Positions 1 through 64,000 of a DNA stretch of 64,000 nt are shown here, in pieces (position 1 is the first letter of the stretch; each line of letters opens with the position of its first letter). The translations under genes and the position numbers were made by a program. Under the pieces are notes generated by a model. That model saw nothing but the letters and a program-made list of their open reading frames with translations. It was not told where the DNA came from and searched no databases. Source of the DNA: Pseudofrankia sp. DC12 (GTDB lineage: Bacteria; Actinomycetota; Actinomycetes; Frankiales; Frankiaceae); the NCBI RefSeq assembly GCF_000966285.1, contig NZ_KQ031391.1:3197208-3261207 (forward strand), written 5' to 3'.

Positions 1-1544
1 AGCACCGTGGCCAGGCCCGGCTTGGTGAAGTCGACCGCCAACGAGCTGACTCCCAGCTCGGTGAGCTTCGCCGGCCCCTGCACCAGGCCGGTCGCGTCGG
101 TGACGATCCAGATCTTCCAGTTGGCGTTCTGCCAGCCGAGCTGCAGGTACGGCAGGCCGGACCGCAGCAGCGCGGCCTCCGCCTGCGCCGACGGGTCCAG
201 CGGGACGTCCGGCAGCGCGATGTAGGTGACCCCACGGGCCAGCAGCCAGTCGTGGTAGGTCTTCGCGGTCAGCGTCCCGTCGTAGAACAGGGAGTTGTAC
301 TTGCTGTCCAGCTGACGCAGCCAGCCGCGCGCCATGGGCACCTTCGGTGCGACGTAGCGGGCCTCCCAGTGCGCCTGGGTGAACGGCACCTCCACCCGGC
401 CGACCGGCACCGGGCCGCCGCGGTCCAGGTAGTTCAACATCCCGCTGTAGTAACTGGACGAGGCGGACGGGTCGCCCTGGGTGGCAAGCGCGCCCTGGAC
501 CGGGCCGATCGACCAGCCGATCAGCGGCACGGCCACGATCAGCAGGACCTTCGGCCGTCTGGCCAGCAGCACGGCGGCCATCGGCCCGGCCAGCAGCGTC
601 GCCGGCCGGGTGATGTTCCCGCCGACCGTCGTCGGCAGCACGAAGAAGACCGTCGCGGACAGGGCCCAGAGCAGCAGGCCACGGCGCACCGCCCGCTCCC
701 GGCGCGGCACCACGAGCAGGCCGCCGACGATCAGTGTCAGCAGCGACAGGTAGGTCAGCGCGGGAAAGGGCTGGGTGCCCTCCTCGGGGAAGACCAGTGA
801 GACCACGATCCCGCAGATCGCGCCGGCCATCGGCAGGATCCGCCGCCACGACAGGCTGCCGATGAGGGCGACCCCGACCAGCAGCACGAAGGCGCCCGCC
901 AGTGGCGACGCGAGCGACGAGCAGACCGCGCCCGCCAGGGCGGCCCACCAGCGGCGTTCCCGCACACCGACCAGCGCCAGCGCGCCGAACGCCAGCCCGA
1001 GCGCGAACGGCCCGCGACCGACGATGAGGTCGGCGACCGTGACGACGGCGAACCAGAGCACGGGAAGGTCATGGCCGCGGCGGGCCCGCGGCCCGCGCAG
1101 CAGCCGCGCCACCAGCACCGTCGAGGCGACGCAGGACAGCGCGGCCAGCAGCTGCGCGCCGAACAACGCCCCAAGCGGTGGGAACAGGACGCTGTAGCCC
1201 GGGATGGTGTGCCCGCCGTACCACTGGTCGTCCCACAGCCGGGCGCCGCCGTGCTCGAAGAGCCAGACGCGGTATTCCTGGGCCGGGGTGTCGGGACCGG
1301 TCAGGCCGAGGCTCAGCGAGAGCGCGCACAGCGCCGCGGTCAGCAGCCACGGCCGCGCCCGGATCAGCTGGCCCTCCCGGAGCGCCACCAGCCGGACGAC
1401 CCGCCGGGCGCCGCGCAGCCTGGCCAGCGGCCCCCGATCATCACCTGGTTCGACGGATTCGCCGGCCCGCGTAGGGTCCTGGAGGGCATGGCCGGCTCCG
1501 GCCGGCGGGCCGGGGATGTCCCGCCGGGTCGGAGGGCCGGCCAC
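1..1544 (-). CDS. polytopic membrane protein, C-terminus cut by window edge
   Basis: Reading the minus strand gives a continuous frame of about 510 codons that runs off the left edge without a stop. After a hydrophilic start it is a series of hydrophobic segments, with features such as VGRGPFALGLAFGALAL and LARRPKVLLIVAVPLIGW, then a hydrophilic C-terminal part (GWQNANWKIWIVTDATG). This looks like a GT-C-like or transporter-like integral membrane protein, but I cannot name the family. The GTG at 1544 is the chosen start; GTG at 1562 or 1388 are alternatives and none has a strong ribosome binding site. It is divergent from the mannosyltransferase gene starting at 1646, so the two share a short promoter region. 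Confidence 0.7.
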   Translation of the reverse strand, partial: MAGPPTRRDIPGPPAGAGHALQDPTRAGESVEPGDDRGPLARLRGARRVVRLVALREGQLIRARPWLLTAALCALSLSLGLTGPDTPAQEYRVWLFEHGGARLWDDQWYGGHTIPGYSVLFPPLGALFGAQLLAALSCVASTVLVARLLRGPRARRGHDLPVLWFAVVTVADLIVGRGPFALGLAFGALALVGVRERRWWAALAGAVCSSLASPLAGAFVLLVGVALIGSLSWRRILPMAGAICGIVVSLVFPEEGTQPFPALTYLSLLTLIVGGLLVVPRRERAVRRGLLLWALSATVFFVLPTTVGGNITRPATLLAGPMAAVLLARRPKVLLIVAVPLIGWSIGPVQGALATQGDPSASSSYYSGMLNYLDRGGPVPVGRVEVPFTQAHWEARYVAPKVPMARGWLRQLDSKYNSLFYDGTLTAKTYHDWLLARGVTYIALPDVPLDPSAQAEAALLRSGLPYLQLGWQNANWKIWIVTDATGLVQGPAKLTELGVSSLAVDFTKPGLATV

Positions 1545-1645
1545 GAGGTCGTTTCCAGGCACGCTGGCCGGGCGCGGCGGTTCGATGGTCGAGGGACCAG
1601 GCGCGGCCGACGGCGCCGTGTCGACGAACGAGGAGGACGACGGGA

Positions 1646-3979
1646 GTGACCGACCCGGCTCATCGCCCAGAGCGGGACGGCTCGGCGCCGGGACCACCTC
1701 CGTGGCCGGATCCACCGGTTCCGCCGGAGCCCCGGGATCCGGCAGCCCAGGCGGCGGATCGCCCGGTCGCGGCTCAGCCGGAGTGGGAGCGGCCCCCGGG
1801 AGCGGGCCGGTCGGCGATCCGGGCACGGCCCGAGGTCCTGCCACCCGGTACGACCTCCCAGCCAGCTTCGACACGTCACCCAGCCCGGGGCGCCGGCCGT
1901 TCGGGCGCGGACGAACCTCGCGCGGCCAGCGCTCTGCCGGGTGTCTCGCGGTGGACCCATCGGGCCGGCTCAGCGACGGTGTGGCTGGTCGCGGCGGGCC
2001 TGACCGCCGCCGTCGCCGCTGTCACCGCCGAAGGCCGGCTCGGTCCCCGTGATCCGCGCGCAACCGATCCGACATCCTGGTGGGGCATTCTCCCACCAGT
2101 CCCACCCACCAGCATCACACGGGGCACGCTCGCCGGTATCAGCGCGCTGTCCGTTGTCGGCCTGTGCCTGTGCTGGGCCGGCCTGGTCCGGCTGGCCCTG
2201 ACCGACCGGCTGAAGCCCCGCGCGGCGCTGGCCGCGACGGCCGCCTGGGCCGCTCCGTTCGCGCTCGGGCCGCCGCTGTTCAGCCGGGACGCGTACGCCT
2301 ACGCCGCCCAGGGTGAGCTGGCCAGGCGCGGCATCGACCCGGCCACCCACGGCGTGGCGGCCCTGGCCGGCGACCCGCGCGGGGCCGCGTTCATGGCCGC
2401 GGTCGACCCGCGCTGGCGCGATACCCACACCCCGTACGGCGGCGGGGCGGTGGCCGTCGAGCGCCTCGCCGCGACGGTCGCCCGGCTGTTCGGCACCGGC
2501 CCGACCGTCGCGCTGGTGACGTTGCGGATCGTCGCGGTCCTCGCTGTGGTGGCCCTGGTCGCCTGCACCTACCGCCTCGCGGCCGGCGGACCCGCCACCG
2601 CGGCCGGCGGACCCGCCACCGCGGCCGGCGAGACGCCGCCGGGCGGGGGAGCCACCGCGGGCCGGGCCGAGGACCGGGCCGTCGCCGTCGCGGTCGCGCT
2701 CGTCGGCGCCAACCCGGTGACCGTGATCCACCTGATCGGCGGTATGCACCTCGACGCTCTGGTAGCCGGGGCCCTGGCCGGAGCGCTGCTCCTGGAGCGG
2801 CACCGGTTCGCGGCGCGACGGCCCGATCTGCCCGGTCCGGGTACCGGCCGCGGGACCGGTCCGGGCGCCTGGTGGGGCGGTGTCTCCTTCGCCGGGCTCG
2901 GGGCGGTCGCGCTGGCCTGCTTCGCCGGCACCGTCAAGGCGACCGCTTTCCTGGGGCTGGCCTGGCTGCTCGTCGCCCATGCCCGTGACGCCAGGGCCGC
3001 TGGTGCCCCAAGTGTCAGGGCCGCTGGTGCCCCAAGTGTCAGGGCCGCCGGTGCCCCAAGTATCAGGGCCGCCGGTGCCCCCGATGTCAGGGCCGCTGGT
3101 GCCCCAAGTGTCAGGGCCGCCGGTGCCCCAAGTGTCAGGGCCGCCGGTGCCCCCGATGTCAGGGGCGCCGGCCGTGCGGCGATGGCCGGCGTCCTCGTCG
3201 TCGATCTCGCCGTGGCCCTTGCCGTGCTCGGGCTGAGCATGCTCGGCAGCGGCTTCGGCCTGACCTGGCTGCACGCGCTGAGCACCTCCGGGGCGCTGAC
3301 CACCGGGGTCGCGCCGGCGTCGGTGCTGGCCTGCATCATCGCGGCGCTCGGGCGGCTCGGCGGGGTGCACGCGTCGACCGGGAGCGGGTCGGTCCTGCTG
3401 ACCGGCGCGCGTGCCGCCGCCCTGGCCGTCGCCGGGCTGGTCTGCGCTCGCCTGCTGTGGCTGGCCTGGCGCCGTCCAGCCCGCACCGCGCCGCCCGCCG
3501 CCGGCACCGCGGGGCCGGCCGAAAACGGCTGCTACGACGGGCTTCTGGTGCTCGGGGCCGGCGGGCTGGCGGTGGCGCTCGGCAGTCCCGTGCTCTACCC
3601 GTGGTATCTCGCGCCGACGTTGCCGATGCTGGGCATCCTCGCCGCGCGCTGGCAGCTGGAACATCTCGCCGCGGGCTCGCCGGCCGCCGCGGTCAACCCG
3701 CGCCGCCGCTGCCGCACGGTGGTCGGGGTGACCGCGGCCGGCTCGATCTGGCTTTGCGGCGCGACGCTTTCCCCGCTCGCGCAGACCTGGCGGCTGCTGG
3801 CTCCGGACGGGCCGGCTGGGGCGCTGCCGCTGGTGGTCACGGCCGTCGTCGGCGCCGCCCTGCTGATCACCGCGGCGACCTTCGCCACCCGTACCGTCAG
3901 CCCGGCGGGTCGCTCGCGGCGGCCGGGTCGGTCCGCGCCCGGCCCGCGGGACGACGACCGGCAGGCCGCCACGCGATGA
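1646..3979 (+). CDS. MptB-like polyprenol-phosphomannose-dependent alpha-1,6-mannosyltransferase
   Basis: A 777-residue multi-spanning GT-C enzyme. Known relatives (MptA/MptB) extend the mannan backbone of lipomannan and lipoarabinomannan with polyprenyl-phosphate mannose on the outer membrane face. Support: the loop with SRDAYAYAAQGELARRGIDP near residues 215-235 followed by a TPYGG motif, and SPVLYPWYLAP near residue 646. The first ~105 residues are proline-rich and probably disordered. GTG 1646 is preceded by AGGAGG at 1631-1636. Odd features are a 21-bp duplication around 2579-2620 and a seven-unit repeat in a loop (residues ~450-505). The 3' end overlaps the convergent neighbour by 83 bp. 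Confidence 0.82.
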   Translation: MTDPAHRPERDGSAPGPPPWPDPPVPPEPRDPAAQAADRPVAAQPEWERPPGAGRSAIRARPEVLPPGTTSQPASTRHPARGAGRSGADEPRAASALPGVSRWTHRAGSATVWLVAAGLTAAVAAVTAEGRLGPRDPRATDPTSWWGILPPVPPTSITRGTLAGISALSVVGLCLCWAGLVRLALTDRLKPRAALAATAAWAAPFALGPPLFSRDAYAYAAQGELARRGIDPATHGVAALAGDPRGAAFMAAVDPRWRDTHTPYGGGAVAVERLAATVARLFGTGPTVALVTLRIVAVLAVVALVACTYRLAAGGPATAAGGPATAAGETPPGGGATAGRAEDRAVAVAVALVGANPVTVIHLIGGMHLDALVAGALAGALLLERHRFAARRPDLPGPGTGRGTGPGAWWGGVSFAGLGAVALACFAGTVKATAFLGLAWLLVAHARDARAAGAPSVRAAGAPSVRAAGAPSIRAAGAPDVRAAGAPSVRAAGAPSVRAAGAPDVRGAGRAAMAGVLVVDLAVALAVLGLSMLGSGFGLTWLHALSTSGALTTGVAPASVLACIIAALGRLGGVHASTGSGSVLLTGARAAALAVAGLVCARLLWLAWRRPARTAPPAAGTAGPAENGCYDGLLVLGAGGLAVALGSPVLYPWYLAPTLPMLGILAARWQLEHLAAGSPAAAVNPRRRCRTVVGVTAAGSIWLCGATLSPLAQTWRLLAPDGPAGALPLVVTAVVGAALLITAATFATRTVSPAGRSRRPGRSAPGPRDDDRQAATR
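2993..3160 (+). repeat. in-frame 24-bp minisatellite, 7 units
   Basis: Seven head-to-tail 24-bp units encode RAAGAPSV with variants RAAGAPSI and RAAGAPDV. They lie in phase inside the mannosyltransferase gene, between two membrane segments. Units are almost identical at the DNA level, including third codon positions, which indicates recent expansion or ongoing homogenisation. Confidence 0.93.
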
Positions 3980-5672
3980 CGCGGACGGCCCGCCAGCAGG
4001 CCGCCAGCAGCAGGATGTTGCGCGCGACCAGCACGAGACTGGTCACCGGCCGGCCCTCGATGATGTCGTTGTACCGCCACGGGTAGATCACCTGGCTGAT
4101 CGCGGCCACCACGAGAAGCATGGCCAGCGCGGCCCGCCGGTCCGCTCCGCGCCTGGCCTCGGCCGGGTCGGCGACGAGATCGCCGTCGGGCGGCTCGGTG
4201 GCGCCGAGGGCCACGACCGCCGCGGCCACCGCCAGCACCCAGACCAGGTACTGCGGGCTGAGCACTCGCGAGGTGACCAGCACGACCAGCAACAGCGCCA
4301 GCAGCCGGTCTCCCGTGGTCAGCGCCAGGCCTCGGGCTGGCGCCGGGCCCGGGCGGGTGAGCCACCACCGCGACGCCACGACGGCGACGACCGCGATCTC
4401 CACGAGCGAGCAGGCGGTCGCGACGGTGCGCGCCGCCGGGTCGCCGAACTGGAGCGACCCGTACTCGTAGTGCGCGGTCTCGCCGACGCCGAACATCCTG
4501 ATGACCACGAAGACCGTCGCCGGCACGGCCTCCAGCTGCAGCCCCCTGGCCCGCTGCGCGCCGAGGAACCCGAGCAGGTCCCCGCCGGCGCCGGCGGCTA
4601 CCAGCAGCAGCCCGGTCACGAGCGCCGCCGCGGCGGCGCCCACGGCGGCCCGGACCAGCGGCCGGCTCCACAGCCGTCGCCACGGCGACGCCCCGACCGG
4701 CGCCTCACCGGCGAGCGCCGACCGGCCGAGCGCGATCAGCAGGAAAGCCGGCCAGGCCTTGACCAGCACCCCGACGGCCGCGGCGAAGCCCGCCGCGCCA
4801 AACCGCGGACCCGCCACCCCGGCGGCCCGGCGGCCAGCGGCCCGGCGGCCAGCGGGCACGATCAGGAGCAGGCCGGCCACGGCGCAGGCCGCCGGAACCA
4901 GGTCGAAGCGGGCCAGCGTGACCGGCCCGAGCAGCGTGGTTCCCACCAGCCACACCCGCGCGCCCGGCCCCGGCGGCTCTCGGTGGCCCGGTGCCGGCTT
5001 CTCGGCCGGATCGCCTGATGTCCGCGAGTTCGCCGGTCCGGCGGGGAGGCTGCCCGCCGCGGGCCCGCGGGCCCGGCCGAGCGCCGCGGTGACGGCGGCG
5101 TCGACGGCGAGCATGAACAGCGGGAAACCGGCCCGGTACGGCAGCCGCACGAGCACCTGGGCCAGGGCCGGTATCGCGAACACCAGGATGGCGCCCGGTG
5201 GGTACTGCCATTTCTGGTCGCCGACCGGCAGGCCGTGGCCGTGCAGGAACGCCGTCCCCCAGCCGGCGTAGAGCCGGACGTCGCCGAGCACACCCTGCTG
5301 GGCGCCGAGCGGATGGCCGGCCCACACCAGCGCGAGCAGCAGCAGCCGAGTGGCCGCCCAGAACCCCCAGAGCCGGCCGACCGGCCACGGCGCCCGCCAG
5401 GGAGCCGCGATCCGGCCGAGCCAGCCCCGCCCTGGCCGCCCGGCCGCCCGGGAACGCTCCCCGGCCAGGCCGGCCCGGTGGGTGCCCGTGGCCTGTCCGT
5501 GGTCCAGTGCGGACCCGTCGTCGTCGCCAGCCGCGGCGACGTGTTCCGCCGCGCCGGGCGCGGGATCCAGCCCAATCGCGGGGGCGGCGAGCATCCTCGT
5601 CGTCGTTCGAAGACGCAGGGCCAAGTCTCTTACGGTCCGCGCGTTGTCTCGGCGAGGCGATTCGGACCGCAT
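3897..5672 (-). CDS. membrane glycosyltransferase, GT87/DUF2029-like
   Basis: A multi-spanning protein of about 590 residues. The run GDVRLYAGWG followed ~20 residues later by KWQYPPGAILVF, and the later segments LARFDLVPAACAVAGLL and GVLVKAWPAFLLIALG, match the pattern of DUF2029/GT87 polyprenyl-phosphate-mannose-dependent alpha-mannosyltransferases. A long hydrophilic insert (GPAAGSLPAGPANSRTSG) interrupts the membrane core. Start choice is uncertain: the frame opens with GTG 5744 directly after an in-frame TAG, and ATG 5672 is preferred here; neither has a clear ribosome binding site. It converges on and overlaps the MptB-like gene, which suggests a shared mannan-type glycan role (inference). 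Confidence 0.78.
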   Translation of the reverse strand: MRSESPRRDNARTVRDLALRLRTTTRMLAAPAIGLDPAPGAAEHVAAAGDDDGSALDHGQATGTHRAGLAGERSRAAGRPGRGWLGRIAAPWRAPWPVGRLWGFWAATRLLLLALVWAGHPLGAQQGVLGDVRLYAGWGTAFLHGHGLPVGDQKWQYPPGAILVFAIPALAQVLVRLPYRAGFPLFMLAVDAAVTAALGRARGPAAGSLPAGPANSRTSGDPAEKPAPGHREPPGPGARVWLVGTTLLGPVTLARFDLVPAACAVAGLLLIVPAGRRAAGRRAAGVAGPRFGAAGFAAAVGVLVKAWPAFLLIALGRSALAGEAPVGASPWRRLWSRPLVRAAVGAAAAALVTGLLLVAAGAGGDLLGFLGAQRARGLQLEAVPATVFVVIRMFGVGETAHYEYGSLQFGDPAARTVATACSLVEIAVVAVVASRWWLTRPGPAPARGLALTTGDRLLALLLVVLVTSRVLSPQYLVWVLAVAAAVVALGATEPPDGDLVADPAEARRGADRRAALAMLLVVAAISQVIYPWRYNDIIEGRPVTSLVLVARNILLLAACWRAVRVIAWRPAGRRPAGRARTDPAAASDPPG

Positions 5673-5904
5673 AACGCGGACCGTACCGGCCGACCACGTC
5701 GGGCCGCGTGGAGGGGACCGGTCACTGCGGGTACCGTGCGTCACCTAGTGCATCAACGGCGATGCGCTCGCGGGACGGGACGTCGCCCGGCGGGTGGACC
5801 GCCCGGCCCCAGGTGGCCCTGCTCCGGCAGGCGCCAGCACCCCGCCGGGTGGCCCTCGCGACGGGCCCGCGGACCCGACGCCCGTGGGCCACATAGGAGG
5901 GCCA

Positions 5905-7158
<1,254 letters not shown>

Positions 7159-7230
7159 CGGCCGGCTGTCGGGTTCGGCGGCTCACCGCGTGACCGGCTG
7201 AGAAACAGGCCGCCCCAGAAATACCGGTCG

Positions 7231-7602
7231 TCAACGCCGCCGGCGCCGAGCTCTGGTGCCGGCGGCGTTCGCATGCGCGATTCCGCCCGCGACCGCGGCG
7301 TCGGCCGCCTCGGCGGCGACCCGCAGCAGCGCCGCCTCGCCGTCGGCCGGCGCGGTCCGGTTGCGCCGACGGTGCCCGCAGCTCTCACAGGCGTGCGTGA
7401 GGACCATGTCGTGAGCGCGGGCCTCGACCGCGACCGGGCGCATCAGCCCCCCGCAGCCGGCCGCCCGATCACCCGGCGCAACGTCCACATGCCGTGACCA
7501 CAGGCAATGGGGGCAGTGGTTCGTGTACCCGTCGCCGCGTACCGCCGCGCCGCAGACGAGGCAGGTGAAGTCCTCGGGCGTGCGGGTGAACTGGCGGGTC
7601 AC
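7231..7602 (-). CDS. RNHCP domain protein
   Basis: A 123-residue protein with the RNHCP signature almost from the first residue: FTRTPEDFTCLVCGAAV, then GYTNHCPHCLWSRHVDV, PGDRAAGC and a final HACESCG with RRRNR. The three cysteine/histidine pairs suggest bound zinc. The family's biochemical role is not established. After the domain an alanine-rich helix-like stretch ends in five consecutive arginines, which is unusual and might bind nucleic acid (inference). GTG 7602 is chosen because it places the domain at the N-terminus as in relatives; no good ribosome binding site is seen. The frame stays open for a further 210 codons upstream, but that sequence has no recognisable domain. Confidence 0.8.
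   Translation of the reverse strand: MTRQFTRTPEDFTCLVCGAAVRGDGYTNHCPHCLWSRHVDVAPGDRAAGCGGLMRPVAVEARAHDMVLTHACESCGHRRRNRTAPADGEAALLRVAAEAADAAVAGGIAHANAAGTRARRRRR
7233..7269. terminator. hairpin between convergent gdhA and RNHCP genes
   Basis: AACGCCGCCGGC and its exact complement GCCGGCGGCGTT form a 12-bp stem with a 13-nt loop. It lies inside the last codons of the RNHCP gene and about 75 bp after the gdhA stop. It could end transcription from gdhA, but there is no U-tract, so this is an inference from structure and position. Confidence 0.45.
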
Positions 7603-8092
7603 CAGGCCAAGGTAACGCCCCGGACGATCCACGGAAGATCTTTTGGAGATCCGGCGACGCCAGCCGGAACCAGCCCGAGCGCGGTGCGCGCCGCCGGGTG
7701 TCGGTCCCCACGTTGAGCCAGACCGGGTGGCTGCGGTTCTGAGCCCTATCCCAGCCACCAGGTATGACCCGATGCTGCTCCGCGCGGTGGACGAGTCCGA
7801 AGCCGCGTCCGGGCCGGTCGGCGGGTGACGCCATCGCTTTCCGCCGGGCCGCGTCCTGGGTGGCCCAGGCACCCGCACCCGCACCTGCACCCGCACCCGC
7901 CCCGGCCGGCCGAATCCCGGCCGGCTGGGCGGTTCGGGCCCAGGGCCCACGGGTGGGGGCGGTCTGGAGTGTCGGACCCGCGGGGTGAAATAGTGGACGT
8001 CCAAGCACATAGCCGTGGTTCGCGGATATCGGTCGGCTGGCCCCCCGCCCGTCGGTGCCGGTCGTCGCCGGGCCAGCCGAGGGGGTGACTCC
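7603..8092. other. divergent intergenic region with short hexamer repeats
   Basis: About 490 bp between the RNHCP gene (minus) and the DUF3263 gene (plus). It must hold the promoters of both, but I cannot place -35/-10 boxes with confidence. A run of near-perfect ACCCGC hexamers occupies roughly 7868-7900. No convincing coding sequence is present. Confidence 0.6.
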
Positions 8093-8557
8093 GTGGACGA
8101 CACGCAGTCGCGCGACCCGGCGGTCCCACGGACAGCGGAGCCGGCGGAAGCCGACGGGCTGTCGGACCGCGACGCCCGGGTGCTGCGGTTCGAGCGACGG
8201 ACCTGGCGGTACCCGGCGGCCAAGGACGAGGCCATCCGCGCCGAGTTCGGGCTCTCGCCGCCGCGCTACTACCAGCTGCTGAACGCGTTGATCGAGACGC
8301 CGGCCGCGCTGGCCGCCGAGCCGGTGCTGGTCGGCCGGCTCTCGCGGCTGCGCGCCGCACGCAGGCAGGGCTGGTCCCCGGCCGCGAGCGTCTCGGCCCG
8401 TGGCGGGCGCGCCCGGCCCGGCCTGGCGCCGGACGCGGATCGGGCCACCTCCACGATCACCGCTGTCGCCGTCACCACCCCGACGCCGCCCGCGGCGGAC
8501 GGGCAGGCCGCTGATGCCGTCGAGCCCTACCCGACCGACCCTGCGGACCCGGCATGA
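8093..8557 (+). CDS. DUF3263 protein
   Basis: A 154-residue protein with a helical DUF3263 domain at about residues 20-90: LSDRDARVLRFERRTWRYPA, KDEAIRAEFGLSPPRYYQ and LNALIETPAALAAEPVLV. The domain resembles a small DNA-binding helix-turn-helix fold (GLSPPRYYQLLNAL), but no function is proven for the family. The C-terminal half is low-complexity. GTG 8093 is chosen because AGGGGG lies seven bases upstream. Its stop overlaps the start of the next gene (ATGA at 8554), so the two are almost certainly cotranscribed and translationally coupled; this pairing is common in actinobacteria. Confidence 0.85.
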   Translation: MDDTQSRDPAVPRTAEPAEADGLSDRDARVLRFERRTWRYPAAKDEAIRAEFGLSPPRYYQLLNALIETPAALAAEPVLVGRLSRLRAARRQGWSPAASVSARGGRARPGLAPDADRATSTITAVAVTTPTPPAADGQAADAVEPYPTDPADPA

Positions 8558-9213
8558 GCGGACCCGGCATGAGCGGACCCGGCACCACGACCACCACCCG
8601 CTCCGGCCCCGCCACCCCGACGCCGCGGCGGCCGGCCCGCGCCGGTCGGCTGCGCGCGGCGGGAGCCGGCCTGATCGCCGTGCTCGCCGTCGCCGCCGGC
8701 ATCCTGCTGGTCAACCTGCTGCACGACCCGAAGTCAGGCCAGCACCCCATCGCGAGCCGCGCGTCGACCCCCACGCCGGTCACCACCCAGGCTCCGCGCG
8801 CCACGACGAGCAACCATCCCAGCGGCGCGGCCTCGTCGGCCAGGCCCAGCTCGCCCGCGTCATCGCCGCGTACGCCGAACCCCCCGCCAGCGGCCGGCGC
8901 CGGCGCGGTGGCCCCGGTCGTCATCCTCAACGACTCCAAGATCGATGGCCTTGCCGACGCCGCCAGCGCGCCGGTCAGGGCCGCGGGCTTCACGGTCGAC
9001 CGGGTCGGCGGCTACGTCAGCACCTACAACGTGCCGGTGACGACCGTCTTCTACGAGGACAATCTGAAGCCCGCCGCGGAGAACCTCCAACACCGGGTTC
9101 CCGGCATCGTCAAGATCGAGCCGATCGCCGGCACCGACATCAGGCTCTATGAGCCGGGCAAGCTGATCATGGTCGTCACCCGCGACTTCCCCACCCCGAC
9201 GCCCGCTCCCTGA
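8554..9213 (+). CDS. membrane-anchored LytR C-terminal domain protein
   Basis: A 219-residue protein: a short basic N-terminus, one transmembrane helix around residues 35-55 (GLIAVLAVAAGILLVNLL), a Thr/Pro/Ser-rich extracytoplasmic linker, and a LytR_C-type domain from about residue 120 (VVILNDSKIDGLADAASAPV to IRLYEPGKLIMVV). The domain is usually found at the end of LytR-CpsA-Psr cell-wall ligases, but the catalytic LCP domain is absent here, so a binding or scaffolding role in the envelope is more likely. The first codons are a direct duplication (MSGPG twice). It overlaps the DUF3263 gene by four bases. Confidence 0.85.
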   Translation: MSGPGMSGPGTTTTTRSGPATPTPRRPARAGRLRAAGAGLIAVLAVAAGILLVNLLHDPKSGQHPIASRASTPTPVTTQAPRATTSNHPSGAASSARPSSPASSPRTPNPPPAAGAGAVAPVVILNDSKIDGLADAASAPVRAAGFTVDRVGGYVSTYNVPVTTVFYEDNLKPAAENLQHRVPGIVKIEPIAGTDIRLYEPGKLIMVVTRDFPTPTPAP

Positions 9214-9370
9214 GATTCCTCCGCGCGGCTCCGCCAGCGAATCCAGACCGGCCGGTCTGACACTCACCGTCAGCGGAACACCACGCGACGCGGTCCGGTG
9301 GGCGCCGGATCCGGGGCCACCGGCACACTGGACCCATGGACGCCTGCCTGTCGGCCATCGCGGCCGCGTC

Positions 9371-10324
9371 GTGACAGCCAGCCCTGCCCCCGCCTCGGGT
9401 CCTTCATCCGCCTTCTCGCGAACCTCGCCAACCGGCTCCGCTGACGCTGTCGACAGCCCGGCGACGACGGGTCCGGCGACGGCCGCCGGTTTCGCCGACC
9501 GGGCCGGCATCCCGGGCGGCGCCGCGCTCGCGGCCCTGATCACCGCGCCTGAGAACGCGCTCGTCGCGCTCGACTACGACGGCACGCTCGCCCCGATCAT
9601 GCCCAGGCCGATGGACGCCGCCCCTGCGCCCGGAGCCGTCGACGCGCTGCGCGCGCTGGCCAGCCGGGTCGGCACACTCGCGATCATCACCGGGCGCCCG
9701 GTGGACGCGCTGCTGGAGCTGACCGGCCTGCCCGCCGACGCGGGCACCGAGGCGCTGGCGAACCTGACGATCCTCGGCCAGTATGGGCTGCAGCGCTGGG
9801 AGGGCGCGACCGGGGACACGGTCAGTCCGGAACCGCTGCCCGGCGTCGCGGCGGTACGCGCCCGGCTGCCCGAGGTGCTGCGCGACGCTCCGCCCGGGGT
9901 CACCGTCGAGGACAAGGTGCAGGCGCTGGTCATCCACGTCCGCCGCGCCGTTGATCCCGACGCGGCGCTCGGCGCGCTCGCCCCCGCCCTGCGCCGGCTC
10001 GCCGAGGAGCACGGCCTCGAGGCGGCTCCTGGCAAGAAGGTCCTGGAGCTGCGGCCGCCGCATCACGACAAGGGCCGGGCCCTGCGGGAGCTCGTTGACG
10101 AGCGCTCGGCCCGGTCGGTGCTGATGGCCGGCGACGACCTCGGCGACCTGCCCGCCTTCGACGCCGTCGAGGCGCTGCGTTCGACCGGGATCGCCGGTCT
10201 CACCGTCTGCAGCGACGGCCCCGAGGTGCCGCCCGCCCTGCGGGAGCGAGCCGACCTCGTCGTCGACGGCCCCGCCGGGATTGTCGCCCTGCTCCAGGTC
10301 CTCGCGGCCCGCATCGGCGCCTGA
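9371..10324 (+). CDS. otsB: trehalose-6-phosphate phosphatase
   Basis: Removes phosphate from trehalose 6-phosphate to give trehalose, the last step of the OtsAB route. It is a HAD enzyme: motif I is DYDGTLAPI (nucleophile and acid/base aspartates) near residue 75, followed by AIITGRP, LGQYGLQRWEG, the lysine segment GKKVLELRPPHHDKGRA and the metal-binding MAGDDLGDLPAF. About 60 low-complexity residues precede the domain. The start is GTG 9371; no strong ribosome binding site is seen. otsA lies next door on the opposite strand, convergent, with a repeat-rich gap between them. Confidence 0.92.
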   Translation: MTASPAPASGPSSAFSRTSPTGSADAVDSPATTGPATAAGFADRAGIPGGAALAALITAPENALVALDYDGTLAPIMPRPMDAAPAPGAVDALRALASRVGTLAIITGRPVDALLELTGLPADAGTEALANLTILGQYGLQRWEGATGDTVSPEPLPGVAAVRARLPEVLRDAPPGVTVEDKVQALVIHVRRAVDPDAALGALAPALRRLAEEHGLEAAPGKKVLELRPPHHDKGRALRELVDERSARSVLMAGDDLGDLPAFDAVEALRSTGIAGLTVCSDGPEVPPALRERADLVVDGPAGIVALLQVLAARIGA

Positions 10325-10404
10325 CCAACCCGCCCACGGGCCGGCCAGGCCAAGGACGGTCAGGCGGGCAGGACGGCCAGGCCAAGGACGGCCAGGCCAA
10401 GGAC

Positions 10405-10455
10405 GGTCAGGCGCGGAGGACGGTCAGGCGCGGAGGACGGTCAGGCGCGGAGGAC
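10405..10455. repeat. three perfect 17-bp tandem units spanning the otsA stop codon
   Basis: The unit GGTCAGGCGCGGAGGAC occurs three times without mismatch at 10405-10421, 10422-10438 and 10439-10455. The last unit includes the otsA stop (TCA at 10441-10443 on the plus strand) and its final codons. Looser copies of a related unit (CCAGGCCAAGGACGG) continue leftward to about 10345, filling most of the otsB-otsA gap. Confidence 0.93.
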
Positions 10456-12147
10456 GGCGCCGGCCGGTGGGGCTGGCAGCGCCGCGAGCTGCTGGCGAAA
10501 CCAGTCGCCGGGTGGGAGGCGGGCGGCCAGCTCGGCGATCCGGCCGGCGCGGCGGCGGCGTTCGGCCGGTGGCATCCGCAGCGCGGCGTCCATCGCCTCG
10601 GCGGTCTCCGTGACGTCGTACGGATTGACGACCAGCGCTTCGGTGCCCAGCTCGGCGTAGGCGCCGGCCTCCCGGGACAGGATCAGGGCCACGTCCCGGT
10701 CGGAGACCGTCGGGCCCTCCTTGGCGATCAGGTTCATGCCGTCGCGGATCGGGTTGACCACCAGCACGTCGGCCAGCGTCAGCGCGGCCAGCGAGCGCGG
10801 GTAGTCGTCCGTCACCTCCAGCCGCAGCGGCAGCCACCCGTCGGTCGCGAACTCGTCCTTGATCTCGGTGGCGATCCGCTGCACCGCGGCGGTGTACTCG
10901 CGATACTCGGGCAGGTCGTGCCGGGACGGGTAGGCGCAGACCAGGTGCATGACCCGGCCGCGCCAGTCCGGATGGTTTCGCAACAGCTCGCGGTATGCGT
11001 CCAGGCCACGGACGATGTTCTTCGACAGCTCGGTCCGGTCGACGCGGACGATCAGGCGCCGGTCGCCGACCTCCTCGCGCAGCTCGGCCGCGCGGGCGGC
11101 CACGTCCTGCGCCGCGGCCCGCGCGCGCAGCGCCGGGGCGTCGACCCCGAGCGGGTGGACGCCGATCCTGACCCGGTGGCCGGGCTGCTCGTCCACCGAC
11201 GGCAGCGCGTCGACGTGCGGGTCCGGCGGCGACGGCCGGCCGGCCGCCACCGCGGGCGGGGCCATAGGTTCAGAAACGGCCGCGAGATCAAGACCGCCGT
11301 CCAGCACGCAGGTCTCCACGCCGTCGATCTCGACCTCGTCGCCGAGCAGGACGCGAGCGCAGTCGCGGAACGCGGTCGCCCAGCGAACGGTGAGGAAGCC
11401 GAGCCGGTCGGCGCCGAGCATGCCGCCGATCACGGCCCGGGACACCCGGTCGGGCAGGATCCGGAAGTAGTCCGGCGGCGCCCACGGGGTGTGGGTGAAG
11501 TGCGAGATCCGCAGGTCGGGGCGCAGCTTGCGCAGCAGGCCTGGGACGAGCGTCAGGTGGTAGTCCTGGATCAGGACGGCGGCGCCGGGAGCCGCGTCGA
11601 GGGCCAGCGCGTCGGCGAACATCGCGTTGTAGGCCTCATAGGCCTCCCAGTCACGCCAGAACGCGGCACCGAAGCTCGGCTCGCTGGCCGGGGCGAACAG
11701 CAGGTGCAGGACGAACCACAGCGTGCGGTTCGCGACCCCGTTGTAGGCGCGGTCGAAGACGACCCGGTCGACGTCGAGCATCCGGATCGCGGCGCCACCG
11801 GTGTCGAAGCCGGCCCGGTCGAGCCGGCCGTCCGGCGCCACCCGAACCGCCCGGCGGTCGGCGTCGGACAGCGCCGCGCACACCCAGACGATGCCGGACG
11901 GCGGATCCTCGGGGTCGGTCTCGCTGCCCTCGGCGGCGTCGCCCTGGCCGGCCGCGGTCGCCGCCGCTTCCCGGATCACCTCCTGCATCCCGCTCACCAG
12001 GCCACCGCTGCCCCGCCGGGCCAGCAGCGCGCCGGAATCGGAGAGGGAGAACGCGACCGGGCCCCGGTTCGAGGCGACCAGCACCCGCGCGGTGCCGGCG
12101 GCCGCCGGATCAGGCCCCGCCACCACGGCACGGGTCAGGTTTGGCAC
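10441..12147 (-). CDS. otsA: trehalose-6-phosphate synthase
   Basis: Transfers glucose from a nucleotide sugar to glucose 6-phosphate, forming trehalose 6-phosphate for OtsB. GT20 features: VLVASNRGPVAFS at the N-terminus, LIQDYHLTLVPGLLRKLRP, HFTHTPWAPPDYFRILP, the donor-site segment VDRTELSKNIVRGLDAY, NPIRDGMNLIAKEGP and LSREAGAYAELG. At about 568 residues it is ~100 longer than E. coli OtsA, mainly through an insert rich in Ala/Pro/Glu after AATAAGQGDA and another around VSEPMAPPAVAAG. GTG 12147 is chosen because the family motif starts ~20 residues later. The reading frame extends further upstream without recognisable protein. Confidence 0.92.
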   Translation of the reverse strand: MPNLTRAVVAGPDPAAAGTARVLVASNRGPVAFSLSDSGALLARRGSGGLVSGMQEVIREAAATAAGQGDAAEGSETDPEDPPSGIVWVCAALSDADRRAVRVAPDGRLDRAGFDTGGAAIRMLDVDRVVFDRAYNGVANRTLWFVLHLLFAPASEPSFGAAFWRDWEAYEAYNAMFADALALDAAPGAAVLIQDYHLTLVPGLLRKLRPDLRISHFTHTPWAPPDYFRILPDRVSRAVIGGMLGADRLGFLTVRWATAFRDCARVLLGDEVEIDGVETCVLDGGLDLAAVSEPMAPPAVAAGRPSPPDPHVDALPSVDEQPGHRVRIGVHPLGVDAPALRARAAAQDVAARAAELREEVGDRRLIVRVDRTELSKNIVRGLDAYRELLRNHPDWRGRVMHLVCAYPSRHDLPEYREYTAAVQRIATEIKDEFATDGWLPLRLEVTDDYPRSLAALTLADVLVVNPIRDGMNLIAKEGPTVSDRDVALILSREAGAYAELGTEALVVNPYDVTETAEAMDAALRMPPAERRRRAGRIAELAARLPPGDWFRQQLAALPAPPAGAVLRA

Positions 12148-12301
12148 ACAGGGCAGAGTAGACCTCAAGACCGGGTCAGATGACCAGGTCGGCGCCGATC
12201 GGTCGCGCGAAATCTCCAGGCGCGCGCCACCTGGTTGCGGCCCGTCAGACACCGCGCGGCAACATCGACAACGGTCGACGCCACGGGCCGCCGACGGCCC
12301 G

Positions 12302-13123
12302 TCAGGAGGTGGCCGCCAGCGGCGCCCGGCCGGCGACGGCGGCGCGCACGGCGCTGGCCCAGCCAAGGGTGACCGCCTCCTTCTCGACGACGACGTTGTC
12401 GTAGGCGGTCAGCAGGGTGGGGATGTCCGGGTGCCGCAGGGCGTTGGCGACCAGGTGCATCCGCCCGACGTACCGGGCCATCGTCAGGTCGCTCGCGGAG
12501 TCGCCGATCGCGATCGCGTCCGCCGGGTCGATGCCGCGCCGCCTGAGGTCCCAGGCAACCGCCTCACCCTTGCCGACCCCCTCGGGCACCAGGTGGTAGA
12601 CGTGCGGGTTCACGCCCAGGTCCGGCATGTGCTGGGGGGCGATCAGCCCGTTGTCACGCATCGAGAGCCAGTCGAAGCCGTTATCGCGCAGCCAGGCATC
12701 GACGGTCGGAACGTCGATCTTGCCGCGCAGCATCACGTCGAGCTCGCGGCCTGTGTGCCACGGAGTGTGCAACTCCAGCCGGCCCGGATTGGCGGCGATC
12801 AGCTTGTGGAGCAGCTCCTCGGGCACCTGGGCGTAGCCGGCCGGCATCGCGCCGCGCAGGATCTCGCTCTGCCAGCCGTGGTCCCAGCCGACAATCGCGC
12901 CGAGCTCGCCGATGAAGCCGTCGGCTCCGAAGATCGCCGCCGCCTCGACCAGCTGCGGCCTGGTCCGGCCGCTGACCAGCACGAGCGTCAGACCGGCGGC
13001 ATGCAGGCCGACGAGCGCCTGCGCCGCCTCGAGGGTGTGCGACCCGTCCTCGGCGACGAAGAACGAGCCCTTCGGGCCGACCATGGTTCCGTCGAGATCG
13101 GTGTAGACGACACGGATGCTCAC
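12302..13123 (-). CDS. HAD-superfamily phosphatase (class IIB, Cof/MPGP-like)
   Basis: A 273-residue HAD hydrolase. Motif I is YTDLDGTMVGP at residues 7-17, motif II is VLVSGRTRP near residue 50, and the metal-binding motif is AIGDSASDLTMARYVG near 205. The cap insertion between them fits class IIB (sugar-phosphate or mannosyl-3-phosphoglycerate phosphatase-like), but the substrate cannot be read. It lies upstream of otsA on the same strand with a ~150-bp gap, so it may join the trehalose genes in one transcript and act on a sugar phosphate (inference). ATG 13123 is the only early start. Confidence 0.85.
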   Translation of the reverse strand: MSIRVVYTDLDGTMVGPKGSFFVAEDGSHTLEAAQALVGLHAAGLTLVLVSGRTRPQLVEAAAIFGADGFIGELGAIVGWDHGWQSEILRGAMPAGYAQVPEELLHKLIAANPGRLELHTPWHTGRELDVMLRGKIDVPTVDAWLRDNGFDWLSMRDNGLIAPQHMPDLGVNPHVYHLVPEGVGKGEAVAWDLRRRGIDPADAIAIGDSASDLTMARYVGRMHLVANALRHPDIPTLLTAYDNVVVEKEAVTLGWASAVRAAVAGRAPLAATS

Positions 13124-13447
13124 GCGCGCGGCTCCTCCCGGCGGCCGGGTTCCACGCGATCAGCTCATCCGTCGCGCGGTTCCCGGCCTGGTCCCTGCAA
13201 CCTTCCGGCAGCCCTAAGTCTTTCTCCCGCCCGGCCTCGGGAGCTGGGGACCCTCCCGGCCGGGTCGGAGGTCTCCCCCGCGGGGCTCCCGGTCGGTCGA
13301 CGCCCGGCCCGCCCCGCCGTCGTCAGCATGAACGGCCGCGACCGGGACGTGCGATGGGACGCAATCCGCATCACACCCCTGCGCCCAAAAGGACGATGCG
13401 CTGAAGGGTGGCGGCGGTCTACAGTACGGACACACAACTGAACATGG
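13124..13447. other. divergent promoter region, HAD phosphatase / thrC leader
   Basis: About 320 bp with no credible gene. It must contain the promoter of the HAD gene (minus) and of the riboswitch transcript (plus). A TACAGT hexamer at about 13419-13424, ~25-30 bases before the riboswitch, is a candidate -10 box for the latter; no good -35 box is visible. Confidence 0.4.
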
Positions 13448-13547
13448 CTCATCCAGAGGGGCAGAGGGAACGGCCCAATGAAGCCCCGGCAACCGAGCGG
13501 ACGAGCCTGCTCGCTGATCCCTCCGGGATCAGCTTCGCCTTTGCCGC

Positions 13548-13605
13548 GATGCCTGCCCGGGGGGCGACCCCCGGACCCCCGGTGTCGCGCTTCGCGCGAC
13601 CTAGG
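13548..13605 (+). repeat. dispersed palindromic repeat, family A, copy 1 (inside the riboswitch)
   Basis: A ~58-bp element made of two hairpins: CCGGGGGGCGACCCCCGG, then TCGCGCTTCGCGCGA. A second copy with about 85 percent identity by eye lies at 19037-19097 after groEL. Here it occupies the P3 insertion of the SAM riboswitch. Confidence 0.82.
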
Positions 13606-13668
13606 TGCTTCTGACCACCCGGTCAGGTGCTCTGACCGAGCACGTCAGGTGCTTCTGACCACTCGGTC
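13603..13668 (+). repeat. three 22-bp tandem units inside the riboswitch P3 insertion
   Basis: Three units at 13603-13624, 13625-13646 and 13647-13668, each beginning AGGTGC and containing TGACC, with a partial fourth unit after. They resemble the authentic riboswitch segment AGGTGCCAATTCCGACC at 13732-13748, with a short gap. Confidence 0.85.
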
Positions 13669-13791
13669 AGGCGGTCATCTCCTAGGCGCGGCCCACCCGT
13701 GGGCGCGGTCTACGGCAGTGCTCCCCGCGGCAGGTGCCAATTCCGACCCGAGGTGCCATCGTCGGCCCCGGGAAAGATGAGGAGATCCGCG

Positions 13792-15075
13792 ATGACTCTC
13801 GCGCCGGAGCGCGCTGCCCAGACGGGCTCGACCACCGATGACGTGAACCCCGCCGTCTCGCTTTCCTGTCGCCACTGCGGCGCGATCTACCCGCTTGGCC
13901 CGCAGCACGTCTGTTTTGAGTGCTTCGCACCGCTGGAGATCGCCTATGACGAGGACCGGCTGCGCCGGGTAACTCGCGCATCCATCGAGGCCGGGCCGAA
14001 GAACCTGTGGCGCTACGTCGGCCTGCTGCCCGCCGGCCACGACCCGGCCCGCCGGGTATCCCTCGGTGCCGGCTTCACCCCGCTGCGGCCGGCGCCACGG
14101 CTGGCCGCCGAGCTGGGAATGAAGACCCTCTGGGTCAAGGATGACAGCGCGAACCCCACCCATTCGTTCAAGGACAGGGTCGTCTCGGTCGCGCTCTCCG
14201 CCGCCCGTGACCTGGGCTTCACCACCGTCGCCTGCGCGTCCACCGGCAACCTGGCGCATTCGGTCGCCGCGCACGCCGCCCACGCGGGCCTGCGCTCCAT
14301 CGTCCTGGTCCCGCACGACCTGGAGGACGGCAAGACCGTCTCCACCGCCGTCTACGGCGGCACCCTGGTCGCGATCAAGGGCAACTACGACGACGTCAAC
14401 AAGCTGTGCAGCCAGCTCGCCGACGAGTACGAGTGGGCGTTCGTCAACGTCAACGTCCGCCCGTTCTACGCGGAGGGCTCCAAGACGCTCGGCTACGAGG
14501 TCGCCGAGCAGCTCGGCTGGCGGCTGCCGGCGCAGGTGGTCATCCCGATCGCGTCCGGCTCGCTGCTGACCAAGGTCGACAAGGCGTTCCGCGAGCTGGG
14601 CAAGCTCGGCCTGGTCGAGCCGACGCCGTACAAGGTCTTCGGCGCCCAGGCCGCCGGCTGCAACCCGGTCGCGGCGGCGTTCGAGCGCGGCGTCGACACG
14701 GTCTCCCCCGTCCGCCCGTCGACGATCGCCAAGTCGCTCTCGATCGGCAACCCGGCCGACGGCCCGTACGCCCTCGACGTCGCCCGCCGCACCGGCGGCG
14801 CGATCACGGACGTCACCGACGACGAGATCATCGAGGGCATGCGCCTGCTCGCCCGCACCGAGGGCATCTTCGGCGAGACCGCCGGCGGCGTGACCGTGGC
14901 GAACCTGCGCCGCCAGCTGCGCGAGGGCCTCCTCGACCCCGACGCCGAGACCGTCATCTACAACACCGGCGACGGTCTGAAGACCCTCGACCCCCTCGTC
15001 GGCATCGCCCTCCCCACCGCGACGATCCCCCCGACCCTGAGCGCCTTCGAGGCCGCGGGCCTGGGCGACGACTGA
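13792..15075 (+). CDS. thrC: threonine synthase
   Basis: A PLP enzyme converting O-phosphohomoserine to threonine. The 427 residues begin with a short zinc-ribbon-like segment (CRHCGAIYPLGPQHVCFECF, residues ~23-42) seen in actinobacterial and archaeal forms. The PLP lysine is in THSFKDRVV (Lys ~127), with CASTGNLAHSVAAHAA, the glycine-rich phosphate loop ASGSLLTKVDKA, and ETAGGVTVANL later. ATG 13792 has GAGGAG seven bases upstream. That site overlaps P1 of the SAM riboswitch, so high SAM should lower expression, linking threonine flux to methionine/SAM status at the shared phosphohomoserine/homoserine branch (inference). A strong hairpin follows the stop. Confidence 0.92.
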   Translation: MTLAPERAAQTGSTTDDVNPAVSLSCRHCGAIYPLGPQHVCFECFAPLEIAYDEDRLRRVTRASIEAGPKNLWRYVGLLPAGHDPARRVSLGAGFTPLRPAPRLAAELGMKTLWVKDDSANPTHSFKDRVVSVALSAARDLGFTTVACASTGNLAHSVAAHAAHAGLRSIVLVPHDLEDGKTVSTAVYGGTLVAIKGNYDDVNKLCSQLADEYEWAFVNVNVRPFYAEGSKTLGYEVAEQLGWRLPAQVVIPIASGSLLTKVDKAFRELGKLGLVEPTPYKVFGAQAAGCNPVAAAFERGVDTVSPVRPSTIAKSLSIGNPADGPYALDVARRTGGAITDVTDDEIIEGMRLLARTEGIFGETAGGVTVANLRRQLREGLLDPDAETVIYNTGDGLKTLDPLVGIALPTATIPPTLSAFEAAGLGDD

Positions 15076-15082
15076 GACCCCA

Positions 15083-15133
15083 CCTTCTGGCCTCGTGCGG
15101 TCACGATGCGACACCACCCACGAGGCCGGAAGG
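15083..15133 (+). terminator. thrC terminator hairpin
   Basis: CCTTCTGGCCTCGTG (15083-15097) pairs with CACGAGGCCGGAAGG (15119-15133): 15 bp with one G-U wobble and a 21-nt loop, 8 bases after the thrC stop. There is no U-tract, as is usual in high-GC actinobacteria. Confidence 0.7.
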
Positions 15134-15558
15134 ACGGTCGACTCTGGTCAGCCCCAAACAGGGCCGATCGTGGTTGGACCTGCTTTGAACGTCTGATCGC
15201 CGCAGGCTGGCCGCCAGACGCACCCGCAACCGGCTCGATTTCGCGCGTCCTGGTCACCGCCGTCGAGCACCGGTCGTCGGCGCTGTAGACGTGCCACACC
15301 GCGTTCGGCAACTCGAGCGCGCCTGTCGACCCCAGCCCCTGCACTGCGGGCGTGGCGACGGCTGGCTACTCAACCGTCGAACTTGGGAGGCCGGTCACAA
15401 AAGACAGGGCGTTGTGTCTCTGACGTGCCATTCCCGGTTGTGCGGAGCGCAACGGTCCATAACAATGCAGTTCCTATCGTGCTGCGCCGGGGGGAGCAGA
15501 CGACGATGTTCATGGCTCTGTCGTGGCCGGACAGCCAAGTTCGTAGGTCGCCGATCCC
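15134..15558. other. low-coding stretch, possibly decayed sequence
   Basis: About 425 bp with no supported gene. Base composition is less extreme than in the flanks. Short overlapping frames are present (for example one with FERLIAAGWPPDAPATG), but none shows a conserved domain or a ribosome binding site. It may be the decayed N-terminal part of the DUF4407-like gene that follows, but I see no clear remnant. Confidence 0.4.
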
Positions 15559-16107
15559 GTGCCGCCCTGCCCAGCCAACCCCACGCCGGATCAGGTATTC
15601 AACAACCCAGCATGTGTCTCGATGTACTCGGCGCGGGCCGACGACCTACAGCGCATCCTGCGGTTCTGGCTGCTGGCGGTCGAGATCGCGCCAGTCGTCG
15701 TCAAGTTCGTCAACTCGCTACTGCCCCGCCGGGCCTATGCGGAGCAGATGTTCGCTCGCGACGAGGAAGCGCGGCGCAGGGCCCGCGCCGACGTCGCCCG
15801 CATCCGGTCGGACGCAGATGCGGACGTCGCGATCGCGCGCCGCGCAAGTCAGCTGAGAGTCGAGGTTGAAGGGGCGACCGCCGAGTTGGGCATCCGGGAA
15901 GCTGCCCGGCAGGCGCGGCGGTTCCGGCTGCCCTGGATCCGGGATCAGTTCGAGCGAGCGGTCGGCGCCACGCGGAGCCGACGCGCCGTGCACGTCATCG
16001 ATCTCGACGAGTCAGGCGTGCTCCCGGAGGCTCCCCCGAGCCCACCGGTCCCTGGTCCGAGGGCGGCGCCTGGTCTGCGCGTGATCAACAACGAGGACTT
16101 CCTCTGA
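15559..16107 (+). CDS. DUF4407-like C-terminal fragment, possible pseudogene
   Basis: A 182-codon frame. After a poorly supported start (VFNNPACVSMYSARADD) it has RILRFWLLAVEIAPVVVKFV, which matches the last transmembrane region of DUF4407 membrane proteins, followed by a charged, coiled-coil-like stretch (residues ~60-125: EEARRRARADVARIRSDADA) and a proline-rich tail. Full DUF4407 proteins have three further membrane helices upstream; these are missing here and I cannot find them in other frames. I read it as a truncated remnant, but a short functional protein is not excluded. It neighbours a toxin-antitoxin pair. Confidence 0.5.
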   Translation: MPPCPANPTPDQVFNNPACVSMYSARADDLQRILRFWLLAVEIAPVVVKFVNSLLPRRAYAEQMFARDEEARRRARADVARIRSDADADVAIARRASQLRVEVEGATAELGIREAARQARRFRLPWIRDQFERAVGATRSRRAVHVIDLDESGVLPEAPPSPPVPGPRAAPGLRVINNEDFL

Positions 16108-16273
16108 CGCTGCGACGGCGCCAGCGCAACCGACGCGGGCGCACCTGATCCCGGCGCCGTCACGCGGCTTGAGCCTGATTGCGGACAGGACTGGAACGGG
16201 TCAGTTGTATGGCTGGCAGCGTCGGATCACGACCTAGGATGATTCTGCCTCAACTTCGCGCCACTTTCGAGTA

Positions 16274-16288
16274 TCATGCAGAGCATGA
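16274..16288. promoter_or_regulatory. inverted repeat over the antitoxin start, candidate autoregulatory operator
   Basis: TCATGC and GCATGA form a perfect 6-bp inverted repeat around AGA. It covers both candidate antitoxin start codons (ATG 16276 and ATG 16285). YefM/Phd antitoxins bind palindromes near their own start, so this is a plausible operator (inference). Confidence 0.45.
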
Positions 16289-16581
16289 CCGTGCTGCCGT
16301 TCACCGAGGCGCGCAACCGACTTTCTGATCTGATCGACGAGGTAGCCAAGACGCACGACCGGGTGGAGATCACCCGGCACGGCCGCGCAGTAGCCGTGCT
16401 GATCTCCCCGGACGACCTTGCAGCCATCGAGGAGACGCTCGACGTCCTCGCCAGCCGCGAGACCATGCGGCAACTGGAGGAGTCGCGCGCCGCGGTCGAG
16501 GCCGGCGACGTACTGGACGCCGACGAGCTCGCGGCGCTGATGGCGAAGCGCGCCCGTGGGGACGGCGGGCGCCAGGCATGA
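16276..16581 (+). CDS. type II antitoxin, YefM/Phd (RelB-like) family
   Basis: A 101-residue protein. The N-terminal ~55 residues form the Phd/YefM fold: PFTEARNRLSDLIDEVA, then RVEITRHGRAVAVLISPDDL. The acidic C-terminal half (SRETMRQLEESRAAVEAGDV) would wrap the toxin. It should neutralise the toxin encoded immediately downstream and repress the operon. ATG 16276 and ATG 16285 are both possible starts; MTVLPFTEARN from 16285 looks like the canonical N-terminus. Its stop overlaps the toxin start (ATGA, 16578-16581), indicating translational coupling. Confidence 0.9.
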   Translation: MQSMTVLPFTEARNRLSDLIDEVAKTHDRVEITRHGRAVAVLISPDDLAAIEETLDVLASRETMRQLEESRAAVEAGDVLDADELAALMAKRARGDGGRQA

Positions 16582-16865
16582 GGCCGGGCGGCGAGCCCTA
16601 CGAGCTGAGGATCGCCGGTCCGGCGGCTCGTGCGCTCGCCAGCCGCCTCCCGGAGAAGATCGCGTCGGCCGTCCACGAGTTCATCACGACAGCGCTGCTG
16701 GAGAATCCGCGCCGACTGGGCAAACCGCTCCTACTGCCGCCCTACGAGGGGACCTGGTCCGCCCGCCGTGGCACCTACCGGGTGCTGTACGAGATCGACG
16801 ACGAGAACAGAACCGTGCTGGTCACCGCCATCGAGCACCGATCCGACGCCTATAGATCACGCTGA
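16578..16865 (+). CDS. type II toxin, RelE family
   Basis: A 95-residue RelE-fold protein, probably a ribosome-dependent mRNA interferase. It has YELRIAGPAARALASRLPEK at the start, the helical FITTALLENPRRLGKPL, and the beta-strand core YEGTWSARRGTYRVLYEID and TVLVTAIEHRSDAYR, with the basic residues and terminal tyrosine used in RelE catalysis. It overlaps the antitoxin gene by four bases. The pair sits in a small non-conserved-looking islet between thrC and groEL. Confidence 0.9.
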   Translation: MRPGGEPYELRIAGPAARALASRLPEKIASAVHEFITTALLENPRRLGKPLLLPPYEGTWSARRGTYRVLYEIDDENRTVLVTAIEHRSDAYRSR

Positions 16866-17109
16866 CCATCCGCCGGGCTCGGGCCGCCACAGTCAGCACG
16901 GAACCGGGGCGGACGAAGCAAGGGGGACGCCGAGCTGGTTGGTGCCGGCGGCCCGCCGGCAGGCGTCCTGCGGAGGCTGCGCCCGGCAGGGCATCGAGGA
17001 CCGTCGAGCGCTCGGCGTTGGCCGGATGGCCAGGCGACAAACGCGCAGGCAACGGGTGGTCTCGACGGGCCGACCGGTCGACGACAACGTTGCTGATACG
17101 CGGAGCGAG

Positions 17110-17136
17110 CTTGCACTCACCGATGTCGAGTGCTAA
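17110..17136 (+). promoter_or_regulatory. CIRCE element 1 (HrcA operator)
   Basis: CTTGCACTC, nine bases, then GAGTGCTAA. This matches the CIRCE consensus (TTAGCACTC-N9-GAGTGCTAA) except at the start of the left arm. It lies ~225 bp before groEL. TTGCAC within the left arm could be a -35 box with a weak -10 near 17134. Confidence 0.88.
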
Positions 17137-17143
17137 ACAGGGA

Positions 17144-18981
<1,838 letters not shown>

Positions 18982-18999
18982 CAGGGGCTCACCCTGCTC

Positions 19000-19016
19000 A
19001 GTGGCCTTCGGCCACT
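19000..19016 (+). terminator. groEL terminator hairpin
   Basis: AGTGGCC-TTC-GGCCACT, a perfect 7-bp stem with a tight 3-nt loop followed by TTTC, 18 bases after the groEL stop. Confidence 0.75.
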
Positions 19017-19036
19017 TTCGCCGCGGCCTGTCAGAA

Positions 19037-19097
19037 GATGTCTGCTCCGGGGGGCGCCCCCCGGAGACCCCGGATGTCGCGCTTCGCGCGACCAAGG
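19037..19097 (+). repeat. dispersed palindromic repeat, family A, copy 2
   Basis: Contains CCGGGGGGCGCCCCCCGG and ATGTCGCGCTTCGCGCGACC, matching the copy at 13548-13605. It follows the groEL terminator and may act as a second one. The rest of 18982-19423 has no supported gene; the promoter of the next gene should lie in its last 150 bp. Confidence 0.8.
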
Positions 19098-19423
19098 GGT
19101 CGCCGCCTGGCTAGGGTTCGAGATCACGATCGTTGAGGTCGGGACCACGGGCCTGAGCGCTGGGATCGGCTGGGTGGGCATCGGAGTGGGCTGGGCGTAG
19201 GAGTTCGTTGCACGTCAGGAGGGGCGGTCCCGATTGGGGCCGCCCCTTCCTGCTGTGCGGCCGTCGTGAGAGCCGGCCCTCGGTGCGGCCCGGCGGTCGA
19301 AGCGCCACAGTCCATACCGACGCAGCCGGGACTGGGCCAACGGAGTTGGTACCTGATGTGATGGCTGGGCCGTATTGCGTAGGTGGCATGGCCTTGGCGC
19401 GTGGCCAGTGGAAGGGTAGGCGT

Positions 19424-20455
19424 ATGTCGCAGAATTCCCCCGTGCCGGGCTGGTACCCGGACCCGTCCGGGGCGCCGGGGCTCCGGTGGTGGGACGGCGT
19501 TCAGTGGACCGGGCACACCCAGGCCGCGCCGGGTCAGCCGCCGGCGCCCTCGCTGCCGCAGCAGCCGACGCCGCAACAGCCCGCGGCGCCGGTGTATCAG
19601 AAGCCACCCCAGCCGCAGGGTGCCTTCCAGCCGGCGGGCGCCCCGCCCCAGCAGCAGCCGGGCGGCTTCCCGTCCGCGCCGGGGCAGCCGGCGCCGGGCT
19701 GGCAGCAGGGGCCGCCAGCGCAGCCCGGCGCGCAGGGCTGGGGAACCGCGCAGGGCGGCTTCCAGCCAGTACCGGTGCACACCGGGTTCACCCCGGACAA
19801 GATCCAGGAGCAGGTCCAGCAGCGGGCCGGCGTCGCGCCGAGCGGCCCGGGCGGTGGCACCATCTTCACCGAGCCCGTGCTGGTGGTGAACCAGAAGACC
19901 CAGTTCATCGAGGTCACGAACCAGTACGCGATCTTCGACCAGGGTGGCCGGCAGATCGGCTCGGTGGTCGAGGTCGGGCAGAGCACGGCGAAGAAGGTCG
20001 CGCGGGTGCTCACCTCGCTGGACCAGTACATGACGCACAAGCTGGAGGTCCGCGACCAGGCGGGCAACGTCATGCTGGTGCTGACCAGGCCGGCGAAGCT
20101 GGTCAAGTCGAAGGTCATCGTCACCCGGCCGGACGGGTCGGAGATCGGCCAGATCGTCCAGCAGAACGCGCTCGGGAAGATCCGGTTCGGCCTGATGGTG
20201 GGCGGCCAGCAGATCGGACTGATCAAGGCCGAGAACTGGCGGGCCTGGAACTTCTCGATCGTCGACCACGCCGAGGTCGAGGTCGCCAGGATCACCAAGA
20301 CCTGGGAGGGCCTGCTCAAGACGATGTTCACGACGGCGGACAACTACGTCGTCCAGCTGCACTTCCAGCTGCCGGACCCGCTGCTCAGCCTGGTCATCGC
20401 CTCGGCGCTGACCGTCGACACCGCGCTGAAGCAGGACTCCCGCGGCTGGAACTGA
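19424..20455 (+). CDS. DUF2510 and LURP-one/scramblase-like protein
   Basis: A 343-residue protein in three parts. Residues ~5-32 are a DUF2510 module (PGWYPDPSGAPGLRWWDGVQ), residues ~33-130 a Pro/Gln/Gly-rich linker, and residues ~140-340 a tubby-like LURP-one/phospholipid-scramblase-related beta-barrel (FIEVTNQYAIFDQGGRQIGS to SALTVDTALKQDSRGWN). Proteins of this layout are frequent in actinobacteria and probably peripheral to the membrane; their function is unknown. ATG 19424 has GAAGGG eight bases upstream and places the DUF2510 module at the N-terminus. Longer in-frame starts lack support. Confidence 0.85.
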   Translation: MSQNSPVPGWYPDPSGAPGLRWWDGVQWTGHTQAAPGQPPAPSLPQQPTPQQPAAPVYQKPPQPQGAFQPAGAPPQQQPGGFPSAPGQPAPGWQQGPPAQPGAQGWGTAQGGFQPVPVHTGFTPDKIQEQVQQRAGVAPSGPGGGTIFTEPVLVVNQKTQFIEVTNQYAIFDQGGRQIGSVVEVGQSTAKKVARVLTSLDQYMTHKLEVRDQAGNVMLVLTRPAKLVKSKVIVTRPDGSEIGQIVQQNALGKIRFGLMVGGQQIGLIKAENWRAWNFSIVDHAEVEVARITKTWEGLLKTMFTTADNYVVQLHFQLPDPLLSLVIASALTVDTALKQDSRGWN

Positions 20456-20603
20456 GCCGGCGCGGCGGCAGGCCGCCCTCGTCCCGGCCCGCGTGACCGG
20501 GACTCGTCAGATCCGGGACCAGGAATCCCGACAACGGCCGCCGCGGCGCAGTTCGTCAGACAAGTTCTTAGACACAACGCTGGGTGGCGGGCAGGATGGC
20601 CGG

Positions 20604-21314
20604 GTGACTCCGACATCAGGACCTCCGGAGGCGCGAAAGAAGAACCCTTTCGCGCCTCCTCCGGCCGGGGCGGTCACGCAGGCCCCGCGCCGATGGCTCC
20701 CGACGGTGGCGCTGCCCGCGCCGCCGGTGACGGTGGCCGCGCTGGACGCGATCGACGCGGACGACGGCCGGGTGGAGCTGCTCGACGGGCTGTGCGTACT
20801 ACGCCCGTGGCCCACGCCGCTGCGCACCCGGGTGACGCAGCGACTGGCCGAGCTGCTCGCCGTGGCCGCGCCGTCCGGTGCGCACGTCTATCCGCATGGC
20901 CTGCGCGTCGAGGTTTCCGCCCGGACGTTGCTGATCCCGGATCTGGTGGTCGGCCCCGCGCCCACCCCGACCAGGCCCTCCGCGGACACCGACCCGAGTG
21001 GAACGCCGCCGCTGGCCGGCACGGTGCCGTCCCGGATCACCGAGCCACCGTTCCTGGTCATCGAGGTGGCCGACGAGCACACCCGCCGGTACAACCGCAC
21101 GCTGAAGCTCGATCTCTACCGCGACCGCGGGATTCCGTCCTGCTGGCTGGTCGATCCGGACCCGGCGGGGCGCACCGTGACCATCGAGATCTATGACCTC
21201 GTCGACGGTGCCTACCCGCGGGCCGGCCGGGCCAGCGACGAGACCCCGCTCAGCGTCACCCGCCCGTTCCCGGTCACGTTCATCCCGGCCGATCTCGTCG
21301 ACCCCGGCGACTAG
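20604..21314 (+). CDS. Uma2-family (DUF820) putative restriction-like nuclease
   Basis: A 236-residue protein. The segment from about residue 30 follows the Uma2/DUF820 pattern: DDGRVELLDGLCVLRPWPTP, PDLVVGPAPTPT, FLVIEVADEHTRRYNRTLKL and LYRDRGIPSCWLVDPD. These supply the PD-(D/E)XK-like acidic and lysine residues (PDLVV, IEV, K). The family's natural role is unclear. GTG 20604 is chosen because AGGA lies seven bases upstream; the longer frame from 20493 has no conserved sequence. It converges on the flippase gene with a 24-bp gap. Confidence 0.82.
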   Translation: MTPTSGPPEARKKNPFAPPPAGAVTQAPRRWLPTVALPAPPVTVAALDAIDADDGRVELLDGLCVLRPWPTPLRTRVTQRLAELLAVAAPSGAHVYPHGLRVEVSARTLLIPDLVVGPAPTPTRPSADTDPSGTPPLAGTVPSRITEPPFLVIEVADEHTRRYNRTLKLDLYRDRGIPSCWLVDPDPAGRTVTIEIYDLVDGAYPRAGRASDETPLSVTRPFPVTFIPADLVDPGD

Positions 21315-21338
21315 GCAGGCGCCGATACAGGGCGAGCG

Positions 21339-22736
21339 CTACCGCGGCGGCCGCTGGATCGGCGTGAGGCGCATGGTCGTCTCGATGTCCGCCTCGATCG
21401 CCGCCGGGCGGCGCAGCCCGGGCGGCGTGTGGACCCGCTCGGCGTCCTCCTCGCGGCGTTCCGCGACGAGGACGCCGAGCGCGACCACGGTCTGCGCGAC
21501 CGACCAGGCGATGCCGACGCCGACCAGGCCCCACCAGCGCCCGAGGACCAGGGCGCCGATCGGGACCATCAACGCGATGGCGCCGTGAATCCCGATCAGC
21601 GGGGCCAGCCGGCGCCGGGCCAGCGCGGCGCACAGTGCGAGGCTGTTCACCGCCCGGCCCAGGGAGCCGAGCAGGAGCAGCTGGAGAACGGTCGTCGAGC
21701 CGTGCCGGTAGGCGCCGCCGAAGATCGTGGTGATGATGGGAGCCACCAGGATCCCGACGACCACCAGGGCACCCATGCCGGCCAGGGTGCGCTTGCGCAG
21801 GGTCCGGTGGATCGGTCGCACGTCGGCGCCGGGCTGCGCGCCCTCGACGGTCATCGAGAACCCGAGAATCATCGGGAACTGGTCGAGCGCCTGGATGAGC
21901 ATCCAGGCGATGCCGAACTCGGCGCCTTTCTCCGTGCCGAGGCCGGCGACGATGAACACCGGCAGCAGGGTCACCGCCAGCTGCTCGAAGATGAGCGCCA
22001 GCGTGGTACCGGCCAGGAAACGCCGGTAGCCCTGCAGCTGCGGCGCCTGTGTCAGGACGGCTGGCTCGGCGCCCGGCTCCCGCTTGTTCAGCAGCTTGCC
22101 GAACACGATTGAGGAGACGACGACCGTCGCGATGGCCGCCGGGACCACCCAGGCGGTCAGCAGCATCAGCGCGGTCGTGCCGGTGCCCATCGCGACCAGC
22201 ACCACGAACTTGGTCAGGCTGTAGGTGGTGTTCTCCAGCGGCAGCCAGATCGCCTTGCGCAGCGAGGTGACCACCAGGTCCTGCAGGGAGAAGATCGCCC
22301 AGACCGTGACCGAGGCGGTGAAGCCGATCGCCGCGCCGACCGGCGCCAGAATGTGGAACGAATGATCGAGGCGCGGCGCCGCGACGGCGAAGGCCCCGCC
22401 GAGCACGACGCTGATGAGCACGGCCATGCCATACGAGCGCAGGACCAGAGCCCGCTGGTGCTCGCCCGCGCCCGGGAGGTAGGCGGAGAGGGCTCCTCCG
22501 AGGCTCATCTGGCTCAGCGTGGCGAGCGCCATCAATGCCGAGACGAGGGCCGTCCCGACACCGACCGCGGCCGTGCTCGACTCACGGGCGGCGATGACCC
22601 AGAAACCCGCTCCCAACAGCGCCGACAGCACGCTGTTGACGACACCGGCGAGACCGTTGCGGTAGAGCATGCTCATCTTGCGACGCGGCTGCTCCGCTCC
22701 GACAACCGCCGCCGTCTCGTCCGTGACGCTGGTCAT
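21339..22736 (-). CDS. polysaccharide flippase-like membrane protein (MOP/Wzx type)
   Basis: A 465-residue protein with about 12 predicted membrane helices and no large soluble domain. The start MLYRNGLAGVVNSVLSALLGAGFWVIAAR, the alternating helices through FGKLLNKREPG, and the C-terminal WWGLVGVGIAWSVAQTVVAL fit the multidrug/oligosaccharidyl-lipid/polysaccharide (MOP) exporter superfamily. A role moving lipid-linked repeat units across the membrane is inferred from its neighbour: the start overlaps the stop of the double glycosyltransferase gene (ATGA, 22733-22736), so the two are translationally coupled. Confidence 0.82.
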   Translation of the reverse strand: MTSVTDETAAVVGAEQPRRKMSMLYRNGLAGVVNSVLSALLGAGFWVIAARESSTAAVGVGTALVSALMALATLSQMSLGGALSAYLPGAGEHQRALVLRSYGMAVLISVVLGGAFAVAAPRLDHSFHILAPVGAAIGFTASVTVWAIFSLQDLVVTSLRKAIWLPLENTTYSLTKFVVLVAMGTGTTALMLLTAWVVPAAIATVVVSSIVFGKLLNKREPGAEPAVLTQAPQLQGYRRFLAGTTLALIFEQLAVTLLPVFIVAGLGTEKGAEFGIAWMLIQALDQFPMILGFSMTVEGAQPGADVRPIHRTLRKRTLAGMGALVVVGILVAPIITTIFGGAYRHGSTTVLQLLLLGSLGRAVNSLALCAALARRRLAPLIGIHGAIALMVPIGALVLGRWWGLVGVGIAWSVAQTVVALGVLVAERREEDAERVHTPPGLRRPAAIEADIETTMRLTPIQRPPR

Positions 22737-25546
22737 CGCTGCGCTCCTCGTGCGGACGCCCGTGCGCTTCGTCGCCGTGCCTGTAGGTACAGCCCAGGCC
22801 CGGCGAGCATCCCGGCCATTTCTCTGGCCCGCAACCGACGCATGACCTCGGGCTTCGGCGCCGCGGGAATCTCCTTGGTACGGCTGCCCAGCTGCCTGGC
22901 GTGCCGCACGCCGCCGGGGATGCCGGCGACGACGCGCCGGCGGGTGGCCGGGTCCACCAGGTACTTCACGATGTACGCGGTGAGCCCGGAGCCGTAGCCG
23001 AACATCTGCCGGCTCAGCTCGGCCAGGTCGGAGCGATGGCTGTGCCAGACGAGTGCGGCCGGCTCGTAGGCGAGGGCGTGGCCGTCGAGCAGGATCCGGA
23101 CGAAGATGTCCAGGTCCTCACCGCCCCGGGTCCTGGTGCCGGCGCCGAGCGCGGTGTCGAAGCCGCCGAGCGCCCGTACGGTCTCGGTCCGCAGCGCCAG
23201 GTTGGCACCGGTCCCGAAGACGCCCGCCGTGAACGGATGCAGCGGGCCGGGCGCGTTCGCCGGGTCCATGTCGTAGACGCGGGGCGTGCAGCTGGTCGAC
23301 CAGGAGACCTTGGCATCGAAGTACTGCTCGATGTCGGTCGCCAGGTCGGCCGAGCCGACCAGTCCCGTGACGCAGGCGACGTCGTCCCGCCGGGCGAAGC
23401 CGCGGGCGAGCCCCAACAGCCAGTCGGCGTCGACCCGCACGTCGTCGTCGGTGTAGGCGATGATCTCGCCGCCGGCCTCCGCGAGGCCCTTGTTGCGCGC
23501 GCTGGACAGGCCGGGCACCGGCTCCACCACGTACCGGAAGCGGTCGTCGGTGCCGACCGCGGCGTCGAATGCCGCCTTGGTGCCGTCGTCGGTCGGCGCG
23601 TTGTCCACGACCACGACCTCGAAGTTGTCGTACCGCAGGGTGCGTAGCCCGTCGAGGCAGGCGGTCAGCAGCCGTGGCCGGTTGCGGGTGCAGACGACGA
23701 TGGTGATCCGCGGGGTCGCCCCGGGCAGCCGCCGGCACGGGCGGCTCGGGGCGCCCGACCGGACGGCCTTGACGACGACGCCGGGATCGGGACCGGCCGG
23801 CAGCGTCACCCCGTCGTCGGCCAGGTGCTGGCGGATTCGCCCTCCGAGGGTCTCCACCGCGAGGGACACGGCCGTCTGGACGTCGACGCCGGCGGGCCCG
23901 TCGGCGTCCGCCGCGAGGGGCAGCTCGACGTAGCCGATCGGTTCACCGTGGACCCGGACCAGCAGCCGGGCCCGGCCGTAGTCACCGTCGTGCTCCCCGG
24001 CTGGCAGCCGGACCATCGGCCCGGCCAGCTCCAGCTCGCCGCAGACCAGCCCAGTCGGGCCGTCGGAACTCGGCGTTGCCCCGTCATCCGCCGCGGTCGG
24101 GTCGGCCGGCGCGGCAGCGGCAGCGGCAGCGGCAGACGAGCTCAGGGCGACGACCGTCGTGGCTGGCCGGCTGCCACCCAGCCCCGCCGAACGCCGACGG
24201 GATCTGGCGTAGAGCGCGGGGCCCGCGGCGTAGCCGGCGAGCTCCCAGGCGAGCAGCCGGCGCTGGAGCGCGTCGTCGCTGCCGGCGGCGCCCTGGCTGT
24301 CCGTGCTGATCTTGCGCATTTCCCACAGCCCACGCGGGACCCGGGCCATCAGGCCGCGCGCCGTGGTCAGATCGGTGAGGTGCTTGGTCAGGTAGGCCGC
24401 CATCCCGCTGCCGTACGCGTACATCTGGCGGTTCAGCTCGTCCACGCTGCTGCGGTGGGTATGCCAGACGAGCGAGGCCGGCTCGTAGTAGATGGCATAG
24501 CCCGCGAGAAGCACGCGCAGGAAGATGTCGAGGTCCTCGCCGCCCGCCGCCGCCGTTCCCGCGCCCAGCGCGGTGTCGAACTCGCCGACGGTGGCCAGCG
24601 TCTCCCGGCGGAACGCGATGTTGGCGCCGGCGCCGAAGATGCCGGCCGAGTAGGGGTACACGGGGCTCGGGACCCGGTGCTCCACGAGGTCGTAACGGCG
24701 GGCGGCGCAGCTCGCGGACCAGTTGAGCCGCGAGTCGAAGTAGCGTTCCGCCACCTCGGTCAGCGACGCGGTCGCCACCAGTCCGGTCACGCAGCCGATG
24801 TCGTCGCCCTGCGCGAAGCCACGCAGGATGCCCGCGATCCACCCCTCGTCGACGGTGACGTCGTCATCGGTGAAGGCGATGATCTCGCCGCGCGCCTCGG
24901 CGACGCCCCTGTTCCGCGCCCACGACAGCCCCGGCCGCTCCTCCCGCACGTAACGGAAGTGGGCCAGGTCCCCGACGGCGGAGGCGAAAGCGAGCTTGGT
25001 CGCCTCGTCGGACGGTGCGTTGTCGACGATGACGATCTCGATGTTCGGGTGCCGCAGGCGCCGAAGCCGATCCAGGCAGGCGAGCAACGTCTGCGGACGG
25101 TCGCGGGTGCAGACGACGACGGTCGCGACCGGCTGGACCGGCGCGGCCGCCGCCGAGCGCCGGCGCGGCGCGCGCGGGGTCGCGAGCGAGCAGCGCGCCG
25201 TAGCGGCGGGCGCGGGCACCAGCTCGGTCTCCGGCAGCCCTTCGGCCGCGAGGTGCCGCCGGATGCTCGGGCCGAACTGGTCCACGGCCTGCCGCAACGC
25301 GGCGTCGGCGTCGAGCCGGCCCTCGGCGAGCGGAAGCTGGACGTAGCCGACCGGGTCGCCGTGGAGCCGGACCAGGACGCGGGCGTCCTCGCAGAGCCTG
25401 CCGTCCGCGGTGCGTGGCAGCGCCGGCAGGCTGGGTGCGGAGAGCTCGACCTCGCCGCACCAGGTGGACTCCGGCCGGACCGTGTCGGCCGCGCCGCCGG
25501 GTACGGCCTCCGCCTGCTCGGAACCATCCAACGTCGGTCTGGTCAT
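22733..25546 (-). CDS. fused tandem GT2 glycosyltransferase (two complete copies)
   Basis: A 937-residue protein built from two homologous halves. Each half has a ~90-residue N-terminal module (CGEVELS with VLVRLHGDPVGYVQLPL at residues 30-74; CGELELAGP with LLVRVHGEPIGYVELPL at 502-544), then a GT2 domain (about 140-370 and 612-840) with DDD-type metal motifs FTDDDV (225-230) and YTDDDV (698-703), GGEDLDIF, and a C-terminal helical part. A poly-Ala linker (~470-480) joins them. Both active sites look intact. It probably adds two sugars in sequence to a lipid-linked acceptor (inference). ATG 25546; cotranscribed with the flippase. Confidence 0.9.
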   Translation of the reverse strand: MTRPTLDGSEQAEAVPGGAADTVRPESTWCGEVELSAPSLPALPRTADGRLCEDARVLVRLHGDPVGYVQLPLAEGRLDADAALRQAVDQFGPSIRRHLAAEGLPETELVPAPAATARCSLATPRAPRRRSAAAAPVQPVATVVVCTRDRPQTLLACLDRLRRLRHPNIEIVIVDNAPSDEATKLAFASAVGDLAHFRYVREERPGLSWARNRGVAEARGEIIAFTDDDVTVDEGWIAGILRGFAQGDDIGCVTGLVATASLTEVAERYFDSRLNWSASCAARRYDLVEHRVPSPVYPYSAGIFGAGANIAFRRETLATVGEFDTALGAGTAAAGGEDLDIFLRVLLAGYAIYYEPASLVWHTHRSSVDELNRQMYAYGSGMAAYLTKHLTDLTTARGLMARVPRGLWEMRKISTDSQGAAGSDDALQRRLLAWELAGYAAGPALYARSRRRSAGLGGSRPATTVVALSSSAAAAAAAAPADPTAADDGATPSSDGPTGLVCGELELAGPMVRLPAGEHDGDYGRARLLVRVHGEPIGYVELPLAADADGPAGVDVQTAVSLAVETLGGRIRQHLADDGVTLPAGPDPGVVVKAVRSGAPSRPCRRLPGATPRITIVVCTRNRPRLLTACLDGLRTLRYDNFEVVVVDNAPTDDGTKAAFDAAVGTDDRFRYVVEPVPGLSSARNKGLAEAGGEIIAYTDDDVRVDADWLLGLARGFARRDDVACVTGLVGSADLATDIEQYFDAKVSWSTSCTPRVYDMDPANAPGPLHPFTAGVFGTGANLALRTETVRALGGFDTALGAGTRTRGGEDLDIFVRILLDGHALAYEPAALVWHSHRSDLAELSRQMFGYGSGLTAYIVKYLVDPATRRRVVAGIPGGVRHARQLGSRTKEIPAAPKPEVMRRLRAREMAGMLAGPGLYLQARRRSARASARGAQR

Positions 25547-26062
25547 GCGCTTCTCTCTACGTGATGACCGGCGCGCCGAGTGAGCGAGCCCACGGCTCTG
25601 GTCCTGCTGAATGGCACCACCAACGTGCGATCTCGTCGCATCACGGCGTTGCTTGGCGGCGCAGGGCGACTTGCGTCGATCAACAGTCCCCCCTGGTAAC
25701 TGTTGTCATGTTACAGCGAGTTACAATGCGCAAGAACGTAGACCGTCCATGAAGTGCTGCGCGGGCGCAGGTACCGTGCGGCCCGCTGACGCCTCGAGGA
25801 CCTTTGTCCAAGGGCCAGCACTACGGAGACTCAGACGCTGGGATTTTACTACCGGCGACGGCGCGGCCGGCCGCGCATCCGGTGAAAGGACGACGAGCGA
25901 CATAGAAATTACCGGGCCGTAACCACACCCGGTGACCCTCGGGCGCCGTCTGTGACGGACAGTGAGGCGCAGGGCCAGGGTAAGGCCGGCGCGACGTCGC
26001 ACATCAACCAGCGCGGGGCGGGCAGGACACGATCATCTCCGGCCAGGGCGCGAGGGGTCACG
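25547..26062. other. long leader/promoter region of the double GT2 gene
   Basis: About 515 bp between two minus-strand genes, with no supported coding sequence and lower GC than its flanks. Most of it should be promoter and 5' leader for the GT2-flippase operon. It contains the GTAAC boxes listed separately. I found no match to a known riboswitch by eye. Confidence 0.5.
25696..25724 (-). promoter_or_regulatory. three GTAAC/GTTAC boxes, candidate operator
   Basis: GTAAC at 25696-25700, GTTAC at 25710-25714 and GTTAC at 25720-25724. The first two form an inverted pair with a 9-bp spacer and the last two a direct pair with a 10-bp period, consistent with one turn of the helix. They lie ~150 bp upstream of the GT2 start. 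Confidence 0.4.
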
Positions 26063-27469
26063 CTAGTTGTGACCTGTGACCTGGACGTAGTCGATGACCA
26101 TCTTCTGCGGAAACCGGGTGCCGGCGGGCGGTGATCCCGGCCAGTTACCGCCGACCGCGAGGTTGAAGATCAGATAAAAGGGGTGATCAAACGCCCACGT
26201 CTGGCCCGGGGGCATGTCGTCGACACTCACCGAACCATAGACTGTTCCGTCGACGGAGAACTGAAGAATTCCCGGGTACCAGTCCATCGAGTACGTATGA
26301 AAACCAGCCACCGTCGCCGCCGGCAGCCGGTGGATTCCCGCCACGCGGGCGTAGGCCGCGTCACCCTGCGCCGGGCCGTGGACCGAGGCGTAAATCGATC
26401 CGTTCGGCGCCGGCAGCTCAAGAATGTCGATCTCGCCACTGACGGGCCACCCGACGCTGTCGACATTGCTGCCCACCGCCCAGAAGGCGGGCAGCAGCCC
26501 ACCGCCGGTCGGCAGCACGAGCCTGGTCTCGACATGCCCGTACTGGAGGTCGAGGGAATTCTTGGTGGTCAGCCGGCCCGAGGTGTAATGGCCGGTTTTC
26601 CCATCCGCGTCGCGGATGTCTTCCCGCCTGGCCGTGATGACCAGGTTTCCGGCGCCGTCGAGCGCCACGTTCTTGTTGCTGGACGTGTAGACCCCCAGCT
26701 CATTGTTGCCCCAGCCGCCGCCACCGGTCTCGAACGTCCACCGGGAATCCACCGTGGCGCCGGCCGGGCCGGCGAAGTCGTCGGTGAAGGTGCCGCGAAT
26801 CGTCGCGGCACTGTCAAGGGTCACGCTGACCGCGCTCACGCTCACCTCGCCGCGGCGCGGGCGAAAGCCCAGGTCGACGACCTCACCGGTGACCGTCACA
26901 GGCACGAGAACGGCCAGGGCATGGCCAGCACCCACCCGCGCCGCGACGTCGAGCGCCGAGACCACGGTCTGGCCGCCGACGGTGACGTCGAACATGTTCT
27001 GTCCGACCCCGGCGTCCCTGGGCGCCAACAGATGGAGCACCACGGCGTACGTGCCCGGCTTGACCACCGGAAGCTCATAGCCGCTGCCGTCGACGCGCGC
27101 CTTGCGGTACAGGGCGGGATTGCCCGTGCCGGCGGCGCCCGAACCGGCAGTGGCGACCTGGCCGCCGCGGGCCACGGAAACATCCGGCTGCCAGAAGGTG
27201 CCTCGACTGTCCGTAATCCCGACGGAGCCGGCGACCCACCTTTCGGACGGGCCACTCGGCCGGGGCGTCGACGGCCCGGAATGTGAGAGCCCGCAGCCGG
27301 CCAGCACCCCGGCCGCCGCGAGTGCCAGAGCGACGGCCCGGATATGCGCTCCGCCAGCGGCGCGCCGGCCGCCAGCGCGTCCAGGAGAGCGAGCCCGGCC
27401 CACCGCCAGACGAAGATTGTCCCGTTCGCCAGCCCGTCTGTGTGGATGTTTCAAAATCCGCTCAATCAC
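26063..27469 (-). CDS. lipoprotein with malectin-like domain and GH16 glucanase domain
   Basis: A 468-residue protein. A hydrophobic segment ending in the lipobox LAGC (near residue 59) predicts a membrane-anchored extracellular lipoprotein. Residues ~95-225 resemble a carbohydrate-binding malectin-like domain (YELPVVKPGTYAVVLHLLAP). Residues ~230-468 are GH16 with the catalytic motif GEIDILE, cleaving beta-1,3 or mixed-linked glucans by a retaining mechanism. GTG 27469 follows a GGGGGGA ribosome binding site, giving an unusually long n-region; GTG 27403 is an alternative. It is divergent from a second GH16 gene. Confidence 0.87.
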   Translation of the reverse strand: MIERILKHPHRRAGERDNLRLAVGRARSPGRAGGRRAAGGAHIRAVALALAAAGVLAGCGLSHSGPSTPRPSGPSERWVAGSVGITDSRGTFWQPDVSVARGGQVATAGSGAAGTGNPALYRKARVDGSGYELPVVKPGTYAVVLHLLAPRDAGVGQNMFDVTVGGQTVVSALDVAARVGAGHALAVLVPVTVTGEVVDLGFRPRRGEVSVSAVSVTLDSAATIRGTFTDDFAGPAGATVDSRWTFETGGGGWGNNELGVYTSSNKNVALDGAGNLVITARREDIRDADGKTGHYTSGRLTTKNSLDLQYGHVETRLVLPTGGGLLPAFWAVGSNVDSVGWPVSGEIDILELPAPNGSIYASVHGPAQGDAAYARVAGIHRLPAATVAGFHTYSMDWYPGILQFSVDGTVYGSVSVDDMPPGQTWAFDHPFYLIFNLAVGGNWPGSPPAGTRFPQKMVIDYVQVTGHN

Positions 27470-28065
27470 GACATCCCCCCGGGGTGCTATTCTACCCGGA
27501 GGGCCGCGAGACGTGAACCATCCAGAGAACTATTCAGTTCTTTACCATGAGATCCTACGGCCAGATCTTTGCCAGCCCGCCGCGCACCGGAAACGTCACT
27601 GTAATGAATTCTTCTCATGATCTTGAATCGCGACGTGGGCGCGCCAGATGTTTTTGACTCCCCGAGACGCAAGCAGCGGACGGCGCTCAGCGAACCCGGG
27701 GTGCCGGCGTCGGCCCCAACCCCCGCCAGTGCCCGGGAGCGTGTGAGCGTTGCCCGTCCATTTGCCGATGGTTCGATCGATGGCACGAGATTGCAGTGCG
27801 CCTGACCGTCCGTTGTTACCGCAGGGCTCGACACACCGGTTACGCGCCAGATCAACAACGAGTGGACCCTCTGGAGCGGTGAACACCGGTCCTCGTAATA
27901 TGGCCAGGCATGGGCGGAATATGTGCCGCGTGTGCAGCTGTCCCGTACCTGGTGGTCGGCGTCACGCAGAAAAGCCAACAGGTGTGGGCCGGAGGGCGGA
28001 CGGGCGGCGGAACCCACGCCGGCCGTCCCTAAATATCTCTACCTCGGGAGGGACTCTCCCCCGCC
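27470..28065. other. divergent intergenic region between the two GH16 genes
   Basis: About 595 bp, clearly less GC-rich than the flanks. On the minus strand TAGAAT (27489-27494) is a candidate -10 box about 25 bases before the lipoprotein start. GAACT-ATTC-AGTTC (27527-27540) is a perfect 5-bp inverted repeat just upstream of it and a candidate operator. GGGAGGGA (28046-28053) is close enough to serve the plus-strand gene. No gene is supported. Confidence 0.5.
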
Positions 28066-29499
28066 ATGACCACGACTACAGGCAGACACTCGAGCCGGCG
28101 ACCAACGTCGCATGACCTTCCGACGTCATCCGCATCCCGTCCACCCGGTCGCCGACCAGTCCGCCGAAGAATGTTCACTTCGGTCGGCGTTCTGGCTGTA
28201 GTCGCGCTGGGGGTGGGCATCGGGCTGAGCCGAACCGGTGACCTCTCGGCGAGTCCCATGCCGGCGTACGCCTCTCTTGTGGGCGACTTCACCTGCATCA
28301 CCTCGACCGACGGCTCGTGCGCCGTGACCCCGGGCCTGAATGCGACACCAGACCAGCTCACCGTCGAAGCATGGGCGCAGGACGGCGGGTCCGATTCCAA
28401 GGTGCCCATCGTCGCGACGAACGTGGGTGACTACGGGTTCGTCCTGCACGCCAACGATCCCGACGGCGCACCGGTCGCTCGACGCAGAATTCACGGCTCC
28501 TACGTGGCTTGGTTCCACTGCGCCTCGAACGCGGGGCCGCCGTGCAGGCACCAGCACGGCGGGGGCCAGACGGTCGCGGGGACCGCTACCGCGCTACCCA
28601 CCGAACCGGCGACGACGCCAGACGACTCGACCACCTCCCCGGTGCCCGGGCCTACCAGCACCGTGCTGCCCAGCTCGGTCGCGACGTCGCCGGCGGGCCT
28701 TCCGCAGCCTGGCCAGTCCACTCCGGCCGTGGTTCGCACCGCCCCGGGCGTCACGGCCGCGCCGGCCACCACCGCTCCGGCGCCCGCGAACGGCGCGGCG
28801 CTCCAGTGGGCGGACGAGTTCAATGGGGCGGCCGGCACCGGGGTGAACAAGGCGGACTGGACCGCGGTCAGCGGTTCGCACCACGGCGAGCTGGAGTGCT
28901 ACACCCCGAAGAGCAGCAACGTGGCGATGGATGGCCAGGGGGATCTGGTCCTCACCTCGCGGCGTGAGGCCGGGTGCGACGGGATGCCCTACACCTCCGG
29001 GCGGCTGGAAGGCGTGAACAAGCGCACTTTCAAGTACGGATATTTCGAGGTCCGGGCGAAGATGCCGACGGCACCCGGCGCATTCCCCGCATTCTGGACA
29101 CTTGGTGCGAACTATCCGTCCGTCGGCTGGCCGCGCAGTGGTGAAATCGACATCGTCGAGGTCACCTCGAACGTGCCGGCCTCCGTGCACACCAACATCC
29201 ACGGGGTGGACACGGCCGGAAAGTCCTGGCAGTCCGGGTGGGGCGGGGCCGGGACGTACGCCTCGTCGAGCAACGTGGGCGATGCCTTCCACACCTACGG
29301 CCTCAACTGGACGAGCAGCGCGCTGCAGTACTACTTCGACGGCAAGCTGATCCACACCATCAGCCGCAGCTCGGTGCCTGTCTGGCTCTGGGACCAGGAG
29401 AACTACCTGCTGCTCAACCTGGCGATCACGAGCACCAGCGGTCCGGACGTCCAGACCATGGACGTCGACTACGTCCGGGTCTACTCGGCCAAGCCGTAG
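28066..29499 (+). CDS. secreted or signal-anchored GH16 beta-glucanase
   Basis: A 477-residue protein: a basic N-terminus, one hydrophobic segment at residues ~37-55 (SVGVLAVVALGVGIGLS), a Cys-containing module of unknown type (residues ~65-170, with DFTCITSTDGSCAVTPG), a Thr/Pro/Ala linker, and a GH16 domain from ~residue 245 (ALQWADEFNGAAG). The catalytic motif is GEIDIVE near residue 361, with HTYGLNWTSSALQYYFDGK downstream. Substrate is probably a beta-1,3-linked glucan (family knowledge). It is divergent from the GH16 lipoprotein and the two GH16 domains are only distantly alike. Two strong hairpins follow the stop. Confidence 0.87.
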   Translation: MTTTTGRHSSRRPTSHDLPTSSASRPPGRRPVRRRMFTSVGVLAVVALGVGIGLSRTGDLSASPMPAYASLVGDFTCITSTDGSCAVTPGLNATPDQLTVEAWAQDGGSDSKVPIVATNVGDYGFVLHANDPDGAPVARRRIHGSYVAWFHCASNAGPPCRHQHGGGQTVAGTATALPTEPATTPDDSTTSPVPGPTSTVLPSSVATSPAGLPQPGQSTPAVVRTAPGVTAAPATTAPAPANGAALQWADEFNGAAGTGVNKADWTAVSGSHHGELECYTPKSSNVAMDGQGDLVLTSRREAGCDGMPYTSGRLEGVNKRTFKYGYFEVRAKMPTAPGAFPAFWTLGANYPSVGWPRSGEIDIVEVTSNVPASVHTNIHGVDTAGKSWQSGWGGAGTYASSSNVGDAFHTYGLNWTSSALQYYFDGKLIHTISRSSVPVWLWDQENYLLLNLAITSTSGPDVQTMDVDYVRVYSAKP

Positions 29500-29511
29500 C
29501 CGGGCGCGTTT

Positions 29512-29535
29512 CCTGGTCCCGGCGCAGGGACCAGG
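29512..29535 (+). terminator. first terminator hairpin after the GH16 gene
   Basis: CCTGGTCCC and GGGACCAGG form a perfect 9-bp stem with a 6-nt loop, 12 bases after the stop. Confidence 0.7.
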
Positions 29536-29548
29536 GCCGCGGACCCCT

Positions 29549-29589
29549 CCGTGGGCGGCCATCCGCGCGACGCGGGTGGCCGCCCACGG
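29549..29589 (+). terminator. second terminator hairpin after the GH16 gene
   Basis: CCGTGGGCGGCCA (29549-29561) pairs perfectly with TGGCCGCCCACGG (29577-29589), 13 bp, followed by TCATTT. Together with the hairpin just before it this makes a tandem terminator. Confidence 0.72.
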
Positions 29590-30401
29590 TCATTTCGGTT
29601 CTCGGGTGCGCCACGCCTCCGATCGATCGCCGATCCGGCCGCGTCGCCTGATCGAGACAACACAGGGCAGGTCTTCCGGCACCCGTGGCCGAACATGACG
29701 ACGGACGAAGCCGCTGCCCCTCCGGGGGCGTTACCAATGCCACTTTCACGAACAGGAAGCCAATCCCACCGGCCAAGCGCTCAACAGCGCACCAATACCT
29801 TGGCCGGCCAGTAGACCGCGTGATTACGCCGGAAGACCCACCTCTGCCGGGCCGCCTGATTTTCTCGGCAGGCCCACAGAGGGCCCACACGGGCGTGATA
29901 AAGTCTGCGCGATGTAGGGGGCATCGATTCGCACTGCACTAGGTGGGATCTGTACTAGCTGGGATCTGCACTAGGTGGAATCCGCACTAGCTGGGATCCG
30001 TGCTTGCCGAGGTCCGCGCTTGGTGGCGTCTGCGTCCGCCGCGGCCAAGTTTACGGGGACAGTGGCCGGATGTGTCGCGGCTGTAACAAGGACTGGCTGG
30101 ATCCGGTGCCAGGCCAGCGCCGTGTGACGCCTTCACATTGGTAAGCAATGCCGATCTATGGCGCTTACTGAATGACGCTGAACGCGACGCAGCGGCGTGG
30201 CCCGCTGTGAGGTCGCCTACCAGCGGCTTCCACTGTGGCGACCGCTAGCCGGGCCGGATGCGCGGAGCGATCCGCACCTTGCGGCGGAGTGAGCGAAGGG
30301 CTACACAGGGTCTGGTTGTGGAGGGGACACAACGGCCCGCCGAGCCCGCTCAGCCGGACGGCGCACGCCCCCTACCTCGACAGCTGAGAGGGCAGGGCAG
30401 A
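29590..30401. other. long upstream region of the large membrane protein gene
   Basis: About 810 bp without a supported gene. It holds the 16-bp tandem array, then an inverted repeat at 30141-30168 (GTAAGC with GCTTAC, extended by GCC/GGC around GATCTAT) that is a candidate operator or hairpin. The promoter for the large membrane protein probably lies between these and 30400. Confidence 0.5.
29938..30033 (+). repeat. 16-bp tandem array, six units
   Basis: Six head-to-tail 16-bp units (29938-29953, 29954-29969, 29970-29985, 29986-30001, 30002-30017, 30018-30033). The first four share ACTAG[G/C]TGG.ATC.G and alternate CTAGG with CTAGC; the last two have diverged to GCTTG. The array lies about 370 bp before the large membrane protein gene and 440 bp after a GH16 gene. 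Confidence 0.92.
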
Positions 30402-33400
30402 GTGGTCAATATGGGGTCCCCGGAAGTCGACGCACGCGGTGACGATTCCGCCCAGCGCACTGGTACGGAGCGCCGGGCTGACGGCACCGCGTCGCCGGAC
30501 GCGCCGCCGGCACCGGGCCCGGGCGACGCCCCGGGCGACGACGTCTCGGCACCGCCCCTGCCAGCCCTGGACGCCGAGTCAACCGTGCGCGTCGAGATCC
30601 CCCCGGCACTTCTTGATCGCGACAAGCGCCCGCCGGCCCCGAAGTCACCGGCCTCGGCCGAGCAGACCACCCGCGTCAGGCGTCCGGCCGCGGGTCCCGG
30701 TCGGACGGGGTCCGACCAGCGGAAGGTGGCGGCCGAGGCGTCAGCGGCGGTGGTCGAGGACCCCCCGAAAGAGCCCCACCCGGAACAGCCCGCGTCAACC
30801 AGCGGCCGGCGGCCGGCGGAGGCCGTGGCGGATGAGCAGTCCGTACCCAGCCGGGCGACGCCACCGGCCCCGGGCGTCGAGAAGGCCAAGGAGGCGCCCC
30901 GGTCGACCGGCGGCGCGCACCCGGCGATCGCCGTCGAACCGAAGCCAACGACACCGGCCGACCCGAAGACGACGGCCTCGGCCGGCCCGAAGACGACGGC
31001 ACCCGCCGGCACAAAGCCCGCCGCCTCCGCCGGCCCGAGGCCCACAGCGCCCACTGACCCGAGGCCCACAGCACGCATCACCCCGAGGCCCGCGGCGCCT
31101 GGCGCGACGAAGCCGCCGACGCCCGTCGGGGCGCCCGCGGCGCCGCCCGACGCGGGAACCTCCGCGACCACCGGGTCTCATCTGCTGCCCGAATACCTGA
31201 CCGGTCTTCGACCGCTACTCAAGTCGCCTCTCGCCGACCCGGAACCGGCCCAACCTGCCGGCCGGCGCCAGCGGATCGTCGACGCTCTCGTCAAGGTGCT
31301 GTGGGCGTCCGGCCACGAGCCAGCGGACCGGGAGAACGCCTCGGCGACGGTCAACGTGCGTCTCGTGCTGTCCGGCGTGACGCTGCTGTCGTTCGTGCTC
31401 GGGGTTCTGGCGGTCGCGGCCGGCCTTACGCCGGTGCGGGTCGCGGCGATGCTCGTGTTCTGCTTCGTCGGCATTGGCACGGCGCCCTGGGCGCTCGACA
31501 CGAGAATGCGGCTGCCCACCCGCCTGGCGATGATGACGCTGGTCAGCTTCTCCGTGCTGACCTTCGTCGGGACGCTCATGCTGGCGGCCCAACGCTGGCA
31601 TCCAGCGCTCGCCTTCACGCTGGTGTCGCTCGTCTGCGTCCCGCTCCACTGGATTGGCTTCCGCCGGGCCTTCGTCGAGCGACGCGGCGCGCGGCTGGTC
31701 GCTGATCTCACCCCGGTCCCGATGGGGGCGTGGAACGGCGTCGTGGCCTCACTCGGCCTCCGCCAGTTCCCGGCCCTTTACTGCGCCGGCCCGGGTGCGG
31801 TGCTCTGCCTGATGGCCGCGCTGGGCCACCGCCACATCGTCAATCCCGGTGTGTACGGATTTCTGACTCACGTCGGGCCAGTCTGGTATCTCGGGCTGGC
31901 CCTCATCGTCATTGGCATCGTCATCGCGCCGCGGGGCGACGAGCGTGCCCTGGCCGTCACGGTTCTGCTGCTCCTCTTCGTGATTTCGTTCACGCCGGCG
32001 CTGATGTACGACGCTCCGCGGCAGCCGTCGGCGACCAAGCATGTCGACCTCGTGCAACAGATCCGGCACGTGCACCACCTCGACGCACTGGTGCTGGTCT
32101 ACAACGGCTGGGCCGGCTTCTTCGCGGCCATGGCCTGGCTGTGTGACATCGCGGGCATCCGCGAGCCGATGGGGCTGGCGACGTTCTGGACGCCGCTGGT
32201 GGGCGTCTTCAAGGTCTTCGCGCTGCGTTACTTCGCCGGCAAGGTGCTGCCGACGGCCTACCAGAGCTGGATCGCGGTCATCCTGGGTGTCCTGGCCGAC
32301 ACCATCGGCGCGGACTATTTCTCGCCGCAGTCCGTCGGCTACGTGATCGGCCTCATAGCCTTTGGCCTCGCGCTCTCGAAACGGCGATCCACAAACCGGA
32401 CCGTCCTGTTGGTGAGCGCCGGCCTGCTCATCTCGGTCACCCACCAGCTCAGCCCGTACATCGTCGGCGGGGCTATGGTGATCCTCGTCGTCTTCCGCCA
32501 GGTCCGCCCGTGGTGGACACCGTTGACGGTGCTGGGCCCGGCCATAGCGTGGGCGCTCCTGCACTGGAACGAGGTCAGCGGATTCATCAACCTGCACGAC
32601 ATCGGGGCCTCGCAGAACTTCCAGCCGCCCAAGACCGACGGCGCGGTCGGGCTGGTCCGCCAGCCGATCGTCGGCGAGACCGTCCACGCGCTGATGCTGG
32701 GCCTCGCGCTCATGGGGCTGATCGGCGGGATCGCGGTGCTGCGCAACAGGCGCGCCGGCGCTGTCTGGGCGCAGGCGTGCTGCCCGGTGGTAGGCCTGGC
32801 GGTGGTCGCGGTCAATCCGTACGGCAACGAAGGCATCTTCAGGGCGATCCTGTTCGCGCTGCCCTGGCTGTCGGTCCTCGCCGCGCGGATGTTCACGAGC
32901 AGGCGAGTTCTGCTGCCCCGCCTCCCGCTGCTCGCGGTGACGGCGACAATGACCACCACGTTCCTGGTCGGGGCGTACGGGCTCGACGACATCAACGTCG
33001 TCCGGTGGTCGGACCTCAACACCCTCAGGTACTTCCAGACGGTGGGGTACAGCACCTCGCCAGCGAACGCCTACTACGTGCTGCAGCTGGGGGCTGGCGA
33101 CCTGCCCGCCTCGATTCCCACGAGAACGAACTCCCACCGGCCACTCAAGATCGACGACCTGCAGTACGCGCAGGCCGCCAACGTCGCGCTGCCGCCGTCG
33201 ACCCGGATGCGGATTCTCACCGCGCGCCTGATCGACTACTCGCAGGAGCCCGCCTCCCAGGCTCGTCTGTACGCGATCTGGTCGCCGGTCTCCTCGGAGT
33301 ACGGCTACGACTACGGCGTCGAGACGCCCACCGAGTTCGCCGCTCTGCGCGACGCGTTCGCGGCCGCGCCGTACTGGTCCATCGCGAGAGACGAGGACGG

Positions 33401-33452
33401 CACCGTGCTGTTCAAGTTCGAGCCGTCTCGCTACCAGACCCCGACGCCGTAA
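30402..33452 (+). CDS. large polytopic membrane protein with disordered N-terminus, function unknown
   Basis: About 1,016 residues. Residues 1-290 are Pro/Ala/Thr-rich with imperfect repeats (PKTTASAGPKTTAPAGTKP) and probably cytoplasmic and disordered. Residues ~310-860 hold roughly 12-14 hydrophobic helices (LVLSGVTLLSFVLGVLAVAA onward), and the last ~150 residues form a hydrophilic, probably extracytoplasmic domain (RLYAIWSPVSSEYGYDYGVE). The layout suggests a GT-C enzyme or a polysaccharide polymerase, but no motif identifies it. GTG 30402 is chosen with AGGG a few bases upstream; ATG 30411 is an alternative. Its position between glucanases and glycan-modifying genes supports an envelope-glycan role (inference). 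Confidence 0.75.
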   Translation: MVNMGSPEVDARGDDSAQRTGTERRADGTASPDAPPAPGPGDAPGDDVSAPPLPALDAESTVRVEIPPALLDRDKRPPAPKSPASAEQTTRVRRPAAGPGRTGSDQRKVAAEASAAVVEDPPKEPHPEQPASTSGRRPAEAVADEQSVPSRATPPAPGVEKAKEAPRSTGGAHPAIAVEPKPTTPADPKTTASAGPKTTAPAGTKPAASAGPRPTAPTDPRPTARITPRPAAPGATKPPTPVGAPAAPPDAGTSATTGSHLLPEYLTGLRPLLKSPLADPEPAQPAGRRQRIVDALVKVLWASGHEPADRENASATVNVRLVLSGVTLLSFVLGVLAVAAGLTPVRVAAMLVFCFVGIGTAPWALDTRMRLPTRLAMMTLVSFSVLTFVGTLMLAAQRWHPALAFTLVSLVCVPLHWIGFRRAFVERRGARLVADLTPVPMGAWNGVVASLGLRQFPALYCAGPGAVLCLMAALGHRHIVNPGVYGFLTHVGPVWYLGLALIVIGIVIAPRGDERALAVTVLLLLFVISFTPALMYDAPRQPSATKHVDLVQQIRHVHHLDALVLVYNGWAGFFAAMAWLCDIAGIREPMGLATFWTPLVGVFKVFALRYFAGKVLPTAYQSWIAVILGVLADTIGADYFSPQSVGYVIGLIAFGLALSKRRSTNRTVLLVSAGLLISVTHQLSPYIVGGAMVILVVFRQVRPWWTPLTVLGPAIAWALLHWNEVSGFINLHDIGASQNFQPPKTDGAVGLVRQPIVGETVHALMLGLALMGLIGGIAVLRNRRAGAVWAQACCPVVGLAVVAVNPYGNEGIFRAILFALPWLSVLAARMFTSRRVLLPRLPLLAVTATMTTTFLVGAYGLDDINVVRWSDLNTLRYFQTVGYSTSPANAYYVLQLGAGDLPASIPTRTNSHRPLKIDDLQYAQAANVALPPSTRMRILTARLIDYSQEPASQARLYAIWSPVSSEYGYDYGVETPTEFAALRDAFAAAPYWSIARDEDGTVLFKFEPSRYQTPTP

Positions 33453-33454
33453 AC

Positions 33455-33489
33455 CCGCGGGTGCCACTCGTCAGGAGTGGCACCCGCGG
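33455..33489. terminator. bidirectional terminator between convergent genes
   Basis: CCGCGGGTGCCACTC pairs perfectly with GAGTGGCACCCGCGG (15 bp, 5-nt loop). It starts two bases after the stop of the large membrane protein gene and lies ~100 bp after the stop of the acyltransferase gene on the other strand. Confidence 0.8.
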
Positions 33490-33586
33490 CTCTCGGCGAG
33501 CCGCGGCCAGGAAGACCAACGGCGCCCGGCAGAGCGGAGCCACTCCGGCGAGACCGGAACGCCCGCGTCGCCGGGCGCCGCGTGTG

Positions 33587-34927
33587 TCAGCTTCGGCTCG
33601 GGACCTGACGTCGGGCGTCCAGGGCGCGCGTCGGCTCGGTCGCGAGGATTTCCAACGCTCCCTGCACGACCGCCGGGTCGAAGGTGGTGGCGTTGAAGGT
33701 CGCCGTGACGTCGACGCCGCCGTGGATCTCCGAGATGAAGATCGAGATCCCGTCCGGATCTCCCGGGGTGCTGCCGATCAGGTAGCGGCGGTCGGCCGGG
33801 CTGCCCGTCCACGGCAGCTTCTCGAATGCCTTCAGCCGGCCACAGTGGATGAGCGACAGCGCCGGGCGCGCGGTGGCCTCGGCGAGCGTCGGCGGTTGGG
33901 CGGTGCGCTTGAAGCGCCGCTTCGCGGTCGAGGCGACCAGTGCCATCGTGGCCAGCGGCCGAGCGACCGACATGACCTCGTCGATGACCGCGTTCAGCTG
34001 CGCCGGGTCGCAGCCGTCGGCCGGGCAGACGTAGATCGAGGGCGCGAAGTTGCCGTACAGGACGGCGCCCTGGGGAAGGAACTTGCGCATGTCGACGCTG
34101 ATGTTGACCCCCGGGCGCACCGGCGGCAGGCCGGACGTCTCGAGGGCGGCCCGGGCCGCGGCGAACAGCACCATCGTCCTGGTGATGCCCTTGGCGTTCG
34201 CCAGCCGCCAGGCCCGGATCTCGGCGAGGACGTCCTTGCCGAACCGGACGCTGACCACGCCGAACTCCTGGTGCCAGGGCACCAGCGGACCGGGCTGCGC
34301 GGTCTCGGCGGGGGGAGCGGGGGCCGGAAGCCGCAGGGTCTCGAGCACCCGCTTCGGCTTCCGGCGGAAGTAGTTGTCCAGGGCACGTACCAGCGGGAAC
34401 CGAATCGACGGTTTCGCGATCGCCACAGGCTGCTCGCCGGTGATCGCACACCTGATGAGTTCCGGCCAGATCTCGTTGATGCTCAGGCCGTCAATACAAG
34501 CGTGGTCGACCAGCAGCGCGCAGAAATCCGTGCCGACCGCGATCTGAAAGGGAAGCTCCGTGACCGGCCAGTTGTAGAGCCGCGCGACGATCGTCTCCGG
34601 CGTCACGGCTGGGGCGTCGGCCGTGGTGGGCACGGCGCTCAGGTCGGTCATGTCGATGACCATGCTGTCGCAGTGTCGGCCCAGGTCGGCGGCAGGAACC
34701 GTCACCCAGCGCGGCGCCACCCGGTCGACCCGCCAGAGGATCCGATGCCCCGGACAGAGCCCGGCCAGCCGGCCCAACGCGCCCCGGACCTGATCCGGCG
34801 ACGGGGCCTCAATCGGGCCCAGGTAGGCGACGGTCCGCATGTGGAGGCAGATCAGATCGCGGCCGGATATCGGAATACGCCGCGCCTCGCCAGGCCGGGC
34901 GATCAGTTTGCCCTTCGCCGTTGACAC
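33587..34927 (-). CDS. condensation-domain acyltransferase (PapA/WS-DGAT-like)
   Basis: A 446-residue protein with the HxxxDG active site of the CoA-dependent acyltransferase/condensation superfamily: LLVDHACIDGLSINE near residue 160. The C-terminal lobe has VNISVDMRKFLPQ and GNFAPSIYVCP, where condensation enzymes carry their second conserved region. Relatives such as PapA move an acyl group from a carrier protein or CoA to a sugar or polyol hydroxyl; here a glycan acceptor is inferred from context. GTG 34927 follows GAGGGGGACCA. It lies 81 bp downstream of the GMC oxidoreductase gene on the same strand, so an operon is likely. Confidence 0.8.
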   Translation of the reverse strand: MSTAKGKLIARPGEARRIPISGRDLICLHMRTVAYLGPIEAPSPDQVRGALGRLAGLCPGHRILWRVDRVAPRWVTVPAADLGRHCDSMVIDMTDLSAVPTTADAPAVTPETIVARLYNWPVTELPFQIAVGTDFCALLVDHACIDGLSINEIWPELIRCAITGEQPVAIAKPSIRFPLVRALDNYFRRKPKRVLETLRLPAPAPPAETAQPGPLVPWHQEFGVVSVRFGKDVLAEIRAWRLANAKGITRTMVLFAAARAALETSGLPPVRPGVNISVDMRKFLPQGAVLYGNFAPSIYVCPADGCDPAQLNAVIDEVMSVARPLATMALVASTAKRRFKRTAQPPTLAEATARPALSLIHCGRLKAFEKLPWTGSPADRRYLIGSTPGDPDGISIFISEIHGGVDVTATFNATTFDPAVVQGALEILATEPTRALDARRQVPSRS

Positions 34928-35008
34928 TGGTCCCCCTCGCCTTTCGCCAGTATGCCGGCCTCATGATAGGCGGCGGCAGTTTCGCCTGGTCGTCGCCTTA
35001 CGGCCGGG

Positions 35009-36766
35009 TCACGAGCTCACGGAGGGCGACGGCGCCCAGGCGGCCTGGCCGGCCCGGCCACGGGCCTTCAGATGGTCGGCCAGCCGGATCGCCAGGGCGA
35101 CGATCGTCAGCGTCGGGTTGACGTGGCCGGCGGTCGGGAACGTGGAGCTGCCCGCCACGAACAGGCCCTCGGTGTCGTGGACCTGGCAGTTGCGGTCGAC
35201 GACTCCCGCGCGCGGACTGTCGGCCATCCTGGTCGTCCCGATCGGGTGAGCCCTGTCGATGATGTTCTCCGGCCAGGCCTCGCCACCCTTGAGCCAGTCA
35301 GCCGGTTCCGGACTGGCATACCCGAGGCGCCCGAGCTCCTCCGCCAGCAGCCCGGCCAGCCGGCCGGCCGAGATCCGCTCGCGCTCGCTGACCCGCCAGT
35401 CGACGCGGGAGATCGGAACGCCGAGCCCGTCCATCCGGTCCGACAGGGTGACGCGGCTGGCTGGATCCGGCTCCTGCTCGACCAGGCAGTAGACGTCGAC
35501 CCGGCTGGCCTGGAAGATCGGCGGGCGATGCCGCCGGGTCATCCGATAGGCACCCGCGGCAACCGTCGGCGCGTTGCGCAGCAACGTGAGCGCGTCCCGC
35601 CCGGGCGTGGGGTCGGGTACCTCGTCCTCGCGGCGCCAGAAGCTGGCCAGCGCCACCTCGTCCTGCGCCGGCTCGCCGCCGCCGCGCAGCCGGGACGCCA
35701 GCCGCTGGCCGGCGTGCCAGGGGTCGCCCGTCGCCGGGTACTCCTCGAGGAAGGCCGCGCAGTTGAGCAGCTCCTCGTCGCGCTGGGCCCGCGGGCTCAG
35801 CCCGACGCCGTGGATGTAGACCTGGCGCCCGTCCGGCCCGTCCAGCCAGTAACGCCCGAACCGGTCGCGCAACCGCCGGGCCGAGCCCGGCTCGACCGAC
35901 GCGATGACCGAGCCCGGATGGTCCATCAGGAACCGGCCGACCAGGTCGTTGCGGTTTCCGACCCCATGCGGGACGACGCGGTTCGAGGCGAGCATCAGCC
36001 GGGCGTTCTCGATCGCCCCGCCCGCGAGCACCACCACGGCCGCGCGAATCCTGGCCTGGCGCCCGGAGGTGGACGCCACCTCGACGCCGCGCACGACCGC
36101 GCCGGTGTCGTCGGTGTCGACGTGGGTGACGGTCGCGTGCAGCAGGACGTTGACGTTGCCGGAGCCCACGGGCCGTCCCGGCTCGTCCACCTCGGCGTCG
36201 TTCCCGGCCGCCCGGGGCAGCACGTCGACGCCGAACCTGGTCGGACCCGCGGGATCGGTGGCTCCTCGGCTGAACTGCCAGAACCGCGGGACGAGTCGTG
36301 ACTCGGGCAACGGCGGCCCAGCCGGGCGCCGGCCGAGCAGGGCCCAGAGCCGGTCGTCGTAGAGGTTCGGGCCGAGCCCGAGGTAGGTCCGGGCCCGGTC
36401 GAGGAAGGGCCGCAGCTCGTCCCCGGTCAGTGGCCAGCCCGAGTGCGCCACCCAGGGCCGGTCGACGTAGTCGATCTCGTCGAGCTCCGCGCAGCGCCCG
36501 GTCCAGATGCGCGAGGTGCCGCCCAGCGCGCGGGTCCGCATCAGGTCCTGGTCAGCGACGCGCGACGCGCCGACGTTCTCGACCTCGTTGAGCGCCGCGA
36601 CGGCGGCCTCGGGCTCCCGGCCACCGCTCTCGACCACGAGCACCCGCAGCGCGCTGCCTGCGAGCTCCGCGGCGAGCGTCGCGCCGGCGGGACCGCTTCC
36701 CACGATGCACACCTCGGTGGTGAGCTCCGTGTCTGGCGGCAACTTGTCGAGATCGAACACGGTCAC
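35009..36766 (-). CDS. GMC-family FAD-dependent oxidoreductase
   Basis: About 585 residues. The FAD-binding CIVGSGPAGATLAAELAG is near residue 20, RALGGTSRIWTGRCAELD near residue 95, and the C-terminal HPIGTTRMADSP and GHVNPTLTIVALAIRLAD supply the catalytic histidine/asparagine pair of glucose-methanol-choline oxidoreductases. These oxidise alcohol groups on sugars, sterols or other polyols; the substrate here is unknown. GTG 36766 follows GGGGGG and places the FAD motif near the N-terminus. The acyltransferase gene follows on the same strand, so both may modify the same glycan or lipid (inference). Confidence 0.87.
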   Translation of the reverse strand: MTVFDLDKLPPDTELTTEVCIVGSGPAGATLAAELAGSALRVLVVESGGREPEAAVAALNEVENVGASRVADQDLMRTRALGGTSRIWTGRCAELDEIDYVDRPWVAHSGWPLTGDELRPFLDRARTYLGLGPNLYDDRLWALLGRRPAGPPLPESRLVPRFWQFSRGATDPAGPTRFGVDVLPRAAGNDAEVDEPGRPVGSGNVNVLLHATVTHVDTDDTGAVVRGVEVASTSGRQARIRAAVVVLAGGAIENARLMLASNRVVPHGVGNRNDLVGRFLMDHPGSVIASVEPGSARRLRDRFGRYWLDGPDGRQVYIHGVGLSPRAQRDEELLNCAAFLEEYPATGDPWHAGQRLASRLRGGGEPAQDEVALASFWRREDEVPDPTPGRDALTLLRNAPTVAAGAYRMTRRHRPPIFQASRVDVYCLVEQEPDPASRVTLSDRMDGLGVPISRVDWRVSERERISAGRLAGLLAEELGRLGYASPEPADWLKGGEAWPENIIDRAHPIGTTRMADSPRAGVVDRNCQVHDTEGLFVAGSSTFPTAGHVNPTLTIVALAIRLADHLKARGRAGQAAWAPSPSVSS

Positions 36767-37351
36767 GGCAGCCCCCCAACGCCCCGTGGCTCGACAGCCC
36801 GTGAGCTGGCGCGCGACCGGAGGAAAGACAAGACGCCGCCGAGCGGACGTCAGCCGTGACGCACCTCTCGGCAGGCGATGCCACCTCAAAGTACAGGCAC
36901 GGCCCGTGGCGTTCGTCGCCGAGGCGGTCACCCACCGCCCTGGCGACGGCGATCAACTATGACCGGCCTCACCCAGACCTCACCCCGAACATCATCGCCG
37001 ACCGCGTTGGGTCGGCCACGGTGGCCGCCACCCAATCCACGGCGCACCTGAACGACCGCCATGCACGGCCGGCTTGCATTCGTATTATTCGATGTTGTGA
37101 ATTTGGCGTCGTTCCTTGGCTGCCAGCGGGTGGCCTTGACCATTCGCCAGCCCAGGGCGCTGTCCGGCGGCGGACGGGGACGGGTATCCTCCTGGTTAGG
37201 CCTGTCTGGGCGGCGCCAGGTCGTGGGGGATACCAAGCCCGCCAATTCTGTTTGCGACACAGGCACCATGTGCGGCGCTCGCCCACCTCGCCCGGCCATG
37301 TTGGTGCCGAGCGGTTCCGCCAAATGTGCATCGGGTGATAGGGGGGGCACC
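36767..37351. other. divergent intergenic region, GMC oxidoreductase / GT2
   Basis: About 585 bp, relatively AT-richer in its middle (for example TTCGTATTATTCGATGTTG near 37078). It must carry promoters for both flanking operons. I see no reliable gene, though one frame stays open from 37061 into the GT2 gene. The last bases (GGGGGGG at 37341-37347) act as its ribosome binding site. Confidence 0.45.
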
Positions 37352-38395
37352 TTGGCTTTCGACGAGAAGGCGCCCGGCGACGCCATCGGCGCCGCCGGGA
37401 ACGAATACGAATCCGCGCGATCGTCGGCGACACGATTGCCAAGCAGCGCCGAACTGGTCACCGCCTCAGTCGTAATTTGCGCGTACACGCTGCGCCGGTG
37501 GGATGACCTGACGGCGGCGGTCACGTCGGTACGTGCCCAGACTGTTCCAGCCGGCGACATCATCGTGGTGATCGACCACAACGAGGAGTTGCTCGAGCTC
37601 GCCCTGAGCAGCTTCTCCGACGCGGTCGTGGTGCCGAACGCCGGCAAGCCCGGTCTCTCGGGAGCCCGGAACACGGGTGTGGAACGGGCCAGGGGTGACG
37701 TGGTCGTCTTCCTGGACGACGACGCCTGGGCCCAGCCGGACTGGCTGGAGCGCATGCTCGCCCACTACACGGATCCGGCCGTGCAGGGCGTCGGAGGCGC
37801 CGCCCTGCCGCGCTGGCCCGAGCAGGGCGCTGGCCCGTGGCGCGGCGCCCACGCGGGCCGGCCAGCCTGGTTCCCGCCCGAGTTCGACTGGATCATCGGG
37901 TGCAGCTACATCGGCCTGCCCACGTCCGTCGCGCCGGTGCGAAACCCGATCGGCGCCGGGATGTCCTTCCGGCGGTCGGCCTTTGCCAGGGTCGGCGGAT
38001 TCAGCGACGGACTCGGCCGCGTCGGGTCGATTCCGCTCGGCTGCGAGGAGACCGAGTTCGGCATCCGGCTGCGCCGGGACGTGGCCGAGGCCGTCATCCT
38101 CTACGAGCCCGCCGCTGTCGTCCTGCACGGCGTCACGCCGGACCGGACGACCTGGCGGTACTACCGGCGCCGGTGCTTCTCCGAGGGCATCTCCAAGGCC
38201 GTCGTCGCCCGCCGGGTAGGCCAGGAGTCGGCGCTCGAGGCGGAGAAGGCCTACGTGCGACATGTCCTACCGCGCGCCGTGCGGCGCGATCTGCGCAGCC
38301 CACGGACGTGGGGGCGCGCCGCGATGGTGCTGGTGGGCGTGACGTTCACCGTCGCCGGCTATGGCCGGGGCGCGATCGCGCGTGCCACTCCGTGA
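37352..38395 (+). CDS. family 2 glycosyltransferase
   Basis: A GT-A fold enzyme of about 347 residues: ASVVICAYTLRRWDDLTAAV at the start of the domain, GKPGLSGARNTGVERARGDV, the metal-binding VVFLDDDAWAQPDW near residue 130, and CEETEFGIRLRRD later. A hydrophobic stretch near the C-terminus (AAMVLVGVTFTVAGYG) could anchor it to the membrane. It resembles the domains of the double GT2 protein in layout but lacks their N-terminal module. The start is read as TTG 37352 after a strong GGGGGGG site; the frame is open upstream without conservation. A likely operon with the next two genes follows. Confidence 0.83.
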   Translation: MAFDEKAPGDAIGAAGNEYESARSSATRLPSSAELVTASVVICAYTLRRWDDLTAAVTSVRAQTVPAGDIIVVIDHNEELLELALSSFSDAVVVPNAGKPGLSGARNTGVERARGDVVVFLDDDAWAQPDWLERMLAHYTDPAVQGVGGAALPRWPEQGAGPWRGAHAGRPAWFPPEFDWIIGCSYIGLPTSVAPVRNPIGAGMSFRRSAFARVGGFSDGLGRVGSIPLGCEETEFGIRLRRDVAEAVILYEPAAVVLHGVTPDRTTWRYYRRRCFSEGISKAVVARRVGQESALEAEKAYVRHVLPRAVRRDLRSPRTWGRAAMVLVGVTFTVAGYGRGAIARATP

Positions 38396-38459
38396 CCGGT
38401 CGGGTGAGGATCCGTCCCCACCCGACCGAACAACCGCGGCCGGCGGGAGGGCGCGAAGA

Positions 38460-39434
38460 ATGGCGGTCGTGACGAAGGTGCTGGTCGTCCTCGCCTGGGT
38501 GGCCGCGGCTGGCCTCGCTGTCGCCGTACTGGGCCGGTTGACGCACCTGGACGACGTGCTCTGGCCCTACGTTCTGGTGAACGCGCTCACTCCGGTCCTG
38601 TTTCTGCCCGCGTATCCCGCGTTCGCGGTCGGCGTCGCCACGCATCGTTACGCGCTGGCGGTGGTGGCCCTCGTCGCGGTGGTCGCCCATCTCGTCTGGC
38701 TGTGGCCTGAGGTCCGGCCGGGCGGCGCGAGCGCCGCGCCGGCCGGCGCGGCCCACTTCCGGCTGCTGACCGCGAACCTGGAGCTGGACAACGGCCGGGC
38801 CGGCACGCTCGGCCGCCAGATCCGCGCCGACTCCCCGGACGTGGTGGTCGTCGAAGAGCTGTCCAACGTGACCTACTACGGCCTGATGAAGTCAGGGGCA
38901 CTCGCCGGCTACCACTACAGTGCATCCCGGCCACAGTTCGGGGCGTTCGGAGCGGGCGTCTGGTCCCGGTACCCGTTGTCGGACGTCGCGGCACCGCTCG
39001 TCGGCGGCCTGGACTCGCTGCGCGTGACGGTCACGCTGCCGGCGGGGCAGCGCTTCCGGTTGTTCGCCGTGCACACGCTGTCGCCGCGGAACTCCCACAA
39101 CGTCGACGTGTGGCGGACCCAGCTGGCTGACCTGCGCCGAGAGGTGCAGGCCACGACGCTCCCGGTCGTCCTGGCCGGGGACTTCAACGCCACCCGGGAC
39201 ATGCGCCCGTTCCGCCGTGTCCTCGCCGCGGGGTTGACCGACGCTCACGACTCCGTGCACGCCGGCTGGTCGCCGACCTGGAACGACCGCCTTCCGCTCG
39301 TGCCAGCGCTGTGGCGGCTCGACCATGTACTCACCTCGCCGCAGTTCACCGCGACCGGGCTCCGGGTGGGGAAGAGCTACGGAAGCGACCACCTACCGGT
39401 CGTGGCGGACCTCGCGCTGCGGCCCTCGTCATGA
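38460..39434 (+). CDS. membrane-anchored endonuclease/exonuclease/phosphatase-family protein
   Basis: A 324-residue protein. Three hydrophobic helices occupy residues ~1-85. An EEP domain follows: LLTANLELDNGRAG, DSPDVVVVEELSN (metal-binding Glu), VVLAGDFNATRD, and LDHVLTSPQF with GSDHLPVVADLAL (catalytic Asp-His). The layout matches YafD-like bacterial EEP proteins, thought to act on phosphoesters outside the membrane, possibly lipids. ATG 38460 has GGGAGG nine bases upstream. Its stop overlaps the next start (ATGA, 39431-39434). Confidence 0.85.
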   Translation: MAVVTKVLVVLAWVAAAGLAVAVLGRLTHLDDVLWPYVLVNALTPVLFLPAYPAFAVGVATHRYALAVVALVAVVAHLVWLWPEVRPGGASAAPAGAAHFRLLTANLELDNGRAGTLGRQIRADSPDVVVVEELSNVTYYGLMKSGALAGYHYSASRPQFGAFGAGVWSRYPLSDVAAPLVGGLDSLRVTVTLPAGQRFRLFAVHTLSPRNSHNVDVWRTQLADLRREVQATTLPVVLAGDFNATRDMRPFRRVLAAGLTDAHDSVHAGWSPTWNDRLPLVPALWRLDHVLTSPQFTATGLRVGKSYGSDHLPVVADLALRPSS

Positions 39435-39847
39435 GGATCTGGCGGCCCGGCTCAGCGCACCGGGACAACTCAGCGCACCGGGACAGCTCAGCGCACCGGT
39501 GGCGCCTCTCCCGCCGGACCCGGCTCGTCGCCGCGATCGTCCCGGTGCTGATCGTCGTCGGGGGCCTGTCCGGCTGGTTCGCCGCCGAGCGGACGGCCGC
39601 GGCCCGCGCGAATCGCAAGGCGGTGCTGTGCGAGGTCGCCGACGTCGTCGTGGCGACGCCGAGGTACCCGGAGCTTGAGCAGTTCCTCGCGGTCGAGTGG
39701 CGTTTCCTGACGAGCACCACGGCCGGCACCCACGACGCGGCGTTCGTCCGGCTGGTCGCTGGCCTGCCGGCCAGGCCGGATCCGGCCGCCATGAAACCCG
39801 TCGCGGCCTACTGCCACACGCGCGGCCTGGGGATCGTCGCGCCCTGA
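39431..39847 (+). CDS. small single-pass membrane protein, unknown
   Basis: 138 residues: a short repeat-containing N-terminus (SAHRDN, SAHRDS, SAHRWR, from an 18-bp tandem duplication at 39451-39500), one transmembrane helix at ~residues 32-52 (AAIVPVLIVVGGLSGWFAA), and an ~85-residue extracytoplasmic part with two cysteines (KAVLCEVADV and VAAYCHTRG) that could form a disulfide. No family recognised. It overlaps the EEP gene by four bases and so is probably cotranslated with it. A strong hairpin follows. Confidence 0.7.
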   Translation: MRIWRPGSAHRDNSAHRDSSAHRWRLSRRTRLVAAIVPVLIVVGGLSGWFAAERTAAARANRKAVLCEVADVVVATPRYPELEQFLAVEWRFLTSTTAGTHDAAFVRLVAGLPARPDPAAMKPVAAYCHTRGLGIVAP

Positions 39848-39857
39848 CCCACGGATG

Positions 39858-39897
39858 GCGTCAGGGACGAGCCCGGTCACGAGCTCGCCCCTGACGC
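39858..39897. terminator. bidirectional terminator between convergent genes
   Basis: GCGTCAGGG (39858-39866) pairs with CCCTGACGC (39889-39897); CGAGC and GCTCG inside extend the stem after a mismatch. It separates the small membrane protein gene from the convergent KAS III gene. Confidence 0.72.
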
Positions 39898-39922
39898 GGG
39901 GTGCGTGCTTGTCGCCGCCCGC

Positions 39923-41038
39923 TCAGGGCAGCCGAACCACCTGGGCCGCGTAGACGAGCCCCGCGCCGAACCCGACCAGCAGCGCCAGGCCGCCGCTCGG
40001 GGCCTGCTGGCGGGCGAGCAGATCCTCCATCGCCAACGGGATGGAGGCTCCCGAGGTGTTCCCCGTGGTCGCGATGTCCCGGGCCACGACCACACTCTTC
40101 GGCAGTCTGAGCACCCGGCACATCGTGTCGATGATCCGGATGTTGGCCTGGTGCGGGATGAACGCCGCCAGGTCGCTGGCCTCGATCCCGGCCGCCGCGA
40201 GCGCCCGCTGGGCCACCGGCGCCATCTGCCAGCTCGCCCACCGGAACACCTGCGGCCCGTCCATACGCATCACCGGCCAGGGCAGCTCAGGGCTCTCCCG
40301 CCACCGCAGGTAGGACGAGTCGTGCCCGATGACATCCCGCTTGCTGACGTCCGATCCCCACACGACCGGGCCGATGCCGGCGGTGCCCGACGGCCCGACG
40401 ACCACCGCACCCGCGCCGTCACCGAACAGGAAGGCCGTACCGCGGTCGTGCGGATCGATGATGTCTGTCATCCGTTCCGCGCCGATGACGACCACGTAGC
40501 GAGCGCTGCCCGCGCGGATCATGTCGTTCGCCATCGCGAGGGCGTAGCTGAACCCGGCGCACGCGGCCGACACGTCGAAGGCCGCGACACCCTCAGCGCC
40601 GAGGCGGGCGGCGACATCGGTCGCCAGCGACGGCGACTGGACGACATTCGACATCGTCGCCACGAGAACGCAGCTCAGATCCGCCGCCGAGATACCGGCG
40701 TGCGCCATCGCCTTGCCGGCGGCGCCCGCCGCCATGCCGCCCAGCGGCTCGTCCGCCCCGGCGAACCGACGGCTCCTGATACCCGAACGGGAGACGATCC
40801 ATTCGTCCGACGAGTCGATCGCCAGGCTGATCTCCGCGTTCGAGACGACCCTGGGCGGACGGTAGGCGCCCACCCCCAGAATGCGCGCGCCCGCGGGCCC
40901 CGCCGGTGACCGCAGCTCGACGGTCATCGGAGCCCGTTCCCTACGCGCGCCACGTGGATCGGCCGGCCCGGCTGGCCCACGTGGATCGGCCGGCCCCGCC
41001 GGCACGCGGCCGGCGATGCCATCCGACACAGAGTCCAC
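39923..41038 (-). CDS. beta-ketoacyl-ACP synthase III family protein
   Basis: A 371-residue thiolase-fold condensing enzyme. The catalytic triad is visible: Cys in VSAACAGFSYAL, His in IPHQANIRIID and Asn in TTGNTSGASIPLA. FabH enzymes condense acyl-CoA with malonyl-ACP to start fatty acids; isolated copies often start special lipids. Here, next to glycosyltransferases, a role in making an acyl chain for the glycan is inferred. GTG 41038 has GGGGGG 10 bases upstream and gives a 37-residue N-terminal extension with a repeat (PADPRG); ATG 40927 would give the standard FabH length. Confidence 0.85.
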   Translation of the reverse strand: MDSVSDGIAGRVPAGPADPRGPAGPADPRGARRERAPMTVELRSPAGPAGARILGVGAYRPPRVVSNAEISLAIDSSDEWIVSRSGIRSRRFAGADEPLGGMAAGAAGKAMAHAGISAADLSCVLVATMSNVVQSPSLATDVAARLGAEGVAAFDVSAACAGFSYALAMANDMIRAGSARYVVVIGAERMTDIIDPHDRGTAFLFGDGAGAVVVGPSGTAGIGPVVWGSDVSKRDVIGHDSSYLRWRESPELPWPVMRMDGPQVFRWASWQMAPVAQRALAAAGIEASDLAAFIPHQANIRIIDTMCRVLRLPKSVVVARDIATTGNTSGASIPLAMEDLLARQQAPSGGLALLVGFGAGLVYAAQVVRLP

Positions 41039-41082
41039 TTCATCCGTGCCCCCCTCTGAAGAAATGCGGTGGAGCGCCGGGG

Positions 41083-41979
41083 TCAGGCCATCCCAACGGA
41101 CTTGGATTCCCCGTCGGCGCGCTCGCGCTGCCGGATAATACCCGCGGCCGGATCCCGCTCCAGCGGGCCGATGGGTGTTACGCCGGCCGGCAGTGTTTGG
41201 GTGGGCAGTTCCGGCTCGATCTCCAGCGGCGCACGCGGCCGCCGCCGCTCCGAGACGATCGTCCGGAGGACCCGAAGGCCGTCCGAGATCGCATTGAGAT
41301 TGCTCACCCCGTGGATCCGGGAGTACTCGAAGCTGGGAACCTCGATCACACGCAGTCCGGCCTGCGCTACACGCAGGTTAATCATTGTTTCAATCTCGAA
41401 ACCGTCGCCCCAGCGTCGCTCGGCGGCGTCCCCCCCGCCGGCCGGCATTCCCGCGTCCAACGCGAGCGCCGGCAGGCAGGCGCGCCAGAACGCGTTGTAG
41501 CCGTAGCACAGGTCGGAGTACCGGCAGCGAAAGAGCGAGTTAACGAGGAAGGAAAGGAAACGGTTTCCGAGGCGGCGGATGCGGGTGATGTCCTCGCTGC
41601 CGCCTCCCGGCATGAACCGCGAGCCCTTGGCGAAGTGCGCACCGGCCTTCAGGACCTTGGTGAATGCCTCGATCTCCTTGGCGTCAGCCGAGCCGTCGGC
41701 GTCGAGCATGACGATGATGTCCCCGGTGGCCGCGGCGAACCCACAGGCCAGCGCGTTGCCCTTGCCCTTGCGGGTCTGGTGGACGACGACGACGTCGGCC
41801 CGCAGCGAGCGGGCGGCGTCGATCGTGCCGTCGGTCGAGCGGCCGTCCACCAGCACAATCTCGGCGTCACCGGGTAGTTTCTCGAAGACGTGTGGCAGGT
41901 TCTTCGCCTCGTTGAGCGTCGGGATGACGATGCTGATCGTCGGCTCGCGACGGATGAATTTGGGCGCAGCGCCAGACAT
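41083..41979 (-). CDS. family 2 glycosyltransferase, dolichol-phosphate-mannose-synthase-like
   Basis: A 298-residue enzyme with SIVIPTLNEAKNLPHVFEKL at the N-terminus, VLVDGRSTDGTIDAA, the metal-binding IVMLDADGSADAKEI and GSRFMPGGGSEDITRIRRLG, typical of DPM1-like GT2 enzymes that load a polyprenyl phosphate with one sugar. No C-terminal membrane helices are seen. Such activated sugars feed GT-C enzymes like the MptB- and GT87-like proteins at the left end of the window (inference). ATG 41979 has GGGGGGAG six bases upstream. It is 44 bp upstream of the KAS III gene on the same strand, so they are probably one operon. Confidence 0.87.
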   Translation of the reverse strand: MSGAAPKFIRREPTISIVIPTLNEAKNLPHVFEKLPGDAEIVLVDGRSTDGTIDAARSLRADVVVVHQTRKGKGNALACGFAAATGDIIVMLDADGSADAKEIEAFTKVLKAGAHFAKGSRFMPGGGSEDITRIRRLGNRFLSFLVNSLFRCRYSDLCYGYNAFWRACLPALALDAGMPAGGGDAAERRWGDGFEIETMINLRVAQAGLRVIEVPSFEYSRIHGVSNLNAISDGLRVLRTIVSERRRPRAPLEIEPELPTQTLPAGVTPIGPLERDPAAGIIRQRERADGESKSVGMA

Positions 41980-42562
41980 TGGTCTCCCCCCAAGACCAAG
42001 GACCCGCCCACGGTCACCATCTCTCGTGGCAGGTCGAGAGACGGCGCCGCGGCGTCGGGTAAGTTTGTTTGCTCGGGCTAAAGCTTCGAATGCTTCGTCG
42101 CTCGCCGGGTCTCCGGCCATCCCCCTGACGGCAGAGATCTATGAATTCCAGCGATCAAGCCGGATAACTCGCTCCCGCGAGGTCCCCGATGGCCTGAAGT
42201 GTACCATCCGCCCCACACGGGCCGGCCGGCTTTTTCCACTAATTGGCGGTCAGGAGTGCGCTACGTCATACCGGGCATCCGGCTGTCGCCCAGGCGACAG
42301 TGCCACCGCGGCGGCCGGGGGCCAGGACGAGCGGCCGAACTGGCTGAAGAACCGCTGGGAGAACATGGTACTAATCAGTAGCACAACCGGCCCCGCTCGT
42401 ATTGTCTTCGCGGCCAAGAGACCACGAAAGAGGGGAACGGGCCTCCGGAATGCGCCGTTGTCGCCAGGAGATGGCGCTTGTTCCCAGGAACTGGTTCTCA
42501 ACCCGTTCTGTCGCCATGCGGGTGGTTCGTGCGCCTGACGGCGGGTTCGCGCCCGGTCCAGC
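41980..42562. other. intergenic region upstream of the GT2/KAS III operon
   Basis: About 580 bp between two minus-strand genes, with no supported gene. TACT-AATC-AGTA (42369-42380) is a small perfect inverted repeat in an AT-richer patch and a candidate operator. The promoter of the GT2/KAS III genes should lie here. Confidence 0.4.
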
Positions 42563-44224
42563 TCAGGCGATATCGACGGCGTCCACGATGGTGTACGCGT
42601 AGCCCTGCTCGGCGAGGAAGCGCTGGCGGTGGGCGGCGTACTCCTGGTCGAGGGTGTCTCGGGAGACAACCGTGTAGAAGTGCGCCGAGCGACCGTCGGC
42701 CTTGGGCCGCAGCACCCGGCCAAGCCGCTGCGCCTCCTCCTGGCGGGAGCCGAACGTGCCGCTGACCTGGATCGCGACGCCGGCCTCCGGCAGGTCGATC
42801 GAGACGTTGGCGACCTTCGAGACCACCAGCGTCCTGATCTCGCCGGTCCGGAACGCCTCGAAGAGCCGCTCTCGCTCCTTGTTTCTCGTACTGCCCTGGA
42901 TCACCGGAGCGTCCAGGCTCCGCCCGAGCGCGTCGAGCTGATCGAGATAGGCGCCAATGACGAGCACCCGGTCATCGGCGTGCCTCCGGACCAGCCTTTC
43001 GACGACGCCGTGTTTGGACAAAGCGGTCGCACACATCCGATATCGCTCGTCGGCCTCGGCCACGGCGTAGGACATCCGCTCGTCCTCGGTGAGCGTCACC
43101 CGCACCTCGGTGCACTCCGCCGGCGCGATCCAGCCCTGCGCCTCGATCTCGCGCCAGGGGGCGTCGTACCGCTTCGGGCCGATCAGCGAGAACACGTCGC
43201 CCTCACGGCCATCCTCGCGGACCAGCGTCGCCGTCAGCCCGAGCCGGCGCCGCGACTGGATGTCGGCCGTCATCCGGAACACAGGCGCGGGGAGCAGATG
43301 AACCTCGTCATAGACGATGAGACCCCAGTCGCGGGCGTCGAAGAGATCCAGGTGCAGGTACTCACCGCCGCGCCGGGCGGTCATCACCTGGTACGTGGCG
43401 ATCGTGACCGGGCGGATCTCCTTGCGCTCGCCGGAGTACTCGCCGATCTCGTCCTCGGTCAGCGACGTGCGGCGCAGCAGCTCGGTGCGCCACTGCCGGC
43501 CGGCGACGGTGTTGGTCACGAGGATGAGGGTCGTGCTCGACGCCTGAGCCATCGCGGCCGCGCCGACGATCGTCTTGCCGGCGCCGCTGGGCAGCACGAC
43601 CACGCCCGAGCCGCCCTCCCAGAAGCCGGCGACCGCGCCCTTCTGGTAGTCGCGCAGCTCCCAGCCGTCCTCGCGCAGCTCGATCGGGTGCGCCTCGCCA
43701 TCGACGTAGCCGGCCATGTCCTCGGCCGGCCAGCCGAGCTTGAGCAACGCCTGCTTGAGCCGGCCCCGCTCGGACGGGTGGACGGCGATCGTGTCGTCGT
43801 CGATCCGGTTGCCGAGCATCGGCGCGATCCGCTTGGCCCGGGACACCTCGACCAGCACGGCCCGGTCGATCGCCCGCAGCACCAGCCCGTACGCCGGGTC
43901 GTTCTCCAGCCGCAGCCGGCCATAGCGGTCCATCGTGTCGGCGACGTCCACCAGCAGCGCGTTCGGCACCGCATAGCGGGAGTGCGTGACGAGGGCGTCG
44001 ACGACCTGCTCGGCGTCATGCCCGGCGGCGCGCGCGTTCCACAGCGCCAGCGGGGTGATCCGGTAGGTGTGCACGTGCTCGGGTGAGCGCTCAAGCTCGG
44101 CGAAGGGGGCGATCGCCGCCCGTGCGGCCTTCGCCCGTGGGTGGTCGACCTCTAGCAGCAGCGTCTTGTCCGACTGGACGATCAGTGGCCCGTCAGCCAC
44201 GGGCCACCGCTGCTCGCTCGGCAT
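42563..44224 (-). CDS. XPB-type DNA repair helicase
   Basis: A 553-residue superfamily 2 helicase of the bacterial XPB type. Walker A is VLPSGAGKTIVGAAA near residue 210, motif II is LIVYDEVHLLP, motif III is LGLTATLVREDG, and the C-terminal RecA lobe has QVSGTFGSRQEEAQRLGRVL with the arginine finger region. An N-terminal damage-recognition-like domain precedes. It unwinds DNA with 3'-to-5' polarity in family members and is thought to act in excision repair. ATG 44224. A helicase-associated protein with an XPB N-terminal-like domain is encoded two genes away. Confidence 0.93.
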   Translation of the reverse strand: MPSEQRWPVADGPLIVQSDKTLLLEVDHPRAKAARAAIAPFAELERSPEHVHTYRITPLALWNARAAGHDAEQVVDALVTHSRYAVPNALLVDVADTMDRYGRLRLENDPAYGLVLRAIDRAVLVEVSRAKRIAPMLGNRIDDDTIAVHPSERGRLKQALLKLGWPAEDMAGYVDGEAHPIELREDGWELRDYQKGAVAGFWEGGSGVVVLPSGAGKTIVGAAAMAQASSTTLILVTNTVAGRQWRTELLRRTSLTEDEIGEYSGERKEIRPVTIATYQVMTARRGGEYLHLDLFDARDWGLIVYDEVHLLPAPVFRMTADIQSRRRLGLTATLVREDGREGDVFSLIGPKRYDAPWREIEAQGWIAPAECTEVRVTLTEDERMSYAVAEADERYRMCATALSKHGVVERLVRRHADDRVLVIGAYLDQLDALGRSLDAPVIQGSTRNKERERLFEAFRTGEIRTLVVSKVANVSIDLPEAGVAIQVSGTFGSRQEEAQRLGRVLRPKADGRSAHFYTVVSRDTLDQEYAAHRQRFLAEQGYAYTIVDAVDIA

Positions 44225-44336
44225 CGCACATGACTCGACGGTACCCGCCGGCCGGAGGCGACCGGACGGACGCCCGCGGCGACGCTGGCCCGTCCCGTTA
44301 CGTTGTCACCACCACGGAAGAGAGGACCCGCCTCGG

Positions 44337-45026
44337 GTGACCAGGCCGTACGTACTGCTGAGCTGCGCGACCTCGATCGACGGATACCTCGACGACACGA
44401 GCGACGCGCGGCTACGCCTGTCGAACGAGGCGGACTTCGACCGGGTGGACGAGGTTCGCGCCGGATGCGACGCGATCCTGGTCGGCGCCGGGACGATCCG
44501 TGCGGACAACCCGAAGCTGTTGATCCGGTCCCCGGCGCGGCAACGGGCACGGACAAGTCGTGGCCTGCCCGCGAACCCCCTGAAGGTGACGCTCACCGCC
44601 ACCGGCGACCTCGACCCCTCGGCCCGGTTCTTCACCGCCGGCGAGGCCCCGAAGGTCGTCTACACGGCCACCAGCGCGGTGGCGAAGGCCCGCGGGCGCC
44701 TCGGCGCGGGGGCCGAGGTCGTCGACGCGCGCGGCCCCGTGGAGCTGACCGCCGTGCTGGCCGACCTCGCGGCCCGGGGCGTGGCCCGGCTGATGGTCGA
44801 GGGCGGCGGTGCCGTGCACACCCAGTTCCTGACCGGGGACCTCGCCGACGAGCTTCAGCTCGTGATCGCGCCGTTCTTCGTCGGCGACCCCCGCGCCCCC
44901 CGCTTCGTCGGTCCCGGCACGTTCCCGCACGACCCGGCCCACCCCGCCCGCCTGGCCGAGACCACCCAGCTCAACGACGTCGTCCTCCTGCGTTACGCGC
45001 TCTCGCCCCGCTACCCGGGCCTCTGA
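44337..45026 (+). CDS. RibD C-terminal/dihydrofolate-reductase-fold reductase
   Basis: A 229-residue NADPH-dependent reductase of the RibD-C type: RPYVLLSCATSIDGYLDD at the N-terminus, CDAILVGAGTIRADNPKLL, and LMVEGGGAVHTQFL in the second half. In RibD this domain reduces the ribosylaminopyrimidine in riboflavin synthesis, but without a deaminase domain the substrate is uncertain. GTG 44337 is chosen because the domain begins directly after it and AGAGGA lies about 11 bases upstream. It is divergent from the XPB gene and convergent with the helicase-associated gene; a palindromic repeat separates the latter pair. Confidence 0.87.
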   Translation: MTRPYVLLSCATSIDGYLDDTSDARLRLSNEADFDRVDEVRAGCDAILVGAGTIRADNPKLLIRSPARQRARTSRGLPANPLKVTLTATGDLDPSARFFTAGEAPKVVYTATSAVAKARGRLGAGAEVVDARGPVELTAVLADLAARGVARLMVEGGGAVHTQFLTGDLADELQLVIAPFFVGDPRAPRFVGPGTFPHDPAHPARLAETTQLNDVVLLRYALSPRYPGL

Positions 45027-45099
45027 ACGCGGCTCAACCAAGATCCCGACTCTGGATCGGCGCCCACCGCCGCACTTCTCCCACCTCCGATCCACGCAA

Positions 45100-45167
45100 G
45101 GGAGGGCGCCCCAGCGCCCGATCAGGCGGAGCGGCCGGAGGCGCGAAGCGCCGTCTCCGGCCGCTCG
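45100..45167 (-). repeat. dispersed palindromic repeat, family B, copy 1
   Basis: On the minus strand it reads as a hairpin with stem GGCCGGAG/CTCCGGCC closing over GGCGCTTCGCGCC, then CGCTCCGCCTG and a second hairpin GGGCGCTGGGGCGCCC. A related copy lies at 62190-62253. Here it sits between two convergent genes and may act as a terminator. Confidence 0.82.
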
Positions 45168-45205
45168 CCCTACGCGCTCTCCCCCCGGTACCCCGGTCCC
45201 TGAGT

Positions 45206-47749
45206 TCAAACGCCGGCGAACGGATCGACGACGTCCGCCACCGCGGTGACGCGATGCAGCACGAAGCGGCGCGGGGCGGCGGCGGTCTCGTCCCAGGCGG
45301 TCAGCCAGCCGCCATCGAGGGCGGTCGGGCGCACGATCCGGTCGCTGGGCGTGCCCTGCTGGTCGACGTAACCGATCAGCACCCGGCGCCGCTCGCGCAC
45401 CGCGGCCTGAAGCCGGACCAGGATCAGCGGCGCCGAGCGCACCAGGCCCTCGACCTCGCTGTTCCCGAAGGTCGTCGCGGCGCCGCCGGCCAGCCGCAGC
45501 GCCCGGGCGTTCTCGTCGCCACGCCGGACGAGCTTGACCGCGTCCCGCAGCTGGCCGCGGCGCACCGCGGCCGGGTCGGCCGCCGCCGAGCGGGCCCGTG
45601 CCGGGGTCCGGTGTGTCTCCGGCCGGCTGACGACGACCCGGCCGTCCGGGCCCTCCGCGGCCGGGGCGAACCCGGCCACGCGCAGCCCGTCGAGCAGCTC
45701 GACCACCGGCAGCCGGGAGATCACGACCGTCGGCGCGATCCGGCGCAGCCCAAGCGTCTGGGTGCGCCGGGAGGCGACCACCTCCGACAGCAGCGCCGGG
45801 TCGTCGCAGCGCAGGTAGGACTCGGCCGGGCCAGAACGAAGCCGGCCGTGCCGGCGCGCGGTGTCGTCGACCAGGTAGGTCAGCGCCTGCGGCACGCCAC
45901 CCCGGCTGAGCCTGGTCAGCAGGCCGTGGATGTCGGCCGGCGAGGAGCCGGCGTCCAGCGCCCGGCGCAGCGACTCCTCGGAGAACCGGTAGACGGTGGC
46001 GGCCCCGGTCGACTCGATGTCGGCGAGCCGGGCGAGCTCAGCCGCGACCTCGGCGACCAGCGGGCCCGGGGCGACGGCGGTCAGGTCAGCCTGCAGCAGC
46101 AGCTCGTCGACCGGCTCGGGCAGCAGCGGGGCGAGCGCGTCGGCCAGCGCATCGGCGAACGAGCCGGGCTTCGCGGCCAGCCCGGGGCCGAACGGCGTCG
46201 TCCCCACGGCCCCGGCGCCCTCGGCGAGCAGTGTGGAGAGCAGCCGGCCGGTCGTCGCCGCCGCTCCCCGGCCGGTGAGCCCGAGCAGTTCCGCCTCCTC
46301 GATGGTGGCGTCGACGAGGCGCTCCTGCAGCGCGCCGCCACGGCGCGGCGCCCGCCAGCTCAGCAGCGCCCGCACGGACTGCGCCGTCGGCGCGACCCCG
46401 TCCGGGGCCGCCGCGAGCGCGGCCAGGACCTCGGCCCGCGTCGCCGGCGCGGCGGACCGGCGGACGTCGACGGACAGCGCCGAGACCTGTCGTCCCCGCT
46501 CGTCCCGGTCGCCGACCAGCGACGCGACCGAGGCCGACCGGACCCAGCCTTCGACCAGCAGTGCCCACCGCAGCGCGGTCGAGTCGACGCTCCAGCGGTC
46601 GAAGGTGGTCGTCGGCACGATCCGCACGTCGACGCCGGCCGTCGTGTCGACCAGCCCGGCGGCGCCGGCCAGCTCGACGACGAACGCCGCCTCCGGCTCG
46701 GGGATCTCCAGCAGCCGGGCGACAGCGCGCAGGTCGCGCACGCTGAGCCCGCCGGTGCGCAGCGGCACGATCGGGCTGACGCCCCAGGCCTGCAGCAAGG
46801 TGGCGACGTGCCGGACGACCGTCTCGGCGGCCAGCGCCGCGGCCGGGTCGACCGAGGCCGGCGCGACCTGCCGGCCGGTCAGCTCCGGCGGCGCCGGGTG
46901 CAGGATGCCGGTTGGCCGGTCGCCGCGCAGCGCCAGACCGACCTCCCGTGGCATCTCGACCTCGTCCGCGTCGACGCCGACGAGCAGACCACGGGCGAGC
47001 AGCTCCTCGACCGGGGTGCGCGCGGCCGCGACGGCCAGCAGGCGGCCCGCCTCCGCGGTGGCACCCCGGGCCGGGCCCTCGGCCAGCCGCGCCAGGATCC
47101 GGCCGGCCGCCGGGGAGCACTCGGCCGCGAGCCCGCGCACCACCGCGGGATCACCGAGCCGCTCGGCCACCTCCGCGACCAGCGTCTCCTTGGTCACCGC
47201 GGCCCCGCGTTCCTGGCCCGGAGCCCCGAGCCGCGCGGTCCGGCCGCCCAGCGCGACCCGCCCGGCCCGGGCCACGCCCAGCGCGGTGGCCAGCCGGGCC
47301 AGCTGCGGCACCCGGTAGGCGGCCAAGCAGTCCCGCGCCGCCCGGCCGAGGCCCAGCGCGCGGTCGCCGAGCAGGTCGGCCGCGGTCCCGACCAGCCTCA
47401 GCTCGTCGCCGTCGCCCCAGACCAGTCCGCGGGCCCGCAACGCCCGCACGGCGGCGCGGACGTCGAGGCCGCCGCAGAGCTCGGCCAGCCGGCCGACGGT
47501 CACCGGGCCCGGCAGCAGCGTGAGCACCGCGCCGGCTTCGAGGGCGAACGTGTCGAGGCTGTCGAGGGCACGCAGGACGCTGACCCTGATCTCCAGCCGG
47601 GCCGCGAGGATGTCGAAGTCGGGGGGCGGCGGTGTGGCGAGGTCGGGGCGCAGCTCGAACAGCCTGGTCAGCTCGTCGTCAGACCGGGCGCGCAGCCACG
47701 CCGGCAGCGTGGCCGGCTCCCCGTCGGGCTCCAGTGCCGGCGATGACAC
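45206..47749 (-). CDS. helicase-associated protein (XPB/Ssl2 N-terminal-like and WYL-like domains)
   Basis: An 847-residue protein with no helicase motifs. It begins LPAWLRARSDDELTRLFELR, a hallmark of the actinobacterial helicase-associated family, followed by winged-helix-like segments. The middle (EAAFVVELAGAAGLVDTTAG to YRFSEESLRRALDAGSS) matches the XPB/Ssl2 N-terminal-like domain, and the last ~85 residues look like a WYL-type beta domain (RVLIGYVDQQGTPSDRIVRP). It probably partners the XPB helicase encoded nearby. GTG 47749 gives the family's normal start; the ribosome binding site is poor. Confidence 0.87.
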   Translation of the reverse strand: MSSPALEPDGEPATLPAWLRARSDDELTRLFELRPDLATPPPPDFDILAARLEIRVSVLRALDSLDTFALEAGAVLTLLPGPVTVGRLAELCGGLDVRAAVRALRARGLVWGDGDELRLVGTAADLLGDRALGLGRAARDCLAAYRVPQLARLATALGVARAGRVALGGRTARLGAPGQERGAAVTKETLVAEVAERLGDPAVVRGLAAECSPAAGRILARLAEGPARGATAEAGRLLAVAAARTPVEELLARGLLVGVDADEVEMPREVGLALRGDRPTGILHPAPPELTGRQVAPASVDPAAALAAETVVRHVATLLQAWGVSPIVPLRTGGLSVRDLRAVARLLEIPEPEAAFVVELAGAAGLVDTTAGVDVRIVPTTTFDRWSVDSTALRWALLVEGWVRSASVASLVGDRDERGRQVSALSVDVRRSAAPATRAEVLAALAAAPDGVAPTAQSVRALLSWRAPRRGGALQERLVDATIEEAELLGLTGRGAAATTGRLLSTLLAEGAGAVGTTPFGPGLAAKPGSFADALADALAPLLPEPVDELLLQADLTAVAPGPLVAEVAAELARLADIESTGAATVYRFSEESLRRALDAGSSPADIHGLLTRLSRGGVPQALTYLVDDTARRHGRLRSGPAESYLRCDDPALLSEVVASRRTQTLGLRRIAPTVVISRLPVVELLDGLRVAGFAPAAEGPDGRVVVSRPETHRTPARARSAAADPAAVRRGQLRDAVKLVRRGDENARALRLAGGAATTFGNSEVEGLVRSAPLILVRLQAAVRERRRVLIGYVDQQGTPSDRIVRPTALDGGWLTAWDETAAAPRRFVLHRVTAVADVVDPFAGV

Positions 47750-47923
47750 TCTCCGACGGTAGCCCAGCTTCCTGAGCGACCGTCCGCGCCGCCCGCCATC
47801 ACCGAGCCCGCCGGCGCCTCCCCGGGCCTCACGGCCCTGTCCACACGGGAGCAAGCCGGACAGACCCGGCGCTCTACGCCAGCCTGGCGCCGTCCTGACC
47901 GGGCCCGGGTCGGGGCGGACGGA

Positions 47924-48358
47924 TCAGCGCCGTACCCGGCAGACCCGTTCGAGGAGCAGCGCGGCGACGATCAGGGCCACGGCTGAGCCAAGGCCGAGAC
48001 CGGCGGTGATGAGGTCGGCGCCCGCGGTGCCGTAGGTGTCCAGATGGGCCGCGGTATAGGCGAGCAGGGCGGCCCAGCCACCGGCCATCACGGCCGCGGT
48101 GAGCGAGCTGGCCTTGGCCAGCACGGCCAGCCGGGCCACCGTCAGCGGCATGATCGGTTTGGTGCCCGGCCGGCCGGCGAGGCGGCGGCGGGTGATGCTC
48201 GCCGTCTGCAGCTCCAGGACGGCGATCACGAACACGGAAAGCGGGCCGGTACGTGGCAGCTGCGGCAGTGTCCGGTACGACCAGACGAGCAGCAGGTACG
48301 CGAGCACCCCGGCGACCAGGACGGCGCCGGCCAGCTCACGAGCCCGGGTCGGCGTCAT
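47924..48358 (-). CDS. DUF3180 membrane protein
   Basis: A 144-residue protein with four hydrophobic helices (AGAVLVAGVLAYLLLVW; GPLSVFVIAVLELQTA; ASSLTAAVMAGGWAALLAYT; ITAGLGLGSAVALIVAALLL). It is the DUF3180 protein that commonly ends the actinobacterial folate operon; function unknown. Its ATG 48358 overlaps the folK stop by four bases, showing coupling. Confidence 0.88.
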   Translation of the reverse strand: MTPTRARELAGAVLVAGVLAYLLLVWSYRTLPQLPRTGPLSVFVIAVLELQTASITRRRLAGRPGTKPIMPLTVARLAVLAKASSLTAAVMAGGWAALLAYTAAHLDTYGTAGADLITAGLGLGSAVALIVAALLLERVCRVRR

Positions 48359-48948
48359 CCGAGCCCGGGGGCCACGCCGAGATCGGTCGCCGCCCCGGCC
48401 CGGCGCAGCCCGGCGGTCTCGCCGGCCGCGGCGAGCCCGGCCACCAGGTCGGCGACGCGGCCGTGCTCGGGGATGGTCGCGTCCGGGTCGACGTCCAGCC
48501 ACGGGACGCAGACGAAGGCCCTCAGGTGCGCCCGCGGATGCGGGACGATGATCTCCGGGTCGTCGCTGGTCACGTCTCCGCAGGCGATCACGTCCACGTC
48601 CAGGGTGCGCGGTCCCCAGCGGATGGTGCGGACCCGCTCGGCCGCCTGCTCGGCCTCCCGGGCGGCGGCCAGCAGCGCGCGGACGGGCGCCGGGCGGGTG
48701 AGTAGTACCGCGTTGAGGTAGTCGTCCTGCGGCGGCCCGCCGACCGGCACCGTCTCGTAGACCGGCGACACGGCGAGCACACCCAGCCGGTCGTCCAGCA
48801 GCGCGACGGCCGCGCGCAGCGTCGCGGCCCGGTCGCCGAGATTCGACCCGAGCGCCAGCACGGCGTGGGCCGGGAGTGGGCCAGGACCCGCCGAGGCCGA
48901 GTGCGGTTCCGGAGCTCCCGGACCTGGCTGCGCCGGCTGGCCCGTCAC
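48355..48948 (-). CDS. folK: 6-hydroxymethyl-7,8-dihydropterin pyrophosphokinase
   Basis: Transfers pyrophosphate from ATP to hydroxymethyl-dihydropterin, just before FolP in folate synthesis. The signature is present: VLALGSNLGDR, YETVPVGGPPQDDYLNAVL and RWGPRTLDVDVIACGD, with IIVPHPRAHLRAFV. About 28 low-complexity residues precede the domain. GTG 48948 overlaps the folB stop, and its own stop overlaps DUF3180, so the operon is tightly coupled. Confidence 0.95.
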   Translation of the reverse strand: MTGQPAQPGPGAPEPHSASAGPGPLPAHAVLALGSNLGDRAATLRAAVALLDDRLGVLAVSPVYETVPVGGPPQDDYLNAVLLTRPAPVRALLAAAREAEQAAERVRTIRWGPRTLDVDVIACGDVTSDDPEIIVPHPRAHLRAFVCVPWLDVDPDATIPEHGRVADLVAGLAAAGETAGLRRAGAATDLGVAPGLG

Positions 48949-49361
48949 ACCTGTTCCCGGACGATCGTGACGGCGACGTCCGCGAAGGGCAGCGGGATCG
49001 GCGCGGCCGGCTTGTGCACCGTCACCTCGGCCCGCGCGACCCGCCGGTCGGCCAGGCAGACGTCGGCGAGCCGGGCGACCAGCGTCTCCAGCAGGTCCAC
49101 CGGCTCGCCGGCGACGACGGCCGCGAGCGCCTCGGCGAGCTCGCCGTAGTGGACGGTCTGAGTGACGTCGTCGGCCGCCGCGGCGGGCGCGGTGTCAAGC
49201 CACAGGGCCGCGTCGACCACGAACTCCTGGCCCAGCTCACGCTCGGCCGCCAGCACGCCGTGCCGCCCGCGTACCCGCAGCCCACGCAACGTGATCCGGT
49301 CCCGGATCTCCCCGGCCGGCGCCGCTGTCGCGACCCGCTCGGCCACCCGCTCGAACCCCAT
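48945..49361 (-). CDS. folB: dihydroneopterin aldolase
   Basis: Cleaves dihydroneopterin to 6-hydroxymethyl-dihydropterin, the FolK substrate. The 138-residue protein has DRITLRGLRVRGRHGVLAAE with the conserved glutamate, TVHYGELAEALAAVV, and VTVHKPAAPIPLPFADVAV with the catalytic lysine. ATG 49361 is preceded by GAGGGG. It sits between folP (164-bp gap) and folK (overlap) on the minus strand. Confidence 0.95.
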   Translation of the reverse strand: MGFERVAERVATAAPAGEIRDRITLRGLRVRGRHGVLAAERELGQEFVVDAALWLDTAPAAAADDVTQTVHYGELAEALAAVVAGEPVDLLETLVARLADVCLADRRVARAEVTVHKPAAPIPLPFADVAVTIVREQV

Positions 49362-49525
49362 CTGCCCCTCGCCGATTCGTCGCCGTCCGCGCGCCCCTGC
49401 GGACGCGGCCCAGCTGGTGTGAGCGCGCCCCCACGGGTCCGCATTCCCTGCAGCATGCCCGAGTCGGTCCGCCCGGGTGCCGCGCGCGACCGGCTGTGTC
49501 GCCGTGCCAGGCCCGCCGCCCGGGA

Positions 49526-50455
49526 TCAGGCGTTCTCCCGGGGCCAGGCGCGGGCCCTATGCCAGGCACCGACCACCCGGACGGCGTCGACCGCCGGCCG
49601 CACCGCATGCACCCGGACCGCCCAGACCCTCTGGGCGGCGAGCAGCGTGGTGGTCGCCTGGGTCGCGTCCTCGCGCTGCTCGACCGGCCGCGGCGTGCCG
49701 TCCGGCGCGGCCAGCAGCGCGCCCAGGAAGGACTTGCGGGAGGTGCCGACCAGCAGCGGCCGGCCCAGCTGGGCGAACGCGTCCAGCTGGGCCAGCAGGG
49801 ACCAGTTGTGCTCGAACTTCTTGGCGAAGCCGATCCCGGGGTCGAGGATCACCCGGTCCAGCCGGACCCCGGCGGCGGAGACGGCCGCGAGCCGCTCGCG
49901 CAGCTCGGCGACGACGTCGGCGACGACGTCGCCGTAGTGCGCCCGCTTGGCCATGTCGAGGCTCTCGCCGCGCGCATGCATGAGGACGTAGTAGGCGTCC
50001 CGCTCGGCGCACAGCGCGAGCAGGTCCGGGTCCGCGGCCGCGGAGACGTCGTTGACGAGCACCGCGCCGGCGTCCAGCGCCGCCGCGGCCACGGCGGCCC
50101 TGGTGGTGTCGACGCTCACCGTCACGCCGGCGGCGACCAGCTCCTCGATGACCGGCACGACCCGGCGGCGCTCCTCGGCGGTGTCGACCCGGGCCGCACC
50201 AGGACGGGTCGACTCACCACCGACGTCGACGATGTCGGCGCCGTCCGCGACCATCCGCAGCCCGGCCCGCACCGCGTCGGACGGCACGGCGTAGGTGCCA
50301 CCGTCGGAGAACGAGTCGGGCGTGACGTTGACGATGCCCATCACCCTGGTCGGCCCGGGCGTGAGCAGCCGCGCCATCGCGTCCACCGTGGGCGTCTCGG
50401 CAGGGTCAACCGGCCGAAGGCGGCCGCCACCCGGGTCGGCGCGCTCGCTGGTCAT
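49526..50455 (-). CDS. folP: dihydropteroate synthase
   Basis: Joins hydroxymethyl-dihydropterin pyrophosphate to p-aminobenzoate to give dihydropteroate. The TIM-barrel signatures are clear: VMGIVNVTPDSFSDGG, IVDVGGESTRPGA, VILDPGIGFAKKFEHN and LLVGTSRKSFLGALL. About 309 residues. ATG 50455 overlaps the stop of the upstream GNAT gene (ATGA), so it is read as part of the same operon. The pterin-binding and pABA-binding residues appear normal. Confidence 0.95.
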   Translation of the reverse strand: MTSERADPGGGRLRPVDPAETPTVDAMARLLTPGPTRVMGIVNVTPDSFSDGGTYAVPSDAVRAGLRMVADGADIVDVGGESTRPGAARVDTAEERRRVVPVIEELVAAGVTVSVDTTRAAVAAAALDAGAVLVNDVSAAADPDLLALCAERDAYYVLMHARGESLDMAKRAHYGDVVADVVAELRERLAAVSAAGVRLDRVILDPGIGFAKKFEHNWSLLAQLDAFAQLGRPLLVGTSRKSFLGALLAAPDGTPRPVEQREDATQATTTLLAAQRVWAVRVHAVRPAVDAVRVVGAWHRARAWPRENA

Positions 50456-51384
50456 GACGCGCCCATGAGCCGGCCCGTGGTGGTGGCACCAGCCAACCTG
50501 CGGCGATAGGCGTAGCGGTACACCGGCAGGAAGCCGAGGGCGGCGTAGATCCGACGGGCGGCTATGCTCTGCTCCTCCACCTGCAGGAGCGCGCGCCGGG
50601 CGCCGACGCTGGTAGCCCAGCTGGACAGCGCCGCGACCACCGTGGTGGCAGCGCCCTGGCCGCGGGCCGCCGGCAGCGTCGCCATGCTGTAGATCCCGAG
50701 CCACTGGCCGTCGAGAACCCCCCGGCCCGCGCCGACCGGCACGCCGTCGAGCGTCGCCGTGACGTAGATCGCGGGGGTCTCGGTCCTGCGCAGGACCGCG
50801 ACGCTCGCCGCCCGGTGCGCGCCGAACATCGACATGCCACCGGCGGCGCAGACATCCAGCCAGCTGTCGCCCGGGCTCTCGGCGAGCGCGACCCGGACCG
50901 GGCCCCGCCCGCGGCCGCCCGGGGGCGCCGACCGCTCGGCCAGGCCCGCGGCGGCGGCGGCGATCCCGGCGAGGCCCGCGACGCAGACGTCGGTCGGTCC
51001 CTGCTCGGGCTCGTAGCCGGCCGCGTCGAGCGCCTGCCGCAGCTCGCCGGGGCGGGACGCGGGGGTCAGCTGGACGAACGCGGGCCGGCCAACGTGGGCG
51101 TAGAACCGGTCGACCTGAGCCAGGGCGGCCGGCAGGTCCGCGACGTCGTCGTGCGGCCAGACCGAGTTGCCGCGCCGGGTGGCGCCCGCCGAGTCGCGCA
51201 GCACCCAGCCATCGACCCGCTCGGTCCGCAGCGCCGACCAGCCGCGGAAGGCCAGCTCCTCCAGCTCGCGGGTCAGCGCGATCGGGTCGGTGTACCCGCT
51301 GATCCGGGCGACCGCCGGGTCGACGGACTGGTCGGCGAACCGGCACGGGCCAACCAGTGGGTCGGTCGGGGGCTCGCCGCTCAT
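50452..51384 (-). CDS. GNAT-family N-acetyltransferase
   Basis: A 310-residue protein. The C-terminal GNAT core has IYSMATLPAARGQGAATTVV, with the RGQGA acetyl-CoA pyrophosphate loop, then ALLQVEEQSIAARRIYAALG and FLPVYRYAYRRR. The N-terminal half (RELEELAFRGWSALRTERVD, VLRDSAGATRRGNSVWP) matches the longer actinobacterial type. The acceptor is unknown. ATG 51384 is chosen as the start of recognisable sequence; there is no strong ribosome binding site and the frame is open upstream. It heads the folate operon by overlap with folP. Confidence 0.83.
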   Translation of the reverse strand: MSGEPPTDPLVGPCRFADQSVDPAVARISGYTDPIALTRELEELAFRGWSALRTERVDGWVLRDSAGATRRGNSVWPHDDVADLPAALAQVDRFYAHVGRPAFVQLTPASRPGELRQALDAAGYEPEQGPTDVCVAGLAGIAAAAAGLAERSAPPGGRGRGPVRVALAESPGDSWLDVCAAGGMSMFGAHRAASVAVLRRTETPAIYVTATLDGVPVGAGRGVLDGQWLGIYSMATLPAARGQGAATTVVAALSSWATSVGARRALLQVEEQSIAARRIYAALGFLPVYRYAYRRRLAGATTTGRLMGAS

Positions 51385-52178
51385 CCGGCCCGGCCAGCGT
51401 CGGCGCCGGGCAGCCGCGACGGGACACGGCCCGGCCCGTCGAACGCGAGACCGTGGCCGGCCGGGCGCGCCGGCCGGCCGGCGCGGGAACCGCGGATCGA
51501 CAACGGCGAACGAGCTCCCGAGCGGCACGACATGCCCCGAGGCTACCGACCAGCCACCACCCGGGACGGTGCCTTTCCCGCCACGAAACCGGCCGTCACG
51601 ACCGGCACTGACCGGCACTGACCGGCCAGTCGGTCCGAGCCGGGCGCGCGGGCGCGACCGCGGGCCGGCGGCCGTCCGCGGTCTCGCCAGCTCGGCAACT
51701 GTCCGTAGTGGTCTTCACCTCGAACGAGCCAATAAGCCACATGTGGTCTTCTCACCCACGCTCACACCCCGTCTACCCCCAAATCGGGACCATGCAGGAC
51801 AAGTCCGGTACTGACAACACGCAGGGGCTCACAGCAGGTGCTCGTACGATGCCCGGCATTCGGGAGCGCACCGGCCGTCGCCCCGGCGAACGTGACCTTC
51901 CGTGATCTTTGGTCACGACCGCTGGCCGGAAGGCCGCCTGGCCGGCCATAGCAACACCGGCGGCGCGACAGTTTGGGCTGGTTCGGCCCGAGCAGACCGA
52001 CGCGTGGTCCCGCCGTACCCCTCAGCCACTTCTGTGAACCACCTGGGAGACAGACCCCTAGCCTTCAATACCAGGGCCTAAAGTCCCAAAAAGGGCCCGA
52101 CTTGCGTACATCGAGCAGTCCAGATACCGATCGGCCGCTCCGATCCCGGTTACGGCCATTCACAGGAGGGACACCCGG
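51385..52178. other. long intergenic region upstream of the TPR protein gene
   Basis: About 790 bp with divergent genes on both sides. A CCACATGTGG palindrome (51737-51746) sits in an AT-richer patch and could be an operator. Short frames exist around 51708-51905 and 51973-52407 but show no domain or ribosome binding site. AGGAGGG (52164-52170) serves the next gene. Confidence 0.45.
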
Positions 52179-53990
52179 ATGCCGCCAGCCACGGGTGGAC
52201 TACCCCAGGAGCCGTCGGACGACTCCGACGACGCCTGGCGAGCGCCTGCCGACGACAGCGCCGCCCACCAACCGGACGACCGAGCGAGCGCGGCGAGGTC
52301 CAGCGACGGCGCGACACGCCCGGCGCCGGACGCCGACGGCCGCGGGCTGGTCATCCCGGCCGCCAGACACTCCCCGGACGACCACCCCGCCGACTACCCG
52401 CGCCTGACCGGCCGCCACGAGCGCGCCCACGCCGCCCGCGGACCTGGCGACCGCGCGACCGGCGACCGCTCACCCACCGATCAGGCTCCAGGCGGGAGCC
52501 CAGCAGCTACCCGGCCAGCCAGCGCGCTGACGGCCGCGGCCACCCTGTTCCCCACACCGTCCGCCGTCGCGCAGTTCGGCCGCGGGCCGGGCGACCGCGC
52601 CCTGGGCCTCCCCGCCAAGCCCCGCCCGGCCGACGCCGGGCGGCCCGCCCGGGCAGCCGAGGCCGCCTTCGCCGACGGCGAGACCGGTGCCCGCACGGGC
52701 ACGGGCGAGCCGGCCGACAGGGAGACCACAACCAGGACCACGCCGGACCCGCCCGCCGCATTCGCAGGCGCGGACGATCCAGACAACGGGTCATCGGACC
52801 GCCGCCAGTTCCACCGGATCGCCGGGGCGGCCATCGGTGCTCTGCTCATTGAGGGACAGATCCTGGAGGTGTCCGGCATGCTCGCGGCGAGCCCCGTACA
52901 GCTGGCGCTCGACCGGGCCGAGCACATCCTCAGCCAGGCGCTCGGCGCCCACGAGATCATCCCGCCGGCCCACATCCTCGCCCAGACCGCCCGGCTGCAC
53001 CGGGGCCTCGAGCGGCTGGCGCGCCGCCGGATGCCCGACAGCCAGTGGCGGCGGCTGCGGCTGCTCGCCGGTCGGGTCGCCGTGCTGCGGGCGGACGCGG
53101 CCTTCAAGCAGGGCAACGTGACGGCCGCCCGGGTGCTCACCGCGCAGGGGTACGCCGCGGGGCTCACGGCCGGCGACGGCCCGCTGTGCGGCTCGGCCCG
53201 CGAGGTCGGTGCCGTCACCGAGTTCTACGACGGTCGCCCGGACGAGGCGCTGCGGCTGGCCCGGGACGGCCAGCGCCACGTCGGCGCCGGGCCGGTACGG
53301 GCCCGGCTGGTCTGTCAGGAAGCCCGCGCGCTCGCCGCGCTGGGCGACGTGCTCGGCGCCGCGAAGGCGCTCGACCACGCGTACGACCTCGCCGACCAGA
53401 TCTCGCCGGACCGCTGGGGCCGGCCCGGGCCCAGCTTCGACGAGTTCAACCCGGTGGAGGTCGCCTACAACGCGACCACCGCGCTGTGCCTGCTCGGCCG
53501 GCCCCGGACCGCCGAGCAGCACGCCGAGCTCGCGCTGCCGAAGCTCGACGCGATGGACGCCCCCGGCTTCCGCTCGGTGATCAGGCTGGACCTGTCGCTG
53601 GCGCTGGCCAGGGCCGGCCGGCTCGAGCTGGAGCGGGTCTGCCACCTGGCCAGCGAGGCGATCCAGATCTCCTGGGGCCGCACGGTGTCCTCGGTGTCCT
53701 CTCGGGCCGACCAGCTGCTGGAGGCGACCCGGATGCACGGCGAGGTGCCCGAGGTTCGGGATCTCGCCGCGCTGGTGCGCGAATGGCAGCGCTCCGCAGC
53801 CGCGCAGCGGCCGGCCGGTGGCCTCGCGACGACGCCGCTGGCGACCGGGCAGCTCGCGGGCGCGGCACTCGTCACGGCCACCGGGGTGACCCTCGTCAAG
53901 GGCGCCGGCCGGACGACGAAGGCCGCCACGAACATGATCGTGAGTGGAAGCACCGAACCGGGCCTGACCCACCCGGAAGCGAGCGACTGA
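52179..53990 (+). CDS. TPR-repeat protein related to actinobacterial regulators, no HTH
   Basis: A 603-residue protein. Residues 1-205 are charged and low-complexity. Residues ~210-530 are all-helical with repeats of the TPR kind (RLRLLAGRVAVLRADAAFKQ, EALRLARDGQRHVGAGPVRA, KALDHAYDLADQ, HAELALPKLDAMDAPG). The sequence DRRQFHRIAGAAIGALLIEG and the TPR block resemble the sensor half of Streptomyces-type helix-turn-helix regulators, but the DNA-binding domain is missing. ATG 52179 has AGGAGGG eight bases upstream. The next gene overlaps its stop in an unusual way. Function unknown; protein-protein interaction is likely. Confidence 0.78.
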   Translation: MPPATGGLPQEPSDDSDDAWRAPADDSAAHQPDDRASAARSSDGATRPAPDADGRGLVIPAARHSPDDHPADYPRLTGRHERAHAARGPGDRATGDRSPTDQAPGGSPAATRPASALTAAATLFPTPSAVAQFGRGPGDRALGLPAKPRPADAGRPARAAEAAFADGETGARTGTGEPADRETTTRTTPDPPAAFAGADDPDNGSSDRRQFHRIAGAAIGALLIEGQILEVSGMLAASPVQLALDRAEHILSQALGAHEIIPPAHILAQTARLHRGLERLARRRMPDSQWRRLRLLAGRVAVLRADAAFKQGNVTAARVLTAQGYAAGLTAGDGPLCGSAREVGAVTEFYDGRPDEALRLARDGQRHVGAGPVRARLVCQEARALAALGDVLGAAKALDHAYDLADQISPDRWGRPGPSFDEFNPVEVAYNATTALCLLGRPRTAEQHAELALPKLDAMDAPGFRSVIRLDLSLALARAGRLELERVCHLASEAIQISWGRTVSSVSSRADQLLEATRMHGEVPEVRDLAALVREWQRSAAAQRPAGGLATTPLATGQLAGAALVTATGVTLVKGAGRTTKAATNMIVSGSTEPGLTHPEASD

Positions 53991-54967
53991 CGTCCGGTCG
54001 TCCGCGCGACGAGCCGGACGACCAACGGGACCGGGCCACCCCGCCCAGCGCGGGGCGGTCCGCGGGGGAGGGCGGTGGCCGGTTCACGGCCGCCGCGTCC
54101 CGTCGGGCCCTCGCCGCGATCTGCGCGGCCGCGGGCCTGGACGACACCGGCGCGATCGCGCTGAAGCTCACGGTCAACTCCGTCTACCGGCTGCCGCGCG
54201 CGGGCGCGGTGGTCCGCCTCGCAACGTCGGGCACGATGGCCTTCCGGGCCCCTAAGGTCGTCCAGGTCGCCCGCTGGCTCGCCGCCGAGGGAGTGCCCGC
54301 GGTCCGGCTGCTGCCCGGGGTACCGGCTCCGATCCGGGCCGGCGAGGCGCTCGCGACCGCATGGGTCGACGTCGGTCCTGACACCGAGCCGCCACCGGAC
54401 ACCGCGGACCTCGGCGCCATGCTGCGCCGCCTGCACGCGCTCGAACCACCGCGACCAGCCCTGCCCCGCTGGGACCCACTTGACGACGTCCGGCGCCGGA
54501 TGTCCGACGCGGAGGCGCTGGCCCCCGACGACCGCGTCTTCCTCGAAGAGCTCATCGACCAGGTCGCGGCCGGCCTCCGCACGATCCGGTACCGGCTGGG
54601 CACGACGGTGATCCACGGCGACGCCCACCTCGGGAACCTGATCAGAGGCTCGTCCGGCCAGGTGGTCGTCTGCGACTTCGACTCGGTCTGCCTCGGGCCC
54701 GCGGAATGGGATCTGATGCCGGTCGCGGTCGGTCTCCTGCGGTTCGGACATCCGCCCGAGCGGCAGAACCTGCTCGCCGCGGCCTACGGCGTCGATGTGA
54801 CCGAGTGGGACGGGTTCGAGGTGTTGCGGGCTGTCCGGGAGCTCAAGCTCGTCACAAGCGTGCTGCCGATCCTGGCGAGCAGCCCCACCGTCGCGGCGCA
54901 GTTCCGCGTCCGGCTCGACAGCCTGCGCCGCGGCGACCGGGCCGCCCGCTGGTCGCTCTATCGCTGA
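53987..54967 (+). CDS. aminoglycoside-phosphotransferase-family kinase
   Basis: About 326 residues with a choline/aminoglycoside kinase fold. Visible: VIHGDAHLGNLIRGSSGQ (catalytic HGDxxxxN, near residue 213) and VVCDFDSVCLGPAEWDLMP (metal-binding DxD). The small-molecule substrate is unknown. The start is unclear: no ATG, GTG or TTG occurs in frame between ATG 53783, deep inside the TPR gene, and the first conserved residues. CTG 53987, overlapping the TPR stop, is a placeholder and would be non-canonical. It is tightly linked to the TPR gene, suggesting a common transcript. Confidence 0.75.
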   Translation: MTSGRPRDEPDDQRDRATPPSAGRSAGEGGGRFTAAASRRALAAICAAAGLDDTGAIALKLTVNSVYRLPRAGAVVRLATSGTMAFRAPKVVQVARWLAAEGVPAVRLLPGVPAPIRAGEALATAWVDVGPDTEPPPDTADLGAMLRRLHALEPPRPALPRWDPLDDVRRRMSDAEALAPDDRVFLEELIDQVAAGLRTIRYRLGTTVIHGDAHLGNLIRGSSGQVVVCDFDSVCLGPAEWDLMPVAVGLLRFGHPPERQNLLAAAYGVDVTEWDGFEVLRAVRELKLVTSVLPILASSPTVAAQFRVRLDSLRRGDRAARWSLYR

Positions 54968-55060
54968 CGCTGCGCCGCCGCGGCCTTGGCGGACCGACTC
55001 CGGGTCGCACTGGACCAGTCACGCTTTCCGTCCCGGACGTCGGCCCGGCAGACTTGCCCT

Positions 55061-55987
55061 GTGGACACCGACCAGTTGCGCGCGCTGTTGACCGACGTCG
55101 CCGCCGGCCGGGTGGACACGGACACGGCGCTGGCCCGCCTCGCCGCGGGGCCGCTCGGCGACGGCGCTGGCTTCGTCGATCTCGGCTACGCCCGGGTCGA
55201 CACCCATCGCGGCGTGCGCACGGGTGATCCGGAGGTCGTCTTCGGGGCCGGCAAGACCGCGGCCGAGACAGTGGGCATCGTGTCCGCGCTGCGAGCCGCG
55301 AGCACCGGTGACGGCCGACCCACCCTGGTCACCCGGGCGAACCGCGAGACGGTCGACGCGCTGATCGCCCGCTGGCCGGACGCGCACGTCACCGGCCGCT
55401 GGTCCCCCGCCAGCCCGGGGGGAAACCAGCGGCCAGCCGGCGACACCGGACGGCTCGCGACCGTCGCCGTCGGTACGCTGCCGCCCGCCCGCGGCCAGGT
55501 CGTCGTCGTCTGCGCCGGCACCTCGGACACGCCCGTGGCCGACGAGGCGGCTCTGACCGTCGCCGCGAGCGGAGCGGGGGTCGAGGTGCTGCGCGACGTC
55601 GGCGTCGCCGGGCTGCACCGGCTGCTGGCCGTGCGCGACGTGCTCGCCGCGGCCGACTGCCTGGTCGTCGTCGCCGGGATGGAGGGCGCGCTGCCGAGCG
55701 TCATCGGCGGGCTGGTCGGAGTCCCACTGGTAGCCGTGCCGACCAGCGTCGGCTACGGGGCCGCGTTCGGCGGGCTCGCCGCGCTGCTCGGCATGCTGAC
55801 CGCCTGCGCGCCGGGCATCGCGGTCTGCAACATCGACAACGGTTTCGGCGCCGGTCTCTTCGCGGCCCGGGTGGCCCGTGCCGCCGCGGGCGCCGGCCCT
55901 GAGGGCAGCACGGCCGCGGGCATCGGAACCGCCGCGCCGGCGGCCGGCATGCGCGCGACGGCGGCCAGCTCGGCCGGGTACCGATGA
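55061..55987 (+). CDS. larB: nickel-pincer cofactor biosynthesis protein LarB
   Basis: LarB is the carboxylase/hydrolase that turns nicotinic acid adenine dinucleotide into pyridinium-3,5-dicarboxylate mononucleotide, the first step to the lactate-racemase-type nickel-pincer nucleotide. Signatures: DLGYARVDTHRGVRTGDPEV and VVFGAGKTAAETVG at the N-terminus, VVVCAGTSDTPVADEAALT in the Rossmann-like half, and GIAVCNIDNGFGAGLFAARV at the end. 308 residues; GTG 55061 precedes the domain. Its stop overlaps the larC start by four bases. Confidence 0.93.
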   Translation: MDTDQLRALLTDVAAGRVDTDTALARLAAGPLGDGAGFVDLGYARVDTHRGVRTGDPEVVFGAGKTAAETVGIVSALRAASTGDGRPTLVTRANRETVDALIARWPDAHVTGRWSPASPGGNQRPAGDTGRLATVAVGTLPPARGQVVVVCAGTSDTPVADEAALTVAASGAGVEVLRDVGVAGLHRLLAVRDVLAAADCLVVVAGMEGALPSVIGGLVGVPLVAVPTSVGYGAAFGGLAALLGMLTACAPGIAVCNIDNGFGAGLFAARVARAAAGAGPEGSTAAGIGTAAPAAGMRATAASSAGYR

Positions 55988-57528
55988 GCGGGCCGGAACC
56001 GCCCGCCGCCCGGCGGGTCGGCTGGCTCGACCTGTCCTGCGGGGCGAGCGGCGACATGCTGCTGGGCGCGCTCGTCGACGCGGGCGTTCCGCTGGCCGTG
56101 CCGGCCGCCGCGATCGACGGGCTCGGGCTGCCGATCCGGCTCGAGGCCCGCCAGGTGCACCGGTCCGGCCTCGCCGCGACGAAGGTCGACGTCGTCGCTC
56201 CCGACACCGGCCACACGCGGACCTGGGCCGATATCCGGGTGCTGCTTGCCCGGGCGCCGCTGGCGGACGCGACCCGCGACCTGGCGATCGCCACGTTCGC
56301 CGCGCTGGCCACGGCGGAGGGGCTGGTTCACGGGATCGACCCGGCCGAGGTGCACTTCCACGAGGTCGGCGCGCTCGACGCGATCGCCGACATCGTCGGC
56401 GTCAGCGCCGGGTTCGCCCAGCTGGGGCTCGACGGGCTGGTCGCCACCCCGATCGCGCTCGGCGGCGGCCGGGCCCGGACGGCGCACGGCGTGCTGCCGA
56501 TCCCCGGACCGGCCGTGCTCGAGCTGCTGCGCGCCGCGGGCGCCCCGGCCGTCGGCGGCCCGGTCCCGGTCGAGCTGTGCACCCCGACCGGCGCCGCCCT
56601 CGTCGTCACGGTGGCCACCCACTTCGGCGACCTCCCGGCCCTGCGGGTGACCGCGGTCGGCTGCGGCGCAGGCACCAGGGACCTGCCCGGCCGTCCCAAC
56701 CTCGTCCGCCTCGTGGTCGGCGACGCCCTCGACCCGACCGTGGCCGCGCCGGGCGCCCACCGGCATCAGGCTCACGACCACCTCGGCCACGACCATGCCG
56801 ACGACGAACACCCGGGACTCCACAGCCGGCATGCGCACGACGCGGGCAGCCGGGCCGGCCGTCGCGGCCCCCCGACAGGTGAACCGCCCGCCGAGGGCGT
56901 CGCCCCGAGCGCCCAGAGCGAAGGCGGGCTCGCCGACGGGGTCGCAGTCACCGCGGAGCTGGTCCTGGAGGCGAACGTCGACGACCTCGACCCGCGGGTC
57001 TGGCCGTCGGTGCTCGCGGCGCTGCTCACCGCCGGCGCGGCCGACGCCTGGCTGACCCCGATCCTGATGAAGAAGGGCCGTCCGGCCCACACACTGCGCG
57101 CCCTGGTCGCGCCCGCGAGCCTCCCCGCGGTGCGGGCCGCGATCTTCCAGCACACCTCGACGCTGGGCCTGCGGGAGATCCAGGTGCGCAAGCACGCGCT
57201 GGCACGGTCGATGCGCGCCGTCGAGGTGGCCGGCCACCCGGTCCGGGTCAAGGTCTCCCCCGGCCCTGGTCCGGTCGGCGACCTTGGCGAGCACCCCCCC
57301 GGTCCGGTTCCCGTCGCCCAGCCCGAGTGGGAGGACGTCGCGCTCGCGGCGGAGAAGCTCGGCTGGCCAGCCCGGGCGGTGCTCGCCGCGGCCTGCGCCC
57401 TCGCGTACGAAGGCCGCTGGTCGGACGTCACACCCGGGTCGGAGAACGACCGGGACGGGACCGAACCCGCCGGTCCCGGCGTCAGCGGCCACGGGACGGA
57501 CCCCGGCCTCGCCACCCGACAATCATGA
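55984..57528 (+). CDS. larC: nickel insertion protein LarC (uninterrupted)
   Basis: LarC inserts nickel into the sulfurated pincer nucleotide (CTP-dependent cyclometallase). The 514-residue protein has WLDLSCGASGDMLLGALVDAG at the start, VHFHEVGALDAIADIVG, ELCTPTGAALVVT, a His-rich linker (residues ~258-285, HRHQAHDHLGHDHADD), and the second domain LEANVDDLDPRVWPSVLAAL with LMKKGRPAHTLRALV. In lactobacilli the two domains are joined by a programmed frameshift; here the frame is continuous. A 12-bp palindrome TCATGATCATGA (57523-57534) covers the stop. larA and larE are not in the window. Confidence 0.93.
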   Translation: MSGPEPPAARRVGWLDLSCGASGDMLLGALVDAGVPLAVPAAAIDGLGLPIRLEARQVHRSGLAATKVDVVAPDTGHTRTWADIRVLLARAPLADATRDLAIATFAALATAEGLVHGIDPAEVHFHEVGALDAIADIVGVSAGFAQLGLDGLVATPIALGGGRARTAHGVLPIPGPAVLELLRAAGAPAVGGPVPVELCTPTGAALVVTVATHFGDLPALRVTAVGCGAGTRDLPGRPNLVRLVVGDALDPTVAAPGAHRHQAHDHLGHDHADDEHPGLHSRHAHDAGSRAGRRGPPTGEPPAEGVAPSAQSEGGLADGVAVTAELVLEANVDDLDPRVWPSVLAALLTAGAADAWLTPILMKKGRPAHTLRALVAPASLPAVRAAIFQHTSTLGLREIQVRKHALARSMRAVEVAGHPVRVKVSPGPGPVGDLGEHPPGPVPVAQPEWEDVALAAEKLGWPARAVLAAACALAYEGRWSDVTPGSENDRDGTEPAGPGVSGHGTDPGLATRQS

Positions 57529-57812
57529 TCATGATGGCTGGCGCGATGACGCCCTGGAGGGTGTGCACGGTCACCCTGGTGAGCCTGAGGACGACCGCCG
57601 AGTGCCCACTGTCCGGCGGCGTGGGACTATGGGGTGGGTACTTATAGTGATCTTTGGCCATTTCCGTGCCATGAGCTAGTCCCGCTGGGTCGTACCGGGG
57701 GCACCAGTTCGCGGTGTGTCCATCCCCCGATGGGAGGGGTATCTGTGGACAAGGCGGGTAGTAGGCCGGATCGTGAGAGTTCTGCCCACGGCCGGGCAGC
57801 CCGGACGGAAGC

Positions 57813-60800
57813 ATGAGGGACGACGCGGACATCGACGCTGGCAACGGGTATCCGCCCTCGCGGTACACCAGTCCGCCGCGCGTCGATGTCGCCAGAGCGC
57901 CGGCCGGCGCCGGCCGACTTGGCCCGACCGCACTGCCCTTCGCCGACGGCTATCTCGGCCGGGCCGCGGCTGGCGAGCCGATGACCGGCCCTGACGAAGG
58001 CCCTGGCTACGGCTCCTCGTACGCCGGGCCGCCCGGCGCCAGCCGACCGGCCGGCGTCGGCGGTCCACCGCGGCCACCGGTCCCACCCCCGCCGCCACCG
58101 ATCCCACCGCCCGGTGGTGAGAACCCGCGCCCCGGCGGGCCGCCCCGGCAGGCCCCGGCCGGTCTCGCCGAGCCGGCCGGCCCCCCTGGCCGCCGCCCGG
58201 CCCCCGCCGGCACCGACTGGCGGGCGGCCCCACCCGCCTTCGGTGCACCAGGCGGCGACAGCCACCCACCTGTTCACCCGTTCGGGGCCCAGGCCCCGAA
58301 CGGCGCCGCCAACCCGAACGGGCACCCCGGACGCAACGGCTACGGCGGTCCCAACGGCAACGGCGGTCCCAACGGCAACGGCGGTTCGAACAGCTACGGC
58401 GGCCCGAACGACAGCTACGGAAGCCCGAACAGCCGCGATCCGCTCGGCCACTCGAGCTCAAACGGCTACGCCAGCCCAAACGGCTACACGAGCCCGAACG
58501 GCCAAGCGAGTCCGAACGGCTATGCCCGTCCGAACGGCTACGCGAGACCAAACGGCCAGGGCGGCCCCAACGGCTACGACGGTCCGAACAGCCACGACCC
58601 GCTCGGCCACGCCGGCCCGAACGGCTATGCCGCCGCCAACGGCCAGGGCGGCCCGAACGGCTATGCCGGCCCGAACGGCCGGGCCGCCGCCAACGCCCAG
58701 GGTGGCTCGAACGGTCACGCCGGCCCGAACGGCCGTGGTGCCCCGGGCCAGCCAGGAGGGCCCCGCGTCGGCGGCGCCCCCGAGGCCGGCCGCCGGCCTG
58801 GCGCACCAAGCCCTGATGGCCGTGGAGCTGACATCAGCCCGGGACGCGGAGCCGCTGGCCGCGGTGGTCCCGGACCCCTGGGCCGTCCCTACAGCCCGGG
58901 CTGGCGGCCGGCGGCCACGGACATCGACGTTTCCGGCCCTCGCCCGGCGATGCCTAGGCCCGCCTCGCCGCAGCCCCCGACCGGCCGGCCGGCCCAGCCG
59001 TCCGAGCCAACCGGCTTTCGCACGCAGGGCCCGGTCCGAGACGCCTTCGACACCGGCTTCTCCGTCGACTCGCCCGCGGCCCGGCCGGCTGGCGGGATGC
59101 CGAACGGCTGGTCGGTCGGAGCTCCAGAGCACCCGGCCACCCGACTCGCCGCGCTGACGTCAGCCCCGGCTGCTCCCAGCACACCGCTCCCGGGCGCCGG
59201 CGGCCCGCCACCCGGCCCGCCGGGGGGCTTCGGCATCGGCCAGCCGCAAGACCATCGGCACAACGGCTACCCGGGCGGACACGCCGCCGGCCCGACCCGC
59301 CCAGCCAGCTGGGACCCGCTGGCACCGGGCGGCGCGCTCCCACCCGCCGAGCCCGCGTCGGCCCGCCTCCCGATGGACCCGTTCGCGGGGCGGGCCGCGA
59401 CGCCACCGCCTCCCAACGGCCAGCCCCCCTCCGGGCCGGGCGGGCACCAAGGCGCCGACCCGTTCGGGCGGTACGGCCGGGCCGGTTCCGACCCGTTCGG
59501 CCCGGCCGGCGGCAATCACCCCGGGGTGCGATCCTCGAGCGGCCCCGCCGACCTGGCGCACGCCACCCCCGGCCCGAACGACCCGTTCGGCGTGACCGGC
59601 TACGGCGCGGCCCCCGCCGACGGGGTGGCGGACCCGTGGTCGACGCCCAACGGCACCTGGTCCACTCCGCCAGCCCCGGCGCCGGCCCCACCGTCCTGGT
59701 TGGGTAGCGGCCTGTCGGTCGAGAACCCGAACGCACCGACGCCCCCGCCGGCCGGCGCCACCGGGCACCGCGGCGCGCCGGGTGTACCGCCGGCGGTGGT
59801 CGCCGGGCCCGGCCACGGCCCGGGCCTGACCGGCGGATATCCCGGCGCGGCCGGGCTGTTGCCACCGAGTGGCCCACCGCCCGGCGCCCAGGCGGCCCAG
59901 GGCTCGGGCCGCAACGGCGGAGCCGGCCACAGCGGCGTGGCTCCAGGCTCCCAGACCCGAGGCTGGGACGAGCCTCGTGCCGGGCAGCCCGCCGGCGCCC
60001 ACCGGCCAGGCGACCCGTTCGTCCTCGGCGGCCAGGCGCAGCCGAGGCACGCCGCCGCAAGCATCAACGTCGACGGCGGTCCGGCCGCCGGCCGCGGTCC
60101 CGGCGGCGCGAACGTCACCGCCGGGGCCGCCAACGGCTACCTGGTCAACGGCCGCGCTCCCGGCATCGGCCACGTCCCGGGCGCTGCCGGCCAAGGAAAC
60201 GGCAACCCGTCGCGCAACGGGCCCTCGTTCCCGCAGCGCGCCGGTCCAGGCGGCGCACCGGTCAACGGCTCCTCACTCGGGGCTGGCATCGCGGTCGGTG
60301 GCGGCCCCGCCCGGCCGGGCGGGGCGTGGATCGTCGAGGGCTCAACCGAGCAGCGCTCCCCGAGCGGCCAGGCGGGGCCGTCCGGCCAGCACCTTCCTGC
60401 GGGCCAGCAGCAGGCCGGGCAGCCACACCCGGGCATGGACCCACGCGGTGGGAGCCATCCGGCTGGCGCCCAGCCACCGGCACAGCCTGGTCCTCCCACC
60501 CAGGCGTTTGACCCCCTGTTCGGCGATCTCCCGGTCGGCTCGCCCGCCGCGCCGAACGGCGTGTTCACCGGTCAGCGTCCGCCCGCCGCGCCCGCTGGCC
60601 CGTCCGGAGGCTTCCGCGGCGGTCCCGGCGGCCCGGCCGCGGGGCCCAACGGCCCATGGCCCGCCGCTCCGGGTAGCGCGGGCGCGGGCTATCCGGCGCG
60701 CCCGCCGATGCCACCGCCGGGCGCCCCAGTGCTCTCCGACGCGCCCACCCCGTTCGCGCCGCTGCACGACCGCGCGCCCGGCTTCCAGCCGTCGACCCAG

Positions 60801-62183
60801 TTCCCCGCGCCCGCGCCAGACCCATTGCCGGTTCCGCCGAGCGCGACGGCCCAGCGGCCGATGGCGCCGGGCGACGGCCGGGCGCCGATGCCACCGCGGC
60901 CGCCGGCCACGCCACCGGGTTTCGCCGACCCGCGCCGCGCGGCGCACGCCTACCTCCCGACCAGCCCGGATCCGGGCGGCCGCTCCGAGGCCGCGCGCGG
61001 CCAGGCACCGGCGACCCGGCCACGGCCGGCGAGCGCCGACTTCGACCCGTTCGACGTGTCCTCGGCGCCGTCCGCGATCCCGTCGGGCCCGCCGCCCCCA
61101 CCCCGGCGGCGCAACACGTCGTCCGACCCTGGCCGCACCGGTCTCGACATCAGCGGGCCGGGGCTGGCCGCCGGCCGCTCGAATGGTCGGCACGCGACCG
61201 GCCACCCGAACGCGGCCCTCTACAGCGACGCCCTGCTGGGCCCGGCCCAGGAGACCGCCGCCCGAGGCTGGCGCAAGGTCGTCTATCAGGTGTCGGGCGG
61301 AGCGGTGAATCCCGGCCCGTCTCCCGACGAGGCCCGGCACAATCGGCTGCTCGGGCACATCCGGACACCGCTGACCGACTGCCACCGGATCGCGGTGATG
61401 TCACTCAAGGGCGGCGTCGGCAAGACCACGACCACGATCGGCCTCGGCTCCACCCTCGCGGACCTTCGTGACGACCGGGTGGTCGCGATCGACGCCAACC
61501 CGGACCGCGGCACCCTGGGCACCAAGGCCCAGCAGCCGTCGCCGTTCACCGTCCGGGACCTGCTGGAGGACTCGCACCGGCTGAGCCGCTACGTCGACGT
61601 CCGCAACTACATGGCCCGGTCGGATTCACGGCTCGATGTGCTCGCCTCCGCGGACGACCCGGAGATCTCCGAGGCGTTCGCCGACTCCGACTACCACGCC
61701 GTCGACGACCTGCTGCAGCGGTACTACTCGATCCTGCTGACCGACTGCGGCACCGGCATGCTGCACAGCGCGATGGGTGGCGTCCTGGCGCTGGCGGACA
61801 CGCTCGTGATCGTGACGAGCTCCAGCGCGGACGGCGGCACCAGCGCCAGCGCCACGCTCGACTGGCTGGACGCGCACGGGTACGCCGCCCAGGTCCGCGA
61901 CGCGGTCGCGGTGATCTCGATGTTCCCGCAGAACGGGGACGGCGTCGACGTCGACGCTCTGGAGGCGCACTTCGCGGCCCGTACCCGGCGGGTCGTGCGG
62001 GTTCCGTGGGACCCGCACCTGGCGACGGGCGGCCGGATCAGCCTGGACGCGTTGAAGCGCGAGACCCGCCGCGCCTACCAGGAGCTGGCCGCCGCGGTCG
62101 CCGAACGGTTCGCCCCGCCCGAGTTCGACGACCTGTCCTACCCCGGCGTCAACCCCTACCGGGACGACCGCCTCTTCTCCTGA
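57813..62183 (+). CDS. EspI-like MinD/ParA-family ATPase with giant low-complexity N-terminus
   Basis: A 1,456-residue protein. Residues 1-1120 are Pro/Gly/Asn/Ala-rich and almost certainly disordered, with an Asn-Gly repeat block at ~165-310 and frequent DPFG motifs (GADPFGRYGRAGSDPFG). The C-terminal ~270 residues are a deviant-Walker-A ATPase: VMSLKGGVGKTTTTIGLGST, VVAIDANPDRGTLGTKAQ, ILLTDCGTGMLHSAMGGVLA and VRVPWDPHLATGGRISLDAL. This matches EspI-type proteins linked to type VII secretion in actinobacteria, but no ESX genes are in the window. ATG 57813 follows GGACGGAAGC. A TATAGT at 57643-57648 is a candidate -10 box. Confidence 0.85.
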   Translation: MRDDADIDAGNGYPPSRYTSPPRVDVARAPAGAGRLGPTALPFADGYLGRAAAGEPMTGPDEGPGYGSSYAGPPGASRPAGVGGPPRPPVPPPPPPIPPPGGENPRPGGPPRQAPAGLAEPAGPPGRRPAPAGTDWRAAPPAFGAPGGDSHPPVHPFGAQAPNGAANPNGHPGRNGYGGPNGNGGPNGNGGSNSYGGPNDSYGSPNSRDPLGHSSSNGYASPNGYTSPNGQASPNGYARPNGYARPNGQGGPNGYDGPNSHDPLGHAGPNGYAAANGQGGPNGYAGPNGRAAANAQGGSNGHAGPNGRGAPGQPGGPRVGGAPEAGRRPGAPSPDGRGADISPGRGAAGRGGPGPLGRPYSPGWRPAATDIDVSGPRPAMPRPASPQPPTGRPAQPSEPTGFRTQGPVRDAFDTGFSVDSPAARPAGGMPNGWSVGAPEHPATRLAALTSAPAAPSTPLPGAGGPPPGPPGGFGIGQPQDHRHNGYPGGHAAGPTRPASWDPLAPGGALPPAEPASARLPMDPFAGRAATPPPPNGQPPSGPGGHQGADPFGRYGRAGSDPFGPAGGNHPGVRSSSGPADLAHATPGPNDPFGVTGYGAAPADGVADPWSTPNGTWSTPPAPAPAPPSWLGSGLSVENPNAPTPPPAGATGHRGAPGVPPAVVAGPGHGPGLTGGYPGAAGLLPPSGPPPGAQAAQGSGRNGGAGHSGVAPGSQTRGWDEPRAGQPAGAHRPGDPFVLGGQAQPRHAAASINVDGGPAAGRGPGGANVTAGAANGYLVNGRAPGIGHVPGAAGQGNGNPSRNGPSFPQRAGPGGAPVNGSSLGAGIAVGGGPARPGGAWIVEGSTEQRSPSGQAGPSGQHLPAGQQQAGQPHPGMDPRGGSHPAGAQPPAQPGPPTQAFDPLFGDLPVGSPAAPNGVFTGQRPPAAPAGPSGGFRGGPGGPAAGPNGPWPAAPGSAGAGYPARPPMPPPGAPVLSDAPTPFAPLHDRAPGFQPSTQFPAPAPDPLPVPPSATAQRPMAPGDGRAPMPPRPPATPPGFADPRRAAHAYLPTSPDPGGRSEAARGQAPATRPRPASADFDPFDVSSAPSAIPSGPPPPPRRRNTSSDPGRTGLDISGPGLAAGRSNGRHATGHPNAALYSDALLGPAQETAARGWRKVVYQVSGGAVNPGPSPDEARHNRLLGHIRTPLTDCHRIAVMSLKGGVGKTTTTIGLGSTLADLRDDRVVAIDANPDRGTLGTKAQQPSPFTVRDLLEDSHRLSRYVDVRNYMARSDSRLDVLASADDPEISEAFADSDYHAVDDLLQRYYSILLTDCGTGMLHSAMGGVLALADTLVIVTSSSADGGTSASATLDWLDAHGYAAQVRDAVAVISMFPQNGDGVDVDALEAHFAARTRRVVRVPWDPHLATGGRISLDALKRETRRAYQELAAAVAERFAPPEFDDLSYPGVNPYRDDRLFS
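58300..58740 (+). repeat. Asn-Gly repeat block in the EspI-like gene
   Basis: About 30 imperfect repeats of the pattern NGYxxPNG / NGQGGPNG (for example GYGGPNGNGGPNGNGG). The 15-18-bp DNA units are alike enough to suggest expansion by slippage or recombination. RDPLGHSSSNGYAS and HDPLGHAGPNGYAA mark a larger duplicated block. Confidence 0.88.
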
Positions 62184-62189
62184 GGCGAT

Positions 62190-62253
62190 CGGGCAGAGAC
62201 GGCGCTTCGCGCCTCTGCCCGCTCCGCCTGGTTCGGGCGCTGAGCGCCCTCCC
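62190..62253 (+). repeat. dispersed palindromic repeat, family B, copy 2
   Basis: Stem GGGCAGAG/CTCTGCCC over GGCGCTTCGCGCC, then CGCTCCGCCTG and a second hairpin GGGCGCTGAGCGCCC. It matches the copy at 45100-45167 on the other strand, but the outer stem has changed on both arms so pairing is kept. It lies seven bases after the EspI-like gene's stop, between convergent genes. A partial third copy (GAGACGGCGCTTCGCGGCC) is at about 62342. Confidence 0.83.
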
Positions 62254-62368
62254 CCAACCTGGACCAGACACGGCGCGGAACTACGAGGCAAACGCATCTC
62301 CAGGGCCGGGAACTGCGCTACGTCCCCTCAAAGCAACGGAGCGAGACGGCGCTTCGCGGCCGTCCGGT

Positions 62369-63538
62369 CTAGCGGGAGAGGGCCGCGACGATTCTGGTGA
62401 CGCCGGGGCGGCCGAGCTGACGGGCGACCGTCGAGCGGCCGTCGATGATCCGGGTGAACAGGCTGAATCCACCGGGGAGGGCGGACATGAGCCCGTGCAT
62501 CACCTCGGGCCGGCGGCCGTAGAGCTTGAGCAGGGTCCGCCCGGCTGTCATCTCGGTGCCGAAGACCGCCTCGACTCGCGCCGGGTAGGCGTCGAGCGCG
62601 CCCAGGTCACCGCCGGCCGCGGCCGCGGCGGCCGCACCCGCCAGCCGCCCGGAGCGCAGCGCGAACGAGATGCCCTCTCGGGTCCACGGGTCGAGCAGGC
62701 CGGCGGCGTCGCCGGCGACCAGCACCCGGCCGCGGCGGACCGGCGAGCCGTCGGCCCGCACTCGGGTCAGATGCCCCGAGTCGTGCAGCCGCGGCAGGCC
62801 GGCCAGGCCAAGCTGGGTGACGAACCGCTCGTAGTACGCGCGCATCGCCGGCCCGTCGTCGCGGGCTCCGATCACCCCGACCGTCAGCACGTCGCCCTTG
62901 GGGAAGATCCAGCCGTACGAGCCGGGCACCGGGCCCCAGTCCAGCAGCATCCGGCGTTCCCAGCGGGCCGCGATCTCGGCGGGCGCCTTGAGCTCCGCCT
63001 CCAGGCCGACGTCGACCTGGTCGCAGCGCACTCCCACGTAGCTGGCGGCCCGCGACGACGTCCCGTCCGCGCCCACCACTGCCGACGCGCGCAGGTCCGG
63101 CCCACCGCGGATCTCCACGACCGCGCCGTCCGGGCCGTCGTCGCGGACGGCGGTGACGACCGTCGACGTGCGGACCTCGGCACCGGCGGCCCTGGCCGCG
63201 TCGACCAGGGCCGCGTCAAGCTCGGGGCGCATGACCATCGCGAGGATCGGCGAACCGTCCCGGCGCCGCCGGGTCACCCGGTAGCGGCCGTCGAGCGTGA
63301 TGGTCAGGGCGTCGACCTCGACCCGGGCCAGCTGGGCCAGGTCCAGCCCGGCCGCGCTGATGTGGTCGCGTGAGATCCCGACCAGCCCACCGCCGCAGGT
63401 CTTGTAACGCGGCAGCTCCGCCCGCTCCAGCAGGCAGACCCGAGCGCCGGCCGCGGCGGCGGCCCGGGCCGCCGCCCCGCCGGCCGGCCCCGCCCCGATC
63501 ACGACGACGTCGAAGTCCCGCGCGGAGGTGTCGGTCAC
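62369..63538 (-). CDS. geranylgeranyl-reductase-family FAD oxidoreductase
   Basis: A 389-residue flavoprotein. The FAD-binding VVVIGAGPAGGAAARAAAAAG is at residues ~11-31, YKTCGGGLVG near residue 45 is typical of geranylgeranyl reductases, VVGADGTSSRAASYVG is the second nucleotide motif, and RVLVAGDAAGLLDPWTREGI the third. In actinobacteria such enzymes reduce isoprenoid chains of menaquinone or polyprenyl lipids; which is acted on here is unclear. Start is the GTG at 63538. It converges on the EspI-like gene and lies 10 bp downstream of the DUF5926 gene on the same strand. Confidence 0.9.
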   Translation of the reverse strand: MTDTSARDFDVVVIGAGPAGGAAARAAAAAGARVCLLERAELPRYKTCGGGLVGISRDHISAAGLDLAQLARVEVDALTITLDGRYRVTRRRRDGSPILAMVMRPELDAALVDAARAAGAEVRTSTVVTAVRDDGPDGAVVEIRGGPDLRASAVVGADGTSSRAASYVGVRCDQVDVGLEAELKAPAEIAARWERRMLLDWGPVPGSYGWIFPKGDVLTVGVIGARDDGPAMRAYYERFVTQLGLAGLPRLHDSGHLTRVRADGSPVRRGRVLVAGDAAGLLDPWTREGISFALRSGRLAGAAAAAAAGGDLGALDAYPARVEAVFGTEMTAGRTLLKLYGRRPEVMHGLMSALPGGFSLFTRIIDGRSTVARQLGRPGVTRIVAALSR

Positions 63539-63548
63539 GGCCCGTCCG

Positions 63549-64000
63549 TCAGCGCAGCGTCAGGGTGCGGCCGACGACGCCGGCGCGGATGCGGCGCTCC
63601 TCGCTGGTGAGCGGGCGGCGCTCGGCGAGCACCTCGTCCATCGCCTTGCGCAGCGCCGCGGCCGGCGCCTCACAGCTGTCGGCGTCCGCGTCGGGCGCCA
63701 GGTCCCAGACCGGGACGACCAGCCCGTCGGCCCGGAAGGAGCCGACGAACCGCGACCCCTCGCCGGCGCTGAGCGCGTCGGCGGCGGCAAGACGGGCGAG
63801 CGCGTCGAGCAGCTGCTCCTCGGAACGGGAGCGGGCGACGTCCGGGTCGCTGACCCCCGCGACCTCCAGGAACGGCAGCACCCAGCGCAGATGGCGCTTG
63901 TCGCCCGGCTGGGTCCAGTAGGCGGCCTCGACGGAGCTCAGCCGCGCGGTCGGCACGACGGTCGCGTTCGCCCGCTCCAGGCTCGACGCCACCTCACCGG
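63549..64000 (-). CDS. DUF5926 protein, C-terminal part (cut by window edge)
   Basis: The minus-strand frame is open to the right edge, so only about the last 150 residues are visible. VEAAYWTQPGDKRHLRWVLP, GEGSRFVGSFRADGLVVPVW and the final LTSEERRIRAGVVGRTLTLR match the end of DUF5926 proteins. GTG 63992 is an internal codon, not the start, because the full family is about twice as long. Function unknown. It ends 10 bp upstream of the reductase gene, so the two are likely cotranscribed. Confidence 0.85.
   Translation of the reverse strand, partial: GEVASSLERANATVVPTARLSSVEAAYWTQPGDKRHLRWVLPFLEVAGVSDPDVARSRSEEQLLDALARLAAADALSAGEGSRFVGSFRADGLVVPVWDLAPDADADSCEAPAAALRKAMDEVLAERRPLTSEERRIRAGVVGRTLTLR

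Follow-up and report, generated by a model that had tools for sequence, protein, structure and literature searches.

The window analysed here (the whole 64,000-nt stretch of Pseudofrankia sp. DC12 DNA) contains a complete SAM-I (S-box) aptamer at positions 13448–13781 of the plus strand, the two halves of which are separated by 238 nt in the P3 loop. The leader is a variant of a known riboswitch and does not represent a new class. Quite probably, it is a working SAM-I riboswitch that lowers the translation of a metM gene and whose P3 element was swollen by a repeat and small hairpins, the core being left almost unchanged. A SAM riboswitch with a very long P3 insertion had been proposed in a sequence-only reading of this DNA, and that proposal is borne out by the exact pairing of CTCATC (13448–13453) with GATGAG (13776–13781). 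The large insertion thus stands, and its size changes from the earlier 237 nt to 238 nt, GGCAACC ending at 13494 and GGTGCC starting at 13733. The features of the leader and its gene, all on the plus strand, are as follows.

13420–13425, +: −10-like box TACAGT (family form TA[CGA]AGT)
13448–13453, +: P1 5′ strand CTCATC, the same in all 28 aligned leaders
13458–13487, +: P2a/P2b arm with internal loop; two of the five P2a pairs changed on both sides
13471–13473 with 13743–13745, +: PK-1, formed by P2 loop bases; PK-1 and P2b pairs invariant
13488–13494, +: P3 5′ strand GGCAACC, from the alignment of excised leaders
13495–13732, +: 238-nt P3-loop insert
about 13498–13606, +: dispersed genomic repeat, nearly half of the insert
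13603–13676, +: three tandem units at 22-nt spacing with TGAC..GTCA hairpin sequence, the second copy 67% like the first
13733–13738, +: P3 3′ strand GGTGCC, from the alignment of excised leaders
13747–13772, +: P4 hairpin (13747–13750 with 13769–13772), pairs formed in 98.2% of cells, with changes on both sides at two of the four
13776–13781, +: P1 3′ strand GATGAG, from the alignment of excised leaders
13780–13784, +: Shine-Dalgarno sequence AGGAG, sharing two bases with the P1 3′ strand and lying 7 nt before the ATG at 13792
13792–15075, +: probable metM (NCBIfam: threonine synthase thrC), 427 aa; TIGR00260 273 bits, cut-off 167

Anatomy of the split aptamer

The architecture of the aptamer was read from an alignment of leaders from which the inserts had been excised, comprising that of the window and those of 27 relatives (28 leaders out of 36 excised). 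Across the 27 pairs of P1, P2a, P2b, PK-1, P3 and P4, 99.7% of the 756 cells hold standard pairs, a fraction that drops to 33%–52% when partner columns are slid by one to three positions. All 27 pairs form in the excised window leader, as do nearly all cells in the 27 relatives. Changes on both sides of a helix were seen in P2a and P4 only; the pairs of P1, P2b and PK-1 never vary, so that the alignment provides no self-test of these helices. The 3′ half is also distinctive within the window: GGTGCCAATTCC occurs once in the 64 kb with up to one mismatch allowed (0.18 expected; at least one occurrence in 16 of 100 shuffles) and GGGAAAGATGAGG likewise once (0.04 expected; 4 of 100 shuffles), and both are exact and stand in the correct order.

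With its P1, kinked P2, PK-1, P3, P4, invariant core and a SAM-pathway gene downstream, the leader conforms to SAM-I (RF00162). It departs from other members of the class in the length of its P3 loop, 238 nt as opposed to a maximum of 86 nt among the 146 leaders parsed outside the Frankia group, and in that P1 itself overlaps the Shine-Dalgarno sequence. The SAM-I/IV variant lacks both the internal loop in P2 and PK-1 (PMC2864571, PMC6890682); the window leader has both, and membership of that variant was therefore rejected.

A search with the Rfam models, which the sequence-only reading had recommended for the SAM families, returned RF00162 as the sole Rfam family to reach the gathering score in the 64-kb window (46.8 bits, cut-off 44.4, E 1.5e-7), but with a false 3′ half fitted. 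The Rfam alignment ends at 13534, within the insert, where the P1 5′ strand is joined to an insert hairpin, an end that we rejected because the relatives reveal the true 3′ half, the one recognized in the sequence-only reading. The score tends downward with P3 length, from 79.6, 78.3 and 73.9 bits at 20, 21 and 22 nt, through 72.9, 63.3 and 62.3 bits at 49, 50 and 89 nt, to partial fits above 140 nt (44.7 bits at 147 nt, 49.1 at 219 nt and 46.8 at the 238 nt of the window). The Rfam model thus gives wrong ends for long-P3 forms, and longer ones could be missed. That Rfam connects the 5′ half with another 3′ half might be expected if the split were an artefact, that is, two unrelated half-motifs or an assembly error; yet a comparison of leaders in relatives, which had also been suggested, recovered the same two halves at graded spacing in eight genomes, and the 3′ half occurs only once in the window, making an artefact highly improbable. 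A second RF00162 match in the window's genome scored 18.4 bits, far under the cut-off, and was set aside. One other genome of the genus (G033) has two RF00162 matches, compared with one in the remaining genomes of the genus.

Growth and divergence of the P3 insert

The P3 loops of the eight genomes of the window's genus measure 50, 89, 143, 146, 147, 198, 219 and 238 nt, compared with 20–25 nt in the 19 leaders from other genera of the Frankia group. Beyond these 27 Frankia-group leaders, 146 more were parsed, with a median of 42 nt and a maximum of 86 nt; the minimum of 1 nt (L091) is a parsing fault, and 10 of 143 leaders were left unparsed (L088, L094, L096, L100, L102, L109, L115, L117, L163 and L217). 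In this sample, the insert is graded in length and specific to the genus of the window.

The dispersed repeat within the insert is matched 37 times in the window's genome at E ≤ 1, counting the query copy, and the longest of the other matches spans query positions 7–115. A 65-base probe yielded, at E ≤ 0.001, at least 26 matches in the same genome (itself included), at least 19–28 in six other genomes of the genus and 0–6 in the other 27 genomes of the family; these per-genome counts draw on no more than 26 scored candidates each and may be low. The repeat is common (at least 19–28 matches) in the seven genomes with P3 loops of at least 89 nt and nearly absent (one match) from the genome with a loop of 50 nt (G034). 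Short, palindromic and present in tens of copies per genome, the repeat resembles REP/MITE elements. A further copy lies at window positions 19037–19097 (G000:C1:3216244-3216304). The tandem units that adjoin the repeat number three in the window, two in L043 and one in L124 (the latter two counted by eye on the alignment), and these counts of three, two and one fit the length steps between 238, 219 and 198 nt. The loop appears to have swollen in steps, partly by the dispersed repeat, and its growth can be traced in part: in the ancestry of the genus, the repeat would have come into the P3 loop, and the addition of short tandem hairpins would then have brought it to 238 nt, the core remaining unaltered. 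In SAM-I structures, the tip of P3 lies outside the SAM pocket. The natural series of P3 lengths, from 20 to 238 nt, offers a view of how much peripheral-loop load an aptamer can bear and still switch.

Divergence between the window and its nearest relatives, L043 and L124, differs along the leader. The core shows three differences per 100 sites in each comparison, as opposed to 24/215 in the insert (plus 27 gap columns) for L043 and 23/194 (plus 48 gap columns) for L124. Fourfold sites of metM differ at 47/275 and 40/275, respectively, and the stretch upstream of the leader at 52/149 and 54/154; several other fourfold counts, based on about 30 sites owing to unequal lengths, were set aside. 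The core is held. The insert changes at about four times the rate of the core, slightly more slowly than fourfold sites, and would be close to neutral. Its divergence of 0.11–0.12 is, however, lower than that of the upstream stretch, so that the insert may not be neutral and some constraint is possible.

That lower divergence in both comparisons would also suit an insert with a function of its own, such as a domain for protein binding or RNA processing, or a timer that delays synthesis of the 3′ aptamer half. The P3 domain of the window, folded in isolation together with the P3 strands, is more stable than all of its shuffled versions (z −5.5; 0/200 as stable), and the added units form hairpins. 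The same P3 stem closes in 11 of 11 P3 domains tested in isolation. Yet any GC-rich palindromic repeat is expected to be stable, the insert diverges several times faster than the core and has accumulated many gaps, and no second regulatory RNA was recognized inside it, no family other than SAM reaching the Rfam cut-off in the window; a permissive Rfam scan of 13300–13900 added one snoRNA match at chance level. We therefore regard a dedicated function of the insert as unlikely.

The opposite proposition, that the longest P3 domains compete with the aptamer and leave this clade with a weak riboswitch or one that is being lost, draws on ligand-free folding calculations. The minimum-energy fold of 13432–13830 contains P1, P2 and P3, while the pair probabilities for a slightly shorter stretch collapse to 0.02, 0.03 and 0.02, respectively, and recover to 0.42, 0.53 and 0.84 when the loop is swapped for one of 21 nt. 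The P3 pair probability is also low in L043 (0.01) and L124 (0.26), compared with 0.78–0.89 for loops of 50–147 nt. Because the minimum-energy fold and the pair probabilities contradict each other, full-leader thermodynamics was rejected as proof of the fold. Moreover, P1 reaches only 0.00–0.30 in short-loop relatives in the same calculation, and the native insert performs as well as most of 60 shuffled versions (its value for P3 was reached by 1 of the 60, for P1 by 12 and for P2 by 17); since short-loop relatives and shuffles alike give low values, the ensemble calculation cannot tell a live riboswitch from a dead one. These probabilities, besides, describe the full-length molecule at equilibrium and not folding during transcription, and the core differs at 3% of sites, compared with 11%–12% in the insert and 15%–17% at fourfold sites. 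Thus, some harm from the longest inserts is possible in these models, whereas outright disablement of the switch has a small probability in our estimate, and a working riboswitch that tolerates its insert remains the preferred reading.

The downstream gene and its control

A TA[CGA]AGTACG sequence lies immediately 5′ of P1 in 27 of the 27 Frankia-group leaders compared; a scan of 13150–13900 for the sigma-70 consensus found no sites. The overlap of the ribosome binding site with the P1 3′ strand, claimed earlier, holds in the form of AGGAG at 13780–13784, and GATGAGGAG is found in this Shine-Dalgarno/P1 region in the Frankia-group leaders compared. Transcription termination was set aside, there being no terminator-like sites in 13150–13900, and translational control is expected because P1 overlaps the Shine-Dalgarno sequence and such sites are absent. 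A leader open reading frame at 13478–13780 was also set aside; the insert lengths of the relatives are not all multiples of three apart. Under this scheme, SAM binding would stabilize P1 (13448–13453 with 13776–13781), which would sequester the first bases of the Shine-Dalgarno sequence and lower MetM synthesis, and less O-phosphohomoserine would then be diverted to homocysteine.

The sequence-only reading had taken the gene for a thrC of the threonine pathway, which is probably wrong. A separate, ordinary thrC is present in the same genome (L032), in the order hom-thrC-thrB (names by eye except thrC), and it is this gene and not that of the window that fills the hom/thrB operon position. Its product is 40%–41% identical to the window protein, which is most similar to proteins of Frankia sp. 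AgB1.9 (99%) and of strains of Pseudofrankia (93%). In a phylogenetic tree, the window protein and 78 relatives form one clade apart from 29 proteins of the thrC-operon type (support 0.762); a filter for length and stops had retained 78 of the 80 relatives and 29 of the 30 thrC loci, and the tree includes no characterized MetM. Members of the window clade carry an N-terminal Cys4 motif, and 35 columns are at least 97% conserved but different between the window type and ThrC, seven of them being gaps in ThrC. A gene for a MetO-like carrier occurs in the fetched stretch of 32 of the 80 named relatives' loci, and two Kitasatospora loci with metO are among those of the window-type set. The Kitasatospora order is riboswitch, metM-type gene, MetO-like carrier, cold-shock-like gene and groEL (names by eye); a groEL also lies near the window gene, as in Kitasatospora L106 (by eye). 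Between metM and groEL in the window (15076–17360), where Kitasatospora L106 has the MetO-like and cold-shock-like genes, there are a Phd/YefM antitoxin gene (16276–16581) and two open reading frames that gave no family match when tested.

MetM of Streptomyces has been described as a homocysteine synthase acting on O-phosphohomoserine (Hasebe et al. 2024, cited in PMC12172450), and the citing paper implies a SAM riboswitch upstream of S. albulus metM (PMC12172450). In S. lividans, RF00162 precedes SLIV_16930-16925, labelled threonine biosynthesis, and 21 of 22 predicted elements were reported as transcribed (PMC8079986). The window leader resembles such actinobacterial metM leaders (S. albulus, S. 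lividans SLIV_16930-16925) in that a SAM-I riboswitch stands before the same kind of gene, and differs from them in having no adjacent metO, no motif pair shared by the P3 loop and the ribosome binding site (see below) and a large insert. The separate thrC, the distinct clade, the MetO-like neighbours and the MetM papers together lead us to read the window gene as, probably, metM. Repression by SAM would then amount to plain end-product feedback, with phosphohomoserine spared for threonine. The sequence-only reading had marked the logic of SAM control as deserving a test; its premise, a threonine-pathway gene, is probably wrong, and the metabolic puzzle probably dissolves, since renaming the gene would resolve the seeming paradox in a simple way.

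The gene could still encode a real second threonine synthase, through which SAM would limit threonine formation, in keeping with its NCBIfam name and TIGR00260 score of 273 bits and with the lack of an adjoining metO. A Microcystis relative of MetM is reported to fall short of full MetM behaviour and to have threonine-synthase and deaminase activity (PMC12172450). The hom-thrC-thrB genes elsewhere in the genome, the separate clade with its Cys4 motif and 35 distinct columns, and the MetO-like genes present at 32 of the 80 named loci speak against this, and a SAM sensor suits methionine better than threonine; we accordingly give a second threonine synthase only a minor share of the probability and retain metM as the preferred assignment.

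As to a sulphur carrier for the enzyme, no MetO-like gene was found beside the window-type gene in the window's own locus or in 24 Frankia-group loci, 22 of which have at least 400 nt downstream. The best carrier in the same genome is a CysO-like protein, which is encoded next to cysM and shares 51% identity with a Kitasatospora MetO, and a carrier match was obtained in 35 of 35 family genomes; the CysO-like protein is likely the carrier for the window enzyme. Elsewhere in the genome, a second ThiS/MoaD-like carrier (L036, 1498–1782; 37% identical to a Kitasatospora MetO) is a possible alternative. The genome also contains a MetX-like gene scoring 365 bits, under the cut-off of 500 bits, which none of 14 controls reached, and it is adjoined by an O-acetylhomoserine sulfhydrylase gene.

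P3 loops and ribosome binding sites in other actinobacteria

Outside the Frankia group, many leaders combine CGAGG-like bases, of the form C-G-[AG]-G-G, in the P3 loop with CCTC between the Shine-Dalgarno sequence and the start codon. The two motifs occur together in 34 of the first 102 distinct leaders, while 2 have just the one in P3, 21 just the one at the ribosome binding site, and 45 lack both (Fisher p 2.5e-10); both are present in 33 of the 65 leaders of this first sample with P3 loops of at least 30 nt. Inclusion of a second batch brings the counts to 67, 2, 24 and 46, respectively, for 139 leaders, the second 40 (L251–L290) having been selected with the pattern already in view, largely out of two families, and being richer in it, with both motifs in 33 of the 37 distinct ones. 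A further scope of the sample is that 100 leaders were taken by position from the listed RF00162 matches and may differ in their downstream genes, and that the set labelled non-Frankiaceae includes Frankiaceae/Frankiales metagenome-assembled genomes (L067, L068, L069, L070, L072, L079, L089 and L164), of which L164 is the same genome as L070 and L079 is also among the 32 MetO-like loci.

A strong helix between the P3 loop and the ribosome binding site was found in 28 of the first 102 leaders, whereas 100 shuffles gave 3.9 on average and 9 at most; the shuffle and Fisher tests both ignore relatedness. With the two sides anchored separately, 443 of 469 cells pair in register, as opposed to 79/335 to 228/469 when slid, the anchors guaranteeing four of the seven pairs in the former count. 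At the seven flanking positions, two (5 and 6) exceed all 1000 shuffles and five do not, position 6 pairing in 27 of 67 leaders; the compensatory forms include GCGAGGCG/CGCCTCGC and GCGAGGTC/GACCTCGC. PK-2 of SAM-IV joins P3 to the 3′ tail (PMC6890682), and the complement in the other actinobacterial leaders similarly joins P3 to sequence 3′ of P1; unlike SAM-IV, these leaders keep P4, as does SAM-I. We found no report of such a helix for SAM-I in the literature searched. The possible interaction would link the SAM-I and SAM-IV architectures.

None of the 23 distinct Frankia-group leaders has both motifs, and their helices between the P3 loop and the ribosome binding site fall within the shuffled range: 6 at 17 or above (shuffled mean 7.1, maximum 12), 2 at 20 or above (2.4, maximum 6) and 2 at 23 or above (0.5, maximum 3). 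These observations and the presence of P4 led us to reject SAM-IV membership of the window leader. Pairing of this kind in the window was likewise dismissed, given that by eye it extends to at most 5 bp at the ribosome binding site and that the best helix (18.5) extends into the coding sequence. L043 and L124 contain a 9-bp complement, TCGCTGATC/GATCAGCGA. The helix would probably make the P3 loop part of the translational switch, and the Frankia group may have lost it, P3 being able to take up the dispersed repeat only afterwards and the riboswitch staying live around a repeat lodged in its aptamer, a scenario to which we assign slightly less than an even chance. The absence of the motif pair from the Frankia group may explain the freedom of P3 to swell.

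In the other actinobacteria, the motif at the ribosome binding site could alternatively pair locally with the Shine-Dalgarno sequence. Examples of leaders with both partners include L173, L200, L209, L252 and L270, among others.
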